A DNA stretch of 64,000 nucleotides, from NCBI RefSeq assembly GCF_014725735.1, contig NZ_CP061368.1, positions 945,225 through 1,009,224 of the forward strand, given 5' to 3'. The notes below the pieces were generated by a model. The model made no database searches. It saw only the letters and a list, made by a program, of their open reading frames with translations, and was not told where the DNA came from. Positions 1 to 64,000 of the stretch are shown in pieces. Position numbers and translations under genes: made by a program. Positions within the stretch are counted from its first letter, which is position 1; the number at the start of each line of letters is the position of its first letter. The stretch comes from Wenzhouxiangella sp. AB-CW3. GTDB taxonomy: Bacteria; Pseudomonadota; Gammaproteobacteria; Xanthomonadales; Wenzhouxiangellaceae.

Positions 1-186
1 GCTGGATCCGGGGTGGAGGTTGTCATCGACTACCTGGAGCCTGCTACCGACGATGATAGCGCCATGCCGCAAGCCTGTCGGGTACGGGTGCTGGCCGTAC
101 CGATTATGGTCGAAGGGGAAGAAGTCATGCAGCGCGCCCGCCGACCCTTCGAAATTTACCGGAACCCGGAACCGGACTGCGAATGA
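1..186 (+). CDS. C-terminal fragment of an unidentified protein (5' end outside window)
   Basis: An open frame enters from the window edge and ends at TGA 184-186, leaving 61 residues. The visible tail ends ...RRPFEIYRNPEPDCE and has no recognisable domain. A normal protein-like composition, and a tRNA promoter that begins about 35 nt after its stop, support a real gene end. I do not recognise the family. An exported or pilin-like protein is possible but not shown. Confidence 0.5.
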   Translation, partial: AGSGVEVVIDYLEPATDDDSAMPQACRVRVLAVPIMVEGEEVMQRARRPFEIYRNPEPDCE

Positions 187-221
187 AGCAACAGGCTCTA
201 CCGCCTCTTTGCAGGCGGCGA

Positions 222-250
222 TTGAGCTGAGTTGGAGTTCTGAGTATAAT
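222..250 (+). promoter_or_regulatory. sigma-70 promoter of tRNA-Lys
   Basis: TTGAGC (222-227) and a perfect TATAAT (245-250) are separated by 17 nt. The predicted start near 257 lies about 14 nt before the mature tRNA 5' end, as expected for a stable RNA gene. Confidence 0.75.
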
Positions 251-270
251 GCCGCGCTTGGTTGCATTCC

Positions 271-345
271 GGGCCGTTAGCTCAATGGTAGAGCAGTAGG
301 CTTTTAACCTATTGGTTGAAGGTTCGAGTCCTTCACGGCCCACCA
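271..345 (+). tRNA. tRNA-Lys (anticodon UUU)
   Basis: The acceptor stem GGGCCGT (271-277) pairs with ACGGCCC (335-341), followed by discriminator A and an encoded CCA. The anticodon loop CTTTTAA is closed by GTAGG/CCTAT, giving anticodon TTT. The T-arm has the usual GGTTCGAGTCC. It has its own promoter and no tRNA neighbours. Confidence 0.97.
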
Positions 346-352
346 TTTTTCA

Positions 353-1009
353 ATGCCTGTCTCCCGCATCCCGGAAACTTCCCAGACCGGACTTCACCGC
401 CGGCTGGATGACGTGGTGATGCGGCACCTGGCTTCCGGCTGGCGACAGCCGCTTCGTTCTCACAGCGTTCAGGCCTTCGAGTCCGTGCTGGCCCGCCTTC
501 AGGCGGCCCCTGCGCTGGTGCTTGACTCCGGTTGCGGAACCGGAAGTTCCACCGGCATCCTGGCGCGCCGGCATCCCGATGCGCTGGTGGTGGGAATCGA
601 CAAGTCATCGGCCCGGCTGGCCCGCGCGCCCGAACTGCCGGACAATGCCCTGCTGCTTCGGGCGGAGTTGGCCGACTTCTGGCGATTGTTGATCCGGGAT
701 GGCCTGCGACCCGTTCGCCACTACCTGCTCTACCCCAACCCCTGGCCCAAGCCGGCCCATCTCAAGCGTCGCTGGCATGCCCATCCCGTTTTTCCGAACC
801 TGCTGGCGCTGGGGGGGTGGCTGGAGCTACGGACCAACTTCGAAACCTACGCGTATGAGTTCGCCCGTGCTCTGGCGCTGGCCGGCGTGAGTGATGTCGA
901 AGTGGTATCTTTGGCCATTGACGAGCCGATCAGCCCGTTCGAGCGCAAGTACGCCGACAGCCGACATCGGCTCTGTAAGTTGACTGTCAACCTGGGAGTA
1001 ACCCGATGA
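353..1009 (+). CDS. TrmB-type tRNA (guanine-N7)-methyltransferase family protein
   Basis: This 218-residue protein has a class I SAM-binding loop (LDSGCGTGSSTG, about residues 62-73) and the hallmark YPNPWPK...KRR segment near residue 126, which in TrmB carries the tRNA-binding and catalytic region. TrmB makes m7G46 in the tRNA variable loop. The typical motif is F/YPDPWPKK.HHKRR; here Asp is replaced by Asn (PNPWPK), so it may be a divergent paralogue rather than the housekeeping enzyme. It starts 8 nt after a tRNA gene without a clear ribosome-binding site and overlaps the next gene by ATGA. A second trmB elsewhere in the genome cannot be excluded. Confidence 0.75.
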   Translation: MPVSRIPETSQTGLHRRLDDVVMRHLASGWRQPLRSHSVQAFESVLARLQAAPALVLDSGCGTGSSTGILARRHPDALVVGIDKSSARLARAPELPDNALLLRAELADFWRLLIRDGLRPVRHYLLYPNPWPKPAHLKRRWHAHPVFPNLLALGGWLELRTNFETYAYEFARALALAGVSDVEVVSLAIDEPISPFERKYADSRHRLCKLTVNLGVTR

Positions 1010-1815
1010 ACAAGAAGATTCAATCTCTGCTGGCGATGCTGGCCATCAGCCTGATGATCGCACCGGCCCTGGCCGATGAGCGCCTCAAGGAGGTCATTGC
1101 CGACTCCGATCGGCCGGCCGATCAGGTCGAGCGCGATCCGTATCGCAATCCCTACGAGACCCTCATGTTCTTCGGCATCGAGCCCGACATGACCGTGGTC
1201 GAGCTGTCGCCCGCCGGTGGCTGGTATACCGAGATCCTGGCCCCGTATCTGAAGGATGAGGGGCAGCTGATAGCCGCTCACTGGAACCTGGACGGCGATG
1301 TGCCGGATTTCTACGTCCGCATCCGTGGCGAGTACGAAGAGCGTATTGCCGATACCGATCGTTTCGGCGAGATCGAGCTGGTGTCTTTCGACCCGCCCGC
1401 TTTGTCTGAACTCGGCGAGCCCGGCTCGGCCGACATGGTGCTGACTTTCCGCAACGTCCACAGCTGGAAGCGCGCTGGAACATTCCGCGACGTCGTCCGT
1501 GCCGCTCATGAAGTGCTCAAACCCGGTGGGGTATTCGGCGTGGTCAGCCACCGACTGCCGGAAGATCATGAGCAGGATCCCGAGGTTCGCAGTGGCTATG
1601 TCCACCAGAGCTGGGTGGTGAGCGTGCTCGAATCCGAAGGTTTCCGGCTGGTCGAGGCTTCTGAAATCAATGCCAATCCGGACGATACCGCCGACCACCC
1701 CAACGGTGTCTGGAACCTGCCGCCCTCGCTGCGCGTGGAAGAGGGCGACGACGAGGACCACTATCGTGCCATCGGTGAAAGCGACCGCTTCACCCTCAAG
1801 TTCGTCAAACGCTGA
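1006..1815 (+). CDS. exported class I SAM-methyltransferase-fold protein
   Basis: The protein has 269 residues. A Sec signal peptide (MNKKIQSLLAMLAISLMIAPALA) precedes the mature sequence starting near DERL. The body has a methyltransferase fold: VVELSPAGGWYTEIL resembles motif I, and a later LKPGGVFGVVSHR strand-loop is typical of class I enzymes. It belongs to the family of 'predicted methyltransferases' exported to the periplasm, where SAM availability is doubtful, so catalytic activity is not assured. The start overlaps the upstream gene (ATGA), implying translational coupling. Confidence 0.75.
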   Translation: MNKKIQSLLAMLAISLMIAPALADERLKEVIADSDRPADQVERDPYRNPYETLMFFGIEPDMTVVELSPAGGWYTEILAPYLKDEGQLIAAHWNLDGDVPDFYVRIRGEYEERIADTDRFGEIELVSFDPPALSELGEPGSADMVLTFRNVHSWKRAGTFRDVVRAAHEVLKPGGVFGVVSHRLPEDHEQDPEVRSGYVHQSWVVSVLESEGFRLVEASEINANPDDTADHPNGVWNLPPSLRVEEGDDEDHYRAIGESDRFTLKFVKR

Positions 1816-1943
1816 GAACCGGCAGGGTCGGCGCCGGGCCTGAACGGTCCGGTGTCGATCCGCTCCCGGTGTGATTCAGGTTCGACCACCACCGGGCTGA
1901 CTTGCATGACGCAATGAAACACAGCACTCCAGGTGACTGAATC

Positions 1944-4900
1944 TTGCTGAGCCTGTCGACCGTCATGGTGGTGACAGCCGGCATTGTCTGGCTGGGCCTG
2001 CTGTTTGCCGTGGCCCTGGCCGGCGAGCGTTCGCCCGAGCGCTGGCGCCGAATCTGGCCGGTCGTCTACTCGCTGTCGCTGGCGGTCTACTGCACGGCCT
2101 GGACCTTTTACGGCACCACGACGCAGGCGGTGGCACATGGCTGGCCGATTCCGCCGACCTTTGTCGGCACCATCATCCTGTTCGTCTTCTGCTTTCCGTT
2201 TCTCAGGCGCCTGGTGCGCCTGAGCAAGGCCGCCAACGCCACCAGCATCGCCGACTTTATCGCCAGCCGTTTCGGCAAGTCCTCGGCGCTGGCCGCAGTC
2301 GTTACCGGCGTCGCCCTGCTGGGCCTGGTGCCCTATATCTCCCTGCAGCTCAAGGCGGTGGCGATGAGCTTCGGCGCGCTGACGCTGGGCCGCACGGAAG
2401 TGGCCGAGCCGGCCGCCTGGCAGGATCTGGCCTTCTACGTCGCTCTTTTCATGGCCATTTTTGCCGTGCTCTTCGGCACCCGGCGCGCATCGGCCACCGA
2501 GCACAACCGCGGGCTGGTGCTGGCGATGGGGTTCGAGTCGCTGCTCAAGCTCTCGGCCATGCTCGCCCTGGGTGTATTCGTGCTGTTCTGGCTCTACCCA
2601 GGCCCCGGCGACATGTTCGAGCAGACCGTCACGCCGGCTTTTTCGGGCACCGACAGCTTCCTGACCCTGATGCTACTTGGTGCCCTGGCCATGTTCACCC
2701 TGCCGCACCAGTTCCACATCGGGGTGGTCGAGTGCCGGTCGGACTCGCACCTTAAGGTCGCGCGCTGGCTGTTTCCGTTGTTCCTGGTGTTGATCGCGCT
2801 TCCCATCGTGCCGCTGGCGCGTGCCGGCATGGCCCATTTCGGCGAGGCCGGCATCGCGCCGGACCTGTACGTCCTGATGCTGCCGCTGACCAGCCAGGCC
2901 GACGGGCTGGCGCTGTTCGCATTTCTCGGCGGCTTGAGCGCGGCGACCGGCATGGTCATCCTGGCCAGCCTCACGCTGTCGATCATGATCGGCAATCACT
3001 GGCTGACCCCGGCCCTGCTCAATCGGCGCTGGGGTGCGGTGGGCGATTTGCGGGTTCCGGTGCGCTTGCAGAGGCGCGTCGGCATTGCCGTTGTGTTGCT
3101 GATGGCCTATGCCTACAGTCGTGCCGTGGGAATGGCCGAGGCGCTGGCCGACATCGGTGCGCTGTCGTTTTCCGGATTGGCCCAGCTTGGTCCTGCCGTC
3201 GTACTGGCTGTCTACCGTCCTGGTCTGCCCGCTCGTGCCATCATCGCTGGTATTGCCGGCGGTGTCGCGACATGGGCCTACGTGTTGTTTCTGCCGCTTG
3301 GTCTGGCGGTACTGGGGTTGCGTCCCGACTGGATGGGTGCCGGCCCGCTGGGGCTGACCTGGCTGGCGCCGGAAAACCTGTTCGGCATGACCGCGGTAGA
3401 ACCGCTGGCCCGGGCTGTGGTGGCCAGTCTGCTGGTCAATTGCATGGTCATCCTGCTGATGGTCCGCTTCAGTCCCTCTGGCGGCGGCGAGGGGGCGGCG
3501 GCCGAACCGCTGGATACAAAAGTGTTCTGGACGCTGGCTGATCGTTTTCTTCCCCCTCAGCGCGTGCAGATGCTCTCGCGGGGACAAAGCGATGCACGAG
3601 AGCTTGCGCGCCGCCTGGAACACGAGCTGACTGCCGTGGTGGGGTCGGCTTCCGCCCGGCTGCTGATGGATGCCGCCCGCCGGCGTACGCCGGCACCACT
3701 GGATACCGTGGCCGACCTGGTCGGCCAGGCGGCCGAGCAGGCGCGTTTCAGCCAGGAAGTATTGTCGGGTGCGCTGGAAAACATGAGCCAGGGCGTGTGC
3801 GTGGTCGACCGCGATATGCGCCTGGTGGCCTGGAACAGCAGCTACCTGGCCCTGTTCGATTACCCGGACGAACTGATCCGCGTCGGTCGGCCCGTGGCCG
3901 ACCTGCTTCGGCACAACGCCTGCCAGGGGCTGATGGAAGGCGGCGATGTCGATGCCATGATCGAGCGCCGGCTGGCGCACAAACGCGCCGGGACACGACA
4001 TCGCGTGGAACGCCCCTGGCCCGATGGGCGGATTATTGAAATTCGTGGCCATCCCATGCCCGGTGGTGGTTTCGTGGCCACCTTCACCGATGTAACCGCC
4101 TTCCGGCACGCCGAGCAGGAACTCAAGCGCATCAACGAAACGCTGGAACAGCGGGTGGCCGAGCGCACCGGCGAGCTGGAGCAGGCCAAGCTTTCTGCCG
4201 AACACGCCAATGCCGCCAAGACCCGTTTTCTCGCAGCCGTCAGTCACGACCTGGTGCAACCGCTCAATGCCGCGCAGTTGCTGACCCACTCCCTGGGCAC
4301 GCAGGTCGACAGTCCGCGGGCGAAGCAGTCGCTGTCGCAGATTTCGGGTGCGCTGGGGGCGACCGAGGACCTGCTGGAGGGCCTGCTGGATATCTCGCGG
4401 CTCGATGCCGGCGGGCTGGAACCGAGGATCAGTCGTTTTGCCCTGTCGGAGATGTTCGATCAGCTCCACGGCGAGTTTTCGGTGCTGGCCAGCGAAGCCG
4501 GCCTGCGCCTGGATTGCATGCCCACCCGGGCCTGGGTCAAAACCGATGCGCAGCTATTGCGCCGTATCCTGCAGAACTTCCTCTCCAATGCCGTGCGCTA
4601 TACCGAGAGCGGGCGGGTGTTGATCGGATGTCGTCGCCGCGGCAACGACATCATGATCGGTGTGTGGGATACCGGCCCGGGTATTCCCGGTGAATATCGC
4701 CGGGTCATCTTCGAGGAATTCCGTCGCCTGGATGACGAGCAACATGCGCCGGGGCTTGGGCTGGGACTGGCCATAGCCGAGCGCATGACGCGCCTGCTCG
4801 GACACGAACTGGTGCTTGACAGTCGGCCTGGACGCGGCACGCTGTTTGGCGTGGTGGTACCGCGCGTGGCACCCGAGCGACCGGCCGCGGCGGGTCCGGA

Positions 4901-5303
4901 TCTGGCCGGCGAGCCGGACTCGGCGCGTGTGCTGGTGGTCGACAACGACCCGGACATGCTCGGTTCGCTGAACACCTTGCTCGGTGACTGGGGCTTCGAG
5001 GTTGCGACCGCCGCCAGGCTGGAACAGGCCCGCGAGCTGGCGCAGTCGCATCCACCGTCGCTGTTGCTGCTCGATTACCACCTCGATGGCGGGCGGACGG
5101 GCCTGGAAGTGCTCGAAGCGCTGCGGACTGACGGTTGCACGGCGCCCGCCATCCTGATCAGCGCCGATCACGGTGCCGACCTGAAACAGGCCGCCCGCCA
5201 AAGCGGTTGCGAACTGCTGCACAAGCCGATCCGCCCCCTGGCCCTGAGATCGCTGATGTCGCGCCTGCTTCGGCCCCTGTCTGGCTCGCGTGCCATCGGC
5301 TGA
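1944..5303 (+). CDS. transporter-fused hybrid sensor histidine kinase/response regulator
   Basis: This 1119-residue inner-membrane protein starts at TTG preceded by AGGTGA. Residues 1 to about 490 form a polytopic sodium:solute-symporter-like domain. A PAS domain follows (about 610-720, LENMSQGVCVVDRDMRLVAWN), then a short coiled coil, a HisKA domain with the phospho-acceptor in AVSHDLVQPLN (about 765), a HATPase domain (NFLSNAVRYTE, DTGPGIP, GLGLGLAIAE) and a C-terminal receiver (about 995-1110, VLVVDNDPD, phospho-Asp in LLLLDYHLD). The architecture is that of the CbrA/NahK-like family. The ligand is unknown and no separate response regulator is adjacent. Confidence 0.88.
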   Translation: MLSLSTVMVVTAGIVWLGLLFAVALAGERSPERWRRIWPVVYSLSLAVYCTAWTFYGTTTQAVAHGWPIPPTFVGTIILFVFCFPFLRRLVRLSKAANATSIADFIASRFGKSSALAAVVTGVALLGLVPYISLQLKAVAMSFGALTLGRTEVAEPAAWQDLAFYVALFMAIFAVLFGTRRASATEHNRGLVLAMGFESLLKLSAMLALGVFVLFWLYPGPGDMFEQTVTPAFSGTDSFLTLMLLGALAMFTLPHQFHIGVVECRSDSHLKVARWLFPLFLVLIALPIVPLARAGMAHFGEAGIAPDLYVLMLPLTSQADGLALFAFLGGLSAATGMVILASLTLSIMIGNHWLTPALLNRRWGAVGDLRVPVRLQRRVGIAVVLLMAYAYSRAVGMAEALADIGALSFSGLAQLGPAVVLAVYRPGLPARAIIAGIAGGVATWAYVLFLPLGLAVLGLRPDWMGAGPLGLTWLAPENLFGMTAVEPLARAVVASLLVNCMVILLMVRFSPSGGGEGAAAEPLDTKVFWTLADRFLPPQRVQMLSRGQSDARELARRLEHELTAVVGSASARLLMDAARRRTPAPLDTVADLVGQAAEQARFSQEVLSGALENMSQGVCVVDRDMRLVAWNSSYLALFDYPDELIRVGRPVADLLRHNACQGLMEGGDVDAMIERRLAHKRAGTRHRVERPWPDGRIIEIRGHPMPGGGFVATFTDVTAFRHAEQELKRINETLEQRVAERTGELEQAKLSAEHANAAKTRFLAAVSHDLVQPLNAAQLLTHSLGTQVDSPRAKQSLSQISGALGATEDLLEGLLDISRLDAGGLEPRISRFALSEMFDQLHGEFSVLASEAGLRLDCMPTRAWVKTDAQLLRRILQNFLSNAVRYTESGRVLIGCRRRGNDIMIGVWDTGPGIPGEYRRVIFEEFRRLDDEQHAPGLGLGLAIAERMTRLLGHELVLDSRPGRGTLFGVVVPRVAPERPAAAGPDLAGEPDSARVLVVDNDPDMLGSLNTLLGDWGFEVATAARLEQARELAQSHPPSLLLLDYHLDGGRTGLEVLEALRTDGCTAPAILISADHGADLKQAARQSGCELLHKPIRPLALRSLMSRLLRPLSGSRAIG

Positions 5304-5352
5304 GCTCCGGCGGGCACCCGGCACAGTCGGGGTTCTGGGCGGGGCCGCCGAA

Positions 5353-6543
5353 TCAGGAGAACTTGACGACCGGCGAGGTCTCGAGAATGGTGGCGTAGCG
5401 CTCGTGAACCTTGCCCATGCGCACCCGACCGAGAAAGCCCGAGTAGGCCAGGTAGCTGACCAGGAATCGTCGGTCCGATGCCCATGGCGGAAGGAACTTC
5501 GGTGCCTTGAGCAGCCCCATCTCGGCCAGCTCGCACAATACCGGTACATCGGCCAGGGCCAGCTTGCCGCAGAACAGCAGTTGCAGCACGTCGGCACGGC
5601 CGGCGGCGATCAGCGAGCGCAGGAAATCGTGCACGCGTAGCAGGCCGTCGAGATAGACCACATCCTTGGTAAACGGCGCACCACCGGTGAGTACACCGCC
5701 GCGAAACACACGTCGGGTTTGCTCGTAAGCCGCCTTTTCCGTCGCCCCCTTGTCGAGAAAATACCGGTATACCTCGAGAAAATCGGCCCCGTCGACCGCC
5801 ATCTGTATGGCCAGAACGCGATCGGCCAGGCGGCTCAATCGGTCCACGTCCATGCAGCCGGTAATGAACTCGGAAAACACCGCCAGGCCCTCCTGGGCGC
5901 GGGTGGTGCCCGGATGGCTCGATGCCAGTATGGGTAATTCGGTCTGGGCGCGACCGTTCAGGGCCGTGGTGACATGAATGCCGGCTTCGTGATGGATGAG
6001 CTGGTCGACATCGCGATCGGTGAAATGGGCGTTGGCACGAATGCGGACACGATCGGCGCCGGCGGTGGCGTTGGCCGACAGGGTATCGACGATCTCCACC
6101 ATCGGGGCCTGGTCGCCAAAGAATTTCAGGACAGCAGCCTGCATGCGGCGTGCCACGTCCTCGGCCGTGGCGGTGGCGTTGGCCGGCGCGCCCAGATCGA
6201 GGTGGTTGAGTTGGTCGATGATGCGCCGAAGCCGGCGGGCAAGCTGGAGTGGGTTGTCCGACGAGTCGGGCAGGGCCTCGGTCGGCGCGCCGTAGAGTTC
6301 GTGGCTGGCCCCGAAAAAGCCCGGCTGTCCAAGATGGTTGAGCATACGGCTGGCCACGGCCAGGCGATCGGCGATGCGTTCGAGCCAGTCGCGTGCCGGG
6401 CCGGACTGTTCAATCAGGGGTCGGGCCGTGGACAGGGCATGGTCGACGGGGCGGGTGTCGACTTCGGGATAGGTGACCCGAGGCAGTTCCCGTCCACCGG
6501 CGGCGAGAAACCTCTCGCGCACCTCAATCGGCCAGGCCAGCAA
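5353..6543 (-). CDS. DUF1704 / QEGLA-motif metalloprotease-like protein
   Basis: The protein has 396 residues from the TTG at 6543. HHEAGIH (184-190) is the zinc-binding HExxxH motif and AQEGLA (216-221) is the family signature; the family is annotated as flavohemoglobin-expression-modulating in bacteria and is related to MATCAP tyrosine carboxypeptidases in eukaryotes. The substrate is unknown. The true start is probably further upstream: the frame is open to 6675 and encodes a family-like segment (PLRILGLLAWP straddles the TTG), yet no ATG, GTG or TTG exists there. CTG at 6636 or ATT at 6672 are the candidates. The gene is divergent from oleA and its 5' end overlaps the oleA promoter. Confidence 0.85.
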   Translation of the reverse strand: MLAWPIEVRERFLAAGGRELPRVTYPEVDTRPVDHALSTARPLIEQSGPARDWLERIADRLAVASRMLNHLGQPGFFGASHELYGAPTEALPDSSDNPLQLARRLRRIIDQLNHLDLGAPANATATAEDVARRMQAAVLKFFGDQAPMVEIVDTLSANATAGADRVRIRANAHFTDRDVDQLIHHEAGIHVTTALNGRAQTELPILASSHPGTTRAQEGLAVFSEFITGCMDVDRLSRLADRVLAIQMAVDGADFLEVYRYFLDKGATEKAAYEQTRRVFRGGVLTGGAPFTKDVVYLDGLLRVHDFLRSLIAAGRADVLQLLFCGKLALADVPVLCELAEMGLLKAPKFLPPWASDRRFLVSYLAYSGFLGRVRMGKVHERYATILETSPVVKFS

Positions 6544-6663
6544 CCCGAGTATGCGCAGCGGCTGTTCGGCCTGGCGCAGGGCGGTGGCGGCCTCGGTAAT
6601 GCGGCGGGCCAGTCGTGTGTCGGAGCTATGGTTCAGGAGCGGGATTCCACCATGGTTTCGCGC

Positions 6664-6669
6664 TATAAT
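6664..6669 (+). promoter_or_regulatory. -10 element of the oleA promoter
   Basis: A perfect TATAAT lies 53 nt before the oleA ATG. No convincing -35 hexamer sits 16-18 nt upstream, so the promoter may be weak or activator-dependent. The site is inside the probable 5' coding end of the divergent DUF1704 gene. Confidence 0.5.
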
Positions 6670-6721
6670 GACGTGTTAATCTCCACAATTGCCTCGAAAC
6701 GTCGCGGCCAGGGAATTCTGC

Positions 6722-7738
6722 ATGCTGTTTGATAATGTCGTCATCAAGTCGGTTGCCTCAATCGACGCGCCGCATCCGGTCACCAGCGAGGAGATCGGCG
6801 ATCGCCTCGAACCGACCTTCCGCAAGTTGCGCATGCGCGGCAATCCGCTGATCGATGTGGCCGGCATCGAGGAGCGACGCTTCTGGGATGACGGCGTGCA
6901 GCCCTCCGATGCGGCCACGCTGGCTGCCGAAGAGGCACTGGCCCGGGCCGATATCGACCGCAGCCGGGTTGGAATCCTGATTAATACATCGGTCACGCGC
7001 GATTTTCTCGAACCCTCGACTGCCTGCATGGTTCACCGCAACCTCAAGCTGTCGAATACCTGCGAGAGCTTCGATGTCGGCAATGCCTGTCTCGCCTTCA
7101 TCAACGGCATGAATATCGCGGCGCGCATGCTCGACCGCGGCGAAATCGACTATGCCCTGATCGTCAATGCAGAGAACATTCGTGAAGTCTGTGAAATCAC
7201 AATCGATCGCCTGCTGGAACCCAGCGTGACGCGCAAGCAGTTCAAGAGCGAGTTCGCCAGCCTCACCCTGGGCTGCGGCGCCGCCGCCATGGTCATGTCG
7301 CGTGGCGATCTCGAGCCCGACGGGCACCAGTACAGGGGCGGTGTGGCGCGCGCGGCCACCGAGTTCAACAACCTGTGTCGCGGCTGGAATCACCTGATGT
7401 GGACCGATGCCAAGAGCCTCCTGCGCGAAGGCATCAAGCTGGCCGGCGCCACCTACGGCACGGCCCGTCAGGTGATGGGCTGGGTGGCCAATGAGCTCGA
7501 TCACGTGGTTATTCACCAGGTTTCACTGGTGCATACCGAAGCCTTTATCCGCGCCTTTGGCGTTGATCCGCACAAGGTCTATCGCATCTTTCCGAAGCTG
7601 GGCAATGTCGGGCCGGCGTCGATACCCACCGTTTTGAGCAAGATCGTCGACAACGGTCAGGTTAATCGCGGCGATCGCATCGCATTGATGGGAATCGGTT
7701 CGGGGCTGAATTGCTGCATGACCGAGATCGTCTGGTAG
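6722..7738 (+). CDS. oleA: OleA, acyl-CoA condensing thiolase-fold enzyme
   Basis: OleA performs head-to-head Claisen condensation of two fatty acyl-CoAs to a beta-keto acid, the first step of long-chain olefin or beta-lactone synthesis. The 338-residue protein starting MLFDNV carries Cys123 (NACLAF), Glu97 (FLEPST), His265 (VIHQVS) and Asn295 (GNVGPAS). These correspond with a constant offset of 20 to the known Xanthomonas campestris residues C143, E117, H285 and N315. AGGGA lies at Shine-Dalgarno distance from ATG 6722, so the in-frame extension to 6689 is rejected. oleB follows after 71 nt. Confidence 0.95.
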   Translation: MLFDNVVIKSVASIDAPHPVTSEEIGDRLEPTFRKLRMRGNPLIDVAGIEERRFWDDGVQPSDAATLAAEEALARADIDRSRVGILINTSVTRDFLEPSTACMVHRNLKLSNTCESFDVGNACLAFINGMNIAARMLDRGEIDYALIVNAENIREVCEITIDRLLEPSVTRKQFKSEFASLTLGCGAAAMVMSRGDLEPDGHQYRGGVARAATEFNNLCRGWNHLMWTDAKSLLREGIKLAGATYGTARQVMGWVANELDHVVIHQVSLVHTEAFIRAFGVDPHKVYRIFPKLGNVGPASIPTVLSKIVDNGQVNRGDRIALMGIGSGLNCCMTEIVW

Positions 7739-7809
7739 ATCCATATCGGGTCGATCGGCGTCCGATCGGCCCATCCGACCCGCTCCCCCGTCTGACGAAG
7801 GCAGTTCCA

Positions 7810-8694
7810 ATGCCCGTGGTTCCCGAGAAACTGTTTCCCTTTGAGCGTCATTTTCACGTCCAGTCCCAGGGTCACCGCATGCACTACGTGGATGAGGGAC
7901 CCGTGGACGGCCAACCCGTGGTCATGGTGCACGGCAACCCGACCTGGTCTTTTTACTATCGTCGCCTGATTGCCGAGCTGAGCGATGCCTATCGCTGCCT
8001 GGCGCCGGATCACGTCGGCATGGGGTTGTCCGACCGGGCCGATGAGGCGGAATACGAATACACCATGGCCAGTCGTGTGGCCGACCTCGGACATTTTATC
8101 GATGCGGTTGAACCGGAACGACCCGTCGACCTGGTCGTGCATGACTGGGGCGGTGCCATTGCGATGGCCTGGGCGGTGCGTCACCCGGAACGAGTGCGTC
8201 GCATCGTGCTGCTCAACACCTGGGCATTCACCATTCCTTCGGATATGCCACTGCCGGCCGCGCTCAAGTTTGCCCGAACCGGCGTGGGTGGCTTCCTGAT
8301 CAATCGTTTCAATGCATTCTCCGGGCTGGCCGCGCGGCTCGGGTCGGCAGGCAAGCTGGACCGCGAAGTGGCGCAGGGTCTGACCGCACCCTACCGCAAC
8401 GGCCCGCGCAGTCGCCTGGCCACCTTGCGATTTGTTCAGGATATCCCGTTGCGAGAATCCGACCGGGCCTGGTCGGTGCTGGCCGAAACCGAAGCCGGAC
8501 TGCAGAAACTGGCCGACAAACCCATTCGTTTCATCTGGGGCAGAAAGGATTTCGTGTTCGATGATCGCGCGCTGACGCGTTGGCAGGAAATCTGGCCCGA
8601 TGCCGACTACCACGTCCTGGAGGGCGCTGCCCACTATGTCATCGAAGACGCCCCGCAGCGCGTGCTGAGCGGAGTGCGCGAGCACCTGCAGTAA
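7810..8694 (+). CDS. oleB: OleB, alpha/beta-hydrolase beta-lactone decarboxylase
   Basis: OleB converts the cis-beta-lactone made by OleC to a cis-olefin plus CO2. The 294-residue protein belongs to the haloalkane-dehalogenase-like branch: nucleophile Asp112 in VVHDWGG, an HGNPTW oxyanion-region motif (about 41-46), a probable acid at Asp247 (WGRKDFVF) and base His275 (EGAAHYV). It lies between oleA and oleC on the same strand, which sets it apart from true dehalogenases. Confidence 0.92.
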   Translation: MPVVPEKLFPFERHFHVQSQGHRMHYVDEGPVDGQPVVMVHGNPTWSFYYRRLIAELSDAYRCLAPDHVGMGLSDRADEAEYEYTMASRVADLGHFIDAVEPERPVDLVVHDWGGAIAMAWAVRHPERVRRIVLLNTWAFTIPSDMPLPAALKFARTGVGGFLINRFNAFSGLAARLGSAGKLDREVAQGLTAPYRNGPRSRLATLRFVQDIPLRESDRAWSVLAETEAGLQKLADKPIRFIWGRKDFVFDDRALTRWQEIWPDADYHVLEGAAHYVIEDAPQRVLSGVREHLQ

Positions 8695-8846
8695 GCCGAT
8701 CCCAAGATTGGGCGGTGCCCCGGCCAAGTCGTGACGCCTGTCGGGTTGCGGGTTTTGGGGTTCGGATCCGATATCAACCGGATGAGGTTTCTTGATGGGG
8801 TTTCTTAACGGTTATCCTATTGCGTTGATGGATCGGACCCTGTGCC

Positions 8847-10487
8847 ATGAACGTTTCCAATATTGCCCATGCCCTGAGCGAGCAGGCTCGAAACCAGCCT
8901 GACGGAATTGCCTTGATCATGCCAACCCGGCGCACGGAAACAGGTTGGGAGGATGTGCGCTACACCTACCAGGAGCTCGATGAGCTGACCGATCGCCTGG
9001 CCGCCGGCCTGCACGCGCACGGTATCGGGCAGGGCACGCGTGTGGCTTTCATGGTGCCGCCCTCGCTGGAGTTCTTTGCACTGTTTTTTGCGATGTTCAA
9101 GGCCGGCTGTGTGCCAGTGCTGATCGATCCGGGCATCGGGCTCAAGCCGCTCAAGACCTGCCTGGCCGAGGCCGAACCGGAAGTCTTTATCGGTGTGACC
9201 CGGGCCCAGGTGGCGCGCATGATACTGGGCTGGGCGCGCGGCAGTATCCGCCAGGTCGTGACCGTCGGACCGCGCCCGCTGTGGCGGGGATTGAGATACA
9301 AGGATCTGATCAAGGCCGCCCGATCTGATTTCGAACCGCCCGCCGTCACCGGTGATGACGAGGCGGCGGTGCTGTTCACCTCCGGCTCGACCGGAATTCC
9401 CAAGGGAGTGGTCTACCGCCACCGCATGTTTGCCGCCCAGGTCGATCTGCTGCGCGACACCTTCGGCATGAGTCCCGGTGAGGTGGACCTGCCGACCTTC
9501 CCGCCTTTTGCCCTGTTCGATCCGGCGCTGGGCATGACTTCGGTGATTCCACTGATGGATTTCACGCGCCCGGCCCAGGCCGACCCGGATATGCTGGTCA
9601 GTCTGATCGATCACTATGATGTCACCCACCTGTTCGGCTCACCGGCGCTGATGAACACACTCAGCCGCCACCTTGAAGCTGGTCAGCTCAGATTGCCGGG
9701 GGTGCGACGCGCGCTGTCGGCCGGGGCCCCGGTTTCACCGGCGGTGATCGAACGCATGCATGGCGCACTCGACCCCTGGTCGGATATCCATACACCTTAT
9801 GGTGCGACCGAGGCCTTGCCGGTGGCCACCGTGGCAGGTCGTGAACTGGTCGGCGAGTTGTCGGACGGAAACCGTCAGGGACGGGGTATCTGCATTGGCC
9901 GCCCTCTGACAGCCAACGAGGTGCGCATCATTTCGGTCTCTGATGATCCGATTGACCTGACCGAGTATGCCGGTGAAGTGCCGCAGGGCGAGATCGGCGA
10001 GATCTGCGTGACCGGGCCGACCGTAACCGACACCTATTTCCGGCGCGAGGCCCAGACCCGGGCAGCCAAGATGACCGATGCCCAGGGGCGCATCTGGCAT
10101 CGCATGGGAGATCTGGGCTGGTTCGATGAAGAAGGACGGCTGTGGTTCTGCGGCCGCAAGTCCGAGCGAGTCCGCACCGCTCAGGGCACGCTGTATACCG
10201 AATGTGTCGAGGGCCCGGTCAATGCTGTGGAAGGGGTGTTCCGGTCCGCGCTGGTTGGCGTCGGCGAGCCCGGAACACAGGAGCCGGTCATCATCATCGA
10301 GCCCGAGGCGGATGCCGATCGGACCTCAGTGGAGGCCCGGGTGCGTGAAGTGCTGGATTCGCGCGCGGACACCGCGGCGATCAAGCGCATCGAGTTTCAC
10401 AAGTCTTTCCCCGTGGATATCCGCCACAATGCCAAGATCAGGCGCAACCAACTGGCCGAGTGGGCGGCTTCCAGAAACCCATCCTGA
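8847..10487 (+). CDS. oleC: OleC, AMP-forming beta-lactone synthetase
   Basis: OleC adenylates the beta-hydroxy acid and closes it to a beta-lactone. The 546-residue protein has the ANL-family P-loop FTSGSTGIPKG (about 177-187), YGATEALPV (A5 region) and a C-terminal domain with GRKSERVRT. It lies 152 nt downstream of oleB, and that gap holds no clear promoter or terminator. In most ole clusters oleD, the ketoreductase acting between OleA and OleC, follows; here a palindromic repeat and prpD follow instead. Confidence 0.92.
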   Translation: MNVSNIAHALSEQARNQPDGIALIMPTRRTETGWEDVRYTYQELDELTDRLAAGLHAHGIGQGTRVAFMVPPSLEFFALFFAMFKAGCVPVLIDPGIGLKPLKTCLAEAEPEVFIGVTRAQVARMILGWARGSIRQVVTVGPRPLWRGLRYKDLIKAARSDFEPPAVTGDDEAAVLFTSGSTGIPKGVVYRHRMFAAQVDLLRDTFGMSPGEVDLPTFPPFALFDPALGMTSVIPLMDFTRPAQADPDMLVSLIDHYDVTHLFGSPALMNTLSRHLEAGQLRLPGVRRALSAGAPVSPAVIERMHGALDPWSDIHTPYGATEALPVATVAGRELVGELSDGNRQGRGICIGRPLTANEVRIISVSDDPIDLTEYAGEVPQGEIGEICVTGPTVTDTYFRREAQTRAAKMTDAQGRIWHRMGDLGWFDEEGRLWFCGRKSERVRTAQGTLYTECVEGPVNAVEGVFRSALVGVGEPGTQEPVIIIEPEADADRTSVEARVREVLDSRADTAAIKRIEFHKSFPVDIRHNAKIRRNQLAEWAASRNPS

Positions 10488-10536
10488 GAAAGCTTCCAGG
10501 TGATGCGGGGGGCGCGCTGTGCCGGTGGAAGTAAAG

Positions 10537-10634
10537 AACCCACCACAGAGACACAGAGTCCACAGAGAAAGGAAACTGAAAGCACTTCTCCAGCTATTTT
10601 CTTCTCTGTGTCCTCTGTGTCTCTGTGGTGAACC
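10537..10634. repeat. ACAGAG-type long palindromic repeat, copy 1
   Basis: The left arm CACCACAGAGACACAGAG (10541-10558) is the exact reverse complement of 10613-10630. Pairing continues imperfectly to arms of about 34 nt around a 20-30 nt AT-richer centre. As RNA it would form a long hairpin after oleC. A second complete copy and a half copy occur at 17471-17568 and 12190-12216. No coding content. Confidence 0.85.
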
Positions 10635-10718
10635 GAATGGGTTGATCGTCCGAGTTGTGTGATCGGTTCGAAGCTTGCGATAAGGTAGGAGTACGCCGGT
10701 AGACACAGGAGCTTCACC

Positions 10719-12170
10719 ATGGGTGGTGCAACGGATCATCGATCAGCCTCCCGTCCCGGGCCTGATCGATTGCTTGTCGAGGTGGCCGACTATGTCTGCG
10801 GCCAGGAGGTCGATTCCAGCGAAGCCCGGCAGACGGCCCACTACTGCCTGAAAGACTCCCTGGCCTGTGCTTTGCTGGCCCTTGAACACCCCGAATGCGT
10901 CAAGCTGCTTGGCCCACCGGTTTCGGGCATGAGCATGGAGGCGGGTGTTCGCGTCCCGGGCACACTGCATCGTGTCGACCCGCTCAAGGGAGCGTTTGAT
11001 ATCGGGGCGCTGGTGCGCTGGCTGGATTTTAACGACACCTGGCTGGCTGCCGAGTGGGGGCACCCGTCTGACAACCTGGGCGCCATCCTGGCCGTGGCCG
11101 ACTGGCGATCGCGCGACCACCGCGCAGCAGGCCGCGAGCCACTGACCATGCGCGATGTGCTCGATGCCATGATCAAGGCCCACGAGATCCAGGGTGTGCT
11201 GGCATTGAAAAATTCCTTCAATCGCGTCGGGCTGGACCATGTCCTGCTGGTGCGCGTGGCCTCGACGGCCGTGGTCACGCGCATGCTCGGTGGTTCGCGC
11301 AGCGATGTGATCAATGCGCTCAGCCAGGCCTGGGTCGACGGCGGTGCGCTGAGAACCTATCGCCATGCACCCAATACCGGCCCGCGCAAGAGCTGGGCGG
11401 CCGGGGATGCCTGCCGCCGGGCGGTGCAGCTTGCCCTGATCACCCTGGCCGGCGAACCGGGCTACCCTTCGGCGCTGACGGCCAAGGGCTGGGGTTTCCA
11501 GGATGTCCTGTTCGGCGGCAAGGAGCTGGTGCTTGAGCGGGACTTGGACAGTTACGTGATGGAAAACATCCTGTTCAAGATCGCGTTCCCGGCCGAGTTC
11601 CACGCCCAGACGGCGGTCGAATGCGCGCTCGAACTGCACCCGCAGGTCAAAGACCGCATCGACGAGATCGAGCGCGTCGAGATCGAAACCCAGGAGGCAG
11701 GTGTGCGCATAATCGACAAGACCGGCCCGCTGGACAACTATGCCGACCGCGATCACTGCCTACAGTACATGGTCGCCGTGCCGCTGATCTTCGGCGAGCT
11801 GACCGCCGAATCCTACACCGATGCCACGGCAGCCGACCCACGCATCGACGCCCTGCGCGAAAAGATGACGGTCAGGGAGAATGCGCGCTTTACCGAAGAG
11901 TACTTCGATGCCGACAAGCGTGCCATCGGCAACGCCGTGCAGGTGTTCTTCGCCGATGGCAGCCACACCGAGAAGGTTTCCATCGACTATCCCGTCGGCC
12001 ACCGTCGCCGCCGGGAAGAGGGCATTCCGCTGCTCGAAGACAAGTTCGAACGCGCCGTTCGCGGCCATTTCCCGGCCCGCCGAAGCAAAGAAATCCTCAA
12101 GGCCTGCGGCGACTTCGAGACCCTGGCAGGAATGCCCATACCGGATTTCACCAGTCTCTGGTCCATGTGA
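10719..12170 (+). CDS. prpD: 2-methylcitrate dehydratase PrpD (MmgE/PrpD family)
   Basis: The 483-residue product equals the length of E. coli PrpD, which dehydrates 2-methylcitrate in the methylcitrate cycle for propionyl-CoA oxidation. The conserved block [19 protein letters not shown] (about 101-119) and a later [13 protein letters not shown] segment match the family. The ATG has AGGAG 9 nt upstream. No prpB or prpC lies beside it, so the other steps must be encoded elsewhere. Confidence 0.88.
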
Positions 12171-12189
12171 TGGCCCTGCGTGGGTGGCT

Positions 12190-12216
12190 CACCGCAGAGA
12201 CACGGAGTTCACAGAG
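12190..12216. repeat. half copy of the ACAGAG palindromic repeat
   Basis: CACCGCAGAGACACGGAG followed by TTCACAGAG resembles one arm of the repeat at 10537-10634 with a few substitutions. The opposite arm is absent, so this is a decayed or partial copy just after prpD. Confidence 0.65.
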
Positions 12217-12289
12217 CCAAGCCATTGAGAAGCAAATGGAAACTGTAGTGAGAGGTCTTGATGAGGCGTTGGCGGAAGGCGCATAGGAT

Positions 12290-12329
12290 TTGCAGACATT
12301 TGTGCGACATGGTATACATGCATACCATG
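12290..12329 (+). promoter_or_regulatory. promoter with overlapping palindromic operator of the antitoxin gene
   Basis: TTGCAG (12290-12295) and TATACA (12313-12318) are spaced by 17 nt. The -10 sits inside a near-perfect palindrome with arms CATGGTAT (12308-12315) and ATACCATG (12322-12329). Ribbon-helix-helix antitoxins bind such palindromes to repress their own operon, and the encoded antitoxin begins 19 nt downstream. Confidence 0.75.
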
Positions 12330-12348
12330 TTTTCCCCGGGGGTCCGAG

Positions 12349-12582
12349 ATGTCCAGACAGACTGCCGTTCGATTGACTGACGAGACCTATGAGCGACTGA
12401 AGGCCTTGGCCGAGAAGACCGGACGCACGGCCACTTTCTATATTCGCGAGGCAATCGAGCAGCACCTCGAAGACCTGGAAGATCTCTATCTCGCTGAGCA
12501 GACACTAGCGCAAGTGCGCGAAGGCAAGGAACGAACCTACAGCTTGGACGAAGTAGAGCGCGACCTTGGCCTGGCGGATTGA
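12349..12582 (+). CDS. RelB/DinJ-like ribbon-helix-helix antitoxin
   Basis: This 77-residue protein has an N-terminal ribbon-helix-helix DNA-binding domain (QTAVRLTDETYERLKALAEKTG, then TFYIREAIEQHLEDLED) and an acidic C-terminal tail of the kind that wraps the toxin. It normally neutralises a RelE-type mRNA interferase and represses the operon with it. The reading frame is intact and its promoter and operator look intact, but the partner toxin immediately downstream is broken, so it is an orphan that may now serve only as a regulator or decoy. Confidence 0.85.
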   Translation: MSRQTAVRLTDETYERLKALAEKTGRTATFYIREAIEQHLEDLEDLYLAEQTLAQVREGKERTYSLDEVERDLGLAD

Positions 12583-12774
12583 GCTGACATCCCGAGCTCG
12601 TAAGCAACTCGACAAGATCGGTGCCACTGATGCCGGTCGGATTGTCCTCTCCGTCGAGTTCAATCACTTGATGACCCTCGTCTGCAGGGCAAGGCCTTGC
12701 GCGGCGAGCTGACTGAATTCTGGCGTTACCGCATCGGTCACCGCAGGGAGGTATACCGGCAGAAGCCCTATTAA
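12566..12774 (+). pseudogene. degenerate RelE-family toxin gene
   Basis: Frame 1 from TTG 12566, overlapping the antitoxin stop, reads like a RelE start: (M)AWRIELTSRARKQLDKIG...GRIVL. After about 12650 the similarity moves to another frame: VQSLDDPRLQGKALRGELTEFWRYRIG-HRREVYRQKPY, ending at TAA 12772-12774. There is therefore a frameshift near 12648-12656. In addition, the normal stretch of about 20 residues between ...YRIGDYR and ...RIGHRREVYR is missing, as if deleted between the two R-I-G repeats. The ATG is also replaced by TTG. No functional toxin can be made. Confidence 0.8.
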
Positions 12775-12900
12775 AGGGCCACGATGTGGATCGTTTCCCA
12801 GGTGGGCTATCCCAAGGTGTTTTAGGGAGCCAGTAACTCCGCGAAAACCGGCTCGGATACATTTTCGGCAATGGTCTTCAATAACTACCCCACCTCTCAG
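12775..12900. other. gene-free gap after the toxin remnant
   Basis: No coding sequence or structured element is supported here. A 13-codon frame beginning ATG at 12784 (MWIVSQVGYPKVF) and antisense frames have no recognisable homology. Confidence 0.4.
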
Positions 12901-13110
12901 CACCGGGTGGTACCGGCCGGGCTGGGCTGAAAACGGTGCGGATTCTTGTACGACCCTTCCGCACCATCCGTGGCATGACGTCAATCCGAAGCCAGCATTC
13001 CCTACATGGCACCAGCATAATTTCAGTGGCACCACCACGCCACCACAACCTGACGCGCCACATCCGCCGACCACCGTTTTCAGCCCAGAACGGCCGGCGC
13101 CACCCGGTGC
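12901..13110. mobile_element. MITE-like element with long imperfect terminal inverted repeats, copy A
   Basis: The arm at 12901-12940 (beginning CACCGGGTGGTACCGGCCGG) and the reverse complement of 13071-13109 (beginning CACCGGGTGGCGCCGGCCG) match over about 38 nt, including an exact 15-mer GGGCTGAAAACGGTG / CACCGTTTTCAGCCC. The interior of about 130 bp is non-coding. A related element of nearly the same size lies at 18958-19173. No target duplication was identified by eye, and a non-autonomous transposon is one interpretation. Confidence 0.6.
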
Positions 13111-13119
13111 CGCCACCTC

Positions 13120-13560
13120 TCACCTGCGTCGGACATACAAGGTCCGCGTCACATGCGCCACCACGTCGCCGTCCTCGTCAACGATATCGACCGGCATGAC
13201 CCGCAGGCACTTCGAGCCATCGGCGGTGGCCTGGCGAATCTCCTCGACCAGTTGTTCGCCGATGACGAACTCCGCGCGCACCCGCCCGCGACCGGGCTTG
13301 CGATAGTCGATGGTGCCGGCCTTGTCCCAGACGATGTAGTCGCGCCCCAGGATCTGGATCATCATCAGCATGTAGAAGGGATCGGTCATGGCCGACAGGC
13401 TGCCGCCGAAGTGCACGCCAACGTAGTTCCTGTTGTACCAGCGCAGCGGCATTTCCACGATGAGGTGGCTGAAATCTTCAGCGATATGGGTGACCCGAAT
13501 CCCGGTGCCGAAATACGGCGGGTACAGATTCAGGCGCCAGCGCAGGTGCGAGGGTTTCAT
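13120..13560 (-). CDS. DUF4442 hotdog-fold protein (thioesterase-like)
   Basis: The start ATG 13560 (MKPSHLRWRLNLYPPYFGTGIRV) is preferred over TTG 13599 because AGGA lies 9-12 nt upstream. The 146-residue product has the hotdog-family sequence with NYVGVHFGGSLSAMTDPFYMLMM, where the long helix of acyl-CoA thioesterase-like proteins falls, and WDKAGTIDYRKPGRGRV. DUF4442 proteins resemble PaaI-type thioesterases, but their substrates are mostly unknown. It stands alone, convergent with the preceding element. Confidence 0.8.
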   Translation of the reverse strand: MKPSHLRWRLNLYPPYFGTGIRVTHIAEDFSHLIVEMPLRWYNRNYVGVHFGGSLSAMTDPFYMLMMIQILGRDYIVWDKAGTIDYRKPGRGRVRAEFVIGEQLVEEIRQATADGSKCLRVMPVDIVDEDGDVVAHVTRTLYVRRR

Positions 13561-13712
13561 GTCGTTCAGTCCTGTTCCAGGCTGACTATTTTGCACCAAA
13601 CTGTCTCGTGGCTAAGGAACTTGCAATGCTGCAAAGGTCACTACTAGGGTAGGACGCAAGGGTTCGGATCCCGGAACGTGTCCGGGGTGGCTTTCGATGA
13701 CAAGGAGCGAGA

Positions 13713-14885
13713 GTGAGCGCGAAACTCGACCCCGTCTGGCAGCGCATGACCGATGCCGCCGTCGACCTGCGCCATGCGCTGCACCGTCAGCCGGAACTGG
13801 CCTGGCAGGAAGAGCGCACGGCCGCGACCATTCGTGCCCGGCTCGATGAGCTGGGTATCGGCTGGCGCGAGTGTGCCGGCACCGGCACCATCGGCTTGCT
13901 GGCGGCCGACCGACCCGGCCGGCACATCGCCCTGCGCGGCGACATCGATGCCTTGCCCATCAACGAAGAAAGCGGGGTCGAGTGGGTGTCCGAGCGTCCC
14001 GGCTTCATGCACGCCTGCGGCCATGATGGTCACACCGCCACGCTGATGGCGGCGGCCACCTGGCTGAAACAACATGAAGATCAACTACCTGGCCCGGTCA
14101 GCCTGCTGTTCCAGCCGGCCGAAGAGGGCGGCCACGGTGCCAGGCGGATGATCGAGAACGGGGCGCTGGATGGTGTCGACGCCATCTTTGGCTGGCACAA
14201 CTGGCCGGCCATTCCCTACGGCAAGGCGGTCTGCCCCGACGGCGCGGTGATGGCCGGCAACGGCAGCTTCGAGATTGTAGTGAAAGGCCGCGGCGGTCAT
14301 TCCAGCCAGCCCGAGGCCTGCCGCGATCCCGTGCTGGCCGGCTCGGCCATTGTCGTGGCCCTGCAGCAGGTGGTCAGCCGGCGCCTGTCGCCCCAGTTCG
14401 CCACGGTGCTGTCGGTGACTTCCTTCGAGGCGCCGAGCGCGCTGACCGTCATTCCCGACAGCGCAACGCTCAGGGGCAGTTTTCGCCTGGGCAACAGCGG
14501 CACGCGCGAGCCGCTGTCGCAGCTGATCCGAGAAGTGGCCGAATGCACCGCCCGGGCCCATGGCGTGGACTGCGAGATCACCGTCCACCCGCGCTACGAT
14601 GCAACGGTCAACCATCCGGCCGAGGCGGCACGCTACCGCCAGGCGCTGGTCGCCGAACTCGGCGATGCCGTCATCGACCGCGAATTGCCGCTGCCGATCA
14701 TGGCGTCGGAAGATTTCAGCTATTACCTCAAGAAAGTTCCCGGTGCCTTCGCACTGGTCGGTGCCGATGACGGCAACAACCATCACCATCCCTGCCACAG
14801 CCCGATGTACGACTTCAACGACCGGCTGATCGCGCCCGTGGCCGCGGTCTTTGCCCGGCTGGCCGGCGTCCCGGTGCCGGCCTGA
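13713..14885 (+). CDS. doeB2: M20 amidohydrolase, probable N-acetyl-diaminobutyrate deacetylase (DoeB2 type)
   Basis: The 390-residue M20 peptidase/amidohydrolase starts at GTG with AAGGAG upstream. Metal ligands are visible in HACGHDGH (HxxGHD, about 105-112), QPAEEGG (about 131-137) and HHPCHSP near the C-terminus. By sequence alone it could be called hippurate hydrolase. Its position directly upstream of a diaminobutyrate aminotransferase and ectoine hydrolase supports deacetylation of N-alpha-acetyl-2,4-diaminobutyrate, the product of ectoine ring opening. The aminotransferase follows after 26 nt. Confidence 0.78.
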   Translation: MSAKLDPVWQRMTDAAVDLRHALHRQPELAWQEERTAATIRARLDELGIGWRECAGTGTIGLLAADRPGRHIALRGDIDALPINEESGVEWVSERPGFMHACGHDGHTATLMAAATWLKQHEDQLPGPVSLLFQPAEEGGHGARRMIENGALDGVDAIFGWHNWPAIPYGKAVCPDGAVMAGNGSFEIVVKGRGGHSSQPEACRDPVLAGSAIVVALQQVVSRRLSPQFATVLSVTSFEAPSALTVIPDSATLRGSFRLGNSGTREPLSQLIREVAECTARAHGVDCEITVHPRYDATVNHPAEAARYRQALVAELGDAVIDRELPLPIMASEDFSYYLKKVPGAFALVGADDGNNHHHPCHSPMYDFNDRLIAPVAAVFARLAGVPVPA

Positions 14886-14911
14886 CCTGCAATATTGCCA
14901 AGGAGGAAAAC

Positions 14912-16180
14912 ATGCAGATCTTCGAACAATGGGAATCCGACATCCGCGGCTATTGCCGCCTGTATCCGACCGTGTTCAAGTCGGCCTCCAACGCCCGCCA
15001 GGTCGACGAGAACGGCAAGTCCTACATCGACTTCTTTGCCGGTGCCGGGGTGCTGAATTTCGGCCACAACAACGAGCGCATGAAGCGCGCCATGATCGAC
15101 TTTCTCCAGCGCGATGGCGTGGCCCACAGCCTGGACATGTACACCGACGTCAAGCGTGATTTCATCACGAAGTTCGTCGACACCATCGTCAAGCCGCGTG
15201 GCTGGAGCCACAAGCTGCAGTTCATGGGTCCGACCGGCACCAACGCGGTCGAAACCGCGCTCAAGCTGGCACGCAAGGTCACCGGCCGCGGCAATGTCGT
15301 GGCCTACATGCACGGCTTTCACGGCATGACCCTGGGCTCGCTGGCACTGACGGCCAACAGCTACTTCCGCAATGCCGCCGGTGTGCCGCTGGAGCATGTG
15401 ATCCGGCAACCGTTCGGCGGCGACGAGCGCCCGCTGGAGCAGTGCCTGGCCGAGGTCGAAAGCCTGCGCGAGATGTTCACCGATTCCTCGGCCGGGGTCG
15501 AGCTGCCGGCCGCCTTCGTCATCGAGCCCATCCAGGCCGAGGGCGGCGTGCACGTGGCCCATCCCGAATGGCTCCGGGCGGTCGAGGCGCTGGCGCGCGA
15601 GATCGACGCGCTGGTCATACTCGACGACATTCAGGCCGGTTGCGGGCGCACCGGCAGCTACTTCAGCTTCGACGATCTGGGCCTGGACCCGGACATCGTC
15701 ACCCTGGCCAAGGGCATCGGCGGGTTCGGCACGCCGCTGGCAATGAACCTGATCAAGCCCGAGTACGACAAGCACTGGCAGCCCGGCGAGCACACCGGCA
15801 CCTTCCGCGGCCAGGGCCTGAGTTTCGTCGCCGGCGTCGAGGCGCTGAAGTACTTCGACGATGACGAGCTGATGAACGAGACCCGCGCCAAGGGCCGCAT
15901 GATGCGCGAGCGGATTGAGGCCATCGCCGAGCGACATGCTGGTCATAGCTTCAGCGTGCGCGGCAAGGGCATGATGCAGGGGCTGGATGTGGCCGATGGC
16001 GACCTGGCCAAGCGCACCGCATCAAGGGCTTTCGAGTCGGGCCTGCTGATCGGCGCCTGTGGTACCGGAGGCCGGGTCCTCAAGCTCATCCCGCCGCTGA
16101 CCATCCCCGAAGCCGACCTGAAGGAGGGCCTGGACCTGCTGGAGTCGGCCATTGAACACAGCGTGGAGAAGGCGGCATGA
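14912..16180 (+). CDS. doeD: diaminobutyrate-2-oxoglutarate transaminase, catabolic (DoeD/EctB-like)
   Basis: This 422-residue class III PLP aminotransferase carries GPTGTNAVETALKLAR (PLP phosphate site), HGFHGMTLGS, IEPIQAEGGVHV, VILDDIQAGCGRTG (the PLP-ring Asp) and the Schiff-base Lys in TLAKGIGG. The sequence resembles EctB, which runs the same transamination in ectoine synthesis. No ectA or ectC is present and the gene is sandwiched between deacetylase and ectoine hydrolase, so the catabolic direction (diaminobutyrate to aspartate semialdehyde) is inferred. AGGAGG lies before the ATG, and the stop overlaps the next start (ATGA). Confidence 0.85.
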   Translation: MQIFEQWESDIRGYCRLYPTVFKSASNARQVDENGKSYIDFFAGAGVLNFGHNNERMKRAMIDFLQRDGVAHSLDMYTDVKRDFITKFVDTIVKPRGWSHKLQFMGPTGTNAVETALKLARKVTGRGNVVAYMHGFHGMTLGSLALTANSYFRNAAGVPLEHVIRQPFGGDERPLEQCLAEVESLREMFTDSSAGVELPAAFVIEPIQAEGGVHVAHPEWLRAVEALAREIDALVILDDIQAGCGRTGSYFSFDDLGLDPDIVTLAKGIGGFGTPLAMNLIKPEYDKHWQPGEHTGTFRGQGLSFVAGVEALKYFDDDELMNETRAKGRMMRERIEAIAERHAGHSFSVRGKGMMQGLDVADGDLAKRTASRAFESGLLIGACGTGGRVLKLIPPLTIPEADLKEGLDLLESAIEHSVEKAA

Positions 16181-17451
16181 GACAGCGCGACGACATGACC
16201 TTTCCGTTCGAGGAGTACGAGCGGCGACTGCGCGAATTGCGCGAGCGCATGGAAGAACGCCTGCTCGACGCGGTGGTGATCAGCGATCCGGAAAACCTGA
16301 TGTATCTGACCGACTATCAGACCACCGGCTACTCGTTCTTCCAGGCACTGGTCGTGCCGCTGGCCGACGAGCCGTTCATGATCACCCGTGCCATGGAGGA
16401 ATCCAACATCCATGCCCGTACCTGGGTCGAAGAAACCCGGCCCTACCCGGATACCGGCGATGCCATCCAGATGCTGGTCGAGTCGATGCGCGAGTTCGGT
16501 CTGCATGGCAAGAATATCGGCTACGAGCGCAACAGCTACTTCTTTCCGGCCTATCACCAGGACAGCATTCACACCACCTTCCTCGAAGGTCGGCTGCTCG
16601 ACTGCTTCGGCATCGTCGAGGAAGGGCGGGTCTGCAAGTCCAAGGCCGAGATCGAGATCATGAAGAAGGCCGCGCGTGCTACCGAGTGCGGCATGAAGGC
16701 CGGGCTGGAAGCGGCGGCTGCCGGGGTGACCGAAAACGAGATCGGCGCGGCCATATCCGATGCCATGTTTCGCATCGGCGGCGAGCCGCCGGCTGTCATG
16801 CCCTATGTGACCTCGGGGCCACGCACCATGATCGGTCACGCCACCTGGGAGGGACGCACGGTGCAACCGGGCGAGCATGTCTTTCTCGAGATCGCCGGCT
16901 GTTTCCGCCGCTACCACACGGCGATGATGCGCACCGTCGTGCTGGGCGATCTCACGCGCTCGATGGAACACGCACAGGAGCGGATGAAACATGCCCTGAA
17001 AGAGCTCAAGTCGGTGTTGCGACCGGGCATGACCGTGTCGGATGCCGACAACCTGGTGCGCAACATCATCAGCGACAATGACGTGGGCGCGCGCCTGATC
17101 ACGCGCTCGGGCTACTCCATCGGCATTGCCTTTCCACCGAGCTGGGACGAGGGCTATATCATCAGCCTCAAGCAGGGCGACTCGCGTGTGTTGAAAGAAG
17201 GCATGACCTTCCACATCATTCCCTGGATGTGGGGGGTGGATGGCAACAAGACCGTCGGTATCTCCGACACCATCTACATCACCGCCGACGGCTGTGCCTC
17301 GTTCTTCGAACTGGACGAGGACTTTACGGTCAAGCCCGAACACGCAGTGCGCGAGTTACCGCTGGCCGATGACAAGGCGCGCGAGATCAAAAAACGCGCG
17401 GCCGGCAAGAGTCCCGTGAAAGGCGTTCGAACCGCGGATGAACGCGGATGA
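16177..17451 (+). CDS. doeA: ectoine hydrolase (M24 creatinase-like fold)
   Basis: The 424-residue protein has a creatinase N-terminal domain (DAVVISDPENLMYLTDYQTTGYS, about 29-51) and an M24 pita-bread catalytic domain. DoeA opens the ectoine ring to N-alpha-acetyl-diaminobutyrate. Start 16177 is chosen because it overlaps the upstream stop and has GGAG and AAGG just upstream; ATG 16195 is an alternative. Several metal ligands of M24 aminopeptidases appear replaced, as expected for the ectoine-hydrolase/creatinase branch. The C-terminus runs almost into an ACAGAG palindrome. Confidence 0.87.
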   Translation: MRQRDDMTFPFEEYERRLRELRERMEERLLDAVVISDPENLMYLTDYQTTGYSFFQALVVPLADEPFMITRAMEESNIHARTWVEETRPYPDTGDAIQMLVESMREFGLHGKNIGYERNSYFFPAYHQDSIHTTFLEGRLLDCFGIVEEGRVCKSKAEIEIMKKAARATECGMKAGLEAAAAGVTENEIGAAISDAMFRIGGEPPAVMPYVTSGPRTMIGHATWEGRTVQPGEHVFLEIAGCFRRYHTAMMRTVVLGDLTRSMEHAQERMKHALKELKSVLRPGMTVSDADNLVRNIISDNDVGARLITRSGYSIGIAFPPSWDEGYIISLKQGDSRVLKEGMTFHIIPWMWGVDGNKTVGISDTIYITADGCASFFELDEDFTVKPEHAVRELPLADDKAREIKKRAAGKSPVKGVRTADERG

Positions 17452-17470
17452 ACTTAGATTGAACCAAGAA

Positions 17471-17568
17471 GAATTCACCACAGAGGCACAGAGCACACAG
17501 AGTTAAGTTCCAAAATTAGTACTTTTCAATTTCTTCCTCTGTGCCCTCTGTGTCTCTGTGGTGAATTC
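17471..17568. repeat. ACAGAG-type long palindromic repeat, copy 2
   Basis: The left arm GAATTCACCACAGAGGCACA (17471-17490) continues to about 17502. The right arm (17536-17568) ends in TCTCTGTGGTGAATTC, its reverse complement with few mismatches. It is the same family as 10537-10634 and lies inside the ectoine operon, between doeA and doeC and 21 nt before the doeC ATG, where an RNA hairpin could influence downstream expression. Confidence 0.85.
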
Positions 17569-17588
17569 TTATATTCCTAGGAGAAGTC

Positions 17589-18959
17589 ATGCTCAAGGCG
17601 ATCAATCCGACCACCGGCAAGCTGCTGCACGAAGTCCAGCCGGCCTCCGACCAGCAGGTCGAGAAGATACTGTCCAGGGCCCAGTCGGCCTGGCCGGACT
17701 GGCGGGACACGAGCTTTGCCGAGCGTGCGAAGGTGCTCAGAGACGTGGCGCGAGTGATGCGCGAGGATGTCGAGCACCTGGCCCTGCTGATGACCGAAGA
17801 GATGGGCAAGCCCATTCGCGAAGCCCGGGGCGAGGTCGAGAAGGCGGCCTGGTGTGCTGAACACTATGCCGAGCATGCCGAGGAGTATCTGAAAATCGAC
17901 GTGCTGGCCTCGGACGCTACCTCCAGCTACGTGCAGTACCTGCCCCTGGGCGCGATCCTGGGCATCCTGCCGTGGAATGCGCCGTTCTGGCTGGCGTTTC
18001 GTTTCGGTGCACCCACGCTTATGGCCGGCAATACCTGCCTGATGAAGCACGATCCGCATGTGCCCGCCTGCGCCGAGGCCATCGGCAAGCTGTTCGAGCG
18101 CGTCGATGCACCGGCCGGCATCTTCCAAAACCTGCCCATCGAGACCGACAAGGTCGAAGGGGTGATTCGCGATGAGCGGATTCAGGCGGTGTCGTTTACC
18201 GGCTCCGAGGAGGCCGGTGGGATCGTCGCCTCCATCGCCGCGTCCGAGATCAAGCATTCCGTGCTGGAACTGGGCGGGTCCGATCCGGCCATCGTGCTGG
18301 CTGATGCCGACCTGGAAAAGGCCGCCGACACCATCACGCTGTCTCGCATCATCAATGCCGGGCAGAGTTGCATTGCGGCCAAGCGCATTATCGTCGAGGC
18401 ATCGGTCTACCACCACATGGTCGAGTTGCTGGATAAGAAGCTTGGCGCCCTGCGTCTGGGCGACCCGCGCGAGGAGGACACCGATGTCGGCCCCATTGCA
18501 CGCGAAGACCTGCGCGACAATCTGCATCGCCAAGTCACCGAAACCATCGAGGCCGGCGCCCGTTGCCTGCTTGGCGGCGAGTTGCCCGATGAGGACGGTT
18601 TCTATTATCCGGTTACACTGCTGGCCGATGTCACCGCCGATATGGCGGCCGCGCGCGAGGAAACTTTCGGGCCCGTTGCCGTGGTCATGAAGGCGGCCAG
18701 TGCCGACGACGCCCTGGCCATGGCCAACGACACCTGCTACGGCCTGGCCGCGGCGGTGTGGACCGATGCCGGGCGCGGCGAGGAGATGGCGGTAAAACTG
18801 GAAACCGGGCAGGTGGCGATCAACGGCATCGTCAAGACTGATCCGCGGCTGCCGTCAGGCGGTATCAAGCGATCCGGCATCGGACGCGAGCTGGGGCCGC
18901 ACGGGATCCACGAGTTCGTGAATGCGCAGCAGGTCTGGATCGGGCCGGTCAGGGGGTGA
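17589..18959 (+). CDS. doeC: NAD(P)-dependent aldehyde dehydrogenase, probable aspartate-semialdehyde dehydrogenase (DoeC)
   Basis: The 456-residue aldehyde dehydrogenase superfamily member has catalytic Cys in NAGQSCIAAKR, general-base Glu in VLELGGSDPA, and the Rossmann-associated FTGSEEAGG. By family it falls near succinate-semialdehyde dehydrogenases. Context suggests it oxidises aspartate semialdehyde to aspartate, the last ectoine catabolic step. AGGAG precedes the ATG by about 7 nt. Its stop codon abuts the arm of a MITE-like element. Confidence 0.82.
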   Translation: MLKAINPTTGKLLHEVQPASDQQVEKILSRAQSAWPDWRDTSFAERAKVLRDVARVMREDVEHLALLMTEEMGKPIREARGEVEKAAWCAEHYAEHAEEYLKIDVLASDATSSYVQYLPLGAILGILPWNAPFWLAFRFGAPTLMAGNTCLMKHDPHVPACAEAIGKLFERVDAPAGIFQNLPIETDKVEGVIRDERIQAVSFTGSEEAGGIVASIAASEIKHSVLELGGSDPAIVLADADLEKAADTITLSRIINAGQSCIAAKRIIVEASVYHHMVELLDKKLGALRLGDPREEDTDVGPIAREDLRDNLHRQVTETIEAGARCLLGGELPDEDGFYYPVTLLADVTADMAAAREETFGPVAVVMKAASADDALAMANDTCYGLAAAVWTDAGRGEEMAVKLETGQVAINGIVKTDPRLPSGGIKRSGIGRELGPHGIHEFVNAQQVWIGPVRG

Positions 18960-19173
18960 ACGGGTGGTGCCGTGCGGCAGGGTGTCTCCGACGGCTTTCG
19001 ATTTCGGGGGTTCATTGGTGCGTGGTGGCGTTCTGGTGCCGGTACGATTGCCGCTGCGGGTCTGGTTGGATCAGCGGCCTCGACACCGCCTGAGCGGAGA
19101 CTGAATGAACGGCTATTTTCTTGCAGCATTCCGCGCCGTCTCCAAAACCCTGCCGCACGACACCACCCGTTCT
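18958..19173. mobile_element. MITE-like element with long imperfect terminal inverted repeats, copy B
   Basis: The left arm from 18958 (GAACGGGTGGTGCCGTGCGG, then CAGGGTGTC) matches the reverse complement of 19134-19173 (AGAACGGGTGGTGTCGTGCG, then GCAGGGTTTTGG and AGACGGCG). It is 216 bp long and non-coding inside. Its head (CGGGTGGT) and inner arm (GAGACGGCGCGGA) resemble copy A (GAAAACGGTGCGGA), so both probably belong to one family. It starts within the doeC stop codon. The 60 nt between it and the next gene show nothing notable. Confidence 0.55.
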
Positions 19174-19233
19174 GAAGGGTTGGGTGGCTTGGAAAGAATG
19201 AGTGGTGCCGGGGCAGGGGTGGCTTGTGGCAGT

Positions 19234-20259
19234 CTACTGGCGTGTTTGCGCCACGCGGAATCCAATCATGGGGGCCGAACCGGCCGGTCGCAGGCTGTTG
19301 TTGCGATGGCCGACCGACAGGGCATTGGCATTGTGGTGCCAGCTGCCCCCGCGAAACAGTCGCGTGTCTCCCGACTCCGCACCGCGATAGTCCAACTGGT
19401 CGGATGTCGGGAGGTCTGCTGACCAGTCCCAGACGAACTCGCCGGCATTGCCACTCATGTCGTACAAGCCCAGCTGGTTGGGCTGCTTTTTGCCCACGGG
19501 TTGCACCTGGCGATCGGCGTTGGCGCGATACCAGGCCACTTCGTCACTGGCCGCTTCATCTTCATGGCTGGCCTCGGCACCGCTGGGCCAATCGGGTGCC
19601 GCCCAGTAGAGCAGCTCACCATCGGGTTGTTCCACGGCATGTTCGCTGGTCTCACTGCCGCGCCAGCTGGCCGCGTACTGCCATTCGCCTTCCGTGGGAA
19701 GACGGTAGCCAGTGGCCGACCAGTCCACCCAGTCGTTCTGCATGGTGGGCAGGTCGGTGGCATCGGTGGCCAGCTCACTGTGTTCGGAGTCCAGGTAGTA
19801 GACCGGTTGCAGTCCGGCGATCTCGCTGTAGGCGTTAGTCCAGACGATCACGTCATTCCAGGTGACGCGGGTGACCGGGTGAAACCGGCCTTCTTCGGTA
19901 GGAGCCGCGCCTTCATCGCTTCGAAGGACCTCCAGGCCCTTGCGATCAAAGGTATAGCCGTTGTCCTCGGCCCACTGGCGCACGGTGTACCAAAGTTCGT
20001 AGGTGACCGGGTAACGGCCGATGGCAAAGTCATTGACCTGGTGCCGGAACTTTTCTCCGCCGAGTGCGTGCTGGGGGAACACGCCACCGGGCACGGAGAC
20101 CAGCTCACGATGTTCTGGGTTGTGGCCACCGATCAGCGGCGGCGGCTCGATCTCCGTTTCTGCCAAGACCATCGAGGTGGTTAGTAGCAATACCATCATT
20201 GCCAGTGTCTGTTTGCCGGTGTTCGGTTGCCAGTGCATAAATGAGAATGGCTGGGACAT
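19234..20259 (-). CDS. exported formylglycine-generating-enzyme-fold protein lacking cysteines
   Basis: Start ATG 20259 is chosen because AAGGAG lies 7 nt upstream; the frame extends further with unlikely sequence. The 341-residue product has a signal peptide (...LAMMVLLLTTSMVLAE) and an SUMF1/FGE-sulfatase domain: RLPTEGEWQYAA, LGLYDMSGNAGEFVWDW and FRGGSWHHNA...GFRVAQT. True formylglycine-generating enzymes bind copper through two cysteines in the C-terminal region. Here HHNANALSVGHRN occupies that position and the protein has no Cys, so sulfatase activation is unlikely. It is probably a periplasmic structural or binding member of the fold. Confidence 0.78.
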   Translation of the reverse strand: MSQPFSFMHWQPNTGKQTLAMMVLLLTTSMVLAETEIEPPPLIGGHNPEHRELVSVPGGVFPQHALGGEKFRHQVNDFAIGRYPVTYELWYTVRQWAEDNGYTFDRKGLEVLRSDEGAAPTEEGRFHPVTRVTWNDVIVWTNAYSEIAGLQPVYYLDSEHSELATDATDLPTMQNDWVDWSATGYRLPTEGEWQYAASWRGSETSEHAVEQPDGELLYWAAPDWPSGAEASHEDEAASDEVAWYRANADRQVQPVGKKQPNQLGLYDMSGNAGEFVWDWSADLPTSDQLDYRGAESGDTRLFRGGSWHHNANALSVGHRNNSLRPAGSAPMIGFRVAQTRQ

Positions 20260-20309
20260 GATCACTCCTTCCGTTGTTTTTCGGGCTCTACGTTCATTCT
20301 GCGCCCGGC

Positions 20310-20915
20310 TTAAACGGATTCTGTGCGGAGAATATGCCACCGATATGGCGAATATTGGAATGAGCCAGCGGCACTCAGCGACTGATCCAGCAGTCTGTTC
20401 TTGAGACGATGGTGGAAGGGGCGTTCGCCGAACCAGATATTGAAATACTCGGCGCCACGACCCTGGTCGGGACATTCGGTCAGCAGATCGCCGTTTCGAT
20501 AAAGGGCAAGGCGGGTTTCGGGCTCGTAGACCACATCGAAGCGTTCGCCACGTTCGGCATCCACGTAGGCGTTGGCCAGGCAGGCCAGATCCCGGGGTAG
20601 CTCGTCCCGAGATTTGAGATCCAGGTTATCGACCAGGGTGTCGTTGGCGCTGTCGATCAGATCCCGACCGCTCATGTCGCGCGCCAGTTCCAGCGAGAAA
20701 CGCTTGGGGATCGACTCCAGGATACGCTCTGCATCCTTGCACTCGGCCAGGTAGAGACGTGCCGTGCCGACATTGAACAGTCCGGCAACCCGTAGCTCCA
20801 CCTCGGCACACTGCGTCAACTTGTCTGCATCATCTGCCGCGGCAGGCATGGATGTCAGCAGCAGGATCAGCAGGCCCGCCCGGCTTGCGGTGCGAAGGAG
20901 ATACATGCGCATCAC
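20310..20915 (-). CDS. exported chalcone-isomerase-like protein
   Basis: The 201-residue protein has an N-terminal signal peptide (LLILLLTSMPAAA) and a body of the bacterial chalcone-isomerase-like family: VELRVAGLFNVGTARLYL, PKRFSLELARDMSG, FDVVYEPETRLALYRNG, YFNIWFGERPF. Members commonly accompany cyclopropane-synthase and DUF1365 gene clusters, as here, and the fold is used for fatty-acid binding. The start overlaps the stop of the upstream SnoaL-like gene by 4 nt, so the two are co-translated. Confidence 0.8.
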   Translation of the reverse strand: MMRMYLLRTASRAGLLILLLTSMPAAADDADKLTQCAEVELRVAGLFNVGTARLYLAECKDAERILESIPKRFSLELARDMSGRDLIDSANDTLVDNLDLKSRDELPRDLACLANAYVDAERGERFDVVYEPETRLALYRNGDLLTECPDQGRGAEYFNIWFGERPFHHRLKNRLLDQSLSAAGSFQYSPYRWHILRTESV

Positions 20916-21493
20916 TCCATGCGGTTGCGGGCCTGACGTATGGCGAATCCCACGAAGGGCAGGTGGGCATACAGCGCGTGACCGCTATCCCAGAAGTCCT
21001 GATGCAGTACGACCTGACCATTCTCGTCGAAGCGCAGATGCGTCATGCCAATGGAATGTGAATGCACATCACGTCCGGCCGCACGGGTCTTGAACTCCAT
21101 GACCCAGCGTACGTAGACGTCGGCTTCATCCTGAATGACTTGCTTGATCTCGACATGGCTTTCGGTCAGGGAGGCTCCGGTACGGCGCATGTAGTCGACC
21201 AGGGCATCACGCTCGTGGAAGACGTGAAGGGTGTCATTGAAGTAGATCTCTGACGCGTACAGGGCCTGGAATCGTTCCGCCAGGTCGGGAGCTGTCAGGT
21301 CGGAAAAAGCGGCAGCGAACCGTTCAAGACCCTGTTCGATTTGAGCATCCTGACCGGCGAAACGGGACAAGGCCTGATCATACTCGCTCACGGTGGTTGC
21401 ATCCATCGTCATACTCCGGGCCATGCAGCCAGCCGTCATGGCCGCCAGAAGGACGGTCACGAGACACAGCTTGATGAGTAAGGTGAATTTCAT
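20912..21493 (-). CDS. SnoaL/NTF2-like lipoprotein
   Basis: The 193-residue protein begins with a lipoprotein signal (LLAAMTAGC, acylated Cys at about 23). The NTF2/SnoaL-like cone domain is recognisable in FQALYASEIYFNDTLHVFHERDALVDYM and MTHLRFDENGQVVLHQDFWDSG. Such proteins occur in the same lipid-modification clusters as chalcone-isomerase-like proteins. It is first in the minus-strand pair, divergent from the desaturase with a 181-nt gap that should hold both promoters; I could not assign them. Confidence 0.8.
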   Translation of the reverse strand: MKFTLLIKLCLVTVLLAAMTAGCMARSMTMDATTVSEYDQALSRFAGQDAQIEQGLERFAAAFSDLTAPDLAERFQALYASEIYFNDTLHVFHERDALVDYMRRTGASLTESHVEIKQVIQDEADVYVRWVMEFKTRAAGRDVHSHSIGMTHLRFDENGQVVLHQDFWDSGHALYAHLPFVGFAIRQARNRME

Positions 21494-21674
21494 GGCAACA
21501 GTGTCAGGTACGTCGTGTCAAGCCCCGGTGAACCCCTGGTCTCTCCCCTTTCGCCGCTTGGCCGTCCGAATGTCGACGGGCGTCGTGCGTGGCCGTCTGC
21601 GTGGGTCTTCACTGCCGATTCACTGCCCGACAAGTTCAATAAGCGGGAATGTTGACGGAAGTGAAAGACCCTGA

Positions 21675-22592
21675 ATGAACCCATTTCGCATCTGGCTGGA
21701 CTCTGGGCGCTACCACCACTCCGATAATGCAGACCCGCACCGTATAGACTGGCTTCGCATACTGCCGTTCATTGGGCTGCACCTGGCATGCCTGGGCGTT
21801 CTCCTGGTTGGGGTTTCCGCCACGGCGTTGGTGGTGTTTCTGGCCAGCTACCTCATCAGGATGTTTGCCATCACTGCGTTCTACCATCGCTACTTTTCGC
21901 ATCGGGCGTTTCGAACCTCGCGCCCCATGCAGTTTGCATTTGCCTTGCTGGGTGCTTCGGCGACTCAGCGCGGACCGCTGTGGTGGGCGGCCCATCACAG
22001 ACAGCACCATCGACATGCCGACACATCCGACGATCCGCACTCGCCGTCTGCGGGATTCTGGTGGAGTCACATGGGGTGGTTTCTGAGCAGGCGTCATTTC
22101 GGAACCGATCTCAAGCAGGTGCCGGATCTGGCTCGATATCCCGAGCTTCGTTGGCTGGATCGTTTCGATCTGATCGTGCCCGTACTCTATGCTGCCGGAC
22201 TGTTCGGACTGGGCCTGGTCCTGGAGCGCTGGGCCCCCGGGCTCAATACCAGTGGCTGGCAGTTGCTGGTCTGGGGATATTTCGTCTCCACGGTGGTACT
22301 GATTCACGTCACGCTGACTATCAATTCACTGGCCCATGTCTGGGGCAGCCGACGATTCGAAACACGGGATGACAGTCGCAACAATGGCCTGCTGGCCCTG
22401 CTGACGCTGGGCGAGGGCTGGCACAACAACCACCATCATTTTCCCGGATCGGCCCGCCAGGGTTTCTATTGGTGGGAGGTCGACATCAGCTACTACGTGC
22501 TTTGGCTGATGGCACGCGTAAGGTTGATCCATGGTCTCAAGTCGGTACCCGAGCGTGTACTGAACGCACGCCGGATCGAGGCGTCGCCATGA
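21675..22592 (+). CDS. membrane fatty-acyl desaturase (delta-9 type)
   Basis: This 305-residue integral-membrane di-iron desaturase has three histidine boxes: HRYFSH (about 71-76), HHRQHH (about 108-113) and HNNHH near 255. It is predicted to introduce a double bond into acyl-CoA or phospholipid acyl chains, supplying the unsaturated substrate for the two cyclopropane-synthase-type enzymes downstream. The stop overlaps the next gene's ATG, starting a chain of tightly coupled genes to 28766. Confidence 0.9.
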   Translation: MNPFRIWLDSGRYHHSDNADPHRIDWLRILPFIGLHLACLGVLLVGVSATALVVFLASYLIRMFAITAFYHRYFSHRAFRTSRPMQFAFALLGASATQRGPLWWAAHHRQHHRHADTSDDPHSPSAGFWWSHMGWFLSRRHFGTDLKQVPDLARYPELRWLDRFDLIVPVLYAAGLFGLGLVLERWAPGLNTSGWQLLVWGYFVSTVVLIHVTLTINSLAHVWGSRRFETRDDSRNNGLLALLTLGEGWHNNHHHFPGSARQGFYWWEVDISYYVLWLMARVRLIHGLKSVPERVLNARRIEASP

Positions 22593-23830
22593 AGTTTGTC
22601 ATCGTGGGCGCCGGTATTGCAGGTCTGTACGCTGCCTGGCACCTTTCGCGTCGGCACGAGGTCATCGTGCTGGAGGCAGAAGAGCGCCTGGGTGGGCATG
22701 CCGATACCCACCGGGTGGTCGACGAGCAGGGTGAGCATTTCATCGACTCGGGGTTCATTGTCTTCAATGAGCAGCACTATCCGCTGTTTTCGGACTGGCT
22801 TCGATCGCTGGGCGTGTCCAGCCAGAAGACCGATATGAGCTTCGGTGTCAGTGATCCGTTTCGGAATCTCGAGTACAACGCCACCACTCTCAACGGTCTG
22901 TTCTGTCAGCGCCGCAATCTGGTGAGTCCACGCTTCTACGGCATGATCGCCGACATTGTCAGATTCTATCGCTCGGCACCGGCTTTGATGAACTCACTGG
23001 ACGATCAGACCACCTTGTCTCAATGGCTGGCTGGCAGCGGCATGGGCCAGATGTTTGCCGATTGCCACCTGATGCCCATGGCATCGGCACTCTGGTCGGC
23101 TCCCATGGGACAGATCGGTGCCTTCCCCATGCGACATTTGCTGGCCTTCATGGACAACCACGCCATGCTGCAGCTCACCGGCCGGCCCGCCTGGAAAACC
23201 GTGACCGGCGGCAGTCGCAGCTATGTCGAAGCGGCAACCCGGTGTCAGGCCCGCTTTCAGACGGGTAGTCCGGTCAGACAGGTACTGCGCGAGGCTGATC
23301 GCGTGCGGATCCGGACCGACCATGGTGAACTGAGTGCTGATGGTGTCATATTGGCCTGTCACTCTGATCAGGCGTTGTCCGTGCTGGCAGATGTCAGTCC
23401 GACCGAACGAGCAGTGCTGGGGGCGGTTGCCTATCAGCCCAACGAGGCCGTGCTTCACACGGATGTGTCGGTGCTTCCGCGCCGGCCCAGGGCCCGAGCC
23501 GCCTGGAACGTACGACTCGACAGTGCTGACGACGAGCAGTGCAGGGTGACTTACTACATGAATGCGCTTCAGCGCATCCCGAGTAGGCGCCAGTACATGG
23601 TTTCGCTCAATCAGGCTGAACGCATTGCCGAGGAATCGATCATCGCGCGTCGGTACTATTCCCATCCGGTATTCACACCTGCGGCTGTCAGTGCGCAAGA
23701 ACGCTGGGCCTGCATCAATGGTCCGCGACGAACCTGGTTCTGTGGCGCCTGGTGGGGCTGGGGCTTTCATGAAGATGGTGCTCGAAGCGCCCGCCGTGTC
23801 ATCGACGATATCGAGAGCCGAGATGAATAA
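22589..23830 (+). CDS. FAD-dependent amine-oxidase-like oxidoreductase
   Basis: The 413-residue protein starts at the Rossmann dinucleotide fold ([20 protein letters not shown]) followed by [17 protein letters not shown]. It ends with [20 protein letters not shown], the C-terminal FAD contact typical of the family that pairs with DUF1365 and cyclopropane synthase genes. It probably acts on lipid acyl chains, but the exact redox reaction is unknown. It overlaps the desaturase by 4 nt and DUF1365 by 8 nt. Confidence 0.87.
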
Positions 23831-24566
23831 TGCACTGGCCCTCGGCCACGTCTGGCACAAGCGCAATCTGCCTGAACCGCATCGGTTTGAATATCGCGTT
23901 TACTACAGTCTGCTGGATCTGGGGGATCTCGAAGATACGTTCGCCCGCAGCCGGTTGTGGTCCATGGAGCGCATCAACCTGGTCAGTTTTCGTCGGCGCG
24001 ACTACATGGCACCTGTCGATCTTCGACTCGACCAGGTGGTCCGCGAACTGGTGCTGTCGCGGATTGGCTACTGTCCCCCCGGTCGCATTCGCCTGCTTGC
24101 CCACCCCAGACAGTGGGGCGTGTGCTTTAATCCGGTCAGTTTCTATTTCTGCGACGACGAACGCGGACGACTGTCGGTCATTGTCGCGGAAATCAACAAT
24201 ACACCGTGGGATGAAAGGCATGCCTACGTGCTGGACTGCCGTGGTCAAGAGGGGCCGGAGTACCGGTTCGTTTTCGACAAGCAATTTCACGTCTCGCCGT
24301 TTCTGCCCATGGATATCCAGTACGACTGGCGCTTTAGGGTCGATGATTCGGGCATCGACATTCACATGCGCCTGAACCACTTCAATGCAGAATACTTTTC
24401 AGCCGGCATGAGGCTGCAGTTGCAGCCGATGACCGCTTCGGCCATGGGTCGAATGCCATTGAAGTTTCCCCTCATGACCCTGCGAGTGGTCGCGGCAATC
24501 TACTGGCAGGCATTCAGGCTGTGGCTGAAGCGCATGCCTTTTTTTCCTCATCCGGACAGGACCTGA
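23823..24566 (+). CDS. DUF1365 family protein
   Basis: The 247-residue protein starts [28 protein letters not shown]; HxRxxPxxHxFxYxV is the family's hallmark. A central [13 protein letters not shown] and [13 protein letters not shown] also match. The family has no firmly established reaction but nearly always sits with an FAD oxidoreductase and a cyclopropane synthase, including in the Rhodobacter sphaeroides sigma-E/ChrR-linked cluster. Start 23823 overlaps the upstream stop by 8 nt; the longer frame from 23562 would lie inside the oxidoreductase. Confidence 0.88.
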
Positions 24567-24578
24567 GCGCCATCCATC

Positions 24579-25859
24579 ATGAATCAATCGACCATCACGA
24601 CTGCTACCGACAATGTCCGGAGACGACGTGGCAACGCATTCGATCGCTGGTTGAGGCGACGGTTGCTGGCACGACTGACCGGTCTAAAGCGAGCCGGCTT
24701 GACCATCCGGGACCCGGAAGGTGTAACTTTTCTTGGTCAACCGGGCGCAGAGCTGCAAGCGGAGGTCAGCGTTCATGACCTGCACTTCTGGCGTCTCATG
24801 GCCACCGGCGGCAGCGTGGGGGCGGCTGAAGCGTACATGGCCGGTCTCTGGGATACGCCAGATCCGGTGGCGGTCGTGCAGGTGCTGGCACGCAACCGAC
24901 ATGTGATGCCGGAGCTTGAGCGGGGCGGCGCGCGCGTGAGCAATGCCCTGCTTGGCTTGTGGCATGCCCACAATCGGAACAGCCTCAATGGCAGCCGACG
25001 CAACATCTCTGCACACTACGATCTGGGCAACGAGTTCTTCAGTGCCTGGCTTGATGAACACATGATGTATTCCAGCGCGCTGTTTCTGGATGCCGAAGAG
25101 AGCCTGGAGCAGGCTCAGCTCAACAAGCTGGATCGGATCTGCCAGAAACTGGACCTCGCGCCGGAGGATCATCTGCTTGAAATCGGGTCGGGCTGGGGTG
25201 GTCTGGCCATTCATGCCGCGCGCCACTACGGCTGTCGGGTGACCACGACCACCATTTCTCGGGAGCAGTTCGAGTACGCCCGGGAAGCGGTCGCCCGTGC
25301 CGGCCTGGCCGATCGTGTCGAGGTCCTGATGCGCGACTACCGTGATCTGGATGGCGAGTACGACAAGCTGGTTTCGGTCGAAATGATCGAAGCAGTTGGG
25401 CATCAGTATCTGGATACCTATATGGGCGCCATTGACCGCTTGCTCAGGCCCGGTGGGCTGGCCCTGATCCAGGCGATTACCATCGAGGATTCGCGATACC
25501 GTTCGGCGCTGTCGAATATCGACTTCATCAAGCGCTACATTTTTCCCGGCAGCTTCATCCCCTCGGTCAGTGCCATTTCCGGCGCCATGGCACGATCAAG
25601 CCGTCTGGGTCTGATCGAGCTGGCTGATTTCGGCAACAGTTATGCATTGACGCTGGCGCGTTGGCGGCAGCGGTTCGAATCGGCCTGGGATCGAATCAGC
25701 GAGATGGGTTTCGACGAGTCTTTCAGGCGTCGCTGGCGCTGGTACCTGGCCTACTGCGAGGGTGGTTTTCGCGAGCGCGCCATCAGCGATGTCCATCTGC
25801 TTCTGGCCGGCCCGGACTGGCGGGCCTCATCCGCTGCTGGCCTGACCGGCGGCTCATGA
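24579..25859 (+). CDS. cfa: cyclopropane-fatty-acyl-phospholipid synthase family enzyme 1
   Basis: The 426-residue protein has the CFA-synthase layout: an N-terminal lipid-binding region (GGSVGAAEAYMAGLWDTPD), then the SAM domain with NISAHYDLGNEFFSAWLD, LLEIGSGWGGLAIHAA (motif I, about 195) and EMIEAVGHQYLDTYM. C-terminal ALTLARWRQRFESAWDRISEMGFD is also conserved. It adds a SAM-derived carbon across or onto an acyl double bond. Given its DUF1365 and FAD partners, the product may be a methylated or further modified chain rather than a plain cyclopropane. Confidence 0.9.
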   Translation: MNQSTITTATDNVRRRRGNAFDRWLRRRLLARLTGLKRAGLTIRDPEGVTFLGQPGAELQAEVSVHDLHFWRLMATGGSVGAAEAYMAGLWDTPDPVAVVQVLARNRHVMPELERGGARVSNALLGLWHAHNRNSLNGSRRNISAHYDLGNEFFSAWLDEHMMYSSALFLDAEESLEQAQLNKLDRICQKLDLAPEDHLLEIGSGWGGLAIHAARHYGCRVTTTTISREQFEYAREAVARAGLADRVEVLMRDYRDLDGEYDKLVSVEMIEAVGHQYLDTYMGAIDRLLRPGGLALIQAITIEDSRYRSALSNIDFIKRYIFPGSFIPSVSAISGAMARSSRLGLIELADFGNSYALTLARWRQRFESAWDRISEMGFDESFRRRWRWYLAYCEGGFRERAISDVHLLLAGPDWRASSAAGLTGGS

Positions 25860-26425
25860 TGACTCGCGACTTCCTGGTCAACCAGGGGCTTTTTCAGATA
25901 GCCTGGCCGGCCTGTGTCATTGGTGCAGCCCAGGGGGTGGGCTGGATTGGCGGCATGGTGGTGGGCAGCCTGGCGCTTTGGCAACTGCAAACCGTGCGCC
26001 GTCATCCCCGGGATTGGCAGATCATCATCATTTGCCTGGTCACAGGGCTGTTGCTTGACACCGCCTGGATCAGGCTGGGGCTGCTGGAGTACAGCATGGC
26101 CTGGCCGTCAGCCGAGTTCGCGCCGGCCTGGATTCTCCTGCTTTGGCTGGCGCTGGCGCTGGTCATCAATCACTCCATGGCGCTGTTCAAGCGGCGCCTG
26201 GCGTTGATCGCGGTACTGGGCGCCGTGGGTTCACCCCTGTCCTATTTCGCCGGTGCCCGCTTTGGTGCCGTCGAGTGGGTCGCGCCGGCCTGGCAGGTTG
26301 TCGTGGCCACCGGGTTGAGCTGGGCGTTGATCCTTCCCGCGCTGTTCTGGCTTGCGGGCCCGCCATCGGCGCGCAGCCAGTCGCCACGCGTCACCTACAA
26401 CGGAGACCTTCATGAAGATCATTGA
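25856..26425 (+). CDS. DUF2878 membrane protein
   Basis: The 189-residue product starts at ATG 25856, overlapping the cfa stop as ATGA. It is very hydrophobic with about five or six membrane segments (IGGMVVGSLALWQL, IIIICLVTGLLLDTAW, WILLLWLALALVINHSM, LSWALILPALFWLAG). DUF2878 members are recurrent members of cyclopropane-synthase clusters and have no known activity. The C-terminal end overlaps the next gene by 14 nt. Confidence 0.8.
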   Translation: MMTRDFLVNQGLFQIAWPACVIGAAQGVGWIGGMVVGSLALWQLQTVRRHPRDWQIIIICLVTGLLLDTAWIRLGLLEYSMAWPSAEFAPAWILLLWLALALVINHSMALFKRRLALIAVLGAVGSPLSYFAGARFGAVEWVAPAWQVVVATGLSWALILPALFWLAGPPSARSQSPRVTYNGDLHEDH

Positions 26426-27437
26426 CCTGGCCGAGCGCGCACTTTTGCCGGACTGGCTGATACGGCTTGGCATCAGAGCTTTGCTCAGGCGTCGGTTGAA
26501 ACAGGAGCATGCTCAAGATCCAGAGGCACAGTCGCGTCGCTATCAGGCATTGCTCGAGGAGCTGGGTCAATCGGCCATTGCCATCGAGACCGACAAGGCC
26601 AATGAACAGCATTACGAGGTGCCGACCGTGTTCTACCAGCTGGCACTGGGTCCAAGGCTCAAGTACTCATCGGCCTGCTGGTCAAGAGGTGTGACGGGGC
26701 TGGAAAAGGCCGAAGAGGTGATGCTGGAATCCACCTGTGAGCATGCCGATCTGGTGGACGGACAGGACGTTCTCGAGCTGGGCTGCGGCTGGGGTTCGCT
26801 GACGCTCTGGATGGCCGGTCGGTATCCCAAAAGCCGGATCACCGCCGTGTCCAATTCCGCTTCGCAGCGCGCTCATATCGAGGCGCGGGCGCTGGAGTTG
26901 GGGTATGACAACATCGAAGTGATCACCTGCGATGTCAATGATCTGGAGCTGGGTCGACAGTTCGATCGTGTGGTTTCGGTGGAAATGTTCGAACACGTGC
27001 GCAACTATCGGCAGCTTCTGGCCCGGGTGGCCGAATGGTTGAAGCCCGGCGGGTATCTGTTCGTGCACATCTTCTGTCACCGTTACCTGGCCTATCCCTT
27101 CGAGACTGAAGGCGATGGCAACTGGATGGGCCGGTACTTCTTTACCGGGGGGCTGATGCCGGCCGCCGACACCCTGTTACACTTTGCCGATGATGTACAG
27201 ATCGACAAGCGCTGGCTGTTTTCCGGCACGCACTATGCCCGCACCGCGCGCGCCTGGCTGGACAACATGGATGCCCACCGCTCGAAGGTGGACCAGGTGA
27301 TGCAGCACACTTACGGCGATGATGCCGCACGCTGGCGACAGCGCTGGCGGATGTTCTTCATGGCCTGCGAGGAGCTGTTTGGTTTTGATCGGGGCAATGC
27401 CTGGCTGGTTGCCCATTGCCGATTCATTCGACGCTGA
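26412..27437 (+). CDS. cyclopropane-synthase-like SAM methyltransferase 2
   Basis: The 341-residue protein starts at ATG 26412 with GGAG 8 nt upstream. It is shorter than cfa1 and lacks its N-terminal lipid region. Motif I is VLELGCGWGSLTLW (about 120), followed by VVSVEMFEHVRNYRQLL and WLKPGGYLFVHIFCHR. It resembles the class of short CFA-synthase homologues that methylate lipids or related substrates. Two CFA-type enzymes in one operon suggest sequential modifications of one chain. Confidence 0.85.
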   Translation: MKIIDLAERALLPDWLIRLGIRALLRRRLKQEHAQDPEAQSRRYQALLEELGQSAIAIETDKANEQHYEVPTVFYQLALGPRLKYSSACWSRGVTGLEKAEEVMLESTCEHADLVDGQDVLELGCGWGSLTLWMAGRYPKSRITAVSNSASQRAHIEARALELGYDNIEVITCDVNDLELGRQFDRVVSVEMFEHVRNYRQLLARVAEWLKPGGYLFVHIFCHRYLAYPFETEGDGNWMGRYFFTGGLMPAADTLLHFADDVQIDKRWLFSGTHYARTARAWLDNMDAHRSKVDQVMQHTYGDDAARWRQRWRMFFMACEELFGFDRGNAWLVAHCRFIRR

Positions 27438-27440
27438 CTC

Positions 27441-28766
27441 ATGCCTCTTGGACGTCTCTTTACCGGTGGAATCCGGACCAAGCTGGTCAAGGTCTTTGTG
27501 CTTCAGATCATGGCCATCAGTGTTGCCACGGTACTGGGCGTCTATGCGGCAGCCTGGGTGGTCGAGCGGGTGCTGGTCAAGGAGGCGCTCAACGGTGAGG
27601 CCAACCATTTCTGGAGCCATTACGAAGCCGACCCCGGATTCGCCCTGCCCAACACCAATAACCTGAAAGGATACCTCGCGCCCGGCGGTGATGAAGCCGG
27701 AGTGCCGGAGTGGTTGCAGGGGCAGGAGCCCGGTTTCCGGCGCGTGGACGAGGGGCCGGATTCCGAACCGGTCATCCACGTCAGCGATCGCAACGGCGAT
27801 CGCCTTTACCTGGTCTTCGACGAAGTGCAGGTATCGCAACTGGCCTTTTACTTCGGGGTGGCTCCGCTGACCGGGGTGCTGTTGCTGATCTATATTCTGA
27901 CCTGGCTTGGATACATGATGTCGAGGCGTGCCGTATCCACGGTGGTTCAGCTCGCTGAGGCGGTGCGCAACTACGATTTCCGCAAGGGCCGACTCGAGGA
28001 ACTGAACCCTGAAGATTTCGAAGCCGGAAACGATACCGAAACCCTGGCGCTGATCAATGCCTTCAACCAGTTCATTCATCGTCTGGAATGGTTCATTCAG
28101 CGCGAGCGCAACTTCACCCGCAACGCCAGTCATGAGCTGAGGACGCCGCTGGCAGTCTTGCGTGCCAACCTCGATCTGCTTACCCGGAAGCAAGCGGGAG
28201 ACTCGCCTGACGCTCCGACGTTGCAGCGTATGGCGCGGACCGTGCGAGACATGGAGGGGTTGGTCGAAACCTTGCTGATATTGGCGCGCGAGAGCGAATC
28301 GCGGCTCAACTGGTCGTCGGTGGTGATCAACGACCTGGTGGCTGAAGTGCTTGACCAGGTCCAGCGTGCAGTGGATCGGCCGCGGGTCGAAGCCGGGGTG
28401 CAGGCTACCGGTCTCATGGAGATCGAGGCCCCGGAGCGCGTACTGGCCATCATCTTCACCAACCTGCTGCGCAACGCCCTGAGCTATACCACCGAAGGCA
28501 GGGTACAGGTATTGATCGATCGCAATGGCGTGACCGTGCAGGACACGGGTTGCGGCATGAGCGAGGCCGACCTGGAGCGTATGTTCGAGCCGTTCTACCG
28601 CGGCCATGATCGCTCCAATGAAGGCTACGGTCTGGGTCTGTCCATTGTTCGACGGCTTTGCCATCGCTTCGGCTGGAAGATCCATGCCGACAGCGAGCTG
28701 GGGGCCGGGACCGAGATCCGCATCGAGTTCCCGCAGGCGACCTTCAAGCCCTTCGGCGGCCGGTAA
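27441..28766 (+). CDS. membrane sensor histidine kinase
   Basis: The 441-residue kinase starts 3 nt after the methyltransferase stop. A first membrane helix (about 18-42) and a second (about 137-160) flank a periplasmic sensor of about 95 residues. Then come a HAMP-like linker, HisKA with NASHELRTPLAVLRANLDLL (phospho-His about 230) and HATPase motifs NLLRNALSYT, DTGCGMSE and GYGLGLSIV. It is co-transcribed with the lipid genes but has no adjacent regulator. The OmpR-type regulator at 33894-34592 is the nearest candidate partner. Confidence 0.88.
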   Translation: MPLGRLFTGGIRTKLVKVFVLQIMAISVATVLGVYAAAWVVERVLVKEALNGEANHFWSHYEADPGFALPNTNNLKGYLAPGGDEAGVPEWLQGQEPGFRRVDEGPDSEPVIHVSDRNGDRLYLVFDEVQVSQLAFYFGVAPLTGVLLLIYILTWLGYMMSRRAVSTVVQLAEAVRNYDFRKGRLEELNPEDFEAGNDTETLALINAFNQFIHRLEWFIQRERNFTRNASHELRTPLAVLRANLDLLTRKQAGDSPDAPTLQRMARTVRDMEGLVETLLILARESESRLNWSSVVINDLVAEVLDQVQRAVDRPRVEAGVQATGLMEIEAPERVLAIIFTNLLRNALSYTTEGRVQVLIDRNGVTVQDTGCGMSEADLERMFEPFYRGHDRSNEGYGLGLSIVRRLCHRFGWKIHADSELGAGTEIRIEFPQATFKPFGGR

Positions 28767-28886
28767 CCTGGTTGCGATCATGAATACGGCTTGAAACCCT
28801 CAACGGCTTTGCAAACTGATTCGCCACCCTGAAGTCGAGCGCAGCCAGTATCATTGGCAGGTCCATGTCATGAATTCAGGCCTGCA

Positions 28887-29864
28887 ATGTCTCTTCAACC
28901 TGCCACTGCCCGGGCCGGCGCCAATATCGCCCTGGTCAAGTACTGGGGAAAGCGTGATTCCGGCCTGAATCTGCCGGCAGCCGGCTCGATCTCGATCACC
29001 CTGGCCGAGCTGGAAACGCAGACCACCGTGGCGCCGATGGCCGATCTGAGCGATGACCGGCTGGAACTCGACGGCCAGTCCGCTGATCCCGCGCGTATTC
29101 GACCGGTGCTCGACCGGTTTCGTGCTCGCTCGGGCGTGGATGCAAGGTGCCGGGTGGAAACGCGGAACAATTTCCCCACCGGCGCCGGCCTGGCTTCCTC
29201 TGCATCCGGTTTTGCCGCCTTGGTGACGGCCGCCGATGCCGCCTTCGCGACCGGACTGGATGAACGGGGACTGTCCATCGAGGCCCGGCTGGGCTCGGGC
29301 TCGGCCGCCCGCTCGATCTTTGGGGGCTTTGTCGAGATGGCTTCCGGTACCCGCGTCGATGGATCGGATGCCCATGCCAGCGCGCTGGCGGACGCTCCGC
29401 ACTGGCCGCTGGAGGTGGTGGTGGCCATCACCACCCGCCAGGCCAAGGCGGTGGCTTCGACCGAGGGTATGAATCACACCATGTCGACCTCACCGTATTA
29501 CCCGGCCTGGTTGAGTGGCATGGATGCGGATCTGGAGCAGGCCCGAAACGCGATCGCCCGACGGGATTTTGAGCAGCTCGTGGCCGTGACCGAATCCAGT
29601 GCCCTGAAGATGCACGCCTCGGCCCTGGCGGCTCAGCCCGGTATCCTTTACTGGCACGCTGCCACCGTGGCCTGTCTGCACGAAATTCGGTCGATGCGCC
29701 TGGCCGGCACCGGCGTGTGCTTTACCGTGGATGCCGGGCCGCAGGTCAAGGCCGTCTGTCTGCCGGGACAGGGCAAGCGGGTGGCCCGGCGTTTGGCTGA
29801 CATCGATGGCGTTGAGCAGGTGGTGCAGGCCCGCCTGGGTCCGGGTGCGGAGGTTGTGTCCTGA
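28887..29864 (+). CDS. mvaD: diphosphomevalonate decarboxylase
   Basis: This 325-residue GHMP-superfamily enzyme converts mevalonate diphosphate to isopentenyl diphosphate. It shows ANIALVKYWGKRD (about 11-23), the family's N-terminal signature, and the phosphate loop PTGAGLASSASGFAAL. ATG 28887 is used because MSLQPATARAGANIALVKYWG fits the family start; an upstream TTG at 28854 is less likely. It is the first gene of the mevalonate operon; its TGA overlaps the next ATG. Confidence 0.93.
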   Translation: MSLQPATARAGANIALVKYWGKRDSGLNLPAAGSISITLAELETQTTVAPMADLSDDRLELDGQSADPARIRPVLDRFRARSGVDARCRVETRNNFPTGAGLASSASGFAALVTAADAAFATGLDERGLSIEARLGSGSAARSIFGGFVEMASGTRVDGSDAHASALADAPHWPLEVVVAITTRQAKAVASTEGMNHTMSTSPYYPAWLSGMDADLEQARNAIARRDFEQLVAVTESSALKMHASALAAQPGILYWHAATVACLHEIRSMRLAGTGVCFTVDAGPQVKAVCLPGQGKRVARRLADIDGVEQVVQARLGPGAEVVS

Positions 29865-30913
29865 TGCCTCTGAAAGCCGGTGCGCCGGGCAAGGCGGTAC
29901 TGCTCGGAGAGTACGCGGTGCTCGATGGTGCGCCAGCACTGTCCCTGGCGGTGGATCGCCGTGCGCGGGTGGACCTGGAGGCGAGCTCCGGGGTGGGTCG
30001 CATCGAAGCGCCTCAGCTTGATATCGAGCCCATTGCATTCGAGATTGGCGCCCATGGCGCCCTGAGCTGGTCGGGCGCCGAGAACAGCCTGGCCGCGTTC
30101 CGGAGAACCGCGGCCATTCTGGAACACCTGGTTGCCCATGCCTGGCGCCGATACGGTGGAGTTGAGCCATTCAAGCTGCGCATTGATACAGGCGGGCTGT
30201 TTCACGGCGGTATCAAGCTGGGTCTGGGCTCGAGCGCGGCATCGGTCGTGGCCCTGGATGCGGCCATCACCGCACATGCCAGCCGCCGTCGTGGCCGTGA
30301 ATCGCCCGAACAGGTGCTCGAGCGGCTGCTCCCCGTTTACCGCAGCAGCCAGGGTGGGCATGGCAGCGGCATTGATCTGGCCACCAGTCTTTACGGTGGG
30401 GCGATTGCCTATCGCCTGGCCGGCCCTCGGCCGGTCGTGCAGCCCGTGGCCCTGCCGGAGGGGCTGCACCTGATGTTCATCTGGACCGGTCAGGCGGCCT
30501 CCACGCCTGATCTGGTCGCGGCCTGGTTTCGTTTCCTCAGGCGTCACCCGGACGATGCCCGCGAGCTCGTCAATGCGATGCGGCGGGTATGCCATGAAGG
30601 ACTGGAAGCGCAGCAGGCCGGCGATGCGGGTGAACTGGTCCGGCAGATCGGCGAGTACGGGCGTGTTCTGGGTACAATGGGCGATTGCGCCGGAATCCCG
30701 GTGGTTACTGCTGCGCATCGCCGGGCCATGGACCTGGCGCTTGAGCATGGTGCCGTGTGCAAGCCCTGTGGGGCCGGCGGCGGCGACCTGGCTGTGGCGG
30801 CCGCCACTTCCCCGCAGGCCCTGGCCAGCCTGGCCGATGCACTGCGCGGGACCGGACTGGATGCATTTTCGCTGGCTGCCGGCAAGGATGGCAGCCGGGT
30901 GACCGAGGCCTGA
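29864..30913 (+). CDS. phosphomevalonate kinase
   Basis: The 349-residue GHMP kinase starts APGKAVLLGEYAVLDGAPALSLAVD (N-terminal substrate and nucleotide region). It has the glycine/serine loop LGLGSSAASVVALDAA and C-terminal PCGAGGGDLAVA. Placement between mvaD and the reductase-kinase fusion, and the fact that the fusion supplies mevalonate kinase, identify this as the phosphomevalonate step. ATP-dependent phosphorylation of phosphomevalonate is the assigned reaction. Confidence 0.88.
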   Translation: MPLKAGAPGKAVLLGEYAVLDGAPALSLAVDRRARVDLEASSGVGRIEAPQLDIEPIAFEIGAHGALSWSGAENSLAAFRRTAAILEHLVAHAWRRYGGVEPFKLRIDTGGLFHGGIKLGLGSSAASVVALDAAITAHASRRRGRESPEQVLERLLPVYRSSQGGHGSGIDLATSLYGGAIAYRLAGPRPVVQPVALPEGLHLMFIWTGQAASTPDLVAAWFRFLRRHPDDARELVNAMRRVCHEGLEAQQAGDAGELVRQIGEYGRVLGTMGDCAGIPVVTAAHRRAMDLALEHGAVCKPCGAGGGDLAVAAATSPQALASLADALRGTGLDAFSLAAGKDGSRVTEA

Positions 30914-30928
30914 AACGGAGCCTGCCGC

Positions 30929-33199
30929 ATGGAACGATCACGCATACCGCAGTTCTACAAAATGTCCGTGCCGGAGCGAGTGCGCACGGTGCATGACCGT
31001 GGATTGCTGGGACCCGAGGACTACCAGGTCCTGAAGTCCGGTCGGCACACGCTGTCGGTGCAGCTGGCCGACAAGATGATCGAGAATGTCATCGGCGTGA
31101 TGGGCCTGCCGGTCGGTCTCGGGCTGAACTTCCTGATCAACGACAAGGAATACGTGGTTCCCCTGGTGGTCGAAGAGCCGTCCATCGTGGCCGCGCTCGG
31201 CTCGGCGGCCAAGCTGGCGCGCTCGGCTGGAGGGTTCACGGTCGAAAGCACCGAACCCCGCCTGATCGGCCAGATCCAGATCGTCGATGTCGCTGATCCG
31301 GCCCGGGCAAAAGCCACCCTGCTGCAGCGCAAGGACGAGATTCTCAACCTTGCCAACAGCCTTCACCCGAAGATGATTGCCCGCGGCGGCGGGGCCAAGG
31401 ACCTGGAAGTCTACATTCATCCCTCGCAGGGCATTGGCGGTGACATGGTCGTTGCCCATCTGCTGGTCGATACCTGCGATGCGATGGGCGCCAACCTGGT
31501 CAATACCATGTGCGAGGGCGTTGCCTCGCTGGTCGAAAACATGGCCGACGGGCGGGTTTTCCTCCGGATTCTGTCAAACTTGACCGACCGCGCACTGGTG
31601 CGGGCGAAGGTGCGGATTCCCGTGAGCCTGCTGACCGGCAAGGGCTTTGATGGCGAGCAGGTGCGCGACGGCATCATCGTGGCCAACGATTTCGCCCGCG
31701 TTGACCCCTACCGGGCCGCCACCCACAACAAGGGCATCATGAACGGCGTGGATGCGGTCGCCCTGGCCACCGGCAATGACTGGCGGGCCATCGAGGCCGG
31801 CGCCCATGCCTATGCCGCCCGGGGCGGCCGATACACCTCGCTGACCAGCTGGACCTGTGCCGACAACGGCGACCTGCTCGGAGAGCTTGAGATTCCACTC
31901 AAGGTCGGTACCGTGGGCGGCCCGCTGCAGACCAACCCGACCGTGGCGCTGAACCTGCGCATGCTGGGCGTCGAGAGTGCTCGCGAGCTTGCGGAAGTCA
32001 TGGGAGCGGTGGGGCTGGCCCAGAATTTCTCGGCCATCCGTGCACTGGTCACCGAAGGCATTCAGCAGGGACACATGACGCTGCATGCACGGTCCGTGGC
32101 CACCGCTGCCGGGGTGCCGCCCGAGCTGTTCGATACGGTGGTCGAGCGCCTGATTGCCTCGGGCGAGATCAAGGTCTGGAAGGCCGCGGACATCATGCGC
32201 GAAGTCGCCGAGCAGAGTGCATCCTCGATTCGTGCCGTGTCCCGGACTGAAGAACAGGAGACGCTGGAAGGCGAACGACTGGGTGCCGGTCACGGCAAGA
32301 TCATCCTGCTCGGCGAACATGCCGTGGTCTATGGTCGCCGGGCCATTGCCGCGCCCATCCCACTGGCCATTCAGGCCCGGGTCGAAGATGCGCCGGAAGG
32401 CGTGGAGCTGATCATCCCGCGCTGGGGGATCGAGCAGCGGCTGGACTTCAAGGCCAAGCGACCGCCATCGTTTGCCAAGTCCATGGCGCGTGTGCTGTCG
32501 GCACTGGATCTCGAGAATCGCGGCATGCGTATCGAGGTGTTCCCCAATGTGCCGCGCGCGATGGGGCTGGGCGGTTCGGCCGCGTTGGCCGTGGCTGTCA
32601 TCCGCGCCATCGACCTGCATTTCCGCCTCGGGCTGGATGATGAGCGCATCAACGAGCTGGCCTTTGAGTGCGAGAAGGTGGCGCATGGAACGCCTTCGGG
32701 GCTGGACAATACCCTGGCAACCTACGGTGAGTTCACGCTCTTTCGCCGCGGCGAGGACGCCTGCCGGGAAATCATCGAGGTCAGTCAGCCGCTGCCGATC
32801 GTGATCGGCATGAGTCGGACTGAAAGTCTCACAGCGCGTACCGTGGCCAGGGTCCGCGAGGCCTGGCAGCGCAATCCCGATCTTTACGATCGCATTTTTG
32901 ATGAAATCGATACCCTGGCCGGCCAGGGACTGGAAGCGCTCAAGAGCGGTGACTACGAAACCCTGGGCGAGCTGATGAACGTCTGCCAGGGGCTGCTGAA
33001 CGCCATGCAGGTTTCGAGCTGGGAGCTGGAAGAGCTGATCCAGGTGGCCCGCAACCATGGTGCGGTGGGCGCGAAATTGACCGGAGGTGGGGGCGGTGGA
33101 TCAATCATTGCCCTGTGCCCCGATGACAGTGCCCGGGTGGCTCGGGCCATCCGCGAGGCGGGTTATCACGCCCTGGAGGTGTCCATTGGCCAGACTTGA
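30929..33199 (+). CDS. fused HMG-CoA reductase - mevalonate kinase
   Basis: One 756-residue frame holds two enzymes. Residues 1 to about 430 are a class II HMG-CoA reductase. They carry Glu83 (VVEEPSIVAAL), Lys268 (HNKGIMNG), Asp284 (TGNDWRA) and His382 (GHMTLHAR), which align with Pseudomonas mevalonii E83, K267, D283 and H381. Residues from about 453 to 756 are a mevalonate kinase: GKIILLGEHAVVYG, the loop MGLGGSAALAV (545-555), GTPSGLDNT (Asp593) and C-terminal KLTGGGGGGS. A linker of about 20 residues (RTEEQETLEGERLGAG) joins them. The frame is continuous with all key residues on both sides, so a sequencing artefact is unlikely. Both activities act in consecutive steps, HMG-CoA to mevalonate to phosphomevalonate. 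Confidence 0.93.
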   Translation: MERSRIPQFYKMSVPERVRTVHDRGLLGPEDYQVLKSGRHTLSVQLADKMIENVIGVMGLPVGLGLNFLINDKEYVVPLVVEEPSIVAALGSAAKLARSAGGFTVESTEPRLIGQIQIVDVADPARAKATLLQRKDEILNLANSLHPKMIARGGGAKDLEVYIHPSQGIGGDMVVAHLLVDTCDAMGANLVNTMCEGVASLVENMADGRVFLRILSNLTDRALVRAKVRIPVSLLTGKGFDGEQVRDGIIVANDFARVDPYRAATHNKGIMNGVDAVALATGNDWRAIEAGAHAYAARGGRYTSLTSWTCADNGDLLGELEIPLKVGTVGGPLQTNPTVALNLRMLGVESARELAEVMGAVGLAQNFSAIRALVTEGIQQGHMTLHARSVATAAGVPPELFDTVVERLIASGEIKVWKAADIMREVAEQSASSIRAVSRTEEQETLEGERLGAGHGKIILLGEHAVVYGRRAIAAPIPLAIQARVEDAPEGVELIIPRWGIEQRLDFKAKRPPSFAKSMARVLSALDLENRGMRIEVFPNVPRAMGLGGSAALAVAVIRAIDLHFRLGLDDERINELAFECEKVAHGTPSGLDNTLATYGEFTLFRRGEDACREIIEVSQPLPIVIGMSRTESLTARTVARVREAWQRNPDLYDRIFDEIDTLAGQGLEALKSGDYETLGELMNVCQGLLNAMQVSSWELEELIQVARNHGAVGAKLTGGGGGGSIIALCPDDSARVARAIREAGYHALEVSIGQT

Positions 33200-33782
33200 T
33201 CAGGCCGGTCCGGCCCGGATCGTGTCTTCCGACAGCGAGGAGCTGATACTTGTCGATGAGCACGACCGCGAACTCGGCACGCTGTCGAAAGGAGACTGCC
33301 ATGATGGCGACGGTGTCCTGCATCGCGCCTTTTCGGTATTCCTGTTTGACCCTCAGGGCCGTCTGCTCATCCAGCAACGCGCCGCCGACAAGCGACTGTG
33401 GCCGCTGTACTGGGCCAACAGTTGCTGTTCGCATCCGCGTGCCGGCGAGCACATGGATGAAGCCACCCGGCGGCGGGTCGAGGAAGAGCTGGGTGTGGCG
33501 GCCGAACTGGAGTTCGTCTACAAGTTCCAGTACCACGCTCGCTACGGCGAGCTGGGTTCGGAGCACGAGCTGTGCTGGGTCTACACGGGCCGCACCACCG
33601 TCAGCGAGGTCCGCCCCAACCCCGCCGAGATTGCCGACTGGAAATTTCTCTCACCCGTGGATGTTGACGAGCTGGTCGCCGACGAGCAGGCGCCGGTCGC
33701 GCCATGGTTTCGGATGGAGTGGCGTGAGCTGCGGGAGCGGCACTGGGAGCGCATTGCCAGGCTGACTGATGCGGGGCGGTGA
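33186..33782 (+). CDS. idi: isopentenyl-diphosphate isomerase, type I (Nudix)
   Basis: The 198-residue enzyme interconverts IPP and DMAPP. Type I features are HRAFSVFLFDPQGRLLIQQRA, the WANSCCSHPR active-site Cys segment, the Nudix-like ATRRRVEEELG and the GSEHELCWVY Glu motif. The TTG at 33186 is preferred as start: GGAGGT (33175-33180) sits 5 nt upstream, inside the end of the fusion gene, giving a 14-nt overlap and translational coupling. GTG 33222 is an alternative without a binding site. Confidence 0.9.
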   Translation: MARLDQAGPARIVSSDSEELILVDEHDRELGTLSKGDCHDGDGVLHRAFSVFLFDPQGRLLIQQRAADKRLWPLYWANSCCSHPRAGEHMDEATRRRVEEELGVAAELEFVYKFQYHARYGELGSEHELCWVYTGRTTVSEVRPNPAEIADWKFLSPVDVDELVADEQAPVAPWFRMEWRELRERHWERIARLTDAGR

Positions 33783-33788
33783 TGGGGG

Positions 33789-33880
33789 AAGGTTTCAGCG
33801 TTCAGGTTTCAGGTTTCAGGAAAACCTGGCCTGCCTGAACCCCGAAACCTGACCCCTGAAACCTGAAACCTGAAACCTGA
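33789..33880. repeat. GTTTCAGG direct-and-inverted repeat array, copy 1
   Basis: Tandem heptamer-like units GGTTTCAGCGTTCAGGTTTC... (33791-33820) face the complementary array CCTGAAACCTGAAACCTG... (33855-33880) across a short spacer, forming a long imperfect hairpin between the convergent idi and response-regulator genes. It may act as a bidirectional terminator. The same family recurs at 49538-49688 and 63967-64000. Confidence 0.8.
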
Positions 33881-33898
33881 GCGGCAACGCCGCTCAGG
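33876..33898. terminator. perfect 10-bp hairpin over the response-regulator stop codon
   Basis: CCTGAGCGGC (33876-33885) and GCCGCTCAGG (33889-33898) flank an AAC loop; the right arm contains the regulator's stop codon (TCA on plus, 33894-33896). It lacks a clear T-tract on either strand, so termination is a guess; it may instead protect the 3' end. Confidence 0.45.
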
Positions 33899-34592
33899 CA
33901 TCCTCCGGCGTCGCCAGCTTGAACCCCATCCCCTGAATGGTATGCAGCAGCTTGGTGTCGAACGGGCGATCAATGCCTTTCCTGAGGTTGTACATGTGGC
34001 TTCTGAGCGTGTCGGAGTCAGGCAGGGTATCGCCCCACAGCTCGTTTTCGATCTGCTCGCGACTGACCACTCGCGGCGACTCGCGCATCAGTACTTTCAG
34101 AATGCGAACCGCGGTGGGTGACAGGTTGATGCGCTGACCGGCGCGCTCAACTCGCATCAGGCGCGGGTCGAACACCAGGTCGCCGACCTTGAGCTGGCCC
34201 TCGCCGGTTTCGCCTCGGGCGCGCCGTATCAATGCTTTCAGGCGTACCAGCAGTTCTTCGGACTCGAAGGGCTTGACCAGGTAGTCGTCGGCACCGGCCT
34301 CGAAGCCCTCGACCTTGTCGTCGAGCTGATCACGCGCGGTCAGCATCAGAATCGGTGTGCCGTCACCGCGCTCGCGCATGCGTATCGCCACCCGTATCCC
34401 GCTGATCCGGGGCAGCATGAGATCCAGCACAACGGCGTCGTATTCGTTTTCTTCCAGCAAATTCAGAGCGATGGCGCCGTCGGCGGCATAGTCGCAGGCG
34501 TAGCCGGAAGCTTCCAGGTAGGCGCCGATGGTGGCGGCGAGATCATCATGATCCTCCACCAGCAGGATGGTGGCGTTGGGACTGTCGGACAT
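33894..34592 (-). CDS. OmpR/PhoB-type response regulator
   Basis: The 232-residue protein has an N-terminal receiver (TILLVEDHDDL, phospho-Asp in AVVLDLMLPRISG, Lys in YLVKPFE). Its C-terminal winged helix includes INLSPTAVRILKVLM, VVSREQIENELWG and LRSHMYNLRKGID. It is a DNA-binding transcription factor. ATG 34592 has AAGGAG 9 nt upstream and is preferred over GTG 34610. No kinase is adjacent; the operon-embedded kinase at 27441-28766 lies on the other side of the mevalonate genes. Confidence 0.9.
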   Translation of the reverse strand: MSDSPNATILLVEDHDDLAATIGAYLEASGYACDYAADGAIALNLLEENEYDAVVLDLMLPRISGIRVAIRMRERGDGTPILMLTARDQLDDKVEGFEAGADDYLVKPFESEELLVRLKALIRRARGETGEGQLKVGDLVFDPRLMRVERAGQRINLSPTAVRILKVLMRESPRVVSREQIENELWGDTLPDSDTLRSHMYNLRKGIDRPFDTKLLHTIQGMGFKLATPEDA

Positions 34593-34678
34593 TGAAGGCA
34601 GCTCCTTCACATTGGTGAATGGGAGCAGGTTACGGGGTGGGTGTCAATGGGGAGTGAAGGCCGCCTGCGGCGGCTGGG

Positions 34679-34739
34679 AAAGGTGAAAGGTGAAAGGGGT
34701 TTCTCTCCTTTTACCTTTTACCTTTCTTCCTTTCACCTT
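34679..34739. repeat. AAAGGTGA inverted repeat array, copy 1
   Basis: GAAAGGTGAAAGGTGAAAGG on the left faces CCTTTTACCTTTTACCTTTC followed by TTCCTTTCACCTT on the right, predicting a purine/pyrimidine-strand hairpin in the gap between rho and the response regulator, both minus strand. The same family sits at 50436-50520. Confidence 0.75.
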
Positions 34740-34754
34740 GACGCGAACGCGTCA
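34739..34754. terminator. short palindrome just after the rho stop codon
   Basis: TGACGC and GCGTCA flank a GAAC loop, 4 nt beyond the rho stop codon. It shares the core ACGCGAAYGCGT with the palindrome over the nusG stop codon (48019-48056). No T-tract; function as terminator is uncertain. Confidence 0.4.
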
Positions 34755-34757
34755 GCC

Positions 34758-36014
34758 TCAGCGTTTCATGTAATTAAAGAATTCCTCGTTCGTCTTCGTC
34801 ACCTTCAGTTTGTCGAGCATGAACTCGATGGCCTGGATTTCATCCATGGGGTGGAGAATGCGACGCAGGATCCAGGTCTTTTGCAGTTCGTCGTTGTCGA
34901 TCATCAGTTCCTCGCGGCGGGTGCCGGAGCGATTGATGTCGATGGCCGGGTAGACGCGCTTTTCGGCGATTCGGCGACTGAGATGAACTTCCATGTTGCC
35001 GGTGCCCTTGAATTCCTCGTAGATGACTTCGTCCATCTTCGAGCCGGTGTCGACCAGGGCGGTGGCAATGATGGTCAGGCTGGCGCCATCGGTGATGTTG
35101 CGGGCGGCGCCGAAAAAGCGCTTGGGACGCTGCAGGGCGTTGGCATCCACACCACCGGTGAGCACCTTGCCCGATGACGGCACCACCGTGTTGTAGGCGC
35201 GAGCCAGGCGAGTGATGGAGTCAAGGAGGATAATGACGTCCTTTTTGTGCTCGACCAGGCGCTTGGCGCGCTCGATGACCATGTCGGCGACCTGCACGTG
35301 GCGGGTGGCCGGCTCGTCGAAGGTCGACGAGATGACTTCGGCATCGACGCTGCGCTCCATTTCGGTGACTTCCTCGGGACGCTCGTCGATCAGCAGGATG
35401 ATCATGTGCGTTTCCGGGTTGTTGGCCCGGATCGCCGTGGCGATGTTCTGCAGCATCATCGTCTTGCCGGCCTTGGGCGGGCTGACCACCAGGCCGCGCT
35501 GGCCCTTGCCGATGGGTGCGATCAGGTCGATGATGCGCCCGGTGATGTCCTCGGTTGAACCATTGCCGCGCTCCAGTTCGAGCTGCTCGCGCGGAAACTC
35601 CGGGGTCAGGTTCTCGAACAGGATCTTGTTCTTGGCGGCTTCCGGCTTGTCGTAATTGAGTTCTTCGACCTTGAGCAGGGCGAAATAGCGCTCGGATTGC
35701 TTGGGCGGGCGGATCTTGCCGGAAATGTAGTCGCCGGTGCGCAGGTTGAAGCGGCGAATCTGGGACGGTGAGACATAGATGTCGTCCGGGCCGGCCATGT
35801 AGGAGGCCTCGGCGGAGCGCAGGAAGCCGAAGCCGTCCTGAAGGATCTCCAGTACGCCGTCACCGTAAATGGCTTCCTTTTTCTTGGCCTTTGCCTTGAG
35901 GATGGCAAAGATGACATCGTGTTTGCGCGAGCGGCCGATATTCTCGATGCCGAGCTCATCGGCCATATCGACCAGTTCCTTGGCGGATTTTCTTTTTAGT
36001 TCGGTCAGGTTCAT
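34758..36014 (-). CDS. rho: transcription termination factor Rho
   Basis: The 418-residue hexameric RNA-dependent ATPase starts [22 protein letters not shown]. It has the cold-shock-like primary RNA site ([17 protein letters not shown]), Walker A PPKAGKT, Walker [13 protein letters not shown] and the secondary-site segments [10 protein letters not shown] and SSGKVLTGG. Length matches the E. coli protein (419). ATG 36014 gives the family N-terminus; the frame's TTG at 36056 would add 14 unconserved residues. The upstream 230 nt contains hairpins, possibly for autogenous control. Confidence 0.97.
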
Positions 36015-36123
36015 GAGGTTTTCTGCCAGAGATTTACGAAGGGTTGCCACGAGCAAACAGGGAAGTTCGCCGGCGATGGCAGCCGGAATGCGAGCGTGAA
36101 TGGACTCTTGAAAGTATGTTATT

Positions 36124-36179
36124 ACCCGCCAGGGGCGGGTTTTCGGGAAACAGGGGTTACCAGGCGGGCTGCCGCCTGG
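36124..36179. other. two hairpins between trxA and rho
   Basis: ACCCGCC/GGCGGGT (36124-36140) and CCAGGCGG/CCGCCTGG (36160-36179) are perfect stems lying 3' of trxA and 5' of rho, both minus strand. They could end trxA transcripts or belong to the rho leader. On the plus strand the first is followed by TTTT, but no plus-strand gene precedes it. Confidence 0.4.
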
Positions 36180-36245
36180 ATGTCGCTAAATTAGCACCAA
36201 TGTACCGGCAAGTCCAGTGGCCATGGCGCATCCGCTCCATCAGGC

Positions 36246-36575
36246 TCAGGACAGGGTTTCCTCCACAAACTCCTTGAGCGCCGATTTGGTCAGTGCACCG
36301 ACCTTGGTGCCCTGATGTTCGCCGTTCTCAAAGATCATCAGGGTCGGGATGCCGCGGATCTTGTAGCGGGTGGTCACCTGCTGGTTCTCGTCGATGTTGA
36401 GCTTGGCGATCTTGAGGCGGCCGCCGTACTCATCGGCCAGTTCGTTGAGAATCGGCTCGATCATCTTGCACGGACCGCACCATTCCGCCCAGTAGTCAAC
36501 CAGCACCGGTCCGTCGGCCTTGAGGACCTTGTCCTCGAAATCGCTGTCATTTACGTGGATGATGTTCTCGGTCAC
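36246..36575 (-). CDS. trxA: thioredoxin 1
   Basis: The 109-residue cytosolic thiol-disulfide reductant carries the WCGPCK active site (about 34-39), the cis-Pro in [10 protein letters not shown] and the VGALTK segment. The start is GTG 36575 with AAGGAG 9 nt upstream; a longer frame to 36635 adds an unlikely N-terminus. Placement between rho and divergent rhlB is the classic gammaproteobacterial arrangement. Confidence 0.96.
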
Positions 36576-36640
36576 AACTATGAACTCCTTGAAGAGTGGG
36601 GCAAATTGCGCTAGGTGTCGGCAACGACACTTCAAAAGAC

Positions 36641-36668
36641 CCTATACTAGGGGGTGGCGGTTGCCCAA
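36641..36668 (-). promoter_or_regulatory. possible trxA promoter
   Basis: On the minus strand TTGGGC (36668-36663) and TATAGG (36646-36641) are separated by 16 nt, about 65 nt before the trxA GTG. The same bases include TATACT on the plus strand (36643-36648) for rhlB, but without a good -35. Confidence 0.35.
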
Positions 36669-36759
36669 GACGTCATTTCCGCAGCAAACCTGTCAGCGCA
36701 TCATTGGTCAGCGCTTAGGTCAAGGCGGGCCTTCCATTTTTCAAGGATAACAAGTTTCA

Positions 36760-38052
36760 GTGACAGACAACTCCAGTCCACAGCAAGTACTTACCGAAAC
36801 CCGATTCGATCAGTTCGACCTTTTTCCAGCCATTCGCCAGGGCCTGCTCGATGCAGGCTTCGAATGCTGTACCCCGATTCAGGCCAGCACACTGCCGCTG
36901 ACGCTGTCGGGCCGCGATGTCGCCGGCCAGGCGCGAACCGGCACCGGCAAGACCGCGGCCTTTCTGCTCACGGTGTTCCAGCGCCTGCTCAGCGATGACA
37001 GCGTCGGGCCGGGCCCGAATCCGCGCTCCATCATCATCGCGCCGACACGCGAACTGGCCATTCAGATTCATCGCGATGCCGAGTTGCTGGGCAAGCACAC
37101 GGGACTGCGTACCGTTCTGACCTACGGTGGTGTCGACTACGCGCGTCAGCGCGAGCAGATCGCCAGCGGGGTGGATATCCTCATCGGCACGCCGGGCCGT
37201 CTGATCGATTACTTCAAGCAGGGGGTCTACAACCTCAAGCACATCGAGGTGGTGGTGCTCGACGAGGCCGATCGCATGTTCGATCTGGGCTTTATCAAGG
37301 ATATCCGCTACCTGTTCCGGCGCATGCCGCCGGTCGACAAGCGCCAGACCCTGATGTTTTCGGCCACCTTCCCGCTCAAGGTCACGGAACTGGCCTACGA
37401 ACACATGAACGATGCCGAGACCATCCGCTTCGAGGAGGAGCAGGTCACCAGCGATCGCGTCACCCAGGTGGTCTATTACCCGGCCAACCGTGAGAAATTG
37501 CCTCTGCTGGTCAAGTTGCTGCGTGGCATGGAAGACGGGCATGTCATGGTTTTCGTCAACACCCGGCACCAGACCGACCGCGTCGCGCGGACACTCAAGG
37601 CCAACGGCATCAACGCGGCCATGCTGGCTGGCAACGTGCCTCAGAAGAAACGCCAGTCGCTGCTCAAGCGCTTCCATGATGGAGAAATCGACGTGCTGGT
37701 CGCTACCGATGTGGCCGCGCGCGGGCTGCATATTCCCGATGTCAGCCACGTGATCAACTTCGATTTGCCTCAGGATGCGGCCGACTACGTGCACCGTATC
37801 GGCCGAACGGCCCGCCTGGGGGCGACGGGAGACGCCATCAGTTTTGCCTGTGAGGACTACGCATTTCACCTGCCCGAGATCGAGGAGTACATCGAGATGC
37901 CGCTGCCGGTCGAAGCGCATGATCCCGATGACCTGCCGAGCCTCGAACGCCCCCGGCCACCCAAGCCGACCGGCGGTGGCAGGAAGAAGGGGCGCCGCGG
38001 CGGGCTCCGTCGGGGCGGCAGCTCGGGGCGCGGCGATAGCCGGTCGAAGTGA
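36760..38052 (+). CDS. rhlB: DEAD-box ATP-dependent RNA helicase RhlB
   Basis: The 430-residue helicase of the RNA degradosome starts at GTG with AAGGA about 12 nt upstream. Motifs in order: FDQF..F upstream aromatic and PIQASTLPL (Q motif), ARTGTGKT (I), PTRELAIQI (Ia), DEAD (VVLDEADRM), SAT, then ATDVAARGLHIPD (V) and HRIGRTARLG (VI). The tail is basic and glycine-rich (GGGRKKGRRGGLRRGG), as usual in RhlB, for RNA and RNase E contact. Synteny with trxA and rho separates it from RhlE or DbpA. Confidence 0.94.
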   Translation: MTDNSSPQQVLTETRFDQFDLFPAIRQGLLDAGFECCTPIQASTLPLTLSGRDVAGQARTGTGKTAAFLLTVFQRLLSDDSVGPGPNPRSIIIAPTRELAIQIHRDAELLGKHTGLRTVLTYGGVDYARQREQIASGVDILIGTPGRLIDYFKQGVYNLKHIEVVVLDEADRMFDLGFIKDIRYLFRRMPPVDKRQTLMFSATFPLKVTELAYEHMNDAETIRFEEEQVTSDRVTQVVYYPANREKLPLLVKLLRGMEDGHVMVFVNTRHQTDRVARTLKANGINAAMLAGNVPQKKRQSLLKRFHDGEIDVLVATDVAARGLHIPDVSHVINFDLPQDAADYVHRIGRTARLGATGDAISFACEDYAFHLPEIEEYIEMPLPVEAHDPDDLPSLERPRPPKPTGGGRKKGRRGGLRRGGSSGRGDSRSK

Positions 38053-38154
38053 CACGCGGCCCGCGCCGCAACCCGGTGCAACGGACCCCGGGGTGCTGGC
38101 GATTGTGCTAATCTCCGGGCAGTCGACTCCGGATTTCCAGCGCGCGTTTTGCCC

Positions 38155-39039
38155 ATGCCCATTTCCCCAACGTGGTCCGGTCGCCTGGCCCTGGCGCTGG
38201 CCGCCCTGCTGGCGCTGATGATCGTCTGGTCAGTGGTGCGCCTGGGCTGGATGCTTGTCGATGGCCCGGAGGTCGAGCCGGCACCACTGCCGCCGGTGCC
38301 GCGGGCGGCACCTCAGGATGCGTCCGACGAAGCGTTTCGCTGGGCATTGTTCGGAGACAGCGATACCGGGCGGCGCCCGGCCATGGTCCAGCCGCCTCCT
38401 GCAACCAGTCTTTCGTTGCGCCTCAAGGGCGTGATGGCGGCGGGTGAGGGCGGGTATGCCGTCATCGCCGATGCCGATGGCGAGGACCAGGTGTACCGGG
38501 TCGGAGACGAATTGTCGGGCGGTGCGCGCATCGAGGCGGTCGAGGCGCGCCGCGTACTGATCGAACGTGATGGCCAGGTGGAATCGCTGGAACTGGAGAC
38601 GGCACAATTGCCGGCCGGCGGCACTTCGGCCTCACGAACCGCGGCCTCATCCGATCAGCCCTTGCAATTGGCCGGCATTCGCGGCCTGGATGGTCGAGAA
38701 TCGGGGTCCGGAATGAATATCCCGACCCTGCCAACCGCTGCCGGGGAAGGGCGCAGGGACCTGCAGCAACTGGCCGGTGCCATCAATGTCCTGCCGGTGT
38801 CGGGTGGCGGCTTCCGCGTTCGTCCCGGGCGTGATGCCCGGTTGTTTGCCGATCTTGGCCTGCAGGTCAATGATGTGGTCACTGCCGTCAATGGTCAGCC
38901 GCTGGAGTCCGAGGATGACGTTCAGGCGCTGTTTGCCGATATCATGCGGCGCGGTGAGGTGGCCATTACCATCAATCGCCAGGGACGCGAGATGACGTTG
39001 CGTCCTGACTTGGAAGACATTCTCCAATCCCTGGAGTGA
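38155..39039 (+). CDS. gspC: type II secretion inner-membrane protein GspC
   Basis: The 294-residue protein has one N-terminal membrane helix (about 12-32), a periplasmic homology region (SLRLKGVMAAGEGGYAVIAD, VYRVGDEL) that contacts GspD, and a C-terminal PDZ-like domain (GLQVNDVVTAVNGQPLES). It links the inner-membrane platform to the secretin. ATG 38155 is used; TTG 38149 would add two residues. It opens the gsp operon, and gspD starts 2 nt after its stop. Confidence 0.9.
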   Translation: MPISPTWSGRLALALAALLALMIVWSVVRLGWMLVDGPEVEPAPLPPVPRAAPQDASDEAFRWALFGDSDTGRRPAMVQPPPATSLSLRLKGVMAAGEGGYAVIADADGEDQVYRVGDELSGGARIEAVEARRVLIERDGQVESLELETAQLPAGGTSASRTAASSDQPLQLAGIRGLDGRESGSGMNIPTLPTAAGEGRRDLQQLAGAINVLPVSGGGFRVRPGRDARLFADLGLQVNDVVTAVNGQPLESEDDVQALFADIMRRGEVAITINRQGREMTLRPDLEDILQSLE

Positions 39040-39041
39040 AC

Positions 39042-40952
39042 ATGATTCAACGCCTTGTGCTGGTCCTAGCATTGATGACAGCGCCGCTTCTGGCCGCGGA
39101 TGACGACGAGCATGTGCTCAATTTCAAGGATGCCGACATCCGTGCGCTGATCACTGCGGTGGCCGACATGACGGGCCGCAACATCATCGTCGATCCCCAG
39201 GTATCGGGCCGGGTGACGGTGATATCGAATCAGTCCCTGTCATCCGAGGAGGTCTGGGAGGTGTTCCAGTCCATCCTCCGGGTGCATGGCTATACCGCGG
39301 TGGTGGATGACCGCACTGTGCGCATCATTCCCGATGTCAATGCCCGCCAGGACGGCCAGGTGCCGGTCGATGACATGCGTGCGGGCGGAGATAATCCCGT
39401 CACCCGGATCATTCAGCTCGAGCATGTGCGTGCCTCCGAGGTGTCGTCGCTCCTGCGTCAGTTGCTGCCACAGTCGGCCTACATGGCCTACCACGAGCCT
39501 TCCAATTCCCTGATCATCAGTGATCGCTCGGCCAATATCCGCCGGGTCGAGACGATTGTGCGCCGCCTTGATGCAGCCACCGATCATGACATCGAGGTCA
39601 TCGCCCTCAATCACGCCGATGCCGATGAGATCGTCCGCCTGGTCAACCAGATCTATCCCGATGCCGCCGGTGGAGATGCCGCCGTTGCCGATGAGCGCAC
39701 CAACACTGTCATTCTCACCGGCGATCCCAGCCGTCGGCTGCGCCTGAGAACGCTGGTCAGTCATCTTGATACGCCGCTGGAAACCGAAGGCAGCACCCAG
39801 GTGATCTACCTGCGTTATGCGACGGCCGACACGCTGGTGCCCGTGCTGGAGGGCATACTCGATCTGGATGCCGAGGACGGGCAGCGTGTTCGCATTCAGG
39901 CCCACGAGGAAACCAATGCGCTGGTCGTGACCGCATCGCCGTCGGTCTATCGCTCCATTCAGTCGGTGGTCAATCAGCTCGACGTGCGCCGGGCCCAGGT
40001 GCTGGTCGAGGCCATCATCGCCGAAGTGGCGGTGGATACCAGTCGCGAACTGGGAATTCAGTGGCAGTTTTTCGAGTCCGGTGAACGCGGATTCTTTGGC
40101 GGCACCAACTTCGAGAGCGGCGGGCGCAATCTGCTCAACCTCAGCGCTGGCCTGGCCGGCGAGAACGACGGCGCCGTCCTGCCCGGCCGCGGCATGAATC
40201 TCGGCTACGTGCGTGGCCGTTCCAACCTGCTGGGCGTCGAGGTGCTTGAGATCGGCGGGTTGGCGCGGGCGCTGGCCAGCGACTCCAACACCAACGTGTT
40301 GTCCACGCCATCGATCGTCACCCTGGACAATCACGAGGCCAGCATCAACGTGGGCCAGGAAGTGCCCTTCCTGTCGGGCAGTTTTTCGCAGACCGGTGTG
40401 GCGACGGGAGAAGGTCAGGTCAATCCCTTCCAGACCATCAACCGCGAAGAGATCGGCATCAAGCTCAATGTCACTCCGCACATCAACGAGGGCGACATGA
40501 TCGTGCTCAATATCGGGCAGGAAGTGTCGACGCTGGCACCTTCATCCGGTGCCGTGGACCTGATTACCAACAAGCGCACCATTTCGACGCGGGTGATGGT
40601 GCCCGATGGCGACATTCTGGTGCTTGGCGGACTGATGAGCGATGACCTCCAGGAGGGGGAGGAAGCCGTACCCGGCCTGAGCCGCATACCGTTGCTCGGC
40701 GAGTTGTTCAAGTATCGCACCTCGACCAACGTCAAGCGCAATCTGATGGTGTTCATCCGGCCCCGAATCCTGCGTGATGACGACCTGATGCGCGATGTCA
40801 CGCGTTCGAAGTACACGCGGATTCGGGATGTTCAACTCGAGCAGCGCGATGGGCCCCGGGGCATGACGCCTCGTGCGCAGATGCCCCTGCTGCCCGAGCT
40901 GGATGATTTTCTGCAGACACCGCCAGCGCGCACGCCACCTGATGAGCAGTGA
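39042..40952 (+). CDS. gspD: type II secretion outer-membrane secretin GspD
   Basis: The 636-residue protein has a signal peptide (MIQRLVLVLALMTAPLLAA), an N0 domain (NFKDADIRALITAVADMTG), N1-N3 repeats and a secretin domain with VPFLSGSF and the conserved VPGLSRIPLLGELFKYR near 560. The C-terminal tail is rich in Pro and acidic residues. ATG 39042 has GGAG 6 nt upstream. It forms the multimeric exit channel. Overlaps gspE by 11 nt. Confidence 0.94.
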   Translation: MIQRLVLVLALMTAPLLAADDDEHVLNFKDADIRALITAVADMTGRNIIVDPQVSGRVTVISNQSLSSEEVWEVFQSILRVHGYTAVVDDRTVRIIPDVNARQDGQVPVDDMRAGGDNPVTRIIQLEHVRASEVSSLLRQLLPQSAYMAYHEPSNSLIISDRSANIRRVETIVRRLDAATDHDIEVIALNHADADEIVRLVNQIYPDAAGGDAAVADERTNTVILTGDPSRRLRLRTLVSHLDTPLETEGSTQVIYLRYATADTLVPVLEGILDLDAEDGQRVRIQAHEETNALVVTASPSVYRSIQSVVNQLDVRRAQVLVEAIIAEVAVDTSRELGIQWQFFESGERGFFGGTNFESGGRNLLNLSAGLAGENDGAVLPGRGMNLGYVRGRSNLLGVEVLEIGGLARALASDSNTNVLSTPSIVTLDNHEASINVGQEVPFLSGSFSQTGVATGEGQVNPFQTINREEIGIKLNVTPHINEGDMIVLNIGQEVSTLAPSSGAVDLITNKRTISTRVMVPDGDILVLGGLMSDDLQEGEEAVPGLSRIPLLGELFKYRTSTNVKRNLMVFIRPRILRDDDLMRDVTRSKYTRIRDVQLEQRDGPRGMTPRAQMPLLPELDDFLQTPPARTPPDEQ

Positions 40953-42420
40953 GTTTCGGCCGGCCTATGCGTTTGCGCGTCGCCGTGGTGTGACGGTCGC
41001 CGGGCGCGATGGCGACGGACGGGTTCGCCTGGCCGTGCGCGAGCCCGTAGACGTCAGCGCCCTGCAGGAAGTGCGACGGCGACTCGATGGCCCGGTGGCC
41101 GTGGAGCGGCTGGCCGAGGCGGAGTTCGAGAAACTGGTGGTCAGCCTCTACGAGTCGGGTGATGCGACGGCCCGCCAGGTGGCCGAGGACCTGGGTGATG
41201 ACCTCGACCTGGCGCGGCTGGCCGAGGATCTGCCCGAGCCGGCCGACCTGCTCGAAAGCGAGGATGACGCTCCGATCATCCGTCTGATCAACGGCGTACT
41301 CACCCAGGCCATTCGTGAAGGTGCATCCGATATTCACCTCGAGCCGTTCGAGGATCGCCTGTCGATCCGGTTCCGGGTCGATGGCGTGCTGCGGGAAGTC
41401 ATGAGCCCGGCGCGTGGCCTGGCCGGCCTGATCGTCTCGCGCATCAAGGTCATGGCCCGTCTGGATATTGCTGAAAAGCGCATCCCCCAGGATGGCCGGA
41501 TCGGACTGCGAATAGCCGGTCGTCCCGTGGATGTGCGGGTGTCCACTCTGCCATCCAGTCATGGAGAACGGGTGGTGCTGCGTCTGCTCGACAAGCAGGC
41601 CGGCCGGCTGGACCTGGCCGAACTGGGCATGAATGAAGACACCCGGTCGCGCATGGAAGCGCTGGTGGCGCGTCCACACGGCATATTGCTGGTGACCGGC
41701 CCGACCGGTTCGGGCAAGTCAACCACGCTGTATGCCGCGCTGATGCGACTCAACGACCGCAGTCGCAACATCATGACGGTTGAAGACCCGATCGAATACG
41801 ATCTCGACGGCATCGGGCAGACCCAGGTCAACCCGAAGGTGGAACTGACCTTCGCACGAGGCCTGCGTGCCATCCTGCGGCAGGACCCGGACGTGGTCAT
41901 GGTCGGTGAAATTCGCGATCTGGAAACCGCTCGCATTGCCGTGCAGGCCAGCCTGACCGGCCACCTGGTGCTGTCGACATTGCACACCAATACCGCGGTG
42001 GGCGCGATAACCCGGCTGGTCGACATGGGCATCGAGCCCTTCCTGCTGGCCTCCAGTACCATCGGCGTGCTGGCCCAGCGCCTGGTCCGTGTACTCGATC
42101 CCGATCATCGCGAAGCCTACGAGGTGTCGGCCGAAGAACTGTCGCGTCTTGGCTTGAGCCAGGATGATGCGGCAACACTGTATCGTCCGCGCGTTGACCT
42201 GCCAGACGGCGCCACGGGGTATCGCGGACGAACTGGCATCTACGAGCTGGTGCCGGTCAACGACCGCATGCGCACACTGATCCACGACGGCGCCAGCGAA
42301 CAGGCCCTCGAGGAGCTGGCCCGCGAACTTGCGCCAAGCATCCTGGAGGATGGCTGGCAAAAGGCACTGCATGGCACGACCTCGCTGGAAGAGGTCTTGC
42401 GAGTAACGAGGGCTGCGTAG
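40942..42420 (+). CDS. gspE: type II secretion ATPase GspE
   Basis: The 492-residue cytosolic motor ATPase has Walker A GPTGSGKSTT (about 252), Asp box TVEDPIEYDLDGIGQTQVN, Walker B DVVMVGEIRD and His box TGHLVLSTLHTNTA. The usual four-cysteine zinc motif before GTGYRGRTGIYEL is absent: the segment reads LYRPRVDLPDGATGYRGRTG. ATG 40942 overlaps the gspD stop; longer frames are inside gspD. A 55-nt gap with a 7-bp hairpin (GTCGGGG/CCCCGAC) separates it from gspF. Confidence 0.94.
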   Translation: MSSEFRPAYAFARRRGVTVAGRDGDGRVRLAVREPVDVSALQEVRRRLDGPVAVERLAEAEFEKLVVSLYESGDATARQVAEDLGDDLDLARLAEDLPEPADLLESEDDAPIIRLINGVLTQAIREGASDIHLEPFEDRLSIRFRVDGVLREVMSPARGLAGLIVSRIKVMARLDIAEKRIPQDGRIGLRIAGRPVDVRVSTLPSSHGERVVLRLLDKQAGRLDLAELGMNEDTRSRMEALVARPHGILLVTGPTGSGKSTTLYAALMRLNDRSRNIMTVEDPIEYDLDGIGQTQVNPKVELTFARGLRAILRQDPDVVMVGEIRDLETARIAVQASLTGHLVLSTLHTNTAVGAITRLVDMGIEPFLLASSTIGVLAQRLVRVLDPDHREAYEVSAEELSRLGLSQDDAATLYRPRVDLPDGATGYRGRTGIYELVPVNDRMRTLIHDGASEQALEELARELAPSILEDGWQKALHGTTSLEEVLRVTRAA

Positions 42421-42475
42421 GTCGGGGCCACGTCCCCGACGGACGACTGGAACCTGCGAGCGAACGCGAGCCAAG

Positions 42476-43678
42476 ATGGGAGCATACGAATACCAGGCAC
42501 TCAACGGCACCGGCGCCAGCACCCGGGGAGTGGTGCAGGCCGATACGGCACGCGCCGCCCGCGGTCAGCTTCGTGAGCGCGGCCTGATTCCCCTGGAAGT
42601 TCGAGCTGTCGAGGGTGAAGCGCGTGGCGGCGGTGGGTTTCTGCACCGCGGCCGCGAGCGGGCGCTGATTCTCAGGCAGATGTCGACCCTGCTCAAAGCC
42701 GGGCTGCCGCTGGAGGAAGTGTTGTCGGTACTGGTCGAGCAGACCGACCAGCCCCAGGTGCGACGCCAGCTGGGCGCGATCCGTTCGCGGGTAATGGAGG
42801 GCCAGAGCCTGTCGGCCGGCATGGCCGAGCATCCCCGGCTCTTCCCGGAACTCTACAGCGCGGCGGTGGCGGCTGGTGAGCGCGCGGGTCGACTGGATGC
42901 CGTGCTCGAACGCCTGGCAGGCCATGCCGAAAACCGCGAAGAAATGCGCCGCAGCTTCGGCATGGCGCTGGTTTATCCGGTTCTGCTGGTGGTCGTGGCC
43001 ATTGCCGTGGTCTGGGGGCTGATCGCTTTTGTCGTGCCACGTGTGATCGGTGTGTTCGAGCAGGCGGCCGAGACATTGCCCCTGGTCACGCGCAGCCTGC
43101 TGGGTCTGTCCGACCTGGTGGCCAACTGGGGGTGGCTGGCCCTGCTGGTCCTGTTTCTGCTCTCCGTTGCTTTTGCCCTGGCATTGAAGCAGTCCGGGCC
43201 ACGTCGCGCGCTGGACCGGCTGCTGCTGGCCACGCCGGTGGCTGGCCGGCTGGTGCGGGCGCGCGAGACGGCGACCTTTACCCGAACCCTGGCCATTCTG
43301 GTCAACAGTGCCGTGCCGCTGGTCGAGGCGTTGCGAGTGGCCGCCGATGTGGTCGGCAACCAGGTGGTGCGTGAAGATGTCCGGCAGGCGGCCATGCAAG
43401 TGCGCGAAGGGGTCTCGCTCAGTCAGTCCCTGGCCGGGCGTGGCTGGCTGCCGCCCATGGCCAGGCGCCTGATCAGCGGTGGTGAGCGCAGCGGCGAGCT
43501 GGCCGCGATGCTGGAGCATGCCGCCGATATTCAGGAACGTGAACTCGAGTCGGCCTCCAGCATGTTGCTGGCCGTGTTGCAACCGATGTTGATCCTGACC
43601 GTTGGGCTGATCGTGCTGTACATCGTGTTGGCGATCATGCTGCCCATCATGAGTATGAGCCAGTTGCTGGGAGGTTGA
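42476..43678 (+). CDS. gspF: type II secretion inner-membrane platform protein GspF
   Basis: The 400-residue polytopic protein contains two T2SSF repeats (ILRQMSTLLKAGLPLEEVL and FTRTLAILVNSAVPLVEAL) and membrane segments near 165-190, 215-235 and 370-395. N-terminal YEYQALNGTGASTRGVVQAD is typical. It couples GspE to pseudopilus growth. gspG and the other pseudopilin genes do not follow; ftsE begins 3 nt later. Confidence 0.94.
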   Translation: MGAYEYQALNGTGASTRGVVQADTARAARGQLRERGLIPLEVRAVEGEARGGGGFLHRGRERALILRQMSTLLKAGLPLEEVLSVLVEQTDQPQVRRQLGAIRSRVMEGQSLSAGMAEHPRLFPELYSAAVAAGERAGRLDAVLERLAGHAENREEMRRSFGMALVYPVLLVVVAIAVVWGLIAFVVPRVIGVFEQAAETLPLVTRSLLGLSDLVANWGWLALLVLFLLSVAFALALKQSGPRRALDRLLLATPVAGRLVRARETATFTRTLAILVNSAVPLVEALRVAADVVGNQVVREDVRQAAMQVREGVSLSQSLAGRGWLPPMARRLISGGERSGELAAMLEHAADIQERELESASSMLLAVLQPMLILTVGLIVLYIVLAIMLPIMSMSQLLGG

Positions 43679-43681
43679 GTC

Positions 43682-44365
43682 ATGGTGGTATTCGAACACG
43701 TGGCCAAGCGTTACTCCGGCGGGGTTCAGGCCCTAAAGGAAGTCAGCTTCCGACTCGAAAAAGGAGAGCTGGCCTTTCTGACCGGGCACTCCGGTGCCGG
43801 CAAGTCGACATTGCTGCGCCTGATCGCCCTGCTGGAACGTCCGAGTCGGGGCCAGGTCCTGTTCGAGGGTCGCAATATCGGTCGTACCGCGCGTCGGCAT
43901 ATTCCGGCGCTGCGGCGGCGCATCGGCATCATTTTCCAGGATCATCGCCTGCTGACAGATCGGCGGGTGTTTGACAATGTGGCGTTGCCGCTTGTCATTG
44001 CCGGGGCGCCCTACCCGGAGATCCGGCGCCGCGTTCGCGCCGTGCTTGACAAGGTTGGCCTGCTCGACAAAGAGCGCATGTATCCGCCCATGCTGTCGGG
44101 CGGCGAGCAGCAGCGCGTGGGCATCGCCCGCGCCCTGGTGGCCAAGCCGCCGCTGATCCTGGCCGACGAGCCCACCGGCAATCTCGACCCGGAGTTGTCG
44201 GCCGATTTGATGCGGTTTTTCCTGCAGCTCAACGAACTCGGAACCACGGTGCTGATTGCCAGTCATGACCTTGAGCTGATCCGCCGGTTGCGGCGCCGGG
44301 TGCTGGTGTTGCGTGATGGACGGCTGATCGATGATGTGCCGGTGCGTGTGGAGGCTGGGGCGTGA
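43682..44365 (+). CDS. ftsE: cell-division ABC ATPase FtsE
   Basis: The 227-residue ATP-binding subunit carries Walker [13 protein letters not shown]-loop FQDHRLL, signature [15 protein letters not shown] and Walker [14 protein letters not shown]. FtsEX activates peptidoglycan hydrolases at the septum. It overlaps ftsX by 4 nt (GTGA) and follows gspF without room for a promoter, so it is probably read as part of the secretion operon. Confidence 0.95.
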
Positions 44366-45318
44366 GTTCTGGAAGCACCAGAGGGGCTGGGTCCGGTTCA
44401 GCGCGCTTGCCGGGCGGGTTGAGAGCCTGGGCCCGCCGGCACGCTTTCAGCCTGCTGTCGTCACTGGGCACCATGGTCCGGCAGCCGATTGCCTCGGCCA
44501 TGACGGTCATGGTGCTGGCCGTGGCGCTATGCCTGCCGGCCGGGCTTTGGCTGACTCTGGACAACGCCTCGCGCGTAGGGCAGGACTGGGAGCGTCTGGA
44601 CACCCTGTCGGTGTTTCTCGATGAAGGGGTTGAAGAGTCGGTTGCCATGCGCCTGAGTTCGCGTCTCAGCGCCTGGGCGGAGATTGCCGCGGTCGATCCG
44701 ATCAGCCCGGGGGAGGGGCTGGCCGAGCTCAGTGGGCAGATGGGGCTGGGCGAGGCGCTCGAAGCCATTGAAGACAATCCGCTGCCGTGGGTGCTGGAAA
44801 TCACGCCGGTTTCGGCCGGGGATCTGCCCGCGTTGGCAGAGCGGCTGGACATGGAAGATGGCGTGGATGCCGTTATCGTGGACTTGCAGTGGCTGGAGCG
44901 CCTGGCGGCCATGGTCGATGTTATCCGGATGCTGACCCTGGTGCTGGCCGTGCTGTTCGCCGCGGCCGTGGCCTTTGTGGTGGGCAACACCATCCGCATG
45001 GATATTCACAATCGGCGCGAAGAAATCGAGGTCATGGCGCTGGTCGGGGCGACGGCCGGGTTTATTCGGCGGCCGTTCCTGTACTCCGGCCTCTGGTTCG
45101 GTCTGGCGGGCGGGGGGCTGGCCTGGGTCATTCTTGTGGCGGCCGTGCTGATGCTGGGCGGGCCGGTCGCGGCGCTGGGCGAGACCTACGGCACGACATT
45201 TGAACTGCAGATGCCCTCTCGGGAAGCGGTGGCGCTGCTGGTTCTGGGCGGCGGCGCGCTCGGCCTGCTGGGTTCCTGGATCGTCGTGAATCAGTACCTG
45301 CGGCGATTGGGCTCCTGA
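44362..45318 (+). CDS. ftsX: cell-division membrane protein FtsX
   Basis: The 318-residue protein starts at an overlapping GTG. It has a cytoplasmic N-terminus, a first membrane helix ([17 protein letters not shown], about 48-66), a periplasmic loop of about 130 residues, then three helices ([52 protein letters not shown]). The [23 protein letters not shown] segment is diagnostic. In many relatives rpoH follows; here a tRNA-tuf operon does. Confidence 0.94.
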
Positions 45319-45343
45319 GCGGTCAATGAATCAAACGATACTG

Positions 45344-45372
45344 TTGACTTGCGGTCGATGTTCAGTCAGAAT
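45344..45372 (+). promoter_or_regulatory. promoter of the tRNA-Tyr/Gly/Thr-tuf1 operon
   Basis: TTGACT (45344-45349) and CAGAAT (45367-45372) are 17 nt apart, about 64 nt before tRNA-Tyr. This is the only good match in the gap after ftsX. Confidence 0.65.
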
Positions 45373-45436
45373 TGCGGGCTTCGTCTGGAAACATCGGGAT
45401 GATGCCGGAATCGAGGCTGGTGAGCCCGGAATTGCC

Positions 45437-45521
45437 GGAGGGGTACTCAAGCGGTCAACGAGGGCAGACTGTAAATCTGCTGGCTTAGCCTTCGCAGGTT
45501 CGAATCCTGCCCCCTCCACCA
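45437..45521 (+). tRNA. tRNA-Tyr (anticodon GUA)
   Basis: Class II tRNA with acceptor GGAGGGG (45437-45443) pairing CCCCTCC (45511-45517), anticodon GTA in ACTGTAAAT, a long variable arm and encoded CCA. First tRNA before tuf1, as in the E. coli tufB operon. Confidence 0.97.
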
Positions 45522-45563
45522 GATTTTCGCACCGACCGGAGTGGGCGGTGCAAAAGGAACCAG

Positions 45564-45637
<74 letters not shown>

Positions 45638-45646
45638 AAAAATCGC

Positions 45647-45722
<76 letters not shown>

Positions 45723-45762
45723 GTTTTGAAGACTAAACATAAAGTTAAACGGAGTTTGACTC

Positions 45763-46953
45763 ATGTCCAAGGCAAAGTTCGAACGCACGAAGCCGCACGT
45801 GAACGTGGGCACGATTGGTCACGTTGACCACGGCAAGACGACGCTGACCGCGGCGCTGACGAAGGTTTGTGCGGAAGCGCGTGGTGGCGAGTTCCGTGCC
45901 TACGACCAGATTGACAATGCGCCGGAAGAGCGCGAGCGCGGTATTACGATTGCTTCGGCGCACGTGGAATACGAGTCGGACAACCGTCACTATGCGCACG
46001 TGGACTGCCCGGGTCACGCCGATTACGTGAAGAACATGATCACGGGTGCAGCGCAGATGGACGGCGCCATTCTGGTGGTGAGTGCTGCCGACGGCCCGAT
46101 GCCGCAGACGCGCGAGCACATTCTGCTGGCTCGCCAGGTGGGCGTTCCGTGCATTCTGGTTTACCTGAACAAGGCCGACATGGTCGACGACGAGGAGCTG
46201 CTGGAGCTGGTCGAGATGGAAGTCCGCGAGCTGCTGAGCGACTATGACTTCCCGGGTGACGATACCCCGATCGTGACCGGTTCTGCGCTCAAGGCGCTGG
46301 AAGGCGACGACAGCGACATTGGCGTGCCGTCGATTCTGAGGCTGGTCGAGGCGCTGGACGAGTACGTTCCGGAGCCAGAGCGTGACCTGGACAAGGATTT
46401 CCTGATGCCGATCGAGGACGTGTTCTCGATTTCTGGTCGCGGCACGGTGGTAACCGGCCGTGTCGAGCGCGGCATCATCAATGTTGGCGACGAGATCGAG
46501 ATTGTCGGCATCAAGGACACGACCAAGACGACCTGCACGGGTGTGGAGATGTTCCGCAAGCTGCTGGATCAGGGTCAGGCGGGTGACAACGTGGGTGTGC
46601 TGCTGCGCGGCACCAAGCGTGACGAAGTCGAGCGTGGCCAGGTGCTGGCCAAGCCGGGTTCGATCACTCCGCACACCAAGTTCGAGGCGGAAGTCTACGT
46701 GCTTTCCAAGGACGAAGGTGGTCGTCACACGCCGTTTTTCAAGGGCTATCGCCCGCAGTTCTACTTCCGGACCACGGACGTGACCGGTTCGGTGGAGCTG
46801 CCTGAAGGCACGGAGATGGTGATGCCGGGCGACAATGTTCAGATGAAGGTTGAACTGATTGCCCCGATTGCCATGGAAGACGGTCTGCGCTTTGCTATTC
46901 GCGAAGGCGGCCGTACCGTTGGTGCCGGCGTGGTTGCGAAGATTATCGAGTAA
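45763..46953 (+). CDS. tuf: elongation factor Tu, copy 1
   Basis: The 396-residue GTPase delivers aminoacyl-tRNA to the ribosome. G1 GHVDHGKTT, switch [10 protein letters not shown]3 DCPGHADY, G4 NKAD and domain II/III sequence are complete. I found only four nucleotide differences from tuf2 at 62777, all synonymous. It is co-transcribed with three upstream tRNAs and is followed by a hairpin and tRNA-Trp, as in the E. coli tufB locus. Confidence 0.98.
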
Positions 46954-46963
46954 TCGAAGGAAT

Positions 46964-47006
46964 GTGGCCGGTGCTTCTTTCGCTTCGCGAAAGCCGCACC
47001 GGCCGC
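46964..47006 (+). terminator. two-part hairpin after tuf1
   Basis: GGCCGGTGC and GCACCGGCC form the base, and CTTTCGC/GCGAAAG the top, separated by a TT/CC internal bulge. No T-run follows, so it may be a processing or attenuating hairpin before tRNA-Trp rather than a full terminator. Confidence 0.6.
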
Positions 47007-47023
47007 ATGATTCGAAAAGATTT

Positions 47024-47099
<76 letters not shown>

Positions 47100-47121
47100 C
47101 TCCATTGAACTGAACGAATCC

Positions 47122-47499
47122 ATGGCTGCCGAAAAGACGTCACCGCGCGACAATCTGCTCTGGGCTGCCGGGCTTCTGGTCCTGGCTGCCGGTCTGTATG
47201 GCTTCATTCACTTTGCCGGTGAGGTCATGTTGCTGTTCCGTGTGCTCGGGCTGCTTGCCGCTGTCGGCGTCGCCCTGGCGATTGTTGGTCAGACGGCTCG
47301 CGGTCGCGGCATGTTCGGATTCCTGCGCGAAACCGATGTGGAGCGCCGCAAGGTGGTCTGGCCGACCAGGGATGAAACGTTGCAGACCACCCTGATGGTT
47401 CTGGTCATCACCATTATCGTGGCCATCATGCTGTTCCTGATGGATACGCTGTTTGGCTGGATCGTTCGTCGCCTGATTGGCGCCGGCGGAGGCGCGTGA
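47122..47499 (+). CDS. secE: preprotein translocase subunit SecE
   Basis: The 125-residue protein has three membrane helices as in enteric SecE, unlike the single-helix form of many bacteria. The conserved [24 protein letters not shown] amphipathic segment precedes the essential last helix ([23 protein letters not shown]). It is a core part of the SecYEG channel and overlaps nusG (TGATG). Confidence 0.95.
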
Positions 47500-48032
47500 T
47501 GGCCCGTCAGTGGTTTGTCGTCCAGGCCTACTCCGGCTTCGAAAAGGCGGTCAAGCGGTCGCTGGAGGAGCGCATCAGGCGTGCCGGCATGGAAGACATG
47601 TTCGGCGAGATTCTCGTCCCCACCGAAGAAGTGGTGGAGATGAAGAAGGGCGTGAAGCGCCGCAGCGAGCGCAAGTTCTTCCCCGGCTACGTGCTGGTGG
47701 AGATGGAAATGAACGATGACACCTGGCATCTGGTCAAGGATGTGCCCAAGGTGCTGGGATTTATCGGTGGCCGACAGGACCGTCCGGCACCGATCAGCAA
47801 GGCCGAGGCCGACGCCATTCTGCAACGTGTGCAGGAAGGTGCCGAGAAGCCGCGGCCCAAGGTGCTGTTCGAACCGGGCGAAATGGTGCGAGTCACCGAA
47901 GGTCCGTTCAACGATTTCAATGGCGTGGTTGAAGAAATCAACTACGAGAAGAGCCGGCTCCGGGTGGCGGTATCGATCTTCGGTCGATCCACGCCCGTGG
48001 AACTGGACTTCACACAGGTCGAAAAGCTCTAA
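47499..48032 (+). CDS. nusG: transcription elongation/termination factor NusG
   Basis: The 177-residue protein has the NGN domain ([51 protein letters not shown]) and a C-terminal KOW domain ([30 protein letters not shown]). It binds RNA polymerase, Rho and the S10 protein. ATG 47499 is used rather than the adjacent GTG 47496. A long perfect palindrome covers its stop codon. Confidence 0.97.
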
Positions 48033-48056
48033 CGCGAATGCGTTAGAGCTTTTCGA
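48019..48056. terminator. 17-bp perfect palindrome over the nusG stop codon
   Basis: Bases 48019-48035 and 48040-48056 are exact reverse complements around a GAAT loop; the left arm is the last 14 nt of nusG including TAA, the right arm ends in GCTTTTCGA. It may terminate or protect secE-nusG mRNA. The short T-run is inside the stem, so intrinsic termination is uncertain. Confidence 0.6.
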
Positions 48057-48404
48057 TCCCGGACGCGCGATAGCGTGATCCGGGATCTCCTTCAGCCGGC
48101 TTGGAGATATCCGAAGCCCGCTGAAGGGAAGACAGGAACCACCCGCACCCGCAAAGCGCGGTTCGGGAATCTGGAACGAGCCGGGCAAGCAACCGGAAAC
48201 TGAACCAAACGGGGAGCCGATGGTCTCTCGAGGGTTCTGAAAACGTAGCGAGCGGGCATCTGACGGTGGCCGCCGGAGCGCAGGAACCGCAGTGCACGTT
48301 GAAGTGCATGAGGATTCCGAGCACCGCCGGACGCCGTCAGATGCACGCGCAGTAGTTTTCAGGGCTTTCGATGTCCCGGCGCCTGAACCCGAGGAGATAT
48401 AGAC
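48055..48404 (+). other. strongly structured nusG-rplK leader or repeat element
   Basis: This non-coding gap of about 350 nt contains nested inverted repeats. GATCCCGGA/TCCGGGATC (48055-48087) encloses CGC-GATA-GCG. CCTTCAG..GGCTT/AAGCC..CTGAAGG forms a second stem (about 48088-48126). A long-range domain pairs CTGAAAAC and GCATCTGACGG (about 48237-48267) with CCGTCAGATGC and GTTTTCAG (about 48331-48362). An autogenous L1-type regulatory site may be included, but the size is much larger than a typical rplK leader. It may instead be a dispersed repeat. A weak AGGAG precedes rplK. Confidence 0.55.
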
Positions 48405-48839
48405 ATGGCCAAGAAAGTCAGCGGTTACATCAAGCTGCAGGTGCCTGCCGGTCAGGCCAACCCCAGTCCGCCGGTCGGTCCGGCGCTGGGTCAGCATGGT
48501 GTCAACATCATGGAATTCTGCAAGGCGTTCAACGCCCAGACGCAGGAAATGGAGCAGGGCCTGCCGATTCCGGTGGTCATCACCGTGTTCAACGACCGCA
48601 GCTTCAGCTTCGTCACCAAGACCCCGCCAGCAGCCGTGCTGCTGCGCAAGGCAGCCAAGATCCAGAAGGGTAGTGGTGAGCCGAATACCCGCAAGGTGGG
48701 TACGGTCACGCGCGAACAGCTCGAAGAGATCGCGAAAATGAAGGAGCCGGATCTGACGGCTGCCGACATGGATGCTGCCGTGCGCACCATTGCTGGAAGT
48801 GCCCGCAGCATGGGTCTCAACGTGGAAGGAGTCGAGTAA
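48405..48839 (+). CDS. rplK: 50S ribosomal protein L11
   Basis: The 144-residue protein starts [39 protein letters not shown], the N-terminal domain with the conserved prolines that contact 23S rRNA and thiopeptides; the C-terminal rRNA-binding domain includes [12 protein letters not shown]. Stop and next start overlap (TAATG). Confidence 0.98.
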
Positions 48840-49531
48840 TGGCCAGAAGCAAACGAATTCGTGCAATGCGCGAGCAGATCGAAACCGGCAAGGCCTACTC
48901 CCTTGACGAAGCACTGGACCTGCTCAAGTCGCTCAGCAAGGTGAAGTTCACCGAATCGGTCGATGTCGCCATTCGCCTGGGTGTAGACCCACGTAAGTCG
49001 GATCAGGTGGTTCGTGGCGCCATCGTGCTGCCGCACGGCACGGGCAAGAGCGTGCGCGTGGCGGTGTTCGCCCAGGGCGAGAATGCCGACAAGGCCAAGG
49101 AAGCCGGTGCCGATATCGTCGGCATGGATGACCTGGCCGAGACCATCAAGGGCGGCGAGATCGACTTTGATGTCTGTATCGCCACGCCGGATTCCATGCG
49201 TGTGGTCGGTCGGCTGGGTCAGGTGCTCGGTCCGCGCGGCCTGATGCCCAACCCCAAGGTCGGCACCGTGACCACCGATGTGGAAACCGCGGTGAAGAAT
49301 GCCAAGGCCGGCCAGGTGCAGTACCGCACCGACAAGGCGGGCATTGTCCACAGCACCATCGGCAAGGCCGACTTCGAGGTCGACGCGCTGCGCGACAACC
49401 TCAAGACGCTGGTCGGAGAGCTGGTCAAGGCCAAGCCACCGGCCGCCAAGGGTCAGTATCTGAAGAAGGTCGCCGTGTCCACCACCATGGGCCCGGGCTT
49501 GACCGTCGATACCGGCTCGCTCGGCGTTTGA
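48839..49531 (+). CDS. rplA: 50S ribosomal protein L1
   Basis: The 230-residue L1 stalk protein contains [39 protein letters not shown] and [17 protein letters not shown]. In relatives it represses its own operon by binding the rplK leader. It is followed by a GTTTCAGG array before the L10 leader. Confidence 0.98.
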
Positions 49532-49537
49532 CACTGA

Positions 49538-49688
49538 AAGGTTTCAGGGTTCAGGTTTCAGGTTTCAGGAAAGAGTTTGGAGTAGGAATGGTTGGCAGGT
49601 GACAAGGATCTAGGTTTCGGAAAGGCAAGAGCTACCCGCGAGGATTGCCAAAGCCCGCCCGGAAACATGAACCCTGAAACCTGAACCG
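49538..49688. repeat. GTTTCAGG repeat array, copy 2
   Basis: AGGTTTCAGGGTTCAGGTTTC... (49540-49569) faces ATGAACCCTGAAACCTGAACC (49667-49687) across a spacer of about 100 nt, predicting a large hairpin between rplA and the rplJ leader. It lies within the ribosomal protein operon. Confidence 0.75.
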
Positions 49689-49689
49689 T

Positions 49690-49895
49690 TTCTCCTCCCG
49701 GGCGTACGCTCCGAATGGGAGCGCCCGTCCAAGACCGCAGGTCGGAAACGGTAATGGCTCGTCTGAGTCGCCTGCGTAGATGGTGTCGCCCGATCCCGAT
49801 TGTTGGGAAACGGCCACCAAGGGTCCGGATCGAAAGGTCCGGAATGGTATGGAGACGTTGGTCGACGAGGCCGGCTGATCCGAACTCAACGGAGG
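49690..49895 (+). promoter_or_regulatory. L10 leader of the rplJL operon
   Basis: This gap precedes rplJ and contains CGCCTGCGTAGATGGTG (49769-49786), closely matching the conserved CGCCTGCGTAGACGGTG core of the enteric L10-L12 binding leader. Local stems include TCCGGATCGAAAGGTCCGGA (49816-49835). Binding of the L10(L12)4 complex to such leaders represses rplJL translation. Exact boundaries are estimated. Confidence 0.72.
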
Positions 49896-49901
49896 TAGCC
49901 A

Positions 49902-50429
49902 ATGGCGCTCACACTTGAGCAGAAGAAGGCAGTCGTGGCGGAAGTCGCCGAAGTGGCGAAGATCGCGCACTCTGCGGTTGCTGCCGAGTACCGTGGGCTG
50001 ACCGTCGGAGACATGACCGAGTTGCGCAGCAAGGCGCGCAGCGAGGGTGTGTTTCTGAAGGTTGCCAAGAACACGCTGGTCAAGCGGGCCGTTGAGGGTA
50101 CCGACTTCGAATGCATGGCCGATGATCTGACCGGCCCGCTGTTGTTCGCGTTCTCCATGGAGGACCCGGGCGCGGCGGCCAGGCTGGTCGAGGACTTCGC
50201 CAAGGAAAATGATCACCTGATTGCCCGGCTGGTTGCCGTGGGCGGAGAGCTGCACGGTGCAACCGAGCTCGAACGCCTGGCCAAGCTGCCGACGCGTGAT
50301 CAGGCGATTGCCATGCTGATGGGTGTCATGAAGGCGCCGATCGAGAAGTTCGTTCGTACCCTTGCCGAGCCGCATGCCAAGCTCGTTCGCACGGTTGCTG
50401 CGGTACGCGACAGCAAGGAAGCTGCCTAA
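49902..50429 (+). CDS. rplJ: 50S ribosomal protein L10
   Basis: The 175-residue protein begins [35 protein letters not shown] and has the C-terminal helix that anchors L7/L12 dimers ([38 protein letters not shown]). GGAGG lies before the ATG. Confidence 0.98.
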
Positions 50430-50435
50430 AAGGCT

Positions 50436-50520
50436 GAGGAAAGTTGAAAGGTTGCAGGTTGAAAGGACAACGAACTACTGTACGTTCCCTTTTACCTTTT
50501 CACCTTTTACCTTTTACGTT
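50436..50520. repeat. AAAGGTGA repeat array, copy 2
   Basis: GAAAGTTGAAAGGTTGCAGG and TTGAAAGG on the left face CCCTTTTACCTTTTCACC and TTTTACCTTTTACG on the right, a hairpin within the rplJ-rplL gap. Such a long spacer here is unusual and the element must be tolerated inside the operon. Confidence 0.72.
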
Positions 50521-50548
50521 TTCATTAGAGATTTTGGAGTAACAAACA

Positions 50549-50932
50549 ATGGCCGTTTCGAAAGAAGATATTCTGGAAACTATTTCCAGCATGAGCGTGA
50601 TGGAGGTTGTTGACCTCATCGAAGCCATGGAAGAGAAGTTTGGCGTGTCCGCCGCTGCGCCGGTGGCTGTTGCCGCTGGTGGCGCTGCCGGTGGTGATGG
50701 TGGCGCTCAAGCCGAAGAGCAGACAGAGTTCGACGTGATTCTGGCTGGTTTCGGTTCCAACAAGGTCGCCGTCATCAAGGCCGTCCGCGGCATCACGGGT
50801 CTGGGGCTGAAGGAAGCCAAGGACCTGGTCGAAGGCGCACCGGCTCCGCTGAAGGAAGGTGTGTCCAAGGAAGACGCCGAAGACATCAAGAAGCAGCTCG
50901 AAGAGGCGGGTGCGACCGTCGAGGTCAAGTAA
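50549..50932 (+). CDS. rplL: 50S ribosomal protein L7/L12
   Basis: The 127-residue stalk protein has an N-terminal dimerisation helix ([26 protein letters not shown]), an Ala/Gly hinge and a C-terminal factor-binding domain ([25 protein letters not shown]). GGAG lies upstream. Confidence 0.98.
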
Positions 50933-50967
50933 CCATTACGCCTTGCGAGTTGTGAAGAAATGGACTT

Positions 50968-50994
50968 GGGCTGGGTGCCTCTGGTGCCCGGCCC
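50968..50994 (+). promoter_or_regulatory. hairpin in the rplL-rpoB gap
   Basis: GGGCTGGGTGCC and GGTGCCCGGCCC pair over 12 bp with three G-U wobbles around a TCT loop. In enterics an attenuator and an RNase III site occupy this gap and set the rpoBC:rplL ratio; the same role is inferred here. Nothing else is seen to 51104. Confidence 0.5.
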
Positions 50995-51104
50995 GATCCT
51001 GTTTCTGAAAGTGGCAACACCTGCTGCCCAGGCTGGAACCGGGTGCCGTGGCAGCATTGTAGGACAAATCCCGGCCGACGCAACATCAGGTGGGTAAGAC
51101 GCTC

Positions 51105-55187
<4,083 letters not shown>

Positions 55188-55207
55188 TTAGCAGGAGGAG
55201 GCAGCAA

Positions 55208-59419
<4,212 letters not shown>

Positions 59420-59469
59420 TCTTCGGCTGGCCCTGCTGCGGCGTCGGACTCCGGCGCCCTCGGGCTGGG

Positions 59470-59625
59470 TTGGGTTAGTTGTAAGTTGTCAGTTGCTAGT
59501 TGTAAGTCGGCAACTGCGGGAATTGGTGGGGTAGCTCCGCCGGGCGAGCGGGGCAGGCCGAATGGCCGTTGACCCATCACAACCGGAGTCGACTTGCAAC
59601 TTAGAACTGACAACTTGCAACTAAC
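59470..59625. repeat. GTTGTAAG inverted repeat array after rpoC
   Basis: GGTTAGTTGTAAGTTGTCAG with TTGCTAGTTGTAAGTCG (59470-59509) faces CGACTTGCAACTTAGAACTG with ACAACTTGCAACTAACC (59590-59626). This long imperfect hairpin lies between rpoC and the rpsL promoter and may serve as the operon end. It is a different sequence family from the GTTTCAGG and AAAGGTGA arrays but the same design. Confidence 0.78.
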
Positions 59626-59680
59626 CGCCGCCGGCGGGCGGCGAACCCCAGCCAATCTTGCACTGCATTCCTAATGCCGC

Positions 59681-59709
59681 TTGACAGGCTCCAACGGACC
59701 CTTTAGAAT
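59681..59709 (+). promoter_or_regulatory. promoter of the rpsL-rpsG-fusA-tuf2 operon
   Basis: Consensus TTGACA (59681-59686) and TAGAAT (59704-59709) are 17 nt apart, the best sigma-70 match in the window. The expected start lies near 59716, just before the leader hairpin. Confidence 0.85.
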
Positions 59710-59720
59710 TCTCGTTCTTC

Positions 59721-59753
59721 GGCAGGCCGACTTTGCGGCCTGTCGTTTGTTTT
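59721..59753 (+). terminator. attenuator-like hairpin in the rpsL leader
   Basis: GGCAGGCCG (59721-59729) pairs with CGGCCTGTC (59736-59744) around ACTTTG, followed by GTTTGTTTTC. The stem plus T-rich tail has the form of an intrinsic terminator placed between promoter and first gene, which suggests transcription attenuation of the operon. Confidence 0.6.
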
Positions 59754-59773
59754 CTTGAGATACCAAAAAGACT

Positions 59774-60148
59774 ATGGCGACGATCAATCAGTTGGTTCGC
59801 AAGCCAAGGCGGGCCAAGCATTACAAGTCAAACGTTCCGGCGCTCGAGGCTTCGCCTCAGAAGCGCGGCGTCTGCACCCGTGTGTACACCACGACTCCCA
59901 AGAAGCCGAATTCGGCGCTTCGCAAGGTAGCTCGTGTGCGGCTCACCAATGGCTACGAAGTCACAAGCTATATCGGTGGTGAGGGGCACAATCTGCAGGA
60001 GCACTCGGTGGTGCTGATTCGCGGTGGTCGTGTCAAGGATCTGCCGGGTGTTCGCTATCACACGGTGCGTGGCAGTCTGGACACCGCTGGTGTGTCCGAC
60101 CGTCGCCAGGGTCGCTCCAAGTACGGCGCCAAGCGTCCGAAGAACTGA
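59774..60148 (+). CDS. rpsL: 30S ribosomal protein S12
   Basis: The 124-residue decoding-site protein contains [21 protein letters not shown], with Lys at the classical streptomycin-resistance position 43 (PKKPNS) being wild type, and [17 protein letters not shown]. It is the first gene of the str operon. Confidence 0.98.
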
Positions 60149-60162
60149 CGGATTCAATAATC

Positions 60163-60633
60163 ATGTCCCGCAAGCATTCAAATTTCGAACGCGACATCCT
60201 GCCCGATCCCAAGTTCGGCAGTGAAATGATAGCCCGTTTCATCAACATGGTGATGCAGGACGGCAAGAAGTCCGTCGCCGAGCGCATCGTCTATGGCGCC
60301 ATCGAGGAGATGGAGGCCAAGGGCCATGGTGACGCCCTGTCAGCCATCGAGCAGGCCCTGGACAATGTGGCCCCGGCTGTGGAGGTCAAGTCCCGGCGAG
60401 TCGGTGGTGCCACCTATCAGGTGCCCGTCGAAGTGCGCCCCAAGCGGCAGCAGGCCCTGGCCATGCGCTGGACCATCGAGTCGGCCCGCAAGCGTGGCGA
60501 GAACACCATGCCTCGCCGTTTGGCTGGCGAACTGCTGGATGCCATGGAAGAGCGTGGTGCCGCAGTCAAGAAACGTGAAGATACCCACCGGATGGCCGAA
60601 GCCAACAAGGCTTTTGCCCATTACCGCTGGTAA
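60163..60633 (+). CDS. rpsG: 30S ribosomal protein S7
   Basis: The 156-residue 16S rRNA head-nucleating protein contains [53 protein letters not shown] and the basic C-terminal [18 protein letters not shown]. In relatives it autoregulates the str operon by binding the rpsL-rpsG gap, here only 14 nt, so such control would need another site. Confidence 0.98.
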
Positions 60634-60658
60634 GCATTAGCAACCCGAGGATTTAGAC

Positions 60659-62752
60659 GTGTCACGCAAAACATCCATCGAGCGCTATCGGAATATCGGC
60701 ATCATGGCTCACATCGATGCCGGCAAGACCACGACGACCGAGCGCATTCTGTTCTATACCGGTGTCTCGCACAAGGTTGGCGAGGTGCATGACGGTGCGG
60801 CCGTCATGGACTGGATGGAGCAGGAGCAGGAGCGTGGCATTACGATCACTTCTGCGGCCACGACCTGTTTCTGGAGTGGCATGGACAAGAATTTCCCGGA
60901 GCATCGGATCAATATCATCGATACCCCGGGGCACGTGGACTTCACCATCGAGGTCGAACGCAGCCTGCGTGTGCTTGACGGTGCCGTGGCGGTGTTCTGT
61001 GCTGTCGGCGGCGTAGAGCCCCAGTCCGAGACCGTGTGGCGCCAGGCCACGAAGTACCAGGTCCCGCGCATGGCTTTCGTCAACAAGATGGATCGTACCG
61101 GCGCCGACTTCCAGCGTGTGGTCGAGCAGGTGCGCAAGCGTCTGGGCGCCAACGCTGTTCCGATCCAGATGCCGATCGGTGCCGAAGAGGACTTCGAGGG
61201 TGTGATCGACCTGGTCCGCATGAAGGCGATCTACTGGAATACCGAAGACATGGGTATGTCTTTTGAGCTGCGCGACATTCCGGCCGAGCGAGCCGATGAT
61301 GCTGCCGCGGCGCGTGAGTTCATGATCGAAGGTGCTGCAGAAACCTCCGAAGAGCTCATGAACAAGTATCTCGAGGAAGGTGAGCTGACCGAAGAGGAGA
61401 TCATGCAGGGCCTGCGTGCAGGCACGCTGGCCAACGAGATTGTTCCGGTGCTGTGTGGCACGGCCTTCAAGAACAAGGGTGTGCAGGCGTTGCTGGATGC
61501 GGTTATTCAGTACATGCCCTCGCCGACGGAAGTCAAGGATATTCGTGGTGAAGACGAGCGCGGCGAAGAGGTTCGCTGCCCGTCCGATGATGACTCGCCC
61601 TTTGCGGCCCTGGCTTTCAAGATTGCCACCGACCCGTTTGTCGGATCCCTGACCTTCTTCCGTGTCTATTCCGGCGTGGTCAAGGCCGGCGACACCGTGT
61701 TCAATCCGGTCAAGGGCAAGAAAGAGCGCGTTGGCCGTCTGCTGCAGATGCACTCCAATTCCCGCGAGGAAATCAAGGAAGTGCGTGCTGGCGATATTGC
61801 TGCCGCTGTGGGCCTGAAGGATGTCACGACCGGGGATACCCTGTGCGATCCTTCCAATGTGGTCACGCTTGAGCGCATGGAGTTCCCGGAGCCGGTGATT
61901 GCCGTGGCCGTGGAGCCCAAGACCAAGAGCGACCAGGAGAAGATGGGTATTGCCCTGTCGAAGCTGGCCCAGGAGGATCCGTCCTTCCGTGTGCGCACCG
62001 ACGAAGAGTCCGGCCAGACCATTATTTCCGGCATGGGTGAGTTGCACCTCGATATTATCGTTGATCGCCTCAAGCGCGAATTCAAGGTCGAGGCCAACGT
62101 CGGCAAGCCTCAGGTCGCCTACCGCGAGACCATTCGCCAGGCTGTTGAAGCCGAAGGCAAGTTTGTTCGGCAGTCGGGTGGTCGTGGTCAGTATGGGCAC
62201 GTCAAGATCAAGCTCGAGCCGATGGATGAAGGTGGTGGATACGAGTTTGTCGACCAGATTGTTGGTGGTGTCGTACCCAAGGACTACATCAGTTCCGTGG
62301 GTAAGGGTATCGAAGAGCAGATGCAGAACGGTGTGATTGCCGGCTTCCCGATGGTCGATGTTCGCGCCATCCTGTTCGATGGTTCGTACCACGAAGTCGA
62401 CTCCAGCGAAATGGCCTTCAAGATTGCCGGTTCAATGGCATTCAAAGACGGTGCGCTGAAGGCAAAGCCGGTACTTCTCGAGCCGATCATGAAGGTCGAG
62501 GTTGTGAGTCCGGAAGAATACATGGGCGATGTCATGGGTGACCTGAACCGTCGACGCGGGCTGGTTCAGGGCATGGAAGACGTGCCGGCCGGCAAGGTCA
62601 TTCGTGCCAACGTGCCGCTGTCGGAAATGTTTGGTTATGCCACTGACCTGCGCTCCATGAGCCAGGGTCGTGCGACCTACGTGATGGAGTTCCTGCATTA
62701 CTCGGAAGCTCCGAACAGTGTCGCTGAAGAAGTGATGAAAAAGAGCGCATAA
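60659..62752 (+). CDS. fusA: elongation factor G
   Basis: The 697-residue translocase GTPase starts at GTG. G1 [15 protein letters not shown], switch [15 protein letters not shown]3 DTPGHVDF and G4 NKMDR are present, and domains II-V continue to [18 protein letters not shown]-like sequence at the C-terminus ([11 protein letters not shown]). tuf2 follows after 24 nt. Confidence 0.98.
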
Positions 62753-62776
62753 GGAACAGGAAAGAGGAAGGCAGCT

Positions 62777-63967
62777 ATGTCCAAGGCAAAGTTCGAACGC
62801 ACGAAGCCGCACGTGAACGTGGGCACGATTGGTCACGTTGACCACGGCAAGACGACGCTGACCGCGGCGCTGACGAAGGTTTGCGCGGAAGCGCGTGGTG
62901 GCGAGTTCCGTGCCTACGACCAGATTGACAATGCGCCGGAAGAGCGCGAGCGCGGTATTACGATTGCTTCGGCGCACGTGGAATACGAGTCGGACAACCG
63001 TCACTATGCGCACGTGGACTGCCCGGGTCACGCCGATTACGTGAAGAACATGATCACGGGTGCAGCGCAGATGGACGGCGCCATTCTGGTGGTGAGTGCT
63101 GCCGACGGCCCGATGCCGCAGACGCGCGAGCACATTCTGCTGGCTCGCCAGGTGGGCGTTCCGTGCATTCTGGTTTACCTGAACAAGGCCGACATGGTCG
63201 ACGACGAGGAGCTGCTGGAGCTGGTCGAGATGGAAGTCCGCGAGCTGCTGAGCGACTATGACTTCCCGGGTGACGATACCCCGATCGTGACCGGTTCTGC
63301 GCTCAAGGCGCTGGAAGGCGACGACAGCGACATTGGCGTGCCGTCGATTCTGAGGCTGGTCGAGGCGCTGGACGAGTACGTTCCGGAGCCAGAGCGTGAC
63401 CTGGACAAGGATTTCCTGATGCCGATCGAGGACGTGTTCTCGATTTCTGGTCGCGGCACGGTGGTAACCGGCCGTGTCGAGCGCGGCATCATCAATGTTG
63501 GCGACGAGATCGAGATTGTCGGCATCAAGGACACGACCAAGACGACCTGCACGGGTGTGGAGATGTTCCGCAAGCTGCTGGATCAGGGTCAGGCGGGTGA
63601 CAACGTGGGTGTGCTGCTGCGCGGCACCAAGCGTGACGAAGTCGAGCGTGGCCAGGTGCTGGCCAAGCCGGGTTCGATCACTCCGCACACCAAGTTCGAG
63701 GCGGAAGTCTACGTGCTTTCCAAGGACGAAGGTGGTCGTCACACGCCGTTTTTCAAGGGCTATCGCCCGCAGTTCTACTTCCGGACCACGGACGTGACCG
63801 GTTCGGTGGAGCTGCCTGAAGGCACGGAGATGGTGATGCCGGGCGACAATGTTCAGATGAAGGTTGAACTGATTGCCCCGATTGCCATGGAAGACGGTCT
63901 GCGCTTTGCTATTCGCGAAGGCGGCCGTACCGTTGGCGCCGGCGTGGTTGCGAAGATTATTGAATAA
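62777..63967 (+). CDS. tuf: elongation factor Tu, copy 2
   Basis: The 396-residue protein is identical to that of tuf1. Only four synonymous nucleotide differences were found over 1191 bp (one near codon 38, the others at the extreme 3' end). It closes the str operon and is followed by a GTTTCAGG array rather than directly by rpsJ. Confidence 0.98.
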
Positions 63968-64000
63968 AGGTTTCAGCGTTCAGGGTTCAGGTTTCAGGGT
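63967..64000. repeat. GTTTCAGG repeat array, copy 3 (cut by window end)
   Basis: AGGTTTCAGCGTTCAGGGTT followed by CAGGTTTCAGGGT begins 1 nt after the tuf2 stop. It is the left arm of the same family as 33789-33880 and 49538-49688; the opposite arm would lie beyond the window. Confidence 0.75.

Follow-up and report, generated by a model that had tools for sequence, protein, structure and literature searches.

A natural fusion of class II HMG-CoA reductase with mevalonate kinase in Wenzhouxiangella and its relatives

Textbooks list the supply of mevalonate as a point at which isoprenoid synthesis is controlled, and in engineered pathways it is a bottleneck. In Wenzhouxiangella sp. AB-CW3, a 64,000-nucleotide stretch of DNA (hereafter the window) contains one gene that appears to encode both the enzyme that makes mevalonate and the enzyme that phosphorylates it. 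Is this fusion genuine, how did it arise and what would it be for? The explanation that we favour, and regard as probably right as a whole, is a naturally bifunctional HMG-CoA reductase-mevalonate kinase (HMGR-MK) with a co-localising tether, supplied with HMG-CoA from leucine catabolism in genomes that lack HMG-CoA synthase. The leucine component is held more tentatively and is discussed below.

An earlier note on this DNA described a single 756-residue frame carrying a complete class II HMGR followed by a complete mevalonate kinase. The open reading frame and searches with Pfam and NCBIfam models agree with that description. With Pfam, HMG-CoA_red matched residues 17-387 (364 bits), whilst GHMP_kinases_N (PF00288) and GHMP_kinases_C (PF08544) matched residues 517-599 and 668-746, both above cut-off. 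The NCBIfam model for class II HMGR, TIGR00532, covered residues 1-387 (409 bits, cut-off 260). That for mevalonate kinase, TIGR00549, covered residues 455-729 (247 bits, cut-off 163), and the fusion alone reached this cut-off among the four cluster proteins scanned. Hence, the first half has the model match, the catalytic E, K, N and D and the flap H of a class II HMGR. The second half has the model match, both GHMP domains and the catalytic K, S, E and D of a mevalonate kinase. In searches of the PDB, the best match of the reductase half was Pseudomonas mevalonii HMGR (1qax; residues 4-425, E 3.9e-124), and the kinase half matched the mevalonate kinases 2hfs (E 6.7e-44) and 6mde (E 1.6e-38). 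No solved chain among the PDB matches listed for the two halves is named as a reductase-kinase fusion. We infer from sequence that the protein has both enzyme activities. The features of the locus are collected in Table 1.

Table 1. Features of the mevalonate gene cluster in the window
Feature	Position	Strand	Remarks
Diphosphomevalonate decarboxylase	28887..29864	+	TIGR01240, 268 bits (cut-off 171)
Phosphomevalonate kinase, divergent	29864..30913	+	TIGR01220, 111 bits (below cut-off of 166)
HMGR-MK fusion gene	30929..33199	+	756 aa plus stop; ATG start; one uninterrupted frame
Class II HMG-CoA reductase part	30929..32203	+	residues 1-425; E83, K268, N272, D284, H386; C-terminal flap
Linker	32204..32284	+	residues 426-452; 432-448 predicted disordered (pLDDT <50); no invariant column across fused proteins
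Mevalonate kinase part (GHMP kinase)	32285..33199	+	residues 453-756; K457, S550, E582, D593; KLTGGGGGG loop
Type 1 isopentenyl-diphosphate isomerase	33222..33782	+	NF002995, 177 bits (cut-off 127); inferred start, GTG 33222

The earlier note also saw all catalytic residues in both halves. We aligned the protein with those of 81 further fused loci, giving 82 rows. The residues counted as catalytic are those that we take to be so from the literature on P. mevalonii HMGR and rat mevalonate kinase; the C-terminal flap is likewise our assignment, from class II structures. The five reductase residues (E83, K268, N272, D284 and H386) and K457 of the kinase were kept in 82 of 82 rows, and S550, E582 and D593 in all 80 of the 82 rows that are untruncated there. 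Thus, the catalytic residues are invariant wherever they are present. Of the 109 positions that never vary in the alignment, 74 belong to the reductase and 35 to the kinase; the linker has none. Between anchors the linker spans 9 to 90 residues, and it is in frame in all 81 fused loci. The lowest identities to the fusion of the window among fused proteins were approximately 50% for the reductase and 46% for the kinase. An AlphaFold model, made with 62 aligned family members, has two confident domains with a break at residues 432-448 (mean pLDDT 85.9, pTM 0.54).

The fusion lies in a compact cluster on the + strand, between genes for diphosphomevalonate decarboxylase (MVD) and a divergent phosphomevalonate kinase (PMK) on one side and type 1 isopentenyl-diphosphate isomerase (IDI) on the other. 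For the decarboxylase the open reading frame begins at TTG 28854, and ATG 28887 is the inferred start. The position of PMK between MVD and the fusion was seen again in related cassettes. The order MVD-PMK-HMGR/MK-IDI was found at many related loci and across phyla, for example at five Calditrichota loci (L026, L027, L034, L038 and L044), in Acidobacteriota (L042) and at one Planctomycetota locus (L046). Variant orders place IDI, MVD and PMK after the fusion (L036), IDI before the fusion (L033) or MVD turned (L043). In Bacillaceae, HMGR, MK, MVD and PMK are all separate genes. PMK varies fast. In loci of the same genus (L004-L014, L107 and L108) its identity to the window gene (29864-30913) is 32-64%; the reductase halves in these loci are 84-94% identical to that of the window. 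A putative histidine kinase and response regulator, named from their translations and not by family search, flank the cassette in the window, in L015 and in L107.

We next consider the distribution of the fusion. The earlier note proposed to search for the domain order and to map its taxonomic spread. A set of 101 genomes (our own and 100 relatives) was searched at a threshold of E 1e-3. Matches were found in 52 genomes, and 41 of these had a full-length fusion. Within the family of Wenzhouxiangella, the fusion was full length in 36 of 43 genomes and truncated in three more; two incomplete genomes, G014 (73% complete) and G021 (65%), had no match in this search. One of the three truncated copies, in G040, gave a short match suggestive of a damaged kinase gene, a possibility that we rejected on finding an assembly gap of 686 N inside the kinase. 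A collection of named genomes yielded 590 confirmed stretches. The analysis covers the best 80 of these, a sample that is biased toward fused loci. Both halves were matched by 48 of the 80; eight were adjacent genes of Bacillaceae in different frames, and 24 were reductases with no kinase found behind them. The earlier note had named a stop or frameshift in the linker as what would undo its reading. Among these best 80 of 590 stretches, 47 of the 48 two-half loci are free of stops between the halves; in two of these 47 the contig ends within the kinase. The exception, L060 from Myxococcaceae, has a stop in the linker. Apparent in-frame stops in G095, G046, G066 and G057 were rejected as signs of split genes, because on re-reading these loci (L097-L100) the frame proved open from the reductase as far as the 200th residue of the kinase.

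Many loci are metagenome bins and so their taxa are given only as in the record titles. On that basis, and among the matches listed, fused loci occur in Pseudomonadota, Calditrichota, Acidobacteriota, Planctomycetota and Actinomycetota. Those of Pseudomonadota include Dyella monticola, a Nevskia MAG, a Salinisphaera MAG and Woeseiaceae. Those of Actinomycetota are from three Cryobacterium strains, one Cryobacterium MAG and one Nakamurella MAG. When 369 genomes drawn from across the class, our own included, were searched at a threshold of E 1e-60, 28 matched, nine with full-length fusions and 18 with the reductase only; the remaining one, G279, has a frame of 390 residues whose match starts at residue 366 of the query. 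Ten of the 18 reductase-only matches were placed in the reductase tree, and all ten lie outside the fused branch. A search of plasmids gave 53 records, and in no case did the match extend over 80% of the query. The fusion recurs well beyond the window; it is not unusual in its own lineage and belongs to an old family across five phyla by record title.

To reconstruct the history of the fusion, we classified 125 loci: 81 as fused, nine as adjacent genes, 32 as reductase-only and three as undecided. The HMGR tree held 104 of 126 rows. The 22 rows outside it were 13 fused (near-copies or truncated), six reductase-only, one of them a 29% match (L104), and three of undecided state. Both this tree and the MK tree were quick searches supported by SH-aLRT only. 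In the HMGR tree all 69 fused rows fell on one side of one branch (SH-aLRT 100). Nearest to them were the eight rows of Bacillaceae, in which the genes are adjacent, and two of Myxococcota, one adjacent and one reductase-only. Among its 104 rows, a sample that favours fused loci, the fused branch contains no split member. In the MK tree, inclusion of L060 (branch length 4.61) meant that the fused group required two changes of state. A second MK tree left out this locus for its very long branch; here, a single branch (SH-aLRT 100) again set the 69 fused rows apart. Comparison of the two domain trees, with 78 rows, gave 37 of 75 splits in common; when labels were shuffled the mean was 0.4. The histories of the two halves are thus congruent. 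That the fused rows of the HMGR tree share one branch suggests a single fusion event and spread as a cassette. The simplest reading of the sequences is one fusion event, then joint inheritance of the halves and transfer between phyla. A side observation concerns G036, where a free-standing second mevalonate kinase (L101:5970-6890, - strand) starts right at the end of the fusion gene. Its identity to the kinase half of the fusion in G036 is 77%, and we read it as a duplication of that half with the fusion retained.

The fusion is real, old and widely transferred, and it joins a known kind of protein, the fused isoprenoid enzymes. Among the open-access papers listed in our searches, no title or abstract described a reductase-kinase fusion. 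The earlier note, which did not recognise the architecture as described, is to that extent provisionally upheld. In the MvaE protein of enterococci a thiolase precedes HMGR. Like the fusion, MvaE has HMGR within a bifunctional protein of the mevalonate pathway. However, its partner is acetoacetyl-CoA thiolase, whereas here the partner is a GHMP kinase, which catalyses the following step of the pathway and is placed behind HMGR. Pfam found no thiolase domain in the fusion protein, which is thus not of the MvaE type. According to the portion of PMC13001223 available to us, MvaE of Enterococcus faecalis is a natural bifunctional protein that includes HMGR, and IspDF is a common natural fusion of isoprenoid enzymes that belongs to the MEP pathway and joins non-consecutive steps; IspDF is the subject of the single passage on fusion in that paper. 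Conversely, the fusion described here joins consecutive steps of the mevalonate pathway. Kept in several phyla, it offers engineers a natural part ready for use, and it allows a clean test of the reasons for fusing enzymes of successive steps.

What does the gene content of these genomes say about the role of the cassette? Dxr and IspH were each found in one of the 43 family genomes, the same one (G035), and this genome has no HMGR. HMGR was found in 41 of 43, being lacking in G035 and in G020, an 84% complete draft where neither HMGR nor Dxr nor IspH was found. The search of our own genome likewise found no Dxr or IspH. With Dxr and IspH limited to the HMGR-less G035, gene content indicates that the mevalonate cassette replaces the MEP pathway in this family. 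In its available text, PMC7691419 compares Wenzhouxiangella with Marinicella and reports both squalene synthase and the mevalonate pathway to be specific to the former; the words 'fusion' and 'fused' do not occur in that text.

The apparent absence of HMG-CoA synthase is more surprising than the fusion itself. Our genome (G000) is one contig, 99.99% complete, and had no match to PF01154; the same profile search was positive in seven of 14 control genomes. MvaS from the same-genus genome G026 gave only two partial matches in our genome, of 30% (E 2.4e-9) and 35% identity (E 7.3e-5), and such weak partial matches are present in the MvaS-bearing G026 too. Hence, a complete canonical mevalonate pathway, with HMG-CoA synthase encoded, was not found in our genome. 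Across the family PF01154 was found in 22 of 43 genomes, although in G031, G032 and G036 the match is a divergent relative only. The protein of G036 (L125:5130-6605, + strand) is very divergent (TIGR01835, scored for this genome only, 147 bits; cut-off 360). G031 and G032 have weak HMG-CoA-synthase-like matches; like G036, they hold the fusion without a typical MvaS. Ten of the 25 family genomes that are at least 90% complete have no PF01154. One is G035, with its MEP genes. The other nine (G000, G003, G011, G019, G022, G024, G025, G027 and G030) have a full-length fusion, no Dxr or IspH found and completeness of 94 to 99.99%; G000 and G027 are single contigs and the other seven are drafts. 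The lack of both synthase and MEP genes in complete or near-complete genomes poses a sharp question as to the source of HMG-CoA.

One answer would be leucine. In our genome, genes for a carboxyl transferase, a 3-methylglutaconyl-CoA-hydratase-like enzyme and a biotin carboxylase (with a BT_MCC_alpha domain) lie together at C1:2719043-2723744. The best family of the hydratase-like enzyme is gamma-carboxygeranoyl-CoA hydratase (279 bits, below the cut-off of 426). No model names the carboxyl transferase or the hydratase outright and so their identities are read from gene company: we read the cluster as putative methylcrotonyl-CoA carboxylase and methylglutaconyl-CoA hydratase. Elsewhere in the genome, a gene for a thiolase adjoins one for HMG-CoA lyase. 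All nine synthase-less fusion holders have HMG-CoA lyase above cut-off and a relative of our carboxyl transferase (C1:2719043), that of G025 at 50% identity. Thus, leucine could supply HMG-CoA without the synthase, by way of steps that would be methylcrotonyl-CoA carboxylase and then 3-methylglutaconyl-CoA hydratase. There is a precedent: in the text of PMC5993337 available to us, Trypanosoma brucei is described as directing leucine-derived HMG-CoA into sterols, with the synthase also present. We considered the leucine genes as a marker of synthase-less genomes and rejected this, since the carboxylase is found in 37 and HMG-CoA lyase in 42 of the 43 family genomes, including synthase-bearing ones. 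Leucine supply is therefore a hypothesis and not a correlation. Our proposal is that leucine-derived HMG-CoA may be the source of all isoprenoid carbon in this bacterium and in eight or more of its relatives, the fusion being a branch-point enzyme that out-competes HMG-CoA lyase. We hold this tentatively, as a serious possibility that falls somewhat short of being probable. If true, these bacteria make the isoprenoids of their membranes from amino acids.

Some side observations bear on the synthase gene. In the loci matching both halves (best 80 of 590 stretches), 14 of 48 have an HMG-CoA-synthase-like gene in the flank that was fetched, and in Cryobacterium such a gene adjoins MVD. In G033 (L119:5861-9284, - strand) approximately 1 kb separates HMG-CoA synthase from rho. 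The mevalonate cassette of the window is itself flanked by rho and a response regulator. Hence, an HMG-CoA synthase gene may once have been near the cassette.

The observations above allow other explanations of the fusion to be weighed. That two genes were joined by an error of sequencing or assembly is so improbable as to be negligible, and we rejected it, having found nothing in its favour: the same fusion occurs in 81 loci from many assemblies, in frame and with linkers of many lengths, and neither the full-length copies in 36 of 43 family genomes nor the open frames of 47 of 48 two-half loci (best 80 of 590) are what an artefact would give. Alternatively, the fusion could be neutral, a stop having been lost between co-transcribed neighbours and the joined gene fixed by chance, with no gain over separate enzymes. 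The nearest unfused reductases, at eight Bacillaceae loci and one of Myxococcaceae, have the kinase gene directly downstream, so that fusion would be one small step, and the linker is unconserved. However, the fused branch holds no split member (104 rows, biased toward fused loci), and fused proteins, which by record title come from five phyla, include some with identities to the fusion of the window as low as approximately 50% in the reductase and 46% in the kinase. We thus consider neutral fixation unlikely, though it deserves to be kept in mind. The earlier note raised channelling, in which mevalonate would move between the active sites without mixing with the bulk. The steps are consecutive, and they are fused in 41 of 41 full-length matches among the 101 genomes. 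Conversely, the linker is variable and predicted to be disordered, and with a pTM of 0.54 no fixed interface is predicted. As the model does not fix the relative placement of the two domains, channelling is unsupported, and we regard it as improbable.

The reductase half might instead run oxidatively, the protein serving the use or breakdown of mevalonate and not isoprenoid synthesis. P. mevalonii HMGR, the best studied class II relative, is stand-alone, catabolic and degradative. The matched model TIGR00532 is named 'degradative', and our genome has HMG-CoA lyase with no HMG-CoA synthase found. Against this, the cluster encodes the steps to IPP and DMAPP, and the fused kinase would drain the substrate of an oxidative reaction. 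Furthermore, since no Dxr or IspH was found in our genome, isoprenoids should come from the mevalonate cluster. An oxidative role is hence very improbable. We infer the reductive direction from the cluster and the missing MEP pathway only.

We return to the fusion as a biosynthetic enzyme with a tether. Its likeliest role, judged from its domains and gene company, is that of a committed enzyme from HMG-CoA to mevalonate-5-phosphate. The N-terminal class II HMGR would reduce HMG-CoA to mevalonate. The C-terminal GHMP kinase, on a flexible linker behind the reductase flap, would phosphorylate mevalonate to mevalonate-5-phosphate, which the products of the neighbouring genes would take on to IPP and DMAPP. 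That the sequence of the linker is free but the connection is kept favours co-localisation and a fixed ratio over a rigid tunnel. Thus, the variable and predicted-disordered linker would fit a stoichiometry-fixing, co-localising tether better than a rigid tunnel, and the tether would mainly co-localise the kinase in a 1:1 ratio. Irreversible phosphorylation would pull the reversible class II reduction forward, with mevalonate neither lost nor re-oxidised. In genomes without the synthase, the fusion would compete with HMG-CoA lyase for leucine-derived HMG-CoA.

The fused halves differ in detail from stand-alone enzymes. The catalytic E, K, N, D and H are common to the fusion and P. mevalonii HMGR (1qax). 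However, Asp146 of the latter, the NADH determinant, aligns to His146 of the fusion (window 31364-31366), and His occupies this position in 80 of 82 fused rows. With His in place of Asp146, the cofactor preference of the fused reductase may differ from that of P. mevalonii HMGR. Stand-alone mevalonate kinases (2hfs; 6mde/4hac) share with the fusion the GHMP fold, the motifs and the catalytic K, S, E and D. Here, by contrast, the kinase lies behind HMGR, and its motif 2, canonically GLGSSA, is mostly GLGGSA (G in 59 of 80 rows). In class II HMGR the C-terminal flap closes over the active site. Because the kinase is attached behind this flap, some kinetic cross-talk between flap and kinase can be imagined, and we offer it as speculation.

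Finally, further HMGR genes occur in the family. A further HMGR of our own genome, of class I type and unlinked to the cassette, carries an HMG-CoA_red_N domain (C1:164344-165456 region; L117:14324-15952, - strand). Near-full-length second copies, judged class I by scores, were found in 16 of 43 family genomes. Compensation for the missing synthase by class I HMGR was rejected, as seven of the 16 holders are without PF01154 and nine have it. A different fusion, also reductase-kinase-like, was seen on contig 36 of G039 (L154:3829-6225, - strand), where a class I-type HMGR (PF00368, TIGR00533) is part of a 799 aa protein. A search of the PDB with the tail of this protein gave three matches, the best at E 0.033 and none convincing. 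Its C-terminal part has an ecdysteroid-kinase-like domain (PF02958, E 1.1e-10), and the gene adjoins one for a PPDK_N/PEP-utiliser protein.
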